The position numbers were made by a program, and so were the translations under genes. Of a stretch of 31,289 nt of DNA, positions 1-31,289 are shown one piece after another. Source of the DNA: a virus; the IMG/VR virus record IMGVR_UViG_3300005827_000004, positions 1 to 31,289 of that record; one strand, written 5' to 3'. The notes beneath the pieces are model-generated. The model ran no database searches. It saw nothing but the letters and a program-made list of their open reading frames with translations, and had not been told where the DNA came from. Numbering within the stretch: position 1 is the first letter of the stretch; every line of letters begins with the position of its first letter.

Positions 1-1618
1 ATTTACCTAAAAAATCATAAGTTCCGGTAGAATCATTAACCTCAATTGGGTAAAAATTACAACCAATGAATAATGTATCCCACGCATCGGTTATATGTGT
101 TTTTGTTTCATCTGGTTGTTCGGGTGAATCAGGATCTTTTTCGGCAGATTTATCCTTTTGAAATCCGTTACGGTCTATTTTTATTCCCGCTTGTTCTAAT
201 GCGAGTTTAAGATATTCATTGTTGTGTAAATTAAATATTGGAAATATATAGCCCGTCATTCCTTTAAGCGCATTGTCAATATATTGATGCTTTAAATCAT
301 GGCGCATTTGCTGACCAATATATTTTTTTATAACATTCCAACCCCTCGAGGTAAAGTAATCAATAATAGTTGAAGCAAATGTTTCACCATCAACAGGATT
401 ACCACCAATTGCAGTAGAATCATAGTAATATATTACATCCTTTGTTGGATGAAAAGCGTAATAATCACAAAATTCCTTGCATAATTCTCTAAGTTTTAAT
501 GGAGTTTTAACGAATAAACTCTTTAACGTTTTAAGTTGATTGGCCTTTACCTGACCAACTACCATTGAATTTATTGCAGCATTATAATCGAATGCTACAA
601 TTAATGGCTTAGAGGAATCAACATCACTATCCCAAAGGCTATTGGGATTATTTTCATGCTTAGAACCAAAATCAAACTTAGTTAAATAACCATTCCCGGG
701 TGGAGTATAGAAATGGATTGATTCTTCCAGGGCAGAATAAAAACCATTTTGAACTTTAGTTAACCTTTCATTAAGAATTGAGGTTCTAAAAATTAATGGT
801 GGAAGTTCTCTTTTTTGCTTTGCAATCCATTTTTCTCCAAATAATTCAAGATTATCCAACGCATTATATTCTGCATAGAATAGAGCCTCAGATCTAAGCA
901 GTGCAAGGTCATTGCTTAACTTTGCAATAGCCCTTTCGGTATAACTTGTTTGGGGTTTTTCCTTAAGTCTTTTATATTCAAGATAGGTAAGTTTTATTAA
1001 TAGTATTAACTCTGGATTCATCTCCTTTTCTTTCTCAAGAATCCACATTCCCATTTTACTTGTGGGCATATCGGTTGAAAAAAAATAACCTTCGTGCCAT
1101 GGGCAATCCTTAAAATATATACTACGTACAGCTTGAGTTACCTCACTTTTTATTTTATTGTGATCCAAAAACTTTGCCTCCGGACCTATTACATAATCTA
1201 AACTCATTGAATTAGTACTCATTGAGCCATCGAATGATATGAATCTCTGAATAGATCCGTTAAACCATATAACGGTATTATCGTAGCTAGTAGGTTCGAT
1301 TAAAGGCTTTTCAAAACCAGCCTTTTTATCTGGTTTTCTTCCAACATAATAATGTTTATCCTTAATATAACCCCAGCGCGCCAAAGCATGAGCAATAGCA
1401 GGAAAAGTATTAGAACGAAGTTTTGTATAGGTAGGTGAAAGTATTGCTCCATTACTTTTTGGCATTGAAAAAACATTTCTAACAATGACTCTAGCATCAA
1501 AACCTTCAGATTTTCCTAATCCTCGTGATGCAATTATATATTCATCTTTTGCGTTAACTATCATTGCCTCTAATTGAGGCCTATTAAAATATTTAGAGTT
1601 TATATCACTATTGCTCAT
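1..1618 (-). CDS. terL: Terminase large subunit, 3' end beyond the window
   Basis: This is the DNA-packaging motor ATPase and nuclease that cuts and pumps phage DNA into the prohead. I translated it by hand: the frame is open from the ATG at 1618 to the left edge, about 539 residues, so the C-terminus is missing. A P-loop of the form ASRGLGKSE lies at about residues 30-38. The nuclease half shows the usual acidic set: IVAFDYNAA, then YYDSTAIGG, then HITDAWDT close to the window edge. The start overlaps the stop of the small-subunit gene by 11 bases, the normal coupled arrangement. The Walker B region is probably the stretch around LDYVIGPEA, where the usual aspartate-glutamate pair is not classical. 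The terminase call is firm; the packaging type (cos or pac) cannot be read from the sequence. Confidence 0.9.
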   Translation of the reverse strand, partial: MSNSDINSKYFNRPQLEAMIVNAKDEYIIASRGLGKSEGFDARVIVRNVFSMPKSNGAILSPTYTKLRSNTFPAIAHALARWGYIKDKHYYVGRKPDKKAGFEKPLIEPTSYDNTVIWFNGSIQRFISFDGSMSTNSMSLDYVIGPEAKFLDHNKIKSEVTQAVRSIYFKDCPWHEGYFFSTDMPTSKMGMWILEKEKEMNPELILLIKLTYLEYKRLKEKPQTSYTERAIAKLSNDLALLRSEALFYAEYNALDNLELFGEKWIAKQKRELPPLIFRTSILNERLTKVQNGFYSALEESIHFYTPPGNGYLTKFDFGSKHENNPNSLWDSDVDSSKPLIVAFDYNAAINSMVVGQVKANQLKTLKSLFVKTPLKLRELCKEFCDYYAFHPTKDVIYYYDSTAIGGNPVDGETFASTIIDYFTSRGWNVIKKYIGQQMRHDLKHQYIDNALKGMTGYIFPIFNLHNNEYLKLALEQAGIKIDRNGFQKDKSAEKDPDSPEQPDETKTHITDAWDTLFIGCNFYPIEVNDSTGTYDFLGK

Positions 1619-2186
1619 CGGTGATAATATTAGCGTCAGCTATTAAATCTTTATTTACAAGGTATTTTTTAGATAATTTATTTCTGAGTTCTGAAAGATT
1701 TTCAATTTTTTCTAAACCCAAAATAGTTACATCGGAAGATGGTTCAAATGATGGAGGTATAATCTGATCCCAGGGTATATCACCCTCTTCATCTTTATCA
1801 AGTTTTGTATATTTTCCGTAGATATTATCTGCATAAATCATGGCCTTTATATCACCTGCTTTTTTAGCTTTTTTACGATCCTCTTTAATATTCTCAATTA
1901 ATGTATAGCGATGCCACTCCTTTGATGCATTACGTACATTTCCAAGTACCGATTTTATTATTGCAACATCCCTATAAGACTGGATTTTACTACGATTATA
2001 TTTTGTTTCTAAATATTTAATTAGATCTTTATCCATTAATGATGGCTTATCTAGCCATTTGCAGAAAATGTCCTCATAAATTCGCTTTAATACAAGCTCA
2101 TTTTCAGTGAATTTTATATCAACCTCATCAGGAGTTTTATATAAAACGGCTAAAAGTTTTTCAACTAATGGTTCTTTTCGAGGCAT
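1608..2186 (-). CDS. terS: Probable terminase small subunit
   Basis: A 192-aa, charged, mostly helical protein directly upstream of and overlapping the large terminase gene. That position and size are what is expected for the small subunit, which recognises phage DNA and delivers it to the motor. The N-terminal third (residues 1-90) is predicted-helical and could hold the DNA-binding part; the middle is rich in lysine and tryptophan (KEWHRYTLIENIKEDRKKAKK); the C-terminal tail is acidic and may contact the large subunit. No textbook helix-turn-helix can be pointed to, so the call rests on gene order. The gene starts 18 bases after a rho-independent terminator, so it may have its own promoter or rely on read-through. 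Confidence 0.6.
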   Translation of the reverse strand: MPRKEPLVEKLLAVLYKTPDEVDIKFTENELVLKRIYEDIFCKWLDKPSLMDKDLIKYLETKYNRSKIQSYRDVAIIKSVLGNVRNASKEWHRYTLIENIKEDRKKAKKAGDIKAMIYADNIYGKYTKLDKDEEGDIPWDQIIPPSFEPSSDVTILGLEKIENLSELRNKLSKKYLVNKDLIADANIITDEQ

Positions 2187-2203
2187 GGCAAAAATTTAAT
2201 ATG

Positions 2204-2230
2204 AAAAAAAAGGTGGTTTAAACCACCTTT
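2204..2230 (-). terminator. Rho-independent terminator before the terminase genes
   Basis: A perfect 22-base palindrome, AAAGGTGGTTT followed by its complement, lies at 2209-2230. On the minus strand it is followed by a run of eight T (2204-2211, partly shared with the stem). It sits 21 bases after the stop of the 266-aa gene and before the terminase start, so it would separate terminase expression from the genes upstream. Confidence 0.85.
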
Positions 2231-2250
2231 AGTAATTTTAATAATTAATG

Positions 2251-3051
2251 CTATTTATCTTTCATGATATCTGCTCGTGCATCTTGAAGTTTTTTAACTT
2301 CTAACTCTTTTTCAGCTATTGAATCTTGCTTTTGCTTTACAAGATGTGGTTTATTTTTTTTAAAATCCTCTAGTTTAACATTCGCTCTGGTAATATCATC
2401 GGTAACAATTTTCTCGCGCTTGTTTATTTCTATGAGCCGAATTTCTAAATCTTCAATGGCCATTATTTTTTGAAAAGGAGTAAGAATTTGGGGTTGATTC
2501 TGTTCAGAAATATCCTGTATAATTAATGTAACATTTTTTGATTTATACCAGGAATCAATTTTAGCCCAAAGTTCACGCTTTTCATCATCTAATCTAACAA
2601 TATCTTCAGCAAGTATTTTTGAATTTGATTCATCCGTCTCAGCTTTTAGACTGGCATGCTTTGCCCCAAGGATTGGCATAATTTCTTGAATCCTTTTAAA
2701 AACAGGTTTTAACTCTTCAGGAAGATCTGATTCTTTAATCTTATCCGTTTCTATTTTTACTTTAATGCTCTTTTTAGGCGTTACTGAAGTAATAATTGTT
2801 TGTGTTGTAATAATGCTTTGTGATGCCTTAGCCTCAATAAGTTTGGGGTTATTAATCAGTTTGATATGTATTTTGATAATTTCCTGCAGAAGCATTCCCA
2901 TTGTAACCCCATCAGGAGCATTGGCGTTTGCCTTGGCAAAGAAATCATCCTTTTTGCTGTTTATTTTATACTTATTATAGATTGTCAAACCCAAGACAAA
3001 CGAACGGTTTTTATTTTTTAACCAGTCATTTATTAATGTAAGATCGTTCAT
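2251..3051 (-). CDS. Hypothetical coiled-coil protein (266 aa)
   Basis: I do not recognise a family. The protein has three visible parts: an N-terminal region of about 75 residues with aromatic and Asn/Lys-rich helices; a Thr/Ser-rich linker around residues 80-105; and a C-terminal half (about residues 120-266) with the charged heptad-like character of a long coiled coil, rich in Glu and Lys (for example EKELEVKKLQDARADIMKDK at the end). No signal peptide or membrane segment is seen. It lies between a glycosyltransferase-like gene and terminase, with terminators on both sides, so it may be a single-gene transcription unit. A scaffolding or DNA-maturation role is conceivable but is only a guess from position. 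Confidence 0.7.
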   Translation of the reverse strand: MNDLTLINDWLKNKNRSFVLGLTIYNKYKINSKKDDFFAKANANAPDGVTMGMLLQEIIKIHIKLINNPKLIEAKASQSIITTQTIITSVTPKKSIKVKIETDKIKESDLPEELKPVFKRIQEIMPILGAKHASLKAETDESNSKILAEDIVRLDDEKRELWAKIDSWYKSKNVTLIIQDISEQNQPQILTPFQKIMAIEDLEIRLIEINKREKIVTDDITRANVKLEDFKKNKPHLVKQKQDSIAEKELEVKKLQDARADIMKDK

Positions 3052-3119
3052 GATTTCTTATTTAAGTTTTAAATATGCAGCAAATTTGCAGCATCTTTTT
3101 TGTAGCAGAAAGGACAAAT

Positions 3120-3140
3120 AAAAAACCCCGCTAGGCGGGG
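3120..3140 (-). terminator. Rho-independent terminator that contains a stop codon
   Basis: On the minus strand CCCCGC, loop CTA, GCGGGG is followed by a run of T (3120-3125). The stem is 3126-3131 with 3135-3140. The TAG stop of the upstream 251-aa gene (3131-3133) straddles the stem-loop boundary, so the last codons of that gene form one arm of the terminator. Confidence 0.85.
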
Positions 3141-3886
3141 TGAGGTTCTGTAATCTTTTTGCAGGTATTTACATGCCATTTTATGGAGTTAACTAGATCT
3201 GTTTGTATCTCATCTTTACGGTTACATTGTGCATGGATAGAATAATTATCATCATGCCGTGTTGATATACGGATATAACCCTGCTTATGTGCACCCAAAA
3301 GCATGGGTATTTTTCTTTTTTGCAATTCAACGGATAGCAGTATATCAGTCATATTAATACGAGGAAACCAATCCATTGATATTTGAATCGTATCCGTATG
3401 AAAAACCATAACCCCAGTACCTATTTCATGTACGAATTGCTCTGGATGGTTTTGTAGACAGCCAAAAAATCTTTCAACATTAAAATAGTATGAAGTACAT
3501 TTTCTATTAGTAAAGAAATTGCGTCCATGAATGCTAACCACTGCCTTTCTTCCATACTTTTCAATATTAGCAATCATATCTTTAGTATAGGTTGATGGGT
3601 ATATTAGTTTATCATCAACTGTAAAATGATAACCTGATTCCCAATCCTCGCACCCATAAAATTTACCAACATCACCAAGATTACCATCACCATCAAATTC
3701 CTTTTCGCTTTCAAAAATGGTAATTTTAGGATGCTTAAGTATTTCTGGAATATTTCCAGCAAACCTATTGAGGTAAACGAATAATCTATCACATTGATGA
3801 AGTATGGAAGGAATGCTATCTTTTAATGCCTCTATCCTTGGAGGCATAGTAGCCATGTGATAATATATTTTTTGATGTACATCCAT
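3131..3886 (-). CDS. Glycosyltransferase-like protein (GT-A fold)
   Basis: A 251-aa soluble protein. Its N-terminus has the alternating strand-helix layout of a family-2-like glycosyltransferase: ATMPPRIEALKDSIPSILHQ, then a strand, LFVYLNRF. An acidic HFTVDDKLIYP segment near residues 88-97 resembles the DXD-type metal and nucleotide-sugar site. Phage glycosyltransferases modify phage DNA, virion proteins or host surface glycans; which applies here cannot be told. The gene follows the large BspA-like surface protein by 21 bases, so one possibility is glycosylation of that adhesin. It ends inside a terminator hairpin. The family assignment is by pattern recognition, so moderate. Confidence 0.6.
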   Translation of the reverse strand: MDVHQKIYYHMATMPPRIEALKDSIPSILHQCDRLFVYLNRFAGNIPEILKHPKITIFESEKEFDGDGNLGDVGKFYGCEDWESGYHFTVDDKLIYPSTYTKDMIANIEKYGRKAVVSIHGRNFFTNRKCTSYYFNVERFFGCLQNHPEQFVHEIGTGVMVFHTDTIQISMDWFPRINMTDILLSVELQKRKIPMLLGAHKQGYIRISTRHDDNYSIHAQCNRKDEIQTDLVNSIKWHVNTCKKITEPHPA

Positions 3887-3907
3887 TTTTTATATAATTT
3901 TTAAATA

Positions 3908-5401
3908 TTATGTTTTCCATTCTGCAGGAATATTTGAATAATTGCTTAAGCTAAGCGCATCATTGCCTATAAAACATCCATATATGGTTGGTGTTCCAGT
4001 GCCATAATTACATTCCCATAGATTTGGGGCTTTACCTTGAGTACCATTAAAAGAATATCTGCTAAAGCAGACAATAAAGTTTGGGGATTTATTTAAAAAT
4101 ATTGTGGATTGCTCCCCTTCGTCATAGAATACATAAGGAGATACTTGTAATTTATTACAATTTATAAAACAACCTTCGTAATTTTCTGCAGAAATACAAC
4201 CTTTAAATGGATGATTTCCTATACTTTCCAAATTAATATCATCCATAAATATATAAGAAAAGTTTATACCACTTTCACATCCTTCAAACAACCCTTCGCC
4301 CACTATAACTAATGATGAGCAGCCCGATAAAAACCCGGAAAAATCAACAACCTTCGTTAGGCTTGAACACAAATTGGCAGGAGTTGATATTAAATTAGGG
4401 CAATTATTGAATACAAATCCTGCAGAATAAGCATTGATTAATGGCGTTAATAAATCATATGGAATAGTAAAAATTCCTGTTTGCTGGAAACACCCACTTA
4501 TATCTGCATCTCCAGTACAGCCTTCGAATATACCATTCCCAATTATTGAAAGTAACGGACATGTCGAACAACAATCATAGAAATCAATAGCATTCGAACA
4601 ATTTCTAAATATCCCGTCCCCAATTTCTTCTAAGAGCGGCATATTATAGAAACAATCATTAAAACTTAAAGCATTAAAACATCCATCGAACAGATAAGAG
4701 GGAATTATTATTAGTAATGAACCTGCGAAAGAATTATTAAAGCTAGTTATTAATTTAAAATTCCCATGAGTATCATTTGGTATATAATTTAAAGTGCTAT
4801 ATGAAAAATCAATTTTTTTTAATCCGCTACTTCCCCATGATATTACTTTTCTTATCTGCTGATTTCCGGGTGAAAATATTCTTTCAAATAGACCCGTAAT
4901 GCTTATTCTATATGTTCCACTAGCAGAATAAGTATGTGTTGCGTTATTATCATCATAAGAAGTAACATTCAATAATGGAGATAGATCTCCATAATCAACT
5001 TTAAAATTGCAAGTAGATTCATATTCAATAGGAAGAGTATATGATTCCCCGTTTTCAGATATATTTATTTCTAATATTATAGGAGCAATAATTATGTTTT
5101 CTATATTGCTTTTTTCGCTCTCTTTTGTGCCTTTAAATGCTGTGACGTAAAAGTAACATCTAATATTAGAAGGAATTTCTGCTATATAGGTATTAGCTAA
5201 TCCTGTTACCGTATCAATATTCGAATAATTTTCACCATCACTAGAAAAATAAATGTAATGACCCTCGTGATTTGTACTACCAATATCCCAACTTAAATTT
5301 ATTTGAGTATCTGAAATAATAGTAGTAACTAAATTGCATGGATTCCCATTTAAATTAACTGTTTTTTTGGAAAAAAATATTCCATTAGCTATTCCTATCA
5401 T
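3908..5401 (-). CDS. FN3 + PKD-like + BspA-type repeat surface/tail protein
   Basis: A 497-aa probable virion surface or receptor-binding protein. The N-terminus (about residues 20-105) is a fibronectin type III domain (PCNLVTTIISDTQINLSWD ... YFYVTAFKGTKES). Residues about 110-175 look like a PKD-like beta domain (DYGDLSPLLNV ... HTYSASGTYRISITG). From about residue 190 to the end there is a run of BspA-like repeats with the recurring form 'IGDGIFRNCSNA...CFxxCPLL', seen at least six times. BspA repeats form a leucine-rich-repeat solenoid known from bacterial surface adhesins. No signal peptide is present, which suits a phage structural protein better than a secreted one. It is likely exposed on the virion, either as a tail-fibre-like adhesin or a capsid decoration; the nearby capsid genes leave both open. 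Confidence 0.7.
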   Translation of the reverse strand: MIGIANGIFFSKKTVNLNGNPCNLVTTIISDTQINLSWDIGSTNHEGHYIYFSSDGENYSNIDTVTGLANTYIAEIPSNIRCYFYVTAFKGTKESEKSNIENIIIAPIILEINISENGESYTLPIEYESTCNFKVDYGDLSPLLNVTSYDDNNATHTYSASGTYRISITGLFERIFSPGNQQIRKVISWGSSGLKKIDFSYSTLNYIPNDTHGNFKLITSFNNSFAGSLLIIIPSYLFDGCFNALSFNDCFYNMPLLEEIGDGIFRNCSNAIDFYDCCSTCPLLSIIGNGIFEGCTGDADISGCFQQTGIFTIPYDLLTPLINAYSAGFVFNNCPNLISTPANLCSSLTKVVDFSGFLSGCSSLVIVGEGLFEGCESGINFSYIFMDDINLESIGNHPFKGCISAENYEGCFINCNKLQVSPYVFYDEGEQSTIFLNKSPNFIVCFSRYSFNGTQGKAPNLWECNYGTGTPTIYGCFIGNDALSLSNYSNIPAEWKT

Positions 5402-5411
5402 AAATATGATA

Positions 5412-5921
5412 TTAACGAACCATATAAATCACCGTAGCAGTAGTTAAAGTACTTTTTACTCTTCTAACTAATAGTGGTATAATTTCCTTCTTATCTAATG
5501 GAATTACTAGGGTTTGCCCTGATGCTGTTACTAATTCAACATTTCCAGCATCTCCAAGAACCATGATAAAACCAAAACCTTGAGGTATATCATTTAAATC
5601 ATTAGGTTCTACGAGATAAGCCTCCCTAAGCCTTAAGCTATCAATAATATGAAGTGGTGAAATATTATCTGAAATGTATAGAATAGCTGAGATATTATCA
5701 TCTGCAGACATATTATCATGCTCAATGGAAAAGTTTAATAATAAATCATCACCAGAATATGTAATATCACCAATACTTTTTGAGTTATAAATAACTAAAT
5801 TGTGAGTAACATTAGTAATAGAACGTATAGTAGCGTTATATTTACGAACGCCTTTTATTTTTACCGTTTTTAAAACAGGATCGAATTCAACGGCAAACAA
5901 ATCTTTAGCTTCTATTATCAT
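5412..5921 (-). CDS. Hypothetical phage protein, spike-base-like (169 aa)
   Basis: A beta-rich protein with no membrane segment. Its second half (FGFIMVLGDAGNVELVTASG ... IPLLVRRVKSTLTTATVIY) has the cadence of small phage virion proteins in which a Gly-rich beta segment is followed by 'P-LLVRRV...TTAT', as in spike-base or head-decoration-type proteins. This is a resemblance, not a firm family call. The frame is open further up to an ATG at 5969, but that codon lies inside a stem-loop (5944-5971), so I prefer the ATG at 5921, which begins MIIEAKDLFAVEFD. The stop is 10 bases from the start of the BspA-like gene, suggesting co-expression with it. Confidence 0.65.
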   Translation of the reverse strand: MIIEAKDLFAVEFDPVLKTVKIKGVRKYNATIRSITNVTHNLVIYNSKSIGDITYSGDDLLLNFSIEHDNMSADDNISAILYISDNISPLHIIDSLRLREAYLVEPNDLNDIPQGFGFIMVLGDAGNVELVTASGQTLVIPLDKKEIIPLLVRRVKSTLTTATVIYMVR

Positions 5922-5943
5922 ACTCAAAGTTTTATTTGAATTA

Positions 5944-5971
5944 AAATGGTTTCTATTATTAGAAACCATTT
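5944..5971 (-). terminator. Stem-loop between virion genes, possible terminator
   Basis: On the minus strand AAATGGTTTCT and AGAAACCATTT form an 11-bp perfect stem with a 6-base loop, followed by TTAATT. It comes 7 bases after the stop of the 74-aa gene. The T run is weak, so it may be an attenuator or processing site, not a full terminator. Confidence 0.55.
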
Positions 5972-5977
5972 ATTAGA

Positions 5978-6202
5978 CTATTTATCGTTTTTTTTCTTTT
6001 TTGGAGTTGAAGATGTATGAATAACTTTTAATTCTGGGTTTTCACATTCTATTTCTTCAGGGGTAAGTTCTAAAAACGGACATCCATTTTTATATAATTC
6101 ATCGAGTTTATCCTCTGGTAAATCAGCAAGGTTGACCCTACCAACTAAATGCAGATCAACCGTGCCAGGATGCTTAATATTTTTTAATTTGTACTTTAGC
6201 AT
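5978..6202 (-). CDS. Small hypothetical virion-cluster protein (74 aa)
   Basis: A 74-aa protein with an acidic middle (LPEDKLDELYKNGCPFLELTPEEIE) and a basic Lys-rich tail (PKKKKNDK). The start MLKYKLKNIKHPGTVDLHLVG is convincing and lies 7 bases after the stop of the preceding gene. Small proteins of this kind are common between capsid and tail genes of Bacteroidota phages, where a head-completion or assembly role is usual, but no motif here proves that. Confidence 0.6.
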   Translation of the reverse strand: MLKYKLKNIKHPGTVDLHLVGRVNLADLPEDKLDELYKNGCPFLELTPEEIECENPELKVIHTSSTPKKKKNDK

Positions 6203-6209
6203 ATGCTTA

Positions 6210-6869
6210 TTAGCTTATTGCGGAAACCTCTCCTCCGCTAATTGGAATTGCTCCATTATAGCGGGTAATTTGTTGCCCAGAATATGCCTCCGCTTTAAAT
6301 GTAAAACCCTTTCTATCGGAAGGAGCGCTACCTAAATCAAAAGGAGCTTTAATATAACATGGATGATAGGTAGAACCTAATACTAATCGCTCTCCATTTT
6401 CTTCTAAAATTATTAAAACACATGGAGTATTAGTTACAGATGCAGCTAATGCTGCAACTTCAGTTTTACTTCCTGGATGAAAGAATTCTGCAGTTAAAGT
6501 ATAGCCCTCTCCATCAATTTCTCCTGCGGGTTCAGCTTTATAGGTCCCAGTTTTATAAGTTAAGTATACGGGAACAAAATTTTTATTCTCATCACAAGTA
6601 TAGGTACCGCTCATGTATATTTTTTCTTCAATAGTAGTTGGCTCTTGAGCCAGAGATGGCTCGGCTGTTATAGCAGAAATAGGGCAAAAATATGAAGTTA
6701 TTCGAGTACCGGCTACGTTTTTAGTACCATCAGAATGAGTTACCGCAGCAAACGGAAAAAATCCGGCCATAATTAGCCCTATAGGATCGTTAAAAACAAA
6801 TGCTTCGATTATAAATATTAATAAAACAAGCATCATTAGTAATGATTCTATTGATAAGTATTTTTTCAT
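6210..6869 (-). CDS. Possible tail tube / major tail-type structural protein
   Basis: A protein following the major capsid gene. The body (from about SGTYTCDENKNFVPVYL on) has alternating strands ending in segments such as VLIILEENGERLVLGS and DRKGFTFKAEAY. This resembles compact beta-barrel tail-tube or decoration proteins, where a strand mentioning 'GERLVLGS' precedes a domain-swap loop. The longest frame begins at 6896, but that ATG is in the loop of a 9-bp hairpin; the ATG at 6869 sits in an excellent A-rich leader (ACAATAACAATG). Residues 9-45 of this version are strongly hydrophobic (MMLVLLIFIIEAFVF), which is odd for a virion protein. A start at 6767 (MAGFFPFAAVTHSDG) would remove that segment and is a serious alternative. 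Confidence 0.55.
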   Translation of the reverse strand: MKKYLSIESLLMMLVLLIFIIEAFVFNDPIGLIMAGFFPFAAVTHSDGTKNVAGTRITSYFCPISAITAEPSLAQEPTTIEEKIYMSGTYTCDENKNFVPVYLTYKTGTYKAEPAGEIDGEGYTLTAEFFHPGSKTEVAALAASVTNTPCVLIILEENGERLVLGSTYHPCYIKAPFDLGSAPSDRKGFTFKAEAYSGQQITRYNGAIPISGGEVSAIS

Positions 6870-6884
6870 TGTTATTGTTTTTAT

Positions 6885-6907
6885 CCAGCTACTCATGAAG
6901 TAGCTGG
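6885..6907 (-). other. Stem-loop after the capsid gene, enclosing an ATG
   Basis: On the minus strand CCAGCTACT, loop TCATG, AGTAGCTGG forms a perfect 9-bp stem. It follows the capsid stop by 31 bases and is followed by ATAAAAAC, not by a T run. It is therefore more likely an mRNA structure (stability, processing or translational control) than a simple terminator. The first in-frame ATG of the next gene is in its loop. Confidence 0.6.
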
Positions 6908-6938
6908 AAGGTTATAAACTGTATTTGAAAATAATATT

Positions 6939-7985
6939 TTAGCTATAATCTCCAGCGAGAGATACGTTAGCCTGACTTGCCTGATCGTTACAAGCAAATA
7001 CTTTACGATGCCAATCGTTCCAACGTGTACCAAAATCACCCTGAATCCAGAATTGAATAAAGTTTGGATCTGGGTAGGGTTGACGCACCTGAACAAATTG
7101 AACATCTGATTTGGTATTCATACCTATATCGATATTGCCAGGAGTGGTAACAGTGATGCGCTGGCCAGTACCAAGAATAGGGCTATAGATAGCGTTTGGA
7201 ACAAACGATAAAAGAGCAGCATCCTTAATGGCTTGCATTACTTCAGCAAGCGTAGGATCTTTAAAATTTTTGACCTTATTCTTGTACGCCTTTAAAACAT
7301 ACGACAGAACGGTTTGTGGGATATGTAAATCCAACTGAACGCTCTTTGCAAATGGATCGAGAGCTTCAAAGAATTCAACCAGCATATCGAATGCTTCTGT
7401 ATCATCAGCATCTTCAGGCGTTGTAAATGCGCCAGTTGGAATAAGATTACCTTTTGCTTCGGAAACTTCACCGGCAGTAATTAAATCAGCTAATTTGGTG
7501 TACAAACCGTCAAAAGCATCCATTGGAGTAGTTCCATCGTTATCACGCTCGGCATGGAAAGATGATAAAACAAAATCTTCAACGAACGTAGTAACTGATT
7601 TAGAGATAATTTCAACCTCAAGCGGATGCTTTTTAGTTTTATTATCTAACTTTTCTCCCTGGTTTGAAAGAACCTTTTTATTCTTATAGTTACCAATGTA
7701 GTCTTTAAGACCAAGGTAGCACTTTTCAACTTTAAGAGCACTTTCAACAATTTTCATTACCTCCCTTTCGCTTGCCTCAGAAGAACCAGGCACGTAAGGA
7801 CCCATCAGATTACCTTTACGGCGAGTAAGAAGTAGTCTATCTTCACCTTGAACCTCGAGAAGATTAGCATGGAAGGTTGCCAAAAAAATTTCTAGCAAAA
7901 ATGCTGGAAGATTTTTGAAATATTCTTGATAGTTAACGTTTTCACGCTGAAGCGTATCAACGCTTATAACGGGAGTTTGTGGCAT
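6939..7985 (-). CDS. Probable major capsid protein
   Basis: A 348-aa protein lying 3 bases downstream of the S49 prohead-protease gene, the standard place for the major capsid protein. It has no membrane segment or signal peptide. The N-terminal helical part (residues 1-100) is followed by a mixed region with an insertion-like acidic loop (PTGAFTTPEDADDTEAFD) and a C-terminal beta-rich end (FVQVRQPYPDPNFIQFWIQG ... RKVFACND) typical of capsid-like folds. The identification rests mostly on gene order, size and composition. It should be the most abundant virion protein, and the hairpin just after its stop may uncouple its expression from the genes downstream. Confidence 0.75.
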   Translation of the reverse strand: MPQTPVISVDTLQRENVNYQEYFKNLPAFLLEIFLATFHANLLEVQGEDRLLLTRRKGNLMGPYVPGSSEASEREVMKIVESALKVEKCYLGLKDYIGNYKNKKVLSNQGEKLDNKTKKHPLEVEIISKSVTTFVEDFVLSSFHAERDNDGTTPMDAFDGLYTKLADLITAGEVSEAKGNLIPTGAFTTPEDADDTEAFDMLVEFFEALDPFAKSVQLDLHIPQTVLSYVLKAYKNKVKNFKDPTLAEVMQAIKDAALLSFVPNAIYSPILGTGQRITVTTPGNIDIGMNTKSDVQFVQVRQPYPDPNFIQFWIQGDFGTRWNDWHRKVFACNDQASQANVSLAGDYS

Positions 7986-7988
7986 AGG

Positions 7989-9317
7989 TTAAACTGTTAT
8001 TTGTTTTACTTTAATTCCAGATTCACGAATACGCTCAACACATGCAGCGGTATTATCTGCGTTTTCTTCGCAGAATTGTACTAATTCCTCTTTACCTTCC
8101 TTGTTCTCAGGATCAGATTTAGCAGTAATTATTGCAGTTGGTGCACCAGCATTTTTTTTAAGAGTATTTATTTCTTGTTTTAAAGTAGCAATAGTACTAT
8201 CATGCTCGGTAATAGTTGCAATATGCCCATTAATTATGCCCTGAGAGATATCCAATTGATTTTGTATCTGCTCTAGCGCGGTTCTGTCACCCTCAGCAGA
8301 TTCTAAAGCAGTTTCAATGGCTTTCATATTCTCCTCGGTGAGGAAAACACCACCATCAGCAATTTCTAATGAGGGTACACCAATTAAAGCAGCGATTCTG
8401 GCGTATTTATTCATATTTAAACTTTTTGGTTTTTGTATCTCTTTTTTTGCGCTTGGTTTGTTAGTATCAACTAAACCAAGAGTAATATCTACAGCTTCAT
8501 CGAATGTGGCAATTTGATCAACTAATCCGGTGGTAATGGATTTATCGGCGAATTCAAGGCGACCTTTGAATATAGAATCATCAGCTATTTTATTGCTCCG
8601 ACCATTTTTTACTGATAGTACAAAATCATCACGAAGAGGATTGAGCACATCTTTTATATAGTTTTCGTACTTTTTCTGACGAATCTCCTTAAATTCTTTA
8701 TTTTTTTCGTCAGATTCATCGGCATATATATCATGAAAAACAACACCCTCTTTCTCCCACATGGGTTGAACATCAATCCAACTCATCATAACCCCAATGC
8801 TACCCACCCGTGCTTTTTTGGTACTGGCAATAACTAAATCGGCTTGCGATGCAATCCAATAAGCAGCGCTGGCTGCTAAATCATCTACAAAAGCAACAAT
8901 AGGTTTACGAGTTTTAGCAACGACTTCGGCAAGTTGATCAGTTCCTGAAACTGTTCCACCAGGTGAATCAATACGAAGTAGAATAGCATCAACAGATGCA
9001 TCGTTATCTATTTGCTTTATCCAATTGCCAATGGTATCCATGCCAACCGGTCCGCAATCTTGGTCATCTTTCATTAAAACCCCATTGATGGGAATAACAG
9101 CAACAACGCCCGATTTTACTCCACGGCTTTGCGTTGATGCTCTAACCGCTGAAGGTTTTGGATTAACCTCAATATTTTTTGGTTTTAATAATTCACGGTC
9201 GGATTCAAAAACAAGTTTACCATCAAGCAACGATTTAACAGCCCAGTGGTAAGACGCGGCTGTCATTTGTTCCATTGCCCATGGCGACCGAAATACTTGT
9301 AAAAGAAGTCTGTGCAT
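7989..9317 (-). CDS. S49/SppA-type prohead protease with C-terminal scaffold
   Basis: A 442-aa fusion of a ClpP/SppA-fold serine protease and a scaffold-like tail. The protease (about residues 68-282) has LLRIDSPGGTVSG, then DDLAASAAYWIASQADLVIA with the catalytic serine at about 150, then RVGSIGVMMSW, and a lysine at about 205 or 207 in ADESDEKNKEF that fits the Ser-Lys dyad of S49 peptidases. From about residue 325 to 390 the sequence is a charged, heptad-like coiled coil (AEGDRTALEQIQNQLDISQG), as in scaffolding proteins. Proteases of this kind remove the scaffold during prohead maturation. An in-frame ATG at 8414 (MNKYARIAALIGV) in a good A-rich leader could give a separate scaffold, as with lambda C and Nu3. 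The downstream capsid gene starts 3 bases later. Confidence 0.88.
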   Translation of the reverse strand: MHRLLLQVFRSPWAMEQMTAASYHWAVKSLLDGKLVFESDRELLKPKNIEVNPKPSAVRASTQSRGVKSGVVAVIPINGVLMKDDQDCGPVGMDTIGNWIKQIDNDASVDAILLRIDSPGGTVSGTDQLAEVVAKTRKPIVAFVDDLAASAAYWIASQADLVIASTKKARVGSIGVMMSWIDVQPMWEKEGVVFHDIYADESDEKNKEFKEIRQKKYENYIKDVLNPLRDDFVLSVKNGRSNKIADDSIFKGRLEFADKSITTGLVDQIATFDEAVDITLGLVDTNKPSAKKEIQKPKSLNMNKYARIAALIGVPSLEIADGGVFLTEENMKAIETALESAEGDRTALEQIQNQLDISQGIINGHIATITEHDSTIATLKQEINTLKKNAGAPTAIITAKSDPENKEGKEELVQFCEENADNTAACVERIRESGIKVKQITV

Positions 9318-9374
9318 TGCAATTAATTTGATGCAATGCTAACGCTTTAATTAAGGGATGGAAAGGACAATAAA

Positions 9375-10622
9375 CTACCCTATTAATTCTAATTTTATTG
9401 AACTTATAACTACTGATGAGTAGCTATCAACCTCCGATATGCCGTAGTAGAATTTTAATTCTTTTAAATCTGATACATCAAATTCAAATGTTTTAGTCTC
9501 CGCTGGGCTCTGAATTATTTTGTCAGAGAATATTTCTACATCTGAAGAATTGAATCCATGAATAACTATAGGATTTTCACCCAAGTTTCCAATATATTCT
9601 TCAGTATATACGTCAACAGTTAAGCGAATTGAACCGCTCATTGCGCTATCTAAAACTTTACATAACCTAGCTTCGGTTATTGAAACAGTATGTATAAACT
9701 TAAGTCCATTAGTATTGGGTTCACACCAAGCATTTGAATGTGGTCCACCATATCTACCAATTGTCCATCCAATTGGATATTGATCATACGGAGCATCACC
9801 AAGCCAACTATCAAAAATTTCATTAAAAATTAGTATATCATCGATAGTGCTAAATGATTTTTCATCACCATAACCAATACCTGCACTATTTTCAGCATAA
9901 GATCTTATGTAGTATGTTGTATTTTTTATTAAATTGGATAAACTACTCGTAAAATTATTTGAAACGCCATCAATTGTTTTACTATCATTAATAGTTGGAT
10001 TATGGCTTGTGCTCCAGCATACCCCGCAGGATGTTATTATAGCACCACCATTGGATATAATTGCACCGCCACATGATGCTGTAGTAAAATCAATATCGGA
10101 AATATCTGCTGTTGATAAAGTTGGAACCAGAATAGTTGGAGATGAAGGGGGTATATATTCTAAAATATCCTTTAAAAATCTACCAGGCTTTAAATCGGAA
10201 CCAACGCAAATTATTTCAACCCCATCAAAACTATCCGGCGTTGTTTTTGGCAAACTATTAGCAGTTAAATATAGCGGGAAATCAAGTGTGCCATATATTT
10301 TTTTTGCGCCACGATTCAAGGTTGCTATTAAAATTACATACTGATTAACATAGGGTATAATAGACTCCCAAAGTTCTATTCGTTCTTGTGGAATTAACCA
10401 ACGAATTTCGGATGGGTAAGTTATTCCAGCATCACTTTTACCAATATTCGTTTGTATCTTATCGCTTTTATATGTTCGATAAACAGTTATTGGAGTGAAA
10501 TTTTGTTCAATAAAAAGAACGCATTTCATATCTTTTTCACGAATATTTATGGCTTTGTTCAAGGGAACTAAATTGAGTTGAACAATTCCACCTATGTTAA
10601 TATTGCCATTTGGTGATATCAT
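9375..10622 (-). CDS. FN3-containing virion protein with lectin-like C-terminus
   Basis: A 415-aa protein. Residues 1-150 form a phage-type beta domain (MISPNGNINIGGIVQLNL ... TPDSFDGVEIICVGSD). Next comes a Pro/Thr linker and an FN3 domain of the style common in Bacteroidota proteins, with CGVCWSTSHNPTINDSKTI and NTTYYIRSYAENSAG (about residues 190-260). The last 150 residues look like a jelly-roll carbohydrate-binding module (TWE-like aromatic and Asn/Gly loops, SIRLTVDVYTEEYIGNLG). It probably decorates the virion and binds host glycans. The gene overlaps the stop of the 169-aa gene upstream by 4 bases (ATGA), so the two are translationally coupled. The lectin assignment is inference from strand pattern. 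Confidence 0.65.
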   Translation of the reverse strand: MISPNGNINIGGIVQLNLVPLNKAINIREKDMKCVLFIEQNFTPITVYRTYKSDKIQTNIGKSDAGITYPSEIRWLIPQERIELWESIIPYVNQYVILIATLNRGAKKIYGTLDFPLYLTANSLPKTTPDSFDGVEIICVGSDLKPGRFLKDILEYIPPSSPTILVPTLSTADISDIDFTTASCGGAIISNGGAIITSCGVCWSTSHNPTINDSKTIDGVSNNFTSSLSNLIKNTTYYIRSYAENSAGIGYGDEKSFSTIDDILIFNEIFDSWLGDAPYDQYPIGWTIGRYGGPHSNAWCEPNTNGLKFIHTVSITEARLCKVLDSAMSGSIRLTVDVYTEEYIGNLGENPIVIHGFNSSDVEIFSDKIIQSPAETKTFEFDVSDLKELKFYYGISEVDSYSSVVISSIKLELIG

Positions 10623-11128
10623 AGTAGAAAAATTAGGGACAAATTAGGGAACGATTTGGGGAAACTTTTTTCCTTTTTTTCTTTTTTCTTTTCTTTTGAT
10701 CTATAATAAGCTTTTTTAAGTGTTTCATAGTTTGTTTCGTCAAAAGTTATATTATTATCTGAGCAAAACTGAAGAATACACTTTTTAATTTCATTGGTAT
10801 ATCTAATTTTATCATCTATGAAACTAAATAAAGCATCTTTAAAATGTGCATAAATAATTCGCTCTATATCCTTTTGGGATTCATCGGGAATATAGTACTT
10901 ACCATCCCTTGTTTCAACCCTCATATGTTTTGGAATTTCAATGGTAAGAATAACTTTATTCTTTTCGCATTCCTTTGGTTTATAATTAAGAGGAATTCTT
11001 TTAATGAATGGCTTTATTATTGCGTGAACCAAATTATTCCTTTCATCATATCTTAAGGAAAATTTGCAATCAATATATTCCTTAAGATATGGTCTAAGTT
11101 GAATATCAATAGTTATCTTTTCTGACAT
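10619..11128 (-). CDS. Hypothetical protein with basic C-terminus (169 aa)
   Basis: I do not recognise a specific family. The first 100 residues alternate strands and charged turns (MSEKITIDIQLRPYLKEYID ... VILTIEIPKHMRVETRDGKY). A helical part follows, with IERIIYAHFKDALFSFIDDK, and then a very lysine-rich segment (SKEKKKEKKEK), which suggests nucleic-acid or membrane-surface contact. It is coupled to the FN3 protein by an ATGA overlap. It precedes the capsid genes, a place often used for portal, head or assembly factors, but none of those is supported here. Confidence 0.6.
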   Translation of the reverse strand: MSEKITIDIQLRPYLKEYIDCKFSLRYDERNNLVHAIIKPFIKRIPLNYKPKECEKNKVILTIEIPKHMRVETRDGKYYIPDESQKDIERIIYAHFKDALFSFIDDKIRYTNEIKKCILQFCSDNNITFDETNYETLKKAYYRSKEKKKEKKEKSFPKSFPNLSLIFLL

Positions 11129-11176
11129 TCTAATTTTTTGCTAAGTTAAAATTAACGGTTATTTGTGTAAAGGGCA

Positions 11177-11719
11177 TTATATGTTATGATACTTAGCAAG
11201 TATCATCTGATGCCCATATTTATCAATTTGTCCATCTCTAATTATAGTAAAGCCTATATCAGTAAAATGGGATGGTGTCCATAATGAAAGATGTGTTTCT
11301 TTACTATTCCCGTATACAGCACCTTGCTCAAAAAATATTGCCGGTGTTCCTACTAATAGAATACCCCCGGGATTCAACCATTTTTTAATTATTTCAAGTT
11401 GATTTTTACCCTCATCCAAAGTAAAGTGCTCAATAACATCCATTAATGTAATAGCATCATATTTCTGGGAAGGATTAAAATCTTGAATGGATTCAACGTA
11501 AATGCTATCATATAAATCCCATATAGGAGATTTATAGTTTCCAAAATATTCAACGCCATGAAGAACGGTATGGTAGGGATAAACACCTAAATCAATCCAC
11601 TCACGAATGGCTGCTCCATACATTCCAAATCCAATGCCTAAATCGAGCACAGATTTAGGCTGCTTATTTACGAGTTCATATACCGCATCCGGTATAATTG
11701 AAAATGATCCTATTGGCAT
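11177..11719 (-). CDS. Class I SAM-dependent methyltransferase
   Basis: A 180-aa Rossmann-fold methyltransferase. SAM-binding motif I is VLDLGIGFGMYG (residues 24-35). A motif IV-type segment, DAITLMDVIEHF, at about 88-99 and a post-motif LNPGGILLVGTP follow the UbiE/methyltransf_11/23 pattern. There is no NPPY or DPPY motif, so it is probably not a DNA adenine methylase. The substrate is more likely a small molecule, glycan or protein. It lies between the recombinase of the cassette island and the virion genes, so it could have been brought in with the island or be a phage modification enzyme. Substrate unknown. Confidence 0.8.
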   Translation of the reverse strand: MPIGSFSIIPDAVYELVNKQPKSVLDLGIGFGMYGAAIREWIDLGVYPYHTVLHGVEYFGNYKSPIWDLYDSIYVESIQDFNPSQKYDAITLMDVIEHFTLDEGKNQLEIIKKWLNPGGILLVGTPAIFFEQGAVYGNSKETHLSLWTPSHFTDIGFTIIRDGQIDKYGHQMILAKYHNI

Positions 11720-11740
11720 AGTTTAATTTATTAATGGTTA

Positions 11741-12550
11741 TTATAATGGTAATGATACTTTCGATAACATTTGATTACTAACATGAGTATAAATTTCTGT
11801 TGTTTTACTAGATGCGTGACCTGCTATTTTTTGAATTATTCTTAAATCAGTTCCTGATTCCAATAATGATGTAAAACATGAATGTCTTAAAAGATGAAAA
11901 TGATATGATTCGCCAATATGTTGTTTAACAATATTATTACAACTTTTGGATGAGTATTTTAATTCAAACTGTCCATTAAATAAGTATTCCTTCGGCTTAT
12001 AAATTATAAAATATTCTCTTAAAAGTGTAAGCATATTTTCAGATAATGGAACAATTCTATCCTTTCTTCCTTTTGCTTGTCGAATATTAATTATCATTCT
12101 TTTTGAATCAATATCTTCAATTTTAAGATTTATTACCTCACTCACGCGTAAACCAACAGAAAAAGCAAGCGATAAAATAGCCTTATGCTTTATATTTTTA
12201 ATGGCATTAATCTTAGTTATCAAATAATCCTTTTCGATTATTTGAGGTAGATGTTTTTCTTTTCTAGGCCTTTCGATTTTATTAAGGTGTATTTCGCTTT
12301 TATTAAGAATATATTTATAAAACGCTTTTAGTGCATTAATTAATTGATTCTGTTGGCTTATAGATGTATATTTAAAACTAAATAAATAATCAGTTAAATC
12401 CTGAATAGTTAACTGATATGTTTCTTTTTTATATGAGTTATAATATTTTAAAACATAAAATGAATACATTTCAATAGTTCTTGGAGAATAATTTTTAACT
12501 CTTAAAATATTTTTGAATTTTTCAAGAGTTGATTCTTCGAAAGTATTCAT
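11741..12550 (-). CDS. Short Xer/IntI-like tyrosine recombinase beside the cassette array
   Basis: A 269-aa tyrosine recombinase. N-terminal SAM-like core-binding domain, residues 1-95; catalytic domain, 100-269. Active-site residues visible: R135 (SVGLRVSEV), K160 or K163 (QAKGRKDRIV), H219 and R222 (HLLRHS), H245 (AGHASSKTT), Y254 (EIYTHV). It ends with IYTHVSNQMLSKVSLPL, a tail like that of XerA/XerD and IntI proteins. The extra helical insertion between patches II and III that defines integron integrases is absent and the protein is shorter than IntI (about 320 aa). Its start is 37 bases from the orphan core site at 12588, divergent from the cassette array, exactly where an integron integrase would sit. 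It is a second recombinase in this phage, separate from the phage integrase. Role inferred: cassette excision or insertion; a Xer-like dimer-resolution role is the alternative. Confidence 0.88.
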   Translation of the reverse strand: MNTFEESTLEKFKNILRVKNYSPRTIEMYSFYVLKYYNSYKKETYQLTIQDLTDYLFSFKYTSISQQNQLINALKAFYKYILNKSEIHLNKIERPRKEKHLPQIIEKDYLITKINAIKNIKHKAILSLAFSVGLRVSEVINLKIEDIDSKRMIINIRQAKGRKDRIVPLSENMLTLLREYFIIYKPKEYLFNGQFELKYSSKSCNNIVKQHIGESYHFHLLRHSCFTSLLESGTDLRIIQKIAGHASSKTTEIYTHVSNQMLSKVSLPL

Positions 12551-12595
12551 ATTGGTAGGTTTTAATGTGTTATTTTATATATAATAGTTAGCGGT
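12551..12595 (+). other. attI-like site with orphan core GTTAGCGG
   Basis: A 45-base gap between the recombinase start and the first cassette. The core GTTAGCGG is at 12588-12595, reading on the plus strand away from the recombinase. It matches the 7-base GTTRRRY-type core of integron sites only loosely, but it is complementary to CCGCTAAC at 12913-12920, the inverse core of the first attC-like element. No other attC-like arm follows it on the recombinase side, so it fits an attI (insertion) site better than a truncated attC. Confidence 0.5.
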
Positions 12596-12597
12596 AA

Positions 12598-12876
12598 TTA
12601 AAGAACCGCCTGCAACTTTCGATATGCTTTTGAAAACTTGCTTTCTTTTCTGAAAAATGGCTTTTTAGAATCATACCAGCTTATTGTTAGGTTCTCATCC
12701 CAATATAATTTGAAATTATCACTACCATAAGCTGTATTATTTTTTGATTCAAATCTCATAAAAGCATTGCCTTTACTTGTTTTTATTGGTATTGCATAAA
12801 CACCATCAGGAACATTTTCTCCCATTCCGAATTTAGTTCCTAAAAATCTTTTTACTTCATTAAATTCTCGTAACAT
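12598..12876 (-). CDS. Cassette gene 1, hypothetical (92 aa)
   Basis: A small basic protein of unknown family. It is beta-rich (GVYAIPIKTSKGNAFMRFES, NLTISWYDSKKPFFRKES), with about equal aromatic and lysine content; no signal peptide or membrane segment. The start MLREFNEVKRFLGTKFGMGE is preceded by an A/T-rich leader. The gene is the only content of cassette 1 (12589-13038), lying between the attI-like core and the first attC-like element. It points with the phage transcript (minus strand), against the polarity inferred for the array. Function cannot be assigned; small unknown proteins are typical of integron cassettes. Confidence 0.7.
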   Translation of the reverse strand: MLREFNEVKRFLGTKFGMGENVPDGVYAIPIKTSKGNAFMRFESKNNTAYGSDNFKLYWDENLTISWYDSKKPFFRKESKFSKAYRKLQAVL

Positions 12877-12912
12877 ACATTTATATTTTATTGATTAATA
12901 AACAATTAACTA

Positions 12913-13045
12913 CCGCTAACAAGCGGTCATAAAACAAAGCGGTTTAATCGGTTCGGCAAGCTTATCACTCGCTTATGGTTAGGTGTCGGTTGATAATTTC
13001 TCAACCCGTTCACCGCTTCGTTTCATACCGCCATACCGTTAGCCG
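12913..13045. repeat. attC-like imperfect palindrome 1 (about 133 bp)
   Basis: The outer arms are CCGCTAAC (12913-12920) and GTTAGCCG (13038-13045). Inside, GCGGTCATAAAACAAAGCGG pairs with the complement of CCGCTTCGTTTCATACCGC, with one extra base on the left arm, as in the extrahelical bases of attC sites. The central spacer is variable. The size, inverse core, arms and core are those of an integron attC. It separates the 92-aa gene from the HAD-type gene. Confidence 0.75.
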
Positions 13046-13050
13046 TCAGT

Positions 13051-13476
13051 TTAAGACAGCACCCCGATAGCTTTGAGCATTTCTTCAACTTTATCCCAAT
13101 CGACAAATGGACGGTCTGAAATTTCGGGATCATAAAGTAATGGGCAGCCAAGAGCAGCATCATCAATATATAATTGACCGTATGCTTTGGGGCTTTTAGT
13201 CCAAGTGTGCTGTGTTGGATTTACATTTATTCCGTGTAATGGAATATGATTGTCAATAAACCAATTAACAGCATCTGTTAAATAATCACCAGCTTGTTTG
13301 TGTATTCCATAATCATTGCTTGTTACTTCTTCAGTATCACTTCTCATTGTAAAAAGAATGATATTATGCCCAGCATCGGCAATTTTGTTTAAAACAGGTA
13401 TAGCTCCAATGTCTTTACCTACTTTTGGAAATTCGTGAGTTACACAAGTTCCGTCAAAATCTATACATATTTCCAT
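13051..13476 (-). CDS. Cassette gene 2, HAD-like hydrolase
   Basis: A 141-aa HAD-superfamily protein of the short type without a cap domain. Motif I is IDFDGTCV, with nucleophile D6 and general acid D8. Motif II is LFTMRS, and the motif IV region is YIDDAALG near residue 104. This set supports phosphatase chemistry on a small phosphorylated substrate, but the substrate is not visible. Similar small hydrolases are widespread in Bacteroidota and their phages. The gene is the sole occupant of cassette 2 (13039-13638), flanked by GTTAGCCG and CGGCTAAC, and its stop is 5 bases from the first attC-like element. It is oriented with the phage transcript. Confidence 0.8.
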   Translation of the reverse strand: MEICIDFDGTCVTHEFPKVGKDIGAIPVLNKIADAGHNIILFTMRSDTEEVTSNDYGIHKQAGDYLTDAVNWFIDNHIPLHGINVNPTQHTWTKSPKAYGQLYIDDAALGCPLLYDPEISDRPFVDWDKVEEMLKAIGVLS

Positions 13477-13515
13477 ATTTTGATATTTAATTAATTACTA
13501 AAAATAAAAACCGAA

Positions 13516-13647
13516 CGGCTAACACCGCATAAAACCAATAAAGGTTGTATAGGTAATTTCAGTATTATAGCCCGTTCAAACTGTTGTGTATCTTGATAGT
13601 TCATCTCTCGCATTCCTTTACTGGTCTTATGCCCACCGTTATAGCCG
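13516..13647. repeat. attC-like imperfect palindrome 2 (about 132 bp)
   Basis: The outer arms are CGGCTAAC (13516-13523) and CCGTTATAGCCG (13636-13647). Inside, GCATAAAACCAATAAAGG pairs with the complement of CCTTTACTGGTCTTATGC, with three mismatches. It shares the inner CATAAAAC with palindrome 1 at the same place, so the two are members of one family although their spacers differ. It ends cassette 2. No further core was found to its right, so it is probably the last site of the array. Confidence 0.7.
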
Positions 13648-13677
13648 TAAACAAAGATGTGGTTTGTCACAACTTAT

Positions 13678-13800
13678 TTATTTAAGTTTTTGTTCTTCAC
13701 GAAGTTTTCTATTATTAATTTGAGTATCTGAAACAATTTTTGCGCATGTTTTACATTGAGTAGTACATTTACACCGACAATAGAAATTTTCATTTGACAT
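13678..13800 (-). CDS. 40-aa Cys-rich small protein
   Basis: A short frame too small for usual gene lists: a start at 13800 and stop at 13678. It reads MSNENFYCRCKCTTQCKTCA followed by a charged tail ending REEQKLK. Five cysteines fall within 13 residues (CRCKCTTQCKTC), a metal-binding-like cluster. It starts 18 bases after the stop of the DUF5131 gene, which itself has a Cys-rich tail. The pairing suggests a functional link, for example metal or iron-sulphur handling, but that is inference. It is just to the right of the last attC-like element. Confidence 0.55.
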   Translation of the reverse strand: MSNENFYCRCKCTTQCKTCAKIVSDTQINNRKLREEQKLK

Positions 13801-13818
13801 AATAAATTCTGTTTTTCG

Positions 13819-14697
13819 TCAATCTTGAAAATTACACCCAACAGCAAGAGTACATTTCATATCCTTTGTTTGATGAAGACAAGATTGATTATAATGACAA
13901 TATTTTATATTAGGTAATTGCGAGTATTCAATACCATCTAAAAGATTACCTGCTGGTTTTTTTCCAACTTTATACATTTTAATTCCATCCCAATCACCCC
14001 ATTGCTTAAAGAAAAATCGAACTTTAGCATCTTTACATTGCTCTCTAATAGATCTAACCCAATCGGGATGGATTGGCCTAGCGTTATGTCCTGTTTCACC
14101 GCCACAGATAACCCAATCAATAATTTCTCTTGGACAGATATCACCGCCTTCATCCAAATATTTTTCAATATCAATTGCTCCTAGCATGGGTTCAATTGAA
14201 ACAAACCGAATTGCTGCAGGAATTTGAAGTAGGATAGTAATACGCTCATCGGCCCGTTGCTGATTTTCTGCAGTAACACCTAGCCATAGATTTGAAAAGT
14301 TTATTGCCAAATTAGGGTTATTTAACCAATCAAAGAATTGTTTCATTCTTTGTGGGCGTTTAGTTAAAATCATAAATGTATGGGCACGGTTATGATAAAT
14401 ATTATCCATAACCTTCCTAATGAAATCAAATGGGATATCATCATGAAACAAATCCCCCATTGAGCAAACGAAAACTCTTTGAGGTTTTTTCCATAGATAT
14501 GGCTCAAATAAGGATTCAGGATGGCATGTTGGTTTGAATGCATTGCGATACTTGTAAGCAATATTGCGTTTTGGATTTTTTTGAAGTCTTTTAGCAAAGG
14601 GTTCTGAGTAACAGTTTAAACATCCTTCGCTAATTTTATCGCAACCGGTTACCGGATTCCATACTTTTGTAGCCCATTGTATTTTAGTGTTTGCCAT
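13819..14697 (-). CDS. DUF5131 / phage Gp37-Gp68 family protein
   Basis: A 292-aa member of the family known from mycobacteriophage gp37 and gp68, widespread in phages and of unproven function. The start has TKIQWATKVWNPVTGC and then CDKISEGCLNCYSEPFAKRL, a cysteine arrangement reminiscent of radical-SAM and iron-sulphur proteins. FVCSMGDLFHDDIPFDFI and RFVSIEPMLGAI are family-typical segments, and CGGETGHNARPIHPDWVRSI is highly characteristic. The C-terminus adds a Cys/His-rich tail (KYCHYNQSCLHQTKDMKC). A role in nucleotide or DNA modification has been suggested for radical-SAM-like phage proteins, but nothing here fixes the substrate. Confidence 0.85.
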   Translation of the reverse strand: MANTKIQWATKVWNPVTGCDKISEGCLNCYSEPFAKRLQKNPKRNIAYKYRNAFKPTCHPESLFEPYLWKKPQRVFVCSMGDLFHDDIPFDFIRKVMDNIYHNRAHTFMILTKRPQRMKQFFDWLNNPNLAINFSNLWLGVTAENQQRADERITILLQIPAAIRFVSIEPMLGAIDIEKYLDEGGDICPREIIDWVICGGETGHNARPIHPDWVRSIREQCKDAKVRFFFKQWGDWDGIKMYKVGKKPAGNLLDGIEYSQLPNIKYCHYNQSCLHQTKDMKCTLAVGCNFQD

Positions 14698-14740
14698 ATA
14701 ATTAGTTTAATTGTTTAAGTGGTAAATTCTGTAGTATCCA

Positions 14741-14962
14741 CTACTTTATAATTGTTTTAATTTCTTCGATTTCATCGAAGTAAGATCTATCCTCCCCTTT
14801 ACAAATCACAAATTTACCCTGATGCTGAGCTATGCTTTTGTAAACAGTGTAACTTGTTCCATTATTGATTATTATAATGCTAGGATTAATTACCCAAATA
14901 ACGCGGGCATCAGGATAAATGGCTAAGATTTGTTTAATATATCCATCCTTCTCGGTCTTCAT
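14741..14962 (-). CDS. Hypothetical protein (73 aa)
   Basis: A small alpha/beta protein that begins MKTEKDGYIKQILAIYPDAR and has strands in VIWVINPSIIIINNGTSYTV, then an acidic C-terminus (FDEIEEIKTIIK). No motif is recognised. It is 6 bases from the stop of the ASCH-like gene upstream, so it belongs to the same transcript. Confidence 0.6.
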   Translation of the reverse strand: MKTEKDGYIKQILAIYPDARVIWVINPSIIIINNGTSYTVYKSIAQHQGKFVICKGEDRSYFDEIEEIKTIIK

Positions 14963-14968
14963 ATTATA

Positions 14969-15475
14969 CTAATATCTTAAGTTAGTCCAATGAATAATTT
15001 TGCCCGAAAACTCAGCATGTATATCTTCCTGATGGGGAAAGAAGTAATTTTCAAAATCATTAATATTCTCAAAGCCATCGTTACGAGCCAATGCATCTAA
15101 TTCTATATCACAAAGTTTTTTAGAATCAACGCTAACTTCTAAACCATTAATAATGGTCATAAATATGCGCTGTGTACTTTTGCATGGAAGCATTGGCGCA
15201 AAACAAAACATCATTGGCGTTCGAGTATGGACATAAAAATGAATAGCTACTCCAGCATGCCAGCGGTTATAACTATCTTCTCTTATAGAATGATGTTTTG
15301 GAAAAAATGTACTATCACTATCAATATTTCTAGGTATTATCTTACCAGTTTTAGTAAAATAATTACTAGTATATTCAATTTTAATGGTAGAATCTAATTC
15401 TAATGATTCCCATATTTTAGGGATAAAGAATGTAGGTTTACCATCAGGAAATTGTGTTTTGAATGATAGATTCAT
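14969..15475 (-). CDS. ASCH-like small phage protein
   Basis: A 168-aa protein I recognise as a type common in Bacteroidota phages. It starts NLSFKTQFPDGKPTFFIPKI. The central HHSIREDSYNRWHAGVAIHF recalls the ASCH-domain segment in which a Thr/Ser-Ile-Arg motif precedes 'W-x-x-G' and a strand. It ends FSGKIIHWTNLRY, also family-like. ASCH folds are related to PUA domains and bind RNA or modified nucleic acid. A nucleic-acid-binding or anti-restriction role is plausible, not shown. Confidence 0.6.
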   Translation of the reverse strand: MNLSFKTQFPDGKPTFFIPKIWESLELDSTIKIEYTSNYFTKTGKIIPRNIDSDSTFFPKHHSIREDSYNRWHAGVAIHFYVHTRTPMMFCFAPMLPCKSTQRIFMTIINGLEVSVDSKKLCDIELDALARNDGFENINDFENYFFPHQEDIHAEFSGKIIHWTNLRY

Positions 15476-15484
15476 AATTTTATA

Positions 15485-15745
15485 TTATTCGAGCGTTGTT
15501 TCAGGAAGCATTTTACTTTGTGTTTTAATAACTATACCTTTACTTTCAGCCTTAATTAAACTATTAAGATAATTCACCTCTACTTTGGCTGATTGTACAA
15601 TAATCTCAGCAACGTCGCATATGCATTTCGCATCTTCTAGTTTAATTTTTTCATTATCCGAGGCTTCTGGATCGTCATTGGCTTTAAGCCTTTCTATTAC
15701 TTCAAAGAGGTGATTTTGTAAATCACCCATCGTGTTTTGAGCCAT
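15485..15745 (-). CDS. Small helical phage protein (86 aa)
   Basis: An acidic, all-helical protein whose segments NHLFEVIERLKANDDPEASD and DAKCICDVAEIIVQSAKVEV fit a recurrent Bacteroidota phage protein of unknown role. The open frame extends to 15775, overlapping the HNH gene by 53 bases, but the ATG at 15745 (MAQNTMGDLQNH) follows an A-rich leader and gives only a 23-base overlap. An ATG at 15730 would give an 8-base overlap and is also possible. Confidence 0.65.
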   Translation of the reverse strand: MAQNTMGDLQNHLFEVIERLKANDDPEASDNEKIKLEDAKCICDVAEIIVQSAKVEVNYLNSLIKAESKGIVIKTQSKMLPETTLE

Positions 15746-16367
15746 AAAGTTGTTTTTTAAGTTTTCGTAATCCAATAATTGCTGATTTTAAGTCATCAGG
15801 ATAACGGTGAATTGTATTTCTCCTCATCAATTCCTGATCGCTAACTAATTCCAAATTATCAATTGCCATATTGGAGGTATTACCATCTTTAAATACCAGC
15901 TTAAATCCTTCAGGTATTTTACCATTTTCCTTTTCCCATAAATAGCGATGATATTCATCCCATTTCCCTTCTGAAAGTCGTATGTATAAATAGGCCCTAT
16001 TTGTTCGCTTATCTCTTCGAATTGATAGGCAGCCATCAAATTTGGTGTTATGAGGCTTATTTCCCTTTTTAAACATTGTTTTAGAACACTTTTCGTATTG
16101 TTCGGGAGACATCTTTTTCCCTTTATTTTGAGGAATTTGCCCCTTTTTAAACCTAGTATTGTAACCTTTAACATGACCTTTATATAGCCTTCCACAATCA
16201 GGAGAGAGCAAAAATTGCTCTGATTTTTTTAAACCTAAGGCATTTGCCTTACCATAAACCTTGTAAATTTCTAATCCCAAGTTTGAAGCAATAATATCTG
16301 TCCTGGTATTAGGGTATAGCTGCTTTAGGGTATCAATTTCCTTTTGTGTCCATATATGTCGTCCCAT
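15723..16367 (-). CDS. HNH endonuclease
   Basis: A 214-aa endonuclease. The N-terminus (residues 3-47) is a Myb/SANT-like helix-turn-helix (WTQKEIDTLKQLYPNTRTD ... VYGKANALGLKK). A Lys-rich linker with RFKKGQIPQNKGKKMSPEQY follows. The C-terminal HNH domain has DEYHRYLWEKENGKIPEG and then LVFKDGNTSNMAIDNLELVS, with H140 and the N171 region. The usual HH/HN of the first strand is here YHR, and the middle position is F159 where His is common. Standalone HNH enzymes of this kind are mobile or homing-like and frequent in phage early regions. It may be active; the family call is secure. Confidence 0.85.
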   Translation of the reverse strand: MGRHIWTQKEIDTLKQLYPNTRTDIIASNLGLEIYKVYGKANALGLKKSEQFLLSPDCGRLYKGHVKGYNTRFKKGQIPQNKGKKMSPEQYEKCSKTMFKKGNKPHNTKFDGCLSIRRDKRTNRAYLYIRLSEGKWDEYHRYLWEKENGKIPEGFKLVFKDGNTSNMAIDNLELVSDQELMRRNTIHRYPDDLKSAIIGLRKLKKQLYGSKHDG

Positions 16368-16372
16368 TCTAT

Positions 16373-16582
16373 TTATAGCATTAATAAATTACTACAATGA
16401 CAATCCTTTGCGAATTGCTTCATTAACAGGAATGTTTTTCCTGTTTTTATATCCTTTTTCCGAATAATGCCGTTTTTAGCAAGTTCATTCCACTTAATGA
16501 GCAGATAGTCAGTATACACATTGTTGTATCCACAAACGCATTCAAAGTGGATCTGTATAGCTTTTCTAGTTATTGTTCTCAT
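16373..16582 (-). CDS. Small Cys-containing hypothetical (69 aa)
   Basis: A basic protein with ECVCGYNNVY near the N-terminus and DCHC near the C-terminus, which may form a zinc-knuckle-like site. The frame can be extended to 16606, overlapping the methylase by 14 bases; the ATG at 16582 (MRTITRKAIQIHFEC) has a better A/T-rich leader. It lies between the adenine methylase and the HNH nuclease, so a DNA-related accessory role is possible. Confidence 0.55.
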   Translation of the reverse strand: MRTITRKAIQIHFECVCGYNNVYTDYLLIKWNELAKNGIIRKKDIKTGKTFLLMKQFAKDCHCSNLLML

Positions 16583-16592
16583 ATTAGAATAA

Positions 16593-17408
16593 TTATTTTT
16601 TTTCATAGTTCATCCAAATAACTTCCTGTACCTTACTTGTTCTGATATTATTGTTTTTGACAGGTAATTTTACTTTTCGCCAATCTTTATAGAGAGAATT
16701 CATCTGCGAGCAATCATAACCGCTTATCATTGCCTTACCTTGAATACTATGAAGTTTTATAGCTAATTCTTCGTGATTTTCGTAGGTAAATTCAAACTTG
16801 TAATCATTAAATGATGCTCTTGATTGTTTATGATAAGGAGGATCACAATAAAAGAAAGCATTTGTATTATCGATTCTATCAATACAAATCTTATAATCAG
16901 TATTCAAAATTTGAAAATTACTCCGAATGACATTAACTACATCGGCTAGTTTATCAATGCTATTGTTCCATTTGCTAACGGTTTCGCCTCCATGACAGTT
17001 TAATTGAGATTTTGCCATGTGCCAACCCTTGTTTTTGCGCTGTGCGCCTAAGCCAAAAAAAGATTGGCGAGCCCGAACGTAGAACCTTCTTGCCTGTTCG
17101 AGTTTATCCGCTGAATATTCCCAACAGCTATTATATTCTAATTCGGAGCATGGTGTTAGTAGTAATAATTGAATTAGTTCAGATTCTTGATTTCTTAATA
17201 CTTCAAAAAAGTTAGTTATCTCCCCATTAATTTCATTAACGGTTTTAATTATTGGGGCATGGTAGTTAAGAGAAACAACAAAACTTCCTCCAAATAATTC
17301 TACTAAATGAGTAAACTCATCGGGAAATTCAGCATATAAATAGTCTAGCCATGTGAATTTACCTCCGAAATAGTTAAAGGCTATTATTTTTTTTGAATTA
17401 TGACTCAT
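16593..17408 (-). CDS. D12-class DNA adenine methylase (Dam-like)
   Basis: A 271-aa N6-adenine DNA methyltransferase of the Dam/D12 class. FNYFGGKFTWLDYL near the N-terminus is the class-specific start motif, VELFGGSFVVSLN (about residues 36-48) is the SAM-binding motif, and FFYCDPPYH near residues 186-193 carries the catalytic DPPY. SKVQEVIWMNYEKK ends the protein. The target site cannot be predicted. There is no partner restriction enzyme in the window, so this is likely an orphan methylase protecting phage DNA against host restriction. The start overlaps the upstream gene by 11 bases. Confidence 0.92.
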   Translation of the reverse strand: MSHNSKKIIAFNYFGGKFTWLDYLYAEFPDEFTHLVELFGGSFVVSLNYHAPIIKTVNEINGEITNFFEVLRNQESELIQLLLLTPCSELEYNSCWEYSADKLEQARRFYVRARQSFFGLGAQRKNKGWHMAKSQLNCHGGETVSKWNNSIDKLADVVNVIRSNFQILNTDYKICIDRIDNTNAFFYCDPPYHKQSRASFNDYKFEFTYENHEELAIKLHSIQGKAMISGYDCSQMNSLYKDWRKVKLPVKNNNIRTSKVQEVIWMNYEKK

Positions 17409-17598
17409 TATAGGCCTCCTCGCTTATTATTGTTGTTATCACTATTCTTCCAGTTCCCTTGCATCGTTTACATTTTTCTGTCTCGTAAATATTTCCCTGC
17501 GAATGCTCTGTTCTAATATATTTTTCAACTTTCCCTTCACCCTTGCATTCAGGACAAATTTTGATTTCGGTAGAAGTACTACTTTCTGTACTTTTCAT
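17398..17598 (-). CDS. Small DnaJ-type zinc-finger protein
   Basis: A 66-aa protein with two CxxCxGxG motifs, CPECKGEGKV and CKRCKGTGRI, the zinc-binding repeats of DnaJ central domains, separated by a spacer of about 22 residues. It lacks a J domain, so it is a free-standing zinc-ribbon; such proteins occur in phages and often act as small nucleic-acid or protein adaptors. I chose the ATG at 17598 over the one at 17607 because it shortens the overlap with the upstream gene; both are possible. Confidence 0.75.
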   Translation of the reverse strand: MKSTESSTSTEIKICPECKGEGKVEKYIRTEHSQGNIYETEKCKRCKGTGRIVITTIISEEAYNES

Positions 17599-17806
17599 AA
17601 TCCACATCTTCCTTTCTAATTATATACTTAAAATCGTTACTGAATTCTACTTCAACTAGCCTTAAATCAATAATGCGTTTTACAGCATTTACAAATGATT
17701 CAGGATTTTTAGATATTGTATTTATATCAACCTTTATATTGGGTGATAAATTTTTTATGTACTCTAAAATATTCCTTGAATAATCATTTAATAATAATTC
17801 ATTCAT
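17579..17806 (-). CDS. Hypothetical helical protein (75 aa)
   Basis: A small acidic protein. Residues 7-60 (SRNILEYIKNLSPNIKVDIN ... NAVKRIIDLRLVEVEF) read like a compact winged-helix-type fold: helices, then a beta hairpin ending in FKYIIRKEDV. No family is recognised. It overlaps the genes on both sides, so it is in a tightly packed operon with the PP-loop protein. Confidence 0.55.
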   Translation of the reverse strand: MNELLLNDYSRNILEYIKNLSPNIKVDINTISKNPESFVNAVKRIIDLRLVEVEFSNDFKYIIRKEDVDYEKYRK

Positions 17807-18569
17807 ATAATCTATATTGAAGTTTTTTTGCTAACCATTTATCTCTTGATATTCCACTTGACCACCAATTAATAACATCCTCTGAACTTTCAAATTCTGA
17901 GTATTTATTCTGATTATCAATTAGTTTCTGTACCGTATTTATGTATGCTTTTTTAAAGTTGGGTCTGTTCCTGAAATCACGTCTCATAGTTTTTGGAGAC
18001 ATTGGACAACCAACACAACCTATTCTTTCCTGTGTTTTATATAATTCACAAACCCGAATATTCATTTTTTGTAAAAACTGAAAAACCTCTATTTTCGTCC
18101 AATTTAAAATTGGATTTACTAAGATTTTATCCTTACCTAATTTGCAACTGCTTTCAAATTCTTGCCTTTTTTTACGTTTTACACTTTCCGCTTTAGTAAT
18201 TCCTGTAATAACAACAGCATTAAGTCCGTTTCTTTCCTTTAGATAATCACAGCAAAAACGGGATTGGCGAAGGGGAAGCATCCCTTTTTTTAGTATTAAT
18301 TGGTACATAGTCATTTCTGGACGAATCCATTCCACGTCAGGGTAGTTATTTCGAATAAAATAAAGAAACTCAATAGGATCAACGCTTGTTTTATAGAAAA
18401 ACGCCTTAAACTTAACACCAGCCATTTTGCATAATTCGTAAATAACTTGGCTATCCTTTCCGCCAGAAAAAGCAAGATGAAAACCGAAGTCATTATATTT
18501 TAAAGCCATATTTTCTACTTTATTTATTATTTTAATACTTGATTCTATCTTACTTTCAAGGCGATTCAT
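17799..18569 (-). CDS. PAPS reductase / CysH-like PP-loop protein
   Basis: A 256-aa member of the adenine-nucleotide alpha-hydrolase family. The PP-loop is LAFSGGKDSQVIYE (SGGKDS at residues 35-40). RFCCDYLKERNGL and IGCVGCPMSPKTMRRDF provide the paired cysteines typical of DndC-like and phage PAPS-reductase-like proteins; these bind iron-sulphur clusters or act as redox residues. Phage homologues are common, and suggested roles include DNA sulphur modification; true PAPS reduction is not implied. The open frame runs to a GTG at 18593; I prefer the ATG at 18569 (MNRLESKIES), in a good A/T-rich leader. No dnd partners are nearby. Confidence 0.85.
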   Translation of the reverse strand: MNRLESKIESSIKIINKVENMALKYNDFGFHLAFSGGKDSQVIYELCKMAGVKFKAFFYKTSVDPIEFLYFIRNNYPDVEWIRPEMTMYQLILKKGMLPLRQSRFCCDYLKERNGLNAVVITGITKAESVKRKKRQEFESSCKLGKDKILVNPILNWTKIEVFQFLQKMNIRVCELYKTQERIGCVGCPMSPKTMRRDFRNRPNFKKAYINTVQKLIDNQNKYSEFESSEDVINWWSSGISRDKWLAKKLQYRLYE

Positions 18570-18674
18570 ATAAAAATTATTAGTTAATTTCACATTTTAC
18601 AAATACACTACATACTTACCATAAATTTTAAAACTATATATATTTACTAATTACATAGTTAAGGCTATATTTTG

Positions 18675-18783
18675 TCTGGTAGGCTATAAATCTGGTAACC
18701 ATATGGTAAGCGAATGGTAATACCATACATACCAGAAATTTTATAGTATTTATAAGTATTGCATAAATTCTGGTAGGCTGGTA
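18675..18783. repeat. Iteron-like cluster, candidate replication origin
   Basis: The 18570-18859 gap between two genes holds eight copies of a (C/A)TGGTA hexamer in about 108 bases: plus-strand copies at 18676, 18692, 18703, 18714, 18770 and 18778, and inverted copies at 18721 and 18730. TCTGGTAGGCT occurs twice (18675, 18769) and CTGGTAACC twice (18692, 18778). The flanks are very A/T-rich runs (for example 18638-18655 and 18829-18853), suitable for melting. It sits just downstream of a replication ATPase gene. These traits fit an initiator-bound origin, though a regulator site is possible. Confidence 0.55.
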
Positions 18784-18859
18784 ACCTATTTTTGCAGATA
18801 TTTTTTTTGCCATATTTAGTACATCTAAAAAAATATATATAATACTATATATAAACACG

Positions 18860-20107
18860 TTATAAAAATTTAACGTTATACGTTCTCCTGCTGCCAATAT
18901 CTGGTATGTGCCGCGATTCTTTTTTAAACCCCATACCAGAAAGTGCCTCTCCAATTTTCTCAACAGTAATAATCGTTCTATTATCTCGCGATATAGCCTT
19001 GCGCTTGTGCAGCTCTTCAATAATGTCCTTGGGTTGAAGCCATAATCCTTCACCATTTGTAGGCTTTTCTATATAGGCTCTAATTATAGCATGAGCCTCA
19101 GTCTCTATTAAATATCTGCTGTTATATTCTGAAAATTCTTCAAAATCAGTTTCATTCCATGTATAGTCAAAACCGCCTTCAAAAAGAGTCAATGCTTCAG
19201 CCCATATGGTATTAACATTAACTTTATCGCTGTATATTTTGTTAATATTATCGAGATGGATACAACCGAATCTCCTATAACCAAGTGACGGTGTTAAAAA
19301 TCCCTTTCTACTACCTGTTTTATTATTAGAGGTGCCTATTGCATTTCCTATTCGTGGAATAGATTGTGGAATCTCCTCATGCCTGAATTTTAATTCAATC
19401 TGCTTTAAGCTCAAGGTTTTTTTAAAATTCTCTGCTGAAAAATTATTAAGCCCAACCATTTCATCGAAGAGAACTATGAAGTTATTGGCGAATGCATCAC
19501 TAAATTGGAATACCTTTTTATCTTTTGATGATACCTTAAACATATTTCGAAGTTCTTCAGGGCAAATAAAATTTGATAAATAGGTTTTGCCGGTTCCCTC
19601 ATTCTCCATAATAAAAACAAGAGTAACATCGTTTGGCCATTTACGCATAGAACAGGCAACGGAAGCAACAAACCATTTCTTAATAATCTTACACATCCGC
19701 TCGATGTAGTAACCCCTTTTTTTGTCCGCAAAATCTTTCGGGGTTAGGTGTGATAGGAGCAAATCTATGTGACTTGCACCAGTAAAAGTTCCTCGTATTT
19801 TATTAAAATACTCCTCAATCGGATCGAAAACATCTACCTGATTTGGTGACATGATTATGTTAGAAAGCATTGTTCTTGAATGTGGAATATCATTTTCCTG
19901 TAAATGAAGACTGATATCAGTAATAGATATACTGCCAGGAAACTTATATTTTTTATGTTTACTCAACACTCTCACCTGACCAGGATTAAATTGATTAATT
20001 TCTATAGAATAGTTTTTTCTTAAAAACTCCTTAACCTGCTTAACTTTATTTTCGTACTTATTATCCCTTTCAGGATTTGATAGATTTAAAGGCTTAATCT
20101 TAATCAT
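18860..20107 (-). CDS. VapE/VirE-like replication ATPase (SF3-type)
   Basis: A 415-aa protein of the virulence-associated-E family used by phages and mobile elements as primase-helicase-type replication proteins. Walker A is VFIMENEGTGKTYLSNF (P-loop at about 168-175) and Walker B is FIVLFDEMVG (211-218). Next come NAIGTSNNKTG and RRFGCIHLDNI, sensor-like segments of the family. The C-terminus (from about residue 340) looks like a winged-helix domain (EAHAIIRAYIEKPTNGEG ... SRRTYNVKFL). No primase domain is seen, so priming must come from another protein. The gene ends next to the iteron cluster, and DnaB lies a little upstream; together they form the replication module. Confidence 0.85.
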   Translation of the reverse strand: MIKIKPLNLSNPERDNKYENKVKQVKEFLRKNYSIEINQFNPGQVRVLSKHKKYKFPGSISITDISLHLQENDIPHSRTMLSNIIMSPNQVDVFDPIEEYFNKIRGTFTGASHIDLLLSHLTPKDFADKKRGYYIERMCKIIKKWFVASVACSMRKWPNDVTLVFIMENEGTGKTYLSNFICPEELRNMFKVSSKDKKVFQFSDAFANNFIVLFDEMVGLNNFSAENFKKTLSLKQIELKFRHEEIPQSIPRIGNAIGTSNNKTGSRKGFLTPSLGYRRFGCIHLDNINKIYSDKVNVNTIWAEALTLFEGGFDYTWNETDFEEFSEYNSRYLIETEAHAIIRAYIEKPTNGEGLWLQPKDIIEELHKRKAISRDNRTIITVEKIGEALSGMGFKKESRHIPDIGSRRTYNVKFL

Positions 20108-20125
20108 AGATGATGCTATTGAAGC

Positions 20126-20431
20126 TTATATTTCTACTGAAACATTAATAATTAATGGGTTTTCAGTTTTATCCCTTAATGAATCTTCGAATGAACGTAA
20201 ACAAAATGAAGGTGTGCTTCCAAAACCAAAGTAGGTTATTGGCTTAGCTATGGTACGTTGGTCATTTTTATATTCAAAACATATGTAACATTGCAAAGCA
20301 GTAGTTTTGTTATCTTGCTCTCTAATTCCAAATTCTACTCTTAGTTTATAGTCTTCTTTATCATATAATTTATATTTTTCAAGAAGTAATTTTGCCTCAA
20401 AGTAGAAGCGGTTAAGTGTGTAGTTTTCCAT
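20126..20431 (-). CDS. Hypothetical protein (101 aa)
   Basis: A beta-rich protein (LRVEFGIREQ, LQCYICFEYKNDQRTIAKPI, NPLIINVSVEI) without recognisable motif. It lies between the two helicase genes, 18 bases from the VapE-like start, so it is probably part of the replication operon. No function is proposed. Confidence 0.6.
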   Translation of the reverse strand: MENYTLNRFYFEAKLLLEKYKLYDKEDYKLRVEFGIREQDNKTTALQCYICFEYKNDQRTIAKPITYFGFGSTPSFCLRSFEDSLRDKTENPLIINVSVEI

Positions 20432-20434
20432 ATT

Positions 20435-20560
20435 TTATTCACGTTGATTTAAAAAGCGTTCAATAGCTTCTTCGGTATTATCGAAAATATAGTAAACATC
20501 TTCTCCGCAATCTTTAGCCCAATCAACGAACTCTTCTAATAAATCTTTGATTTTTTCCAT
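20435..20560 (-). CDS. Small acidic protein (41 aa)
   Basis: A short open frame, start 20560 and stop 20435, between DnaB and the 101-aa gene: MEKIKDLLEEFVDWAKDCGE, ending in DNTEEAIERFLNQRE. It is acidic and probably a helical pair. The leader is A-rich (AAATTACTGAAATG) and spacing to both neighbours is short (3 and 10 bases), which supports a real gene. Confidence 0.55.
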   Translation of the reverse strand: MEKIKDLLEEFVDWAKDCGEDVYYIFDNTEEAIERFLNQRE

Positions 20561-20570
20561 TTCAGTAATT

Positions 20571-21980
20571 TTAAAAAGGTTTATCAAAATCATAAATTCT
20601 ACTTAAATCAGGGGAATATCTGAAGAAAATATCCCCAACAGCTCCCTGCCTATTCTTTGCCAGAATAAGAATTCCTACACCCTCCAACGAATTTCCATCA
20701 TTATCCTCTTTAAATCCGTAATATTCGGGCCGGTATGGGAATAAGATAACATCAGCATCCTGCTCAATAGCGCCAGATTCACGCAGGTCGCTCATGGATG
20801 GCCTTTTATCCTGCCGGCTCTCTGCCGCTCTGTTTAGTTGGCATAGTAGGATGATTGGAATTTGTAATTCCTTGGCTAGTAGTTTTAAAGAACGGCTCAT
20901 TTCGGCAACTTCTCGCTCCCGATTAAAATCTCTTCTATCAAGAGATTCTATTAATTGGAGGTAGTCTATAATTATCATGCTACACTCACCTCTTCGGTGT
21001 TTTGTGCGTGTAATAGACCTAATAGAATTAATAGTTACCTTAGAGTTATCATCAATCCACATTTTATATGTGGATAATTTTTTTGAAGCATTACTATAAG
21101 CATGTTTCTCATCGGGGGTTAGCTTACCTATTTTGAGGTTATCTGAGTTTATACCACCCTCGGAGCATATTAACCTATCTGCAAGCCTTAATTCGTCCAT
21201 TTCAATGGAAAAGAAGCAAACTTTATGATCTAATTTTGCTGCGTGTTTTCCAACGTGCAACGATACTGCAGTTTTCCCCATCCCAGGACGAGCAGCTATA
21301 ACTATAAGATCTCCGTTTTGCCATCCTGCAGTTTTTAAATTTAAATCGGCAAATCCTGTGGGTATTCCTGGCATGTTTCCATTCTCAGAGGCTTTTTCTC
21401 TACGATCCATTTCCTTTGAGTGGGCAATCATTATTTCACGCAGCAGCTTATCGGTTCGTTTCTGAGCGATAAGGTCATCAACCTTAAGGGTAAATGATGC
21501 GTAATTCTCAATCATTTCATCAAATGAATCGGAGAAAGCTGAATTTTGAAGTTCGCTAGTTGAGCGTATTATTTCTCGCATAACGAACATTTGATATATA
21601 ATTTTTGCGTGATATTCTGCGTGTGCGCCACTACCTACTTTTGAAGTTAGTTGTGCTAGATAAATGGGACCACCTATTTCTTCAAGCTGATTTTTTTCAC
21701 GTAAATATTGGCTTACCGTAAGAAGGTCAACAGATTGTCTTTTTGATGAAAGATCGTCAATAGCCTCATATATTGTTTGGTGTACTTGCTTATAAAACAT
21801 TTCTGGCCGCATAAATCCCGATATCCTATCGAATGATTCTGCATCAACCATGCACGCTCCAATAATTGCCTCCTCCAGTTCAATTGCCTGTGGGGGTATT
21901 TTACCCAATCCCAAAAGTTCTGAGTTATTTGTTTTTTGGAAGAGTGAATCCTGCTTTTTTTGATTCGGTTTCGGTGCCAT
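20571..21980 (-). CDS. dnaB: Replicative DNA helicase (DnaB family)
   Basis: A 469-aa hexameric 5'-3' replicative helicase. The N-terminal DnaB domain (about residues 28-135; IPPQAIELEEAIIGACMV, VDLLTVSQYL) is followed by a linker helix and the RecA-like motor from about 200. Walker A is AARPGMGKTAV (229-239), Walker B is MIIIDYLQL (335-343), and the H4 region is ILLCQLNRAAESRQDKRPSM followed by LRESGAIEQDADVILF. Length is normal for the family. The start overlaps the upstream 159-aa gene by 56 bases, unusually long for this genome. It drives phage replication with the VapE-like protein. Whether the phage has its own primase cannot be seen. Confidence 0.95.
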   Translation of the reverse strand: MAPKPNQKKQDSLFQKTNNSELLGLGKIPPQAIELEEAIIGACMVDAESFDRISGFMRPEMFYKQVHQTIYEAIDDLSSKRQSVDLLTVSQYLREKNQLEEIGGPIYLAQLTSKVGSGAHAEYHAKIIYQMFVMREIIRSTSELQNSAFSDSFDEMIENYASFTLKVDDLIAQKRTDKLLREIMIAHSKEMDRREKASENGNMPGIPTGFADLNLKTAGWQNGDLIVIAARPGMGKTAVSLHVGKHAAKLDHKVCFFSIEMDELRLADRLICSEGGINSDNLKIGKLTPDEKHAYSNASKKLSTYKMWIDDNSKVTINSIRSITRTKHRRGECSMIIIDYLQLIESLDRRDFNREREVAEMSRSLKLLAKELQIPIILLCQLNRAAESRQDKRPSMSDLRESGAIEQDADVILFPYRPEYYGFKEDNDGNSLEGVGILILAKNRQGAVGDIFFRYSPDLSRIYDFDKPF

Positions 21981-22404
21981 CTTCTATGTTTTCGATTTTA
22001 ACTATGTATAATCCTTCGCTGCCTCTGGCTATAAAGTATTTTAACCAGGATATTGCTTTTTTGTAATCATTTTTAGTGTTAGCCATTAACCATTCAATGC
22101 GTTGTTGCTCCATCCGGCTCTTCATTCTTAACCCATGCTGTTCAAAAAGAAAATCTTTGTATAGTTTCCAAGTTTTTATAAAATCGTCGTTAATCCAGGG
22201 ATGATTAATTTCAATTGATTCAATCAAATCACTTATATATGGGTCCATTTTATCAACAGATCTACTCATCTCTCTCCACTGCTTTTCTATTTTTTGCTTT
22301 GCCTTAAAATATCGTTTACCCAAAGGCAACATTTCAAGCAGATCCTCAAGAGTTTCTTGAAATTCGTTAATGTTTTTAATGATATTATCCCACTCCTGTT
22401 TCAT
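21925..22404 (-). CDS. Hypothetical protein before DnaB (159 aa), possible helicase partner
   Basis: A helical, charged protein. MKQEWDNIIKNINEFQETLE is followed by a long helix and by IEWLMANTKNDYKKAISWLK and YFIARGSEGLYIV. The C-terminus (TESKKAGFTLPKNK) is basic and disordered-like. It overlaps DnaB by 56 bases, implying coupled translation, so it may load or regulate the helicase. No AAA+ motif is present, so it is not a DnaC-type ATPase loader. Confidence 0.55.
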   Translation of the reverse strand: MKQEWDNIIKNINEFQETLEDLLEMLPLGKRYFKAKQKIEKQWREMSRSVDKMDPYISDLIESIEINHPWINDDFIKTWKLYKDFLFEQHGLRMKSRMEQQRIEWLMANTKNDYKKAISWLKYFIARGSEGLYIVKIENIEDGTETESKKAGFTLPKNK

Positions 22405-22412
22405 TATAATTT

Positions 22413-22733
22413 TTAGTAATCAATTTCTGAATCGAAGTCTACATCCCCATTCATATCTATATCAGCAATGATGTTAACAGGATGATCTATTTCAGGAGTT
22501 GGGGGAAAGTATTGTTCTCTTTGAGCCTTACCGTTTATTTTCACACGACCAATGCCTTCAATGGATTGGTAAATGCCGTCACGAGCAATAGATTTAGCGA
22601 TAATATTAGAAAAATCATCATAATCGCATTCTGAGAAAAATTTATTGTAATTTTCAAAAAGGTTTTTGAACTCATTTGAGTTCTCATCAAACTCAACTAT
22701 TATTGTTGCTTTAACAATGATTGCTGTTTTCAT
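22413..22733 (-). CDS. Hypothetical acidic protein (106 aa)
   Basis: It starts MKTAIIVKATIIVEFDENSN, then a helix, and has a strongly acidic C-terminal tail (IADIDMNGDVDFDSEIDY). The pattern resembles a small ferredoxin-like fold plus an acidic tail, as in some DNA mimics or single-strand binding accessory proteins. That is speculative. No family is recognised; the position is in the early operon. Confidence 0.6.
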   Translation of the reverse strand: MKTAIIVKATIIVEFDENSNEFKNLFENYNKFFSECDYDDFSNIIAKSIARDGIYQSIEGIGRVKINGKAQREQYFPPTPEIDHPVNIIADIDMNGDVDFDSEIDY

Positions 22734-22771
22734 AAGTTTCTGTCGTTTTTACACTTTCATTAATTTTACCA

Positions 22772-23062
22772 TTAAAACCAACCTATTCGAGTTATACCAT
22801 TACCTTTATAATTAAAGAAAGAAGAATTATGAACTTCATTTTTTCTTCTTTCAAAAATTGATATCTGGTCGGGAGTAATGTTTATTATATTAAGGAATAT
22901 ACACTCCCATCCACCATCAGATTTTTTATCTTCCCCAATAATTAAATTTTCTCTAAAAGGATCTTCTGGATCAAATTCACTAATGAATGAGTTATTTGCC
23001 ATTGGATTTACTTCATTTAGTATTCTCCAACCTTTTTGAACATTTTCTTTTGATAGCGCCAT
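22772..23062 (-). CDS. Hypothetical protein (96 aa)
   Basis: A mixed protein: SKENVQKGWRILNEVNPMAN, then acidic loops (EFDPEDPFRENLIIGEDKKS) and GWECIFLNIINITPDQISI. The frame could begin at 23095 but would then overlap the next gene upstream by 14 bases; the ATG at 23062 (MALSKENVQ) follows TATACTACA and is preferred. No function is assigned. Confidence 0.55.
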   Translation of the reverse strand: MALSKENVQKGWRILNEVNPMANNSFISEFDPEDPFRENLIIGEDKKSDGGWECIFLNIINITPDQISIFERRKNEVHNSSFFNYKGNGITRIGWF

Positions 23063-23081
23063 TGTAGTATAATTATAAGTT

Positions 23082-23303
23082 TTATTTAAGGTCACTAATT
23101 ACATTCATAAATGATGTGAGTTTTATATACTCTTTAAAGAACTCCTCATGGGTTGAATCTTCGTAAACCTCACCCTCATCCTTTTTAAATGGGGCATGAA
23201 AAATTTCAAATACATTTCTTTTGGGAGATTCTGATATTACTATAACTATGGAGTTATCAAAACATATGAATTTTGTTTTACTCGAATTTCGGTAGTATTT
23301 CAT
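23082..23303 (-). CDS. Hypothetical protein (73 aa)
   Basis: A small protein with two short strands (TKFICFDNSIVIVISE, NVFEIFHAPF) and an acidic helix (EDSTHEEFFKEYIKL). No motif is found. It overlaps the small membrane protein upstream by an ATGA, so the two are translationally coupled. Confidence 0.55.
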   Translation of the reverse strand: MKYYRNSSKTKFICFDNSIVIVISESPKRNVFEIFHAPFKKDEGEVYEDSTHEEFFKEYIKLTSFMNVISDLK

Positions 23304-23428
23304 AGCAAATATTTTTTGATTATAAATCCAATGGCAATAATTGCCAGCATTATAGTTATAACAACAACTGCGTATATGAAGGTTGCTCCTCTGTGCTCTT
23401 CAAGTATTCCTTGTTCATCTGGTTGCAT
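23300..23428 (-). CDS. Small single-pass membrane protein (42 aa)
   Basis: A short frame, start 23428 and stop 23300: MQPDEQGILEEHRGATFIYA, then the hydrophobic VVVITIMLAIIAIGFII and the basic tail KKYLL. It has one clear transmembrane helix with an acidic N-terminus. Early-region micro-membrane proteins in phages can modify the host envelope or exclude other phages, but nothing here proves that. It overlaps the next gene by 4 bases (ATGA). Confidence 0.65.
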   Translation of the reverse strand: MQPDEQGILEEHRGATFIYAVVVITIMLAIIAIGFIIKKYLL

Positions 23429-23442
23429 TTTATTGAGTTTAT

Positions 23443-23455
23443 AATGGTTACCATT
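23443..23455. promoter_or_regulatory. Palindrome AATGGTTACCATT
   Basis: A perfect inverted repeat 15 bases upstream of the small membrane protein start. Its half sites (ATGGT/ACCAT) match the hexamers in the iteron cluster at 18.7 kb. It may be a binding site for the same phage protein, or a chance palindrome. Confidence 0.35.
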
Positions 23456-23475
23456 TTTTGCAAAGCATCGAAGTA

Positions 23476-23709
23476 TTATATTGTAGCAGATAATGATTTT
23501 AATAAAAGTTCTTCATCAAAATCGAGGAGAGTAATAAAACTCATGAATTTATATGGATTCCATTCCAAAGTAATTTCATCATCAATTACTATTTTATCTG
23601 GAATTCTATCGGAATCGAATAATTCAACCAGAATCTCTTTAATCGTTACATTGGTAAAATCGATTGGTTTAAAGTTCGTATAATGAACCGTGATTTTTTT
23701 CCTTTTCAT
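23476..23709 (-). CDS. Hypothetical protein (77 aa)
   Basis: It begins MKRKKITVHYTNFKPIDFTN and continues with an acidic stretch (KIVIDDEITLEWNPYKFMSF) and a short leucine-rich end. No motif is recognised. It lies between the LuxR-type regulator and the palindrome at 23443, in the first genes of the early operon. Confidence 0.55.
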   Translation of the reverse strand: MKRKKITVHYTNFKPIDFTNVTIKEILVELFDSDRIPDKIVIDDEITLEWNPYKFMSFITLLDFDEELLLKSLSATI

Positions 23710-23741
23710 ATTTGTTATATTAAGTTATTGTTTATTGCTGT

Positions 23742-24296
23742 TTATGCTATTAAACCATATTCAGAAGCCAATTTGGTTACTTGTGCCTGACTCTGGCACG
23801 ATGTTTTTTTATAAATGTTCTTTTTATGAGTTAAATAAGTGTTAATGCTTATTTCTAACTCATCGGCTGCTTGTAGATCGGTAAGTCCGTTAGCTATTGT
23901 TTGGATTACTTGAATTTCCCTAGGAGTAATTTTCTCACCATTAATTATCAAAGGTTTACAAATTATATGCTCATGAGGACATGAGCCATGTTTACCACAT
24001 TCGTAGTAATCTGGGTGGGAGTTATTATGCTCATCTACATCGGCATTTTTATCCATTCCACCGTATCTACAAACCAAAAAATGGTTGAATTTATCGGCTA
24101 AAGCATGATGTAATGGATCAAGTATATTCATAACATCTTTATTATAGAGCATTTCAAAGAAAAGTTTATTGTATATTTCTCCAGATAGTTGGGAAATTTG
24201 AATCTTTTGTCCATTGTGAAAAGCCATTGCTTTACTTTGCTCTACAAATATTTCTACTCTTGTATCAGAGTTAGTTAATCCTGCTGGGAGTGTCAT
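23742..24296 (-). CDS. LuxR-type regulator with Cys/His-rich linker
   Basis: A 184-aa DNA-binding protein. The C-terminal 65 residues are a GerE/LuxR helix-turn-helix: EKITPREIQVIQTIANGLTD, then LQAADELEISINTYLTHKKN and SQAQVTKLASEYGLI (about 121-183). Before it is a Cys/His cluster (HPDYYECGKHGSCPHEHIIC, residues 94-113) likely to bind metal, and before that an N-terminal domain without recognised homology. LuxR-type regulators of this kind in Bacteroidota phages are often early or late-gene activators. It is the second gene after the operator region, fitting an early switch regulator. Confidence 0.75.
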   Translation of the reverse strand: MTLPAGLTNSDTRVEIFVEQSKAMAFHNGQKIQISQLSGEIYNKLFFEMLYNKDVMNILDPLHHALADKFNHFLVCRYGGMDKNADVDEHNNSHPDYYECGKHGSCPHEHIICKPLIINGEKITPREIQVIQTIANGLTDLQAADELEISINTYLTHKKNIYKKTSCQSQAQVTKLASEYGLIA

Positions 24297-24532
24297 TTTT
24301 TCAAATTTTTAGTTCTATTTTCAAATTGAATTAGTTCCATTTTGTTGCTTTCAGCTTTTTGTAGAAGTGCATTAAGGATTTTCTTATTCTTTCTTTTTCC
24401 TTGCAAAACAGCACAAATATTTGAGTATGAGAATCCTTTTTTGTTGGGGTACATTTCTTTAAGCTCTATTGCAATATCTTGTAGATCCCCTTTCGATAGG
24501 TTATTTTTAATTTCATTGAGATTCAGTAACAT
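24293..24532 (-). CDS. Small basic regulator-like protein (79 aa), first early gene
   Basis: The first gene leftwards from the operator region, overlapping the regulator by 4 bases. It starts MLLNLNEIKNNLSKGDLQDI, and residues 20-60 hold a helix-turn-helix-like pattern (KKGFSYSNICAVLQGKRKNK), with an N-terminal helix and a Lys-rich C-terminus. By position it could be a Cro-like antagonist of the repressor. It is not a proven family member. Confidence 0.55.
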   Translation of the reverse strand: MLLNLNEIKNNLSKGDLQDIAIELKEMYPNKKGFSYSNICAVLQGKRKNKKILNALLQKAESNKMELIQFENRTKNLKK

Positions 24533-24550
24533 ATCACAAGTATTAGGTAT

Positions 24551-24605
24551 TTACTTTGTATTAATATTGTCTTACATTTGTAAGACAATTGTGTTAACAA
24601 AGTAA
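24551..24605. promoter_or_regulatory. Nested operator palindrome with a TAnnTTTG promoter
   Basis: An inner palindrome ATTGTCTTAC ATTT GTAAGACAAT (24566-24589) lies inside an outer one, TTACTTTGT (24551-24559) with ACAAAGTAA (24597-24605); their centres differ by half a base. The inner repeat holds TACATTTG at 24573-24580, an exact match to the Bacteroidota TAnnTTTG element, in the right place to drive the repressor. On the other strand the outer arm gives a near match (TTACTTTG) with a TTTG element about 20 bases upstream, a candidate early promoter. This is the probable switch. Confidence 0.7.
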
Positions 24606-24627
24606 AGTTAATTAGAAAATATATCCA

Positions 24628-24669
24628 AATAAAATAGAGAATATTTTCTAATAAAATAGAAATATTTTA
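24628..24669. promoter_or_regulatory. Two direct repeats 22 bp apart before the repressor start
   Basis: AATAAAATAGAgAATATTTT (24628-24647) and AATAAAATAGAAATATTTTA (24650-24669) are direct repeats spaced by about two helical turns, just upstream of the repressor ATG at 24677. They are distinct from the TTGTCTTAC palindrome and suit repressor autoregulation or an A/T-rich translational leader. Confidence 0.45.
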
Positions 24670-24676
24670 TTGATAT

Positions 24677-25003
24677 ATGGATAACTCTCTGTGTAACAGA
24701 ATAGAAGTGATAAAGAAAAATAGCCGATTGACCATTGAGGAGTTTGTTGCCTTAATTGGAGTTTCAAAGCAGTCTTATAGTAGTTGGATTAACGGTACAT
24801 ATCCAAATTCAGAGGTTTTAATTAAGATTTTAAATAATTTCCCAGAATATAATGCAGAATGGTTATTGATGGGTACAGGAGAAATGAAAAAGGGGTATAA
24901 AACAGATGTAGTAAATGAACCAATGCCTAACTATTCAAATCGTAATGTAATTAAGGAAGAAGTAAAGAATATTCTTAAAAAAATGATAGATAATATAGAG
25001 TAA
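24677..25003 (+). CDS. CI-like phage repressor, short form
   Basis: A 108-aa HTH protein: NRIEVIKKNSRLTIEEFVAL, IGVSKQSYSSWINGTYPNSE and ILNNFPEYNAEWLLMGTGEM form the typical helix-turn-helix plus 'EWLLMGTGEM' module (residues 6-70) of phage CI and Cro/C1 repressors. Behind it is a short linker and an amphipathic helix (KEEVKNILKKMIDNI) that could dimerise. No S24 protease or LexA-type C-terminal domain exists, so induction cannot be by self-cleavage. It is transcribed on the plus strand, divergent from the early operon, next to the palindromes and to the integrase. Confidence 0.8.
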   Translation: MDNSLCNRIEVIKKNSRLTIEEFVALIGVSKQSYSSWINGTYPNSEVLIKILNNFPEYNAEWLLMGTGEMKKGYKTDVVNEPMPNYSNRNVIKEEVKNILKKMIDNIE

Positions 25004-25004
25004 C

Positions 25005-25206
25005 TGTAGTCCAAAAAACGCCTTAATTCTCAAAAAATAAAAACTGAAAGGCTTATAAAAACAGAGATATAGCGATAAGTGGTAAGTCCTGGTGGCACCA
25101 CAAAGCCCCTCTGGATTTCCATTGGGGCTTTGATTTTGCTAGGAAGTATAGGCGTTCTATTATCTCGTAAAATCGCTGTTTTTTGAATATTGTAGGCCAA
25201 AAATAG
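25005..25206. other. Candidate attP: tRNA 3' end flanked by arm-type repeats
   Basis: The gap between repressor and integrase holds AAGTCCTGGTGGCACCA at 25084-25100, which has the form of a tRNA 3' end: T-stem end, 7-base acceptor arm TGGTGGC, discriminator A and CCA. It is followed by the 9-bp hairpin CAAAGCCCC/GGGGCTTTG, as after many tRNA genes. Two 16-base direct repeats, TGTAGTCCAAAAAACG (25005-25020) and TGTAGGCCAAAAATAG (25191-25206), agree at 13 of 16 positions and lie on either side, like integrase arm sites. No intact tRNA is present, which fits the phage half of a tRNA-targeted site. Confidence 0.6.
25101..25137. terminator. Hairpin CAAAGCCCC/GGGGCTTTG, tRNA-type terminator
   Basis: A 9-bp perfect stem (25101-25109, 25124-25132) with a 14-base loop that can itself pair (TGG/CCA), followed by ATTTT. 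It is placed as a tRNA terminator and would be carried into the integration site with the tRNA end. Confidence 0.7.
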
Positions 25207-25218
25207 ACCAATAGAATT

Positions 25219-26385
25219 ATGTCAGCAATAACGGCTTATATCTCAGAAAATTACAAAAAGAAAAACGGTACAACGCCTATTATTCTTCGATTTTATATAA
25301 ATAGGCAAAAAATTAAAATTTCTACTGGGATTAGTATTGAAAAAAGTAAATGGGATGCAGAAAACCAACAAATTAAAGGAGTAGGGAAGGAAGCAAAGGA
25401 TAATAATCTTATCATAAAAAACCTGATAAGTAGAATTAACAACATTTTTGTAACCTACCGCCTAGGCGAAAGAAGGATAACAAAAGAGATTTTCCTGAGA
25501 GAATTCAATAGCAACTCCAAGTTTTCTGACATTTGGGCTTTTGTAGATTCTGAGATTGAAAAACGTAAGGGTTTAATATCTAAAAATACATATAAGGCTC
25601 ATAAATCTACCATTAAGAAGTTTATACAAATACTACCAAACCTTCAGTTCCACGAATTCAATGAGGAGACTATTAGGGATATAAAAAAACTGCTCAAATC
25701 AAAGTTTAACAATAATCAGAATACCATTGCAAAGAATCTGATTACGCTAAAAACGTACGTTTCAATTGCCATTCGAAAGAAGTATATTGATGAAGATCCG
25801 TTTCGAATCGAAAAGATTAAGCGCTCAAAGTCTAATCAGGTTTGGCTAACCGATAAGGAGTTGAATAAACTTGTTGAATTTTATCGCCAAGAGAATTTAC
25901 CAAGTAACTTGAATAGGGTATTGCAATACTTTTTATTTTCATGCTTTACTGGATTTAGATTGTCGGATGTTAAAGAATTTAGAATGGAGCAGGTTAAAGG
26001 TGATTTCATCCTTATAAATCCAATAAAAACAAAGCGGGTTAATAACGAGATGGTAACTATACCATTGACTAAGCCTATAAAAAAACTACTGAAGGAGGTT
26101 GCACCGCATAGGGTAGAAGGGAGGGTATTTGACTGCTTTGCCGACCAAGTAACCAACAGAATGCTTAAAAAGATTTCCGAATTAGCCGGTATTAATAAGG
26201 ATATTAGCTTTCACTCTGCCAGGCATACATTTGCCACTTATTTTCTTGAAAAAACTGATGACCTAGCAACCCTCCAAAAGCTGCTAGGCCATAGCGATAT
26301 TAAGCAAACGATGATTTACGTGCACCTTACTGAAGGAAAAAAGGTTGCTCAAATGCATAAATCCTGGAATGAATTTAACTTTTAA
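25219..26385 (+). CDS. int: Phage integrase (tyrosine recombinase)
   Basis: A 388-aa site-specific recombinase of the Bacteroidota phage/transposon type. Residues 1-90 are the arm-binding domain (ISENYKKKNGTTPIILRFYI ... KISTGISIEKSKWD), 100-190 the SAM-like core-binding domain, and 205-388 the catalytic domain. Active-site residues: R247 (FTGFRLSDV), K270 or K272, H332 and R335 (FHSARHTFAT), H358 (LGHSD), Y367 (MIYVHL). The protein is full length. It is on the plus strand, next to the candidate attP and behind the repressor, and converges with the tail genes. It would insert the phage at the tRNA 3' end described above. Confidence 0.95.
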   Translation: MSAITAYISENYKKKNGTTPIILRFYINRQKIKISTGISIEKSKWDAENQQIKGVGKEAKDNNLIIKNLISRINNIFVTYRLGERRITKEIFLREFNSNSKFSDIWAFVDSEIEKRKGLISKNTYKAHKSTIKKFIQILPNLQFHEFNEETIRDIKKLLKSKFNNNQNTIAKNLITLKTYVSIAIRKKYIDEDPFRIEKIKRSKSNQVWLTDKELNKLVEFYRQENLPSNLNRVLQYFLFSCFTGFRLSDVKEFRMEQVKGDFILINPIKTKRVNNEMVTIPLTKPIKKLLKEVAPHRVEGRVFDCFADQVTNRMLKKISELAGINKDISFHSARHTFATYFLEKTDDLATLQKLLGHSDIKQTMIYVHLTEGKKVAQMHKSWNEFNF

Positions 26386-26390
26386 CGAAG

Positions 26391-28259
26391 TTATAAATAG
26401 TGCTTTACCGTTAATCCAACCGCTGAATCAAACTTAGTTCCAGACGGCGTTAGGGTTATTTTTATTTCCTTGAAGATAAAATTTATATTATCCTGATTTT
26501 TAAATACTTCAAAAATATCCTTATCGAGAATTTCAGATAATTTAAAATTTGAAATTTCTAATTCGTTTCCCGAATTTAAGTATAGTTTACTCAAAGCAAC
26601 ATAGAAAGATTGCCAAATACCAAAATTAGAACGAGGAGATATAGCAATTTGAACAAATTCTGTTTCATTCAAGGGAAATAAAGAACCATTATCCGAATAA
26701 ACATCAGGGCTACCAATAGGCATATCAAAAGAAGAAAACGGATAAGTTCCTTCGGTGAATTCTAGAGTTTTAACCCTTCCTCTATTAAATGCGAATGTTA
26801 TAGGGCATTTACCATCATTAAGAGAGATAAAACCATTTTCAAACGTTGTGGCGTAATCCCAATTATCAAAATGAGGTAGAACTAAAACGAAATCAATATA
26901 CGATCCCTCATACGTATTATTATTTATCATTTGGCGAAAATTAACAGGAACCATAGGAATTAATTCTGCCTTAACTTCAATTTTGTGTTGATCCAGTTCC
27001 TCTTCGCTGCTGTAATCAAAATAGTTGCTATGGATGCAAGTTGCCTTATACTCCCAATTATCTCCATTCTGAGCCCAACTTAAGTAGAAATAGGCTTGTG
27101 TTGGAACATTAAAAACTATCTCATTGGGATACGCTTCATAATTTGGCGGATCTGTTTGTGTAACGTATACTTTATCGTGTTCTCTTAGAACAGGATCATT
27201 CCTAAAGGCAGAATCGAAAAATGTATTATTTATGGCACGTTCGTCTATAGCAATATAAGGCGAATTACTTCTTTGTGCTGTAATAGAAAAACCTTTTTGT
27301 TCTGTATTTTTAGAGATATTTATTTTGGAAACAATATTAGTTAGCTTACCTCCGAATAAAACATTGTTATAAGATTTTATTGTTATGGTTTTTTTAAAGG
27401 AGTTGATAAAAAATCTACACCCAAAAGTAGATTCAATGCTTTCTATAAAATCAAAAACGGAAACATTTGGTAATAATTTACTATAGTCAAAATAATCTCT
27501 AATACCAGGAAAGAATCCGAGTACATTTTCCGATTTATTCAGAACAACTGCCTGACGTAATTCGGTATTATCAATTAAGAAACTTGAATCTATTCTATAA
27601 CCCAAAGTCTGAGCAATCCATTGAATAATCTCATTGATATATAGAAACCCAGTAATATAACCACTGTTTTTTAGCAGATTCCCATTTTCAATATAGTCAG
27701 GTCTATACAAGTCGCTAGGGCTGTTTATTAAAGTATAATCAGCAATAGCCCTATTATTTAAACTAAAAGTTCTTATAATGTAAGGATCGTCCATTTGTTC
27801 CCTGCCAATATACTTTGTGGCAATAGGGAAGAATGCCATTTCAACATCTGGCCATGCGTTATTAAAATATGTTTCCCTTTCAGCTAAAAAATCAATAACT
27901 CGTGATGGGAGAGTATTAATTTTTCTAAGATCGGTTTTCTTTGCCCAATCCCAAAAATAGCCCTCTTGCGTATAAAAAGTTAATTCGATGCTTCCATCCG
28001 ATGTATTAACATAATTGATTGAACCGGTATAAGTTTTAATATCCGTTTCTATAGTTGCTGGTAATGAGATATTTTGCCTTTTACTTTGAGAAACTCTATT
28101 AGGATAACCCAATATTTTTTGATTATGTTGACAATCAGGGATGCTAAAAGGGAGAGAACCGCTACCCCTATCATTAAACATCGGGTTAGTTATGGTCAGT
28201 GGAATGCTGGTTTCAGAGGAAACTAAAAGCAAGCCTAACGATGTTGTTATTTTAAGCAT
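26391..28259 (-). CDS. Large tail structural protein (probable hub/baseplate)
   Basis: A 622-aa protein that starts without a signal peptide (MLKITTSLGLLLVSSETSIP) and is beta-rich through the first half, with ITGFLYINEIIQWIAQTLGY and IESIESTFGCRFFINSFKKT in the middle. That pairing, helical segments inside a barrel-like domain, recalls phage tail-hub and late-control-D-type proteins. The C-terminal third is again beta-rich. It follows by 4 bases the 609-aa tail protein, so both are in one transcript. It ends convergent with the integrase, marking the end of the tail operon. The hub idea is inference from position and pattern. Confidence 0.55.
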   Translation of the reverse strand: MLKITTSLGLLLVSSETSIPLTITNPMFNDRGSGSLPFSIPDCQHNQKILGYPNRVSQSKRQNISLPATIETDIKTYTGSINYVNTSDGSIELTFYTQEGYFWDWAKKTDLRKINTLPSRVIDFLAERETYFNNAWPDVEMAFFPIATKYIGREQMDDPYIIRTFSLNNRAIADYTLINSPSDLYRPDYIENGNLLKNSGYITGFLYINEIIQWIAQTLGYRIDSSFLIDNTELRQAVVLNKSENVLGFFPGIRDYFDYSKLLPNVSVFDFIESIESTFGCRFFINSFKKTITIKSYNNVLFGGKLTNIVSKINISKNTEQKGFSITAQRSNSPYIAIDERAINNTFFDSAFRNDPVLREHDKVYVTQTDPPNYEAYPNEIVFNVPTQAYFYLSWAQNGDNWEYKATCIHSNYFDYSSEEELDQHKIEVKAELIPMVPVNFRQMINNNTYEGSYIDFVLVLPHFDNWDYATTFENGFISLNDGKCPITFAFNRGRVKTLEFTEGTYPFSSFDMPIGSPDVYSDNGSLFPLNETEFVQIAISPRSNFGIWQSFYVALSKLYLNSGNELEISNFKLSEILDKDIFEVFKNQDNINFIFKEIKITLTPSGTKFDSAVGLTVKHYL

Positions 28260-28263
28260 TTTA

Positions 28264-30093
28264 TTAAATATTATTCAAATCATTATTAGGCGCACACCAA
28301 GCACCTGAATTTAGTAGTGCCCAATCATTACTATTGTTTATTTCTGGAATAATATCACCATTACTATAATGCTTGACTTTTAAATTTTCAGATAACCATA
28401 CTTTTTCTCCTATTTTTATAGTAGTATAAACGTTACCATCTATGTCAGTAAATTTTTGTGGATTATATGAATCATCCTTAACTAATCTAACGGAATAACC
28501 TGTATTTTGACTATTTTCTCTAAAGGGAATATATATTACTGAACTATCATATTTTAAAGCATAACTAAAATTGCTACCAAAAAAATCGCCCGAAGTGGAT
28601 GTCCAGAAATATGCCATACTACCAAAATTGTTATAATAGCCATCGGAAGTTCTTTGCCCGGATGCTTTGCCATTAAATAATATTTGGTTACTGGCTCCTG
28701 TATTTGGACTATTCCAGTAATTACCAAAAAATTTAAGTTTTCCTCCAGCTATTTGTGTACCCCCTAATAAATCTATAAGTTCTAACCATTCCTCCTTTGT
28801 AGCAACGTGCCACCCTTCAGGAGATAATCCCCTTGAATCTTTAACAGCATAACAATTATACAAAGCCCCATATATAATTGGCTTTGGAATAACTTTAATA
28901 CGTTCAGTTCTTAGCCGTGAAAAAAAAAAGTCGGGTACACCGATATAAGCTTCAATTTCTACTTCGGTAGGTACTGGATCATCCGAGAATAATTGGAATG
29001 AAGTTGTTTTTAGCCCAACGCTTTCTAATCGTATATCCCCTTTTAGATATCGTTTTTCGCTGCGAAAAAACTCCTGAAGCCATTGGGTTTCTATTTCGCT
29101 AAAAAGTCCAATAAAGCCCTTATAAAGTTCCTTACAAAGCGGGCGATCTTGATTAATTGAATAAGCCGATCTAAAATTAGTAGATATGGGTAGTAAATTA
29201 ATGGTTGTTTCTGCTTCAACAGATAATTTACGTTTACCTGTTGCAGCAACAGTATCAAATCCTCCCAGTGAATTCTGGAATATAAAAAAACGGCTTCTCG
29301 GTTCACGCTGCTCATCCAAACGGTAACTCATTACCTCGGAGATGGCTATAGAATCAGATTCAAGCCAAATCTCCCAGCTATCAGTATCCTCCTGAAGCGT
29401 AAATGCTATTCCGGGGGTAACATCAAAGGAGTACAAAGAGAATTCTTCAAGTGTTGATGATAAAATATCAGTATTTGTTACCTCACCATCTAGATTATAC
29501 TCTTTTAATTTAAGAGTTATATCCTGAGATATTGAATTGCAATTGAAAAATCTTAGATATTCTGGCTGGCCAGTTCTTACCCTTTTACTTTCGGGTTGGT
29601 TAGTTAAAAACATTTTATTCTCCTGAAGGAATGTAAATGTATTACCCTCTTCGCCCTCAATTTCTTCTAATACCCAATCCGATAATCCTCCTGGAATGGC
29701 ATAGTAAGGACCCTCATATGATTGCATGGGTTGCCTTTCGAAAATAATACCATACCCATCGCCCAGTTGAATCCAAAACTGGCAAACAGCTCCAGTATCT
29801 TTATATACTAAATTATCTTCGCTTTGTGGGTATTGAAATGATGCTGTTATTAGATTCCTAATTAGCTTTGATATATCAAAAGTTACATTGCCCTGGCTAT
29901 CGGGTTCTAAACTTTCTGTATAAATTGGAATTTCATAGCCAGTTTGGGGCTCTTCGGTGAAAATTTCACAGAAAATCGTATAAAATTTTCTTAATCCATA
30001 GCCAGAATCAAGAGTGTTATCCGAATTTACGGACAATTTTATAGGATTACCAGCAAAGGAAACCAAGGATAAATCATTGGTAATGGTTATCAT
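28264..30093 (-). CDS. Tail protein with permuted FISUMP lectin-like C-terminus
   Basis: A 609-aa tail protein. Residues 1-405 are a phage structural body (ITITNDLSLVSFAGNPIKLS, and DIRLESVGLKTTSFQLFSDD). From residue 407 it carries a Fibrobacter-major-paralogous (FISUMP) domain, a C-type-lectin-like fold: YGALYNCYAVKDSRGLSPEG, EEWLELIDLLGGT and GYSVRLVKD (407-540). The usual first half of that domain, FTDIDGNVYTTIKIGEKVWL and AWCAPNNDLNN, comes last (about 548-609) and the gene then stops. So the two halves are in reverse order. FISUMP domains are known targets of diversity-generating retroelements; the stretch ending in VRLVKD would be the variable end. No reverse transcriptase is in the window. 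Role: probably receptor binding at the tail tip. Confidence 0.75.
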   Translation of the reverse strand: MITITNDLSLVSFAGNPIKLSVNSDNTLDSGYGLRKFYTIFCEIFTEEPQTGYEIPIYTESLEPDSQGNVTFDISKLIRNLITASFQYPQSEDNLVYKDTGAVCQFWIQLGDGYGIIFERQPMQSYEGPYYAIPGGLSDWVLEEIEGEEGNTFTFLQENKMFLTNQPESKRVRTGQPEYLRFFNCNSISQDITLKLKEYNLDGEVTNTDILSSTLEEFSLYSFDVTPGIAFTLQEDTDSWEIWLESDSIAISEVMSYRLDEQREPRSRFFIFQNSLGGFDTVAATGKRKLSVEAETTINLLPISTNFRSAYSINQDRPLCKELYKGFIGLFSEIETQWLQEFFRSEKRYLKGDIRLESVGLKTTSFQLFSDDPVPTEVEIEAYIGVPDFFFSRLRTERIKVIPKPIIYGALYNCYAVKDSRGLSPEGWHVATKEEWLELIDLLGGTQIAGGKLKFFGNYWNSPNTGASNQILFNGKASGQRTSDGYYNNFGSMAYFWTSTSGDFFGSNFSYALKYDSSVIYIPFRENSQNTGYSVRLVKDDSYNPQKFTDIDGNVYTTIKIGEKVWLSENLKVKHYSNGDIIPEINNSNDWALLNSGAWCAPNNDLNNI

Positions 30094-30097
30094 TATG

Positions 30098-30736
30098 CTA
30101 TCTTCTTTTGGTAAAGAATCGGATTATGCTGAATAGTATAAATAGGAAAAAGAGACCTACTACAGTTTGCTTTGCTAGCCTAATTCGCTGTAAAAGCGTT
30201 TGATGTTCATTAACAGTAATGGTATTATCCGTAATTATGGTTGTTTGCTTTTCTATTATAGCATTCTTTAGTTTAAGTGAATCGCGTAAATTATAAATCA
30301 TTGCTGAATCAACAGTAGCGAATGCTTTTAACCTACCTTCGGTCATTGAAATATTAATAGTGACTATTCCCTGTTTTTTTACTATAGGAATAAACGAAAG
30401 TTTTTTATCCTGAAAAACTACGGTATCTACCTTTACAGTATCGCGAGGCATTGCTAAAACAATAGTTTTATTCAATAGTATAAGAGTATCTCGCCTATTA
30501 ACCTCGTTCAAAACAATTTTTGTTGATTTAATAATACCAGGTTCTTTTTCTAAAGCCTTCTGTAAATGCCATTGTGCTGAACATGACGAAAAAAGGATTG
30601 AAAGAATAAGAAATGAAATTATATCAATTAATATAAAGTAGCCTATTCCTTTTAAAAATTTAAAGAAATTACTTCTTTTAACCTTTTTAATATCTCGTTC
30701 AATTTCATCATGGTAGTATTCTTTTATTGCTCCCAT
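30098..30736 (-). CDS. Probable unimolecular spanin (lipobox plus C-terminal TM)
   Basis: A 212-aa protein with an unusual membrane layout. Residues 25-51 are a hydrophobic stretch ending in FLILSILFSSCSAQ, a lipobox-like site with Cys52, preceded by a charged N-terminal region. A long periplasmic-like part with repeated Val/Thr and Asp follows, and a second hydrophobic segment (VVGLFFLFILFSIIRF) closes the protein before RRK-type residues. A lipid anchor at one end and a TM helix at the other is the design of unimolecular spanins, which fuse the two membranes at lysis. The segment CSAQWHLQKALEKEP also resembles phage lipoproteins of Bacteroidota. An alternative is an inner-membrane tail-assembly or superinfection protein. 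Confidence 0.6.
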   Translation of the reverse strand: MGAIKEYYHDEIERDIKKVKRSNFFKFLKGIGYFILIDIISFLILSILFSSCSAQWHLQKALEKEPGIIKSTKIVLNEVNRRDTLILLNKTIVLAMPRDTVKVDTVVFQDKKLSFIPIVKKQGIVTINISMTEGRLKAFATVDSAMIYNLRDSLKLKNAIIEKQTTIITDNTITVNEHQTLLQRIRLAKQTVVGLFFLFILFSIIRFFTKRR

Positions 30737-30755
30737 ATAAAAATTTAATTATCAT

Positions 30756-31187
30756 TTAAATTTCAAAACACATTTCATCTAATGATTTATAATTTATTCT
30801 AAGAATTCGGAATAAATTATAAATAAAATCATTTCTGTAATCCCTAGGTTCTTTGAGTTGTTCTATAAAGGTGAGCCCAATCCCGATACCTGTCGTATTA
30901 TAAGTACAATAGATGGCAACACCATACAAGATAGAAAATGGCATTATATCATACCAGCCTCTGATTCTAAAATATTTTTTATAACAGCCAACCTTAAAAC
31001 CTTCCCTACGGTAACCCACGATCCTCCACATTGATAAATCAAACGTAAGTCTTACGGTTCGAGCAAGAGCTTTAGGTATGATGTGTCTAACATATTTTTT
31101 ATAAAGCTCTTTTTTAAGATAACGTTTTTCGGGACTCTTTTCATTCTTTATGCTTTCAGGAAACCCATTTTTGATAAATATATACAT
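30756..31187 (-). CDS. Hypothetical basic protein (143 aa)
   Basis: A basic protein (many Arg/Lys) with a hydrophobic, weakly membrane-like middle (YDIMPFSILYGVAIYCTYNT). It has GGA-GG-like bases (AAGGAGG) about 9 bases upstream of the ATG, one of the few clear Shine-Dalgarno sites in the window. No family is recognised. The neighbours are the spanin-like gene and the end of another gene, so a role in lysis or tail assembly is possible. Confidence 0.55.
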   Translation of the reverse strand: MYIFIKNGFPESIKNEKSPEKRYLKKELYKKYVRHIIPKALARTVRLTFDLSMWRIVGYRREGFKVGCYKKYFRIRGWYDIMPFSILYGVAIYCTYNTTGIGIGLTFIEQLKEPRDYRNDFIYNLFRILRINYKSLDEMCFEI

Positions 31188-31191
31188 GTCA

Positions 31192-31289
31192 TTAATCCTC
31201 CTTCTTTAGGTTATTTTTTATACCCCAATAATCATGAGATGTATATTTTATTGGCAAAATACCATGAGCAACGTGAAATAATAACAATA
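31192..31289 (-). CDS. 3' end of an unidentified gene (partial)
   Basis: The right edge holds the last 31 codons of a frame ending at a TAA at 31192: it reads LLLFHVAHGILPIKYTSHDY and ends in WGIKNNLKKED. It stops 4 bases before the 143-aa gene start, so it is co-transcribed. The fragment is too short to identify; a lysis enzyme would fit the neighbouring spanin, but I cannot support it. Confidence 0.5.
   Translation of the reverse strand, partial: LLLFHVAHGILPIKYTSHDYWGIKNNLKKED

Follow-up and report, generated by a model that had tools for sequence, protein, structure and literature searches.

The results indicate that the window (the whole 31,289-nucleotide stretch analysed, a 31-kb virus record that, according to family searches, also encodes a head protease and a replicative helicase) very probably contains a phage-borne, integron-like cassette platform, in which, judging from the sequence, a recombinase that we call VInt would recombine an attI-like site with attC-like hairpins. 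The original prediction had described an integron-like array of two one-gene cassettes within a phage genome; it was silent on the adjoining recombinase, on the attI-like site at 12,575-12,598 and on the location of both cassette genes on the minus strand. The locus comprises the following features:

11,741-12,550, minus strand: cassette recombinase (VInt), 269 aa, Xer-like tyrosine recombinase, no IntI insert
12,575-12,598, minus strand: attI-like site, AT-TACCGC-TAAC-TATTATATATAA, 37 nt before the VInt start codon
12,588-13,038, minus strand: cassette unit 1 (gene 1 and hairpin site 1), predicted cut at TAA-C / G-TTA
12,598-12,876, minus strand: cassette 1 gene, 92 aa, stop codon just before the core
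12,913-13,045, minus strand: attC-like hairpin 1, TAAC at 12,917-12,920 and GTTA at 13,038-13,041
13,039-13,638, minus strand: cassette unit 2 (gene 2 and hairpin site 2), core GTTAGCCG matching CGGCTAAC at the opposite end
13,051-13,476, minus strand: cassette 2 gene, 141 aa, HAD-type phosphatase, BT0820-like below the family cut-off
13,516-13,647, minus strand: attC-like hairpin 2, TAAC at 13,520-13,523 and GTTA at 13,638-13,641, 122 nt from TAAC to GTTA

The minus strand encodes both cassette proteins, so that one reading direction is common to gene 2, gene 1 and the VInt gene. VInt matches PF00589 at 8e-35, has NF040815 (183 bits) as its best NCBIfam model, and carries six residues (R135, K160, H219, R222, H245 and Y254) that are invariant across 33 relatives. 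A gap of 37 nt separates its start codon from the first core of the array, and one copy of the recombinase is present in each viral record tested. A stray array was considered and rejected, inasmuch as the locus has its own recombinase and attI. Separately from the cassette recombinase, the window encodes, at 25,219-26,385, a second, ordinary phage integrase of prophage type with an arm-binding domain, which presumably serves prophage integration.

The two palindromes of about 132 bp that had been predicted to delimit one-gene cassettes are present at 12,913-13,045 and 13,516-13,647, far beyond chance expectation, and are the only TAAC...GTTA palindromes in the 31-kb window with paired inner arms and a score of at least 11. 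Hairpin 1 spans 125 nt from TAAC to GTTA (133 nt with core flanks) and has a long stem and spacers of 6 vs. 2 nt. Hairpin 2 contains two G.T wobbles on the gene strand, has an outer core, TATAAC, without T at −7, and is probably the distal end of the array. The start core of each cassette is the exact complement of the inverse core of its own hairpin, as claimed, with the correction that the first core, GTTAGCGG, starts at 12,587 rather than 12,588; the unit 1 core matches the left half of attI at 6/6 positions. The anticipated contents, a small protein without family match and a HAD hydrolase, are borne out: the 92-aa cassette 1 protein has no match in Pfam, NCBIfam or PHROGs, and the cassette 2 protein matches NF046079 (2.7e-14) and phrog_1238 (5.8e-34). 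An Rfam search gave no match. The proposed single-strand folding gave a weak result on the plus strand (z-scores of −1.95 and −1.01), but at both sites the minus (coding) strand formed the more stable hairpin (−21.2 vs. −16.3 kcal/mol for site 1; −11.2 vs. −7.4 kcal/mol for site 2). Single-site plus-strand z-scores being weak, the decision rested on family-wide covariation and on the gene strand.

A pattern search for VInt relatives gathered 77 viral sequences. Approximately 65 relatives in IMG/VR (48-71% identity) have the same layout, with one recombinase, an attI motif 5' of it, and arrays, containing different genes. The attI motif, YTAAC-TATTATATATA, lies directly 5' of the recombinase in these ~65 viral relatives, practically all of those with sequence there; the motif to the right of TAAC is conserved, and the bases to the left of TAAC vary. 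The motif was judged from the bases 5' of each start codon, printed without selection; the attI logo was built on a TATAT-containing pattern, and for the TATAT part the unselected view alone counts. In two sets of related loci (L016, L017 and L019; L026 and L027), the 5' end of the recombinase gene and the 80 nt to the right of TAAC are 100% identical, and to the left of TAAC identity falls to about 30%, the chance level.

With two scanners that required the stem to adjoin the core directly, few palindromic sites or none were recovered; sites emerged once an unpaired spacer was allowed. With a TAAC/GTTA palindrome scan allowing such a spacer, arrays reach 14 sites, mostly 5' of the recombinase. 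For 30 related loci, 54 sites score at least 14 with the true core, as compared to 0-1 with mock 4-mers and 7 with the mock core CATA, which overlaps stems. A search elsewhere for the exact arm CATAAAAC found almost nothing, because the arms covary and their letters are not conserved; arms of this type, for which the original prediction proposed a search, are present beside other genes in dozens of phages and thus not only in this one. Read in gene direction, a site opens with A-T-n6-TAAC, followed by a GGTTG-like unpaired spacer of five bases and by the first arm of a stem of at least 18 pairs; beyond a variable tip come the second arm of the stem, an unpaired spacer of 1-2 nt, and GTTA-n6-G-T. 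Across 197 hairpins, the left spacer is mostly 5 nt, the right spacer is 1-2 nt, and spans range from 48 to 190 nt. The stems covary, with 15.6 of 18 pairs observed vs. 8.4 when the arms are re-dealt; in the main hairpin class, 92% of sites have a G.T wobble at one and the same stem position, and the T/G pair beside n6 is nearly fixed. Owing to this fixed wobble and this near-fixed pair, the coding strand forms the better hairpin, as observed for 91% of 90 sites. The combination of stems that vary yet pair, a fixed wobble and an asymmetric spacer points to a folded strand. A 48-nt hairpin class (TAACGTCCGATGATAAA...TTTATCATTTGTTA) occurs almost unchanged, with different genes, in five loci (L037, L040, L041, L008 and L074).

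More distant recombinases in cellular genomes (L083-L159) are mostly without attI and arrays. Among genomes sampled from the phylum, 2 of 395 encode the present recombinase, as compared to 57 of 198 with a true IntI, which indicates that the system is mainly a phage system. Several palindromes of greater length, which have GTAAC/GTTAC or CATAAC/GTTATG as cores and differ in their inner arms, lie on an Aquimarina contig (L108, 7,441-9,079) and may represent a chromosomal array of related type.

The relatives define the mobile unit. The six-base cores at the two ends of a cassette match at five or more positions for 76% of 192 cassettes, and the last cassette matches attI to the same extent for 77% of 51; the corresponding value is 4.5% within one palindrome (n = 246) and 4.5% at random. 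The self-matching expected of cassettes that move as circles thus holds across the family. Recurrent units break exactly at TAAC on both sides (L005, where 2,560-2,953 and 5,562-5,955 are 100% identical; L008/L074; L023/L040/L037), and cassettes shared across arrays, or present twice in one array, include the palindrome 5' of the gene. We rejected a cassette consisting of a gene and its 3' palindrome, since recurrent blocks hold the 5' palindrome and break at TAAC. The core matches, the exchange to the left of attI, and the recurrent TAAC-to-TAAC units together fix the mobile unit and place exchange at or next to TAA-C; the cassette boundaries originally proposed, 12,588-13,038 and 13,038-13,641, coincide with the unit seen empirically in relatives, cut at TAAC. 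The unit body has a median of 285 nt, all but two of the 145 cassette open reading frames with 60 aa or more (143) are oriented towards the recombinase gene, and the cassette stop codon is often within about 15 nt of TAAC. Few of 143 cassette proteins have family matches; these include DNA methyltransferases (3-5), an RNA ligase, an exonuclease, an HNH endonuclease and a HAD phosphatase.

Gain and loss of units can be read directly from phage isolates. A phage collection searched for the window's recombinase contained no close relative, and no near relative of the window's phage with a different array was found, searches with two other genes leading to one site-less contig or to none. The recombinases of the Polaribacter phages Freya and the Cellulophaga phage Ingeline fall in the VInt clade and are 37-39% identical to that of the window. 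The Freya isolates come from a single host strain and one year's sampling (PMC8776804). Over 38 kb there is practically no difference among Freya_1-10, and yet whole gene blocks distinguish them: six isolates show 0-4 mismatches relative to Freya_10 in the 38 kb from the integrase start, and the distance that separates the integrase from a fixed gene varies between 63 and 5,005 nt. In Freya_1, 2, 5 and 9, a block end, ..AAC, joins ACCCCTATAAC before the integrase (junction AAC-ACCCC, attI); in Freya_8, one internal block is missing, from AAC to AAC; and Freya_6 equals Freya_5 with a new 469-nt unit exactly at attI, in which the scanner recognised no hairpin. In the Danklef phages, Danklef_5 carries a 781-nt DNA-methylase cassette from which Danklef_2, 3 and 4 are free, with clean excision after CTAAC. 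The integrase of Danklef_1-5 (L208-L212), at the array end, matches that of Freya over residues 96-271 only; it is annotated as a 132-nt remnant and looks truncated, yet the array varies, and recombination may have come in trans or may predate the damage to the integrase. The source paper for these phages gives their size range, and the words cassette and deletion are absent from its text (PMC8776804).

According to the mechanism that we propose, VInt would cut at TAA-C in the resident attI-like site 5' of its own gene and in the equivalent hairpin core; in principle, the cutting enzyme could also be the XerCD of the host or a different recombinase. The mobile unit would be one hairpin and one short gene, with end cores that are complementary in the circle form; units would enter at attI and would exit by attI x attC or attC x attC recombination. 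The substrate at the hairpin would probably be one folded strand, with the coding strand as the likeliest candidate. Since the genes point to the recombinase and the hairpin is 5' of the gene, a promoter inside the recombinase gene cannot drive the cassettes, which would therefore be expressed from promoters of their own or from upstream phage promoters. The phage would benefit from small accessory and anti-restriction genes, for example through escape from restriction.

Integrons are the textbook gene-capture platform, and bacterial integrons spread antibiotic resistance. The platform in the window follows the same plan, that is, a recombinase, attI, palindromic attC sites (R box, spacer, stem), and circles with self-matching cores. 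Like class 1 and chromosomal integrons, it has a tyrosine recombinase by a primary site, one-gene cassettes, core bases common to both cassette ends, an imperfect palindrome (R box, unpaired spacer, L stem, variable tip) with an asymmetric spacer between the R-type and L-type stems, insertion and cassette exchange at the primary site beside the integrase, and excision between sites. IntI4 is among the nearest solved structures to VInt, and integrons in phages are known (PMC9892861), so that a phage carrying a true IntI-type integron, of which a few cases have been reported, has to be considered. We regard this reading as highly improbable. IntI has an additional I2 domain (Messier and Roy 2001; PMC7790495) and its capacity to recombine hairpins is attributed to a single acquired helix (PMC7790495); the I2 region measures 43 aa in the window's VInt, 40-45 aa in VInt rows and 47 aa in Freya, with Freya and Ingeline counted on the VInt side, vs. 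90 aa in IntI (12 controls). A structure model of VInt has no extra helix at the I2 region, and the IntI4 structure aligns with VInt in two pieces only. The integron-integrase model TIGR02249 gives 142.7 bits, in two split stretches, vs. a cut-off of 265, and VInt forms its own clade in the tree (support 99/97), separate from the IntI clade (100/100). The sites likewise differ. The attC R box, 5'-GTTRRRY-3', is present in 6% of right and 9% of left cores (197 sites), the phage core being GTTA, six cassette-specific bases and a fixed T/G pair; 163 of 197 stems (83%) have no bulge, with a fixed G.T wobble in place of extrahelical bases; and the phage attI is A/T-rich. Whereas integron genes read away from attI, from the promoter Pc, the phage cassette genes are reversed. 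We conclude that the phage platform works like an integron and, by membership tests, is not one: of the term integron-like, the mobile cassettes, attC-like hairpins and self-matching cores stand, and integron membership does not.

The p-dif modules of plasmids are moved by host XerC/XerD. By analogy, host XerC/XerD might move the phage modules, with the phage recombinase merely adjacent, and XerA, XerC and XerD provide the closest solved structures (the archaeal XerA enzymes nearest of all) and the best family model for the Xer-like VInt. However, those enzymes carry out housekeeping dif recombination and have no cassette arrays, and about 5 further residues before HxLRH are missing from VInt as compared to Xer. 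The recombinase and attI occur together in practically every relative with sequence there, in a single copy per viral record tested; the sites are palindromes of 48-190 nt in direct order, not short inverted dif sites; and one half of attI is exchanged while the recombinase side stays identical. Movement by host XerC/XerD is thus very unlikely. A further reading accepts the platform as real and holds that the sites are used double-stranded, the palindromes being spacers, terminators or leader hairpins. It gains from the fact that VInt lacks the I2 helix, the known hairpin holder of IntI (PMC7790495), from the possibility that transcription ends at attC sites, and from the unit gained by Freya_6, which is without a clear hairpin. 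We nevertheless judge it unlikely, given that stem pairing is kept despite sequence change, the wobble is fixed, the asymmetric spacer sits beside the core, and one strand folds better at 91% of sites. We accordingly retain a phage-borne cassette platform with probable use of folded hairpins as the preferred reading.

The platform also differs from cassette systems already described. Phage integrons and CALINs (Qi et al. 2023, PMC9892861) likewise place cassettes in phages, including flavophage DNA methyltransferase genes; they have canonical integron parts, and IntI1 recognised 5 of 6 tested sites (PMC9892861), whereas VInt, its attI and its hairpins form a phage family of their own. Polaribacter phage P12002L, from that study, has none of the present type of site, and its attC sites belong to another family. 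Beside its Mom-like and DNA methyltransferase genes, P12002L (L160) carries a repeated motif, GGGTAACACCGTATATA / AGGTAACAATGTATATA, at 38,035 and 38,879, which may be another cassette-type boundary family. Treponema integrons (PMC3607928) resemble the phage platform in having cassette genes and recombinase in one direction, but their intI is transcribed towards attI with the array past the intI 3' end, whereas the phage array lies 5' of the recombinase with genes running towards it. Loci from the phylum of Sunxiuqinia (L167-L181) show mixed integron geometry, with palindromes 3' of intI in some and 5' in others. The phage literature describes canonical integron parts (PMC9892861); within the open-access papers searched, nothing was found on the VInt family, its attI, or the Freya and Danklef cassette exchange.

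On balance, we lean towards a second, independent origin of the integron principle, in an Xer-like family of Bacteroidota phages that would use folded single-stranded sites without the I2 helix and would draw on a phage-wide pool of one-gene cassettes, for example DNA methylases. With the same scheme found in another recombinase clade that lacks the helix, the requirements of cassette recombination become directly testable, and Freya and Danklef, with cultured hosts and isolates already differing by single cassettes, are a ready system. This platform may be the source of much of the rapidly exchanged small-gene content in Bacteroidota phages.
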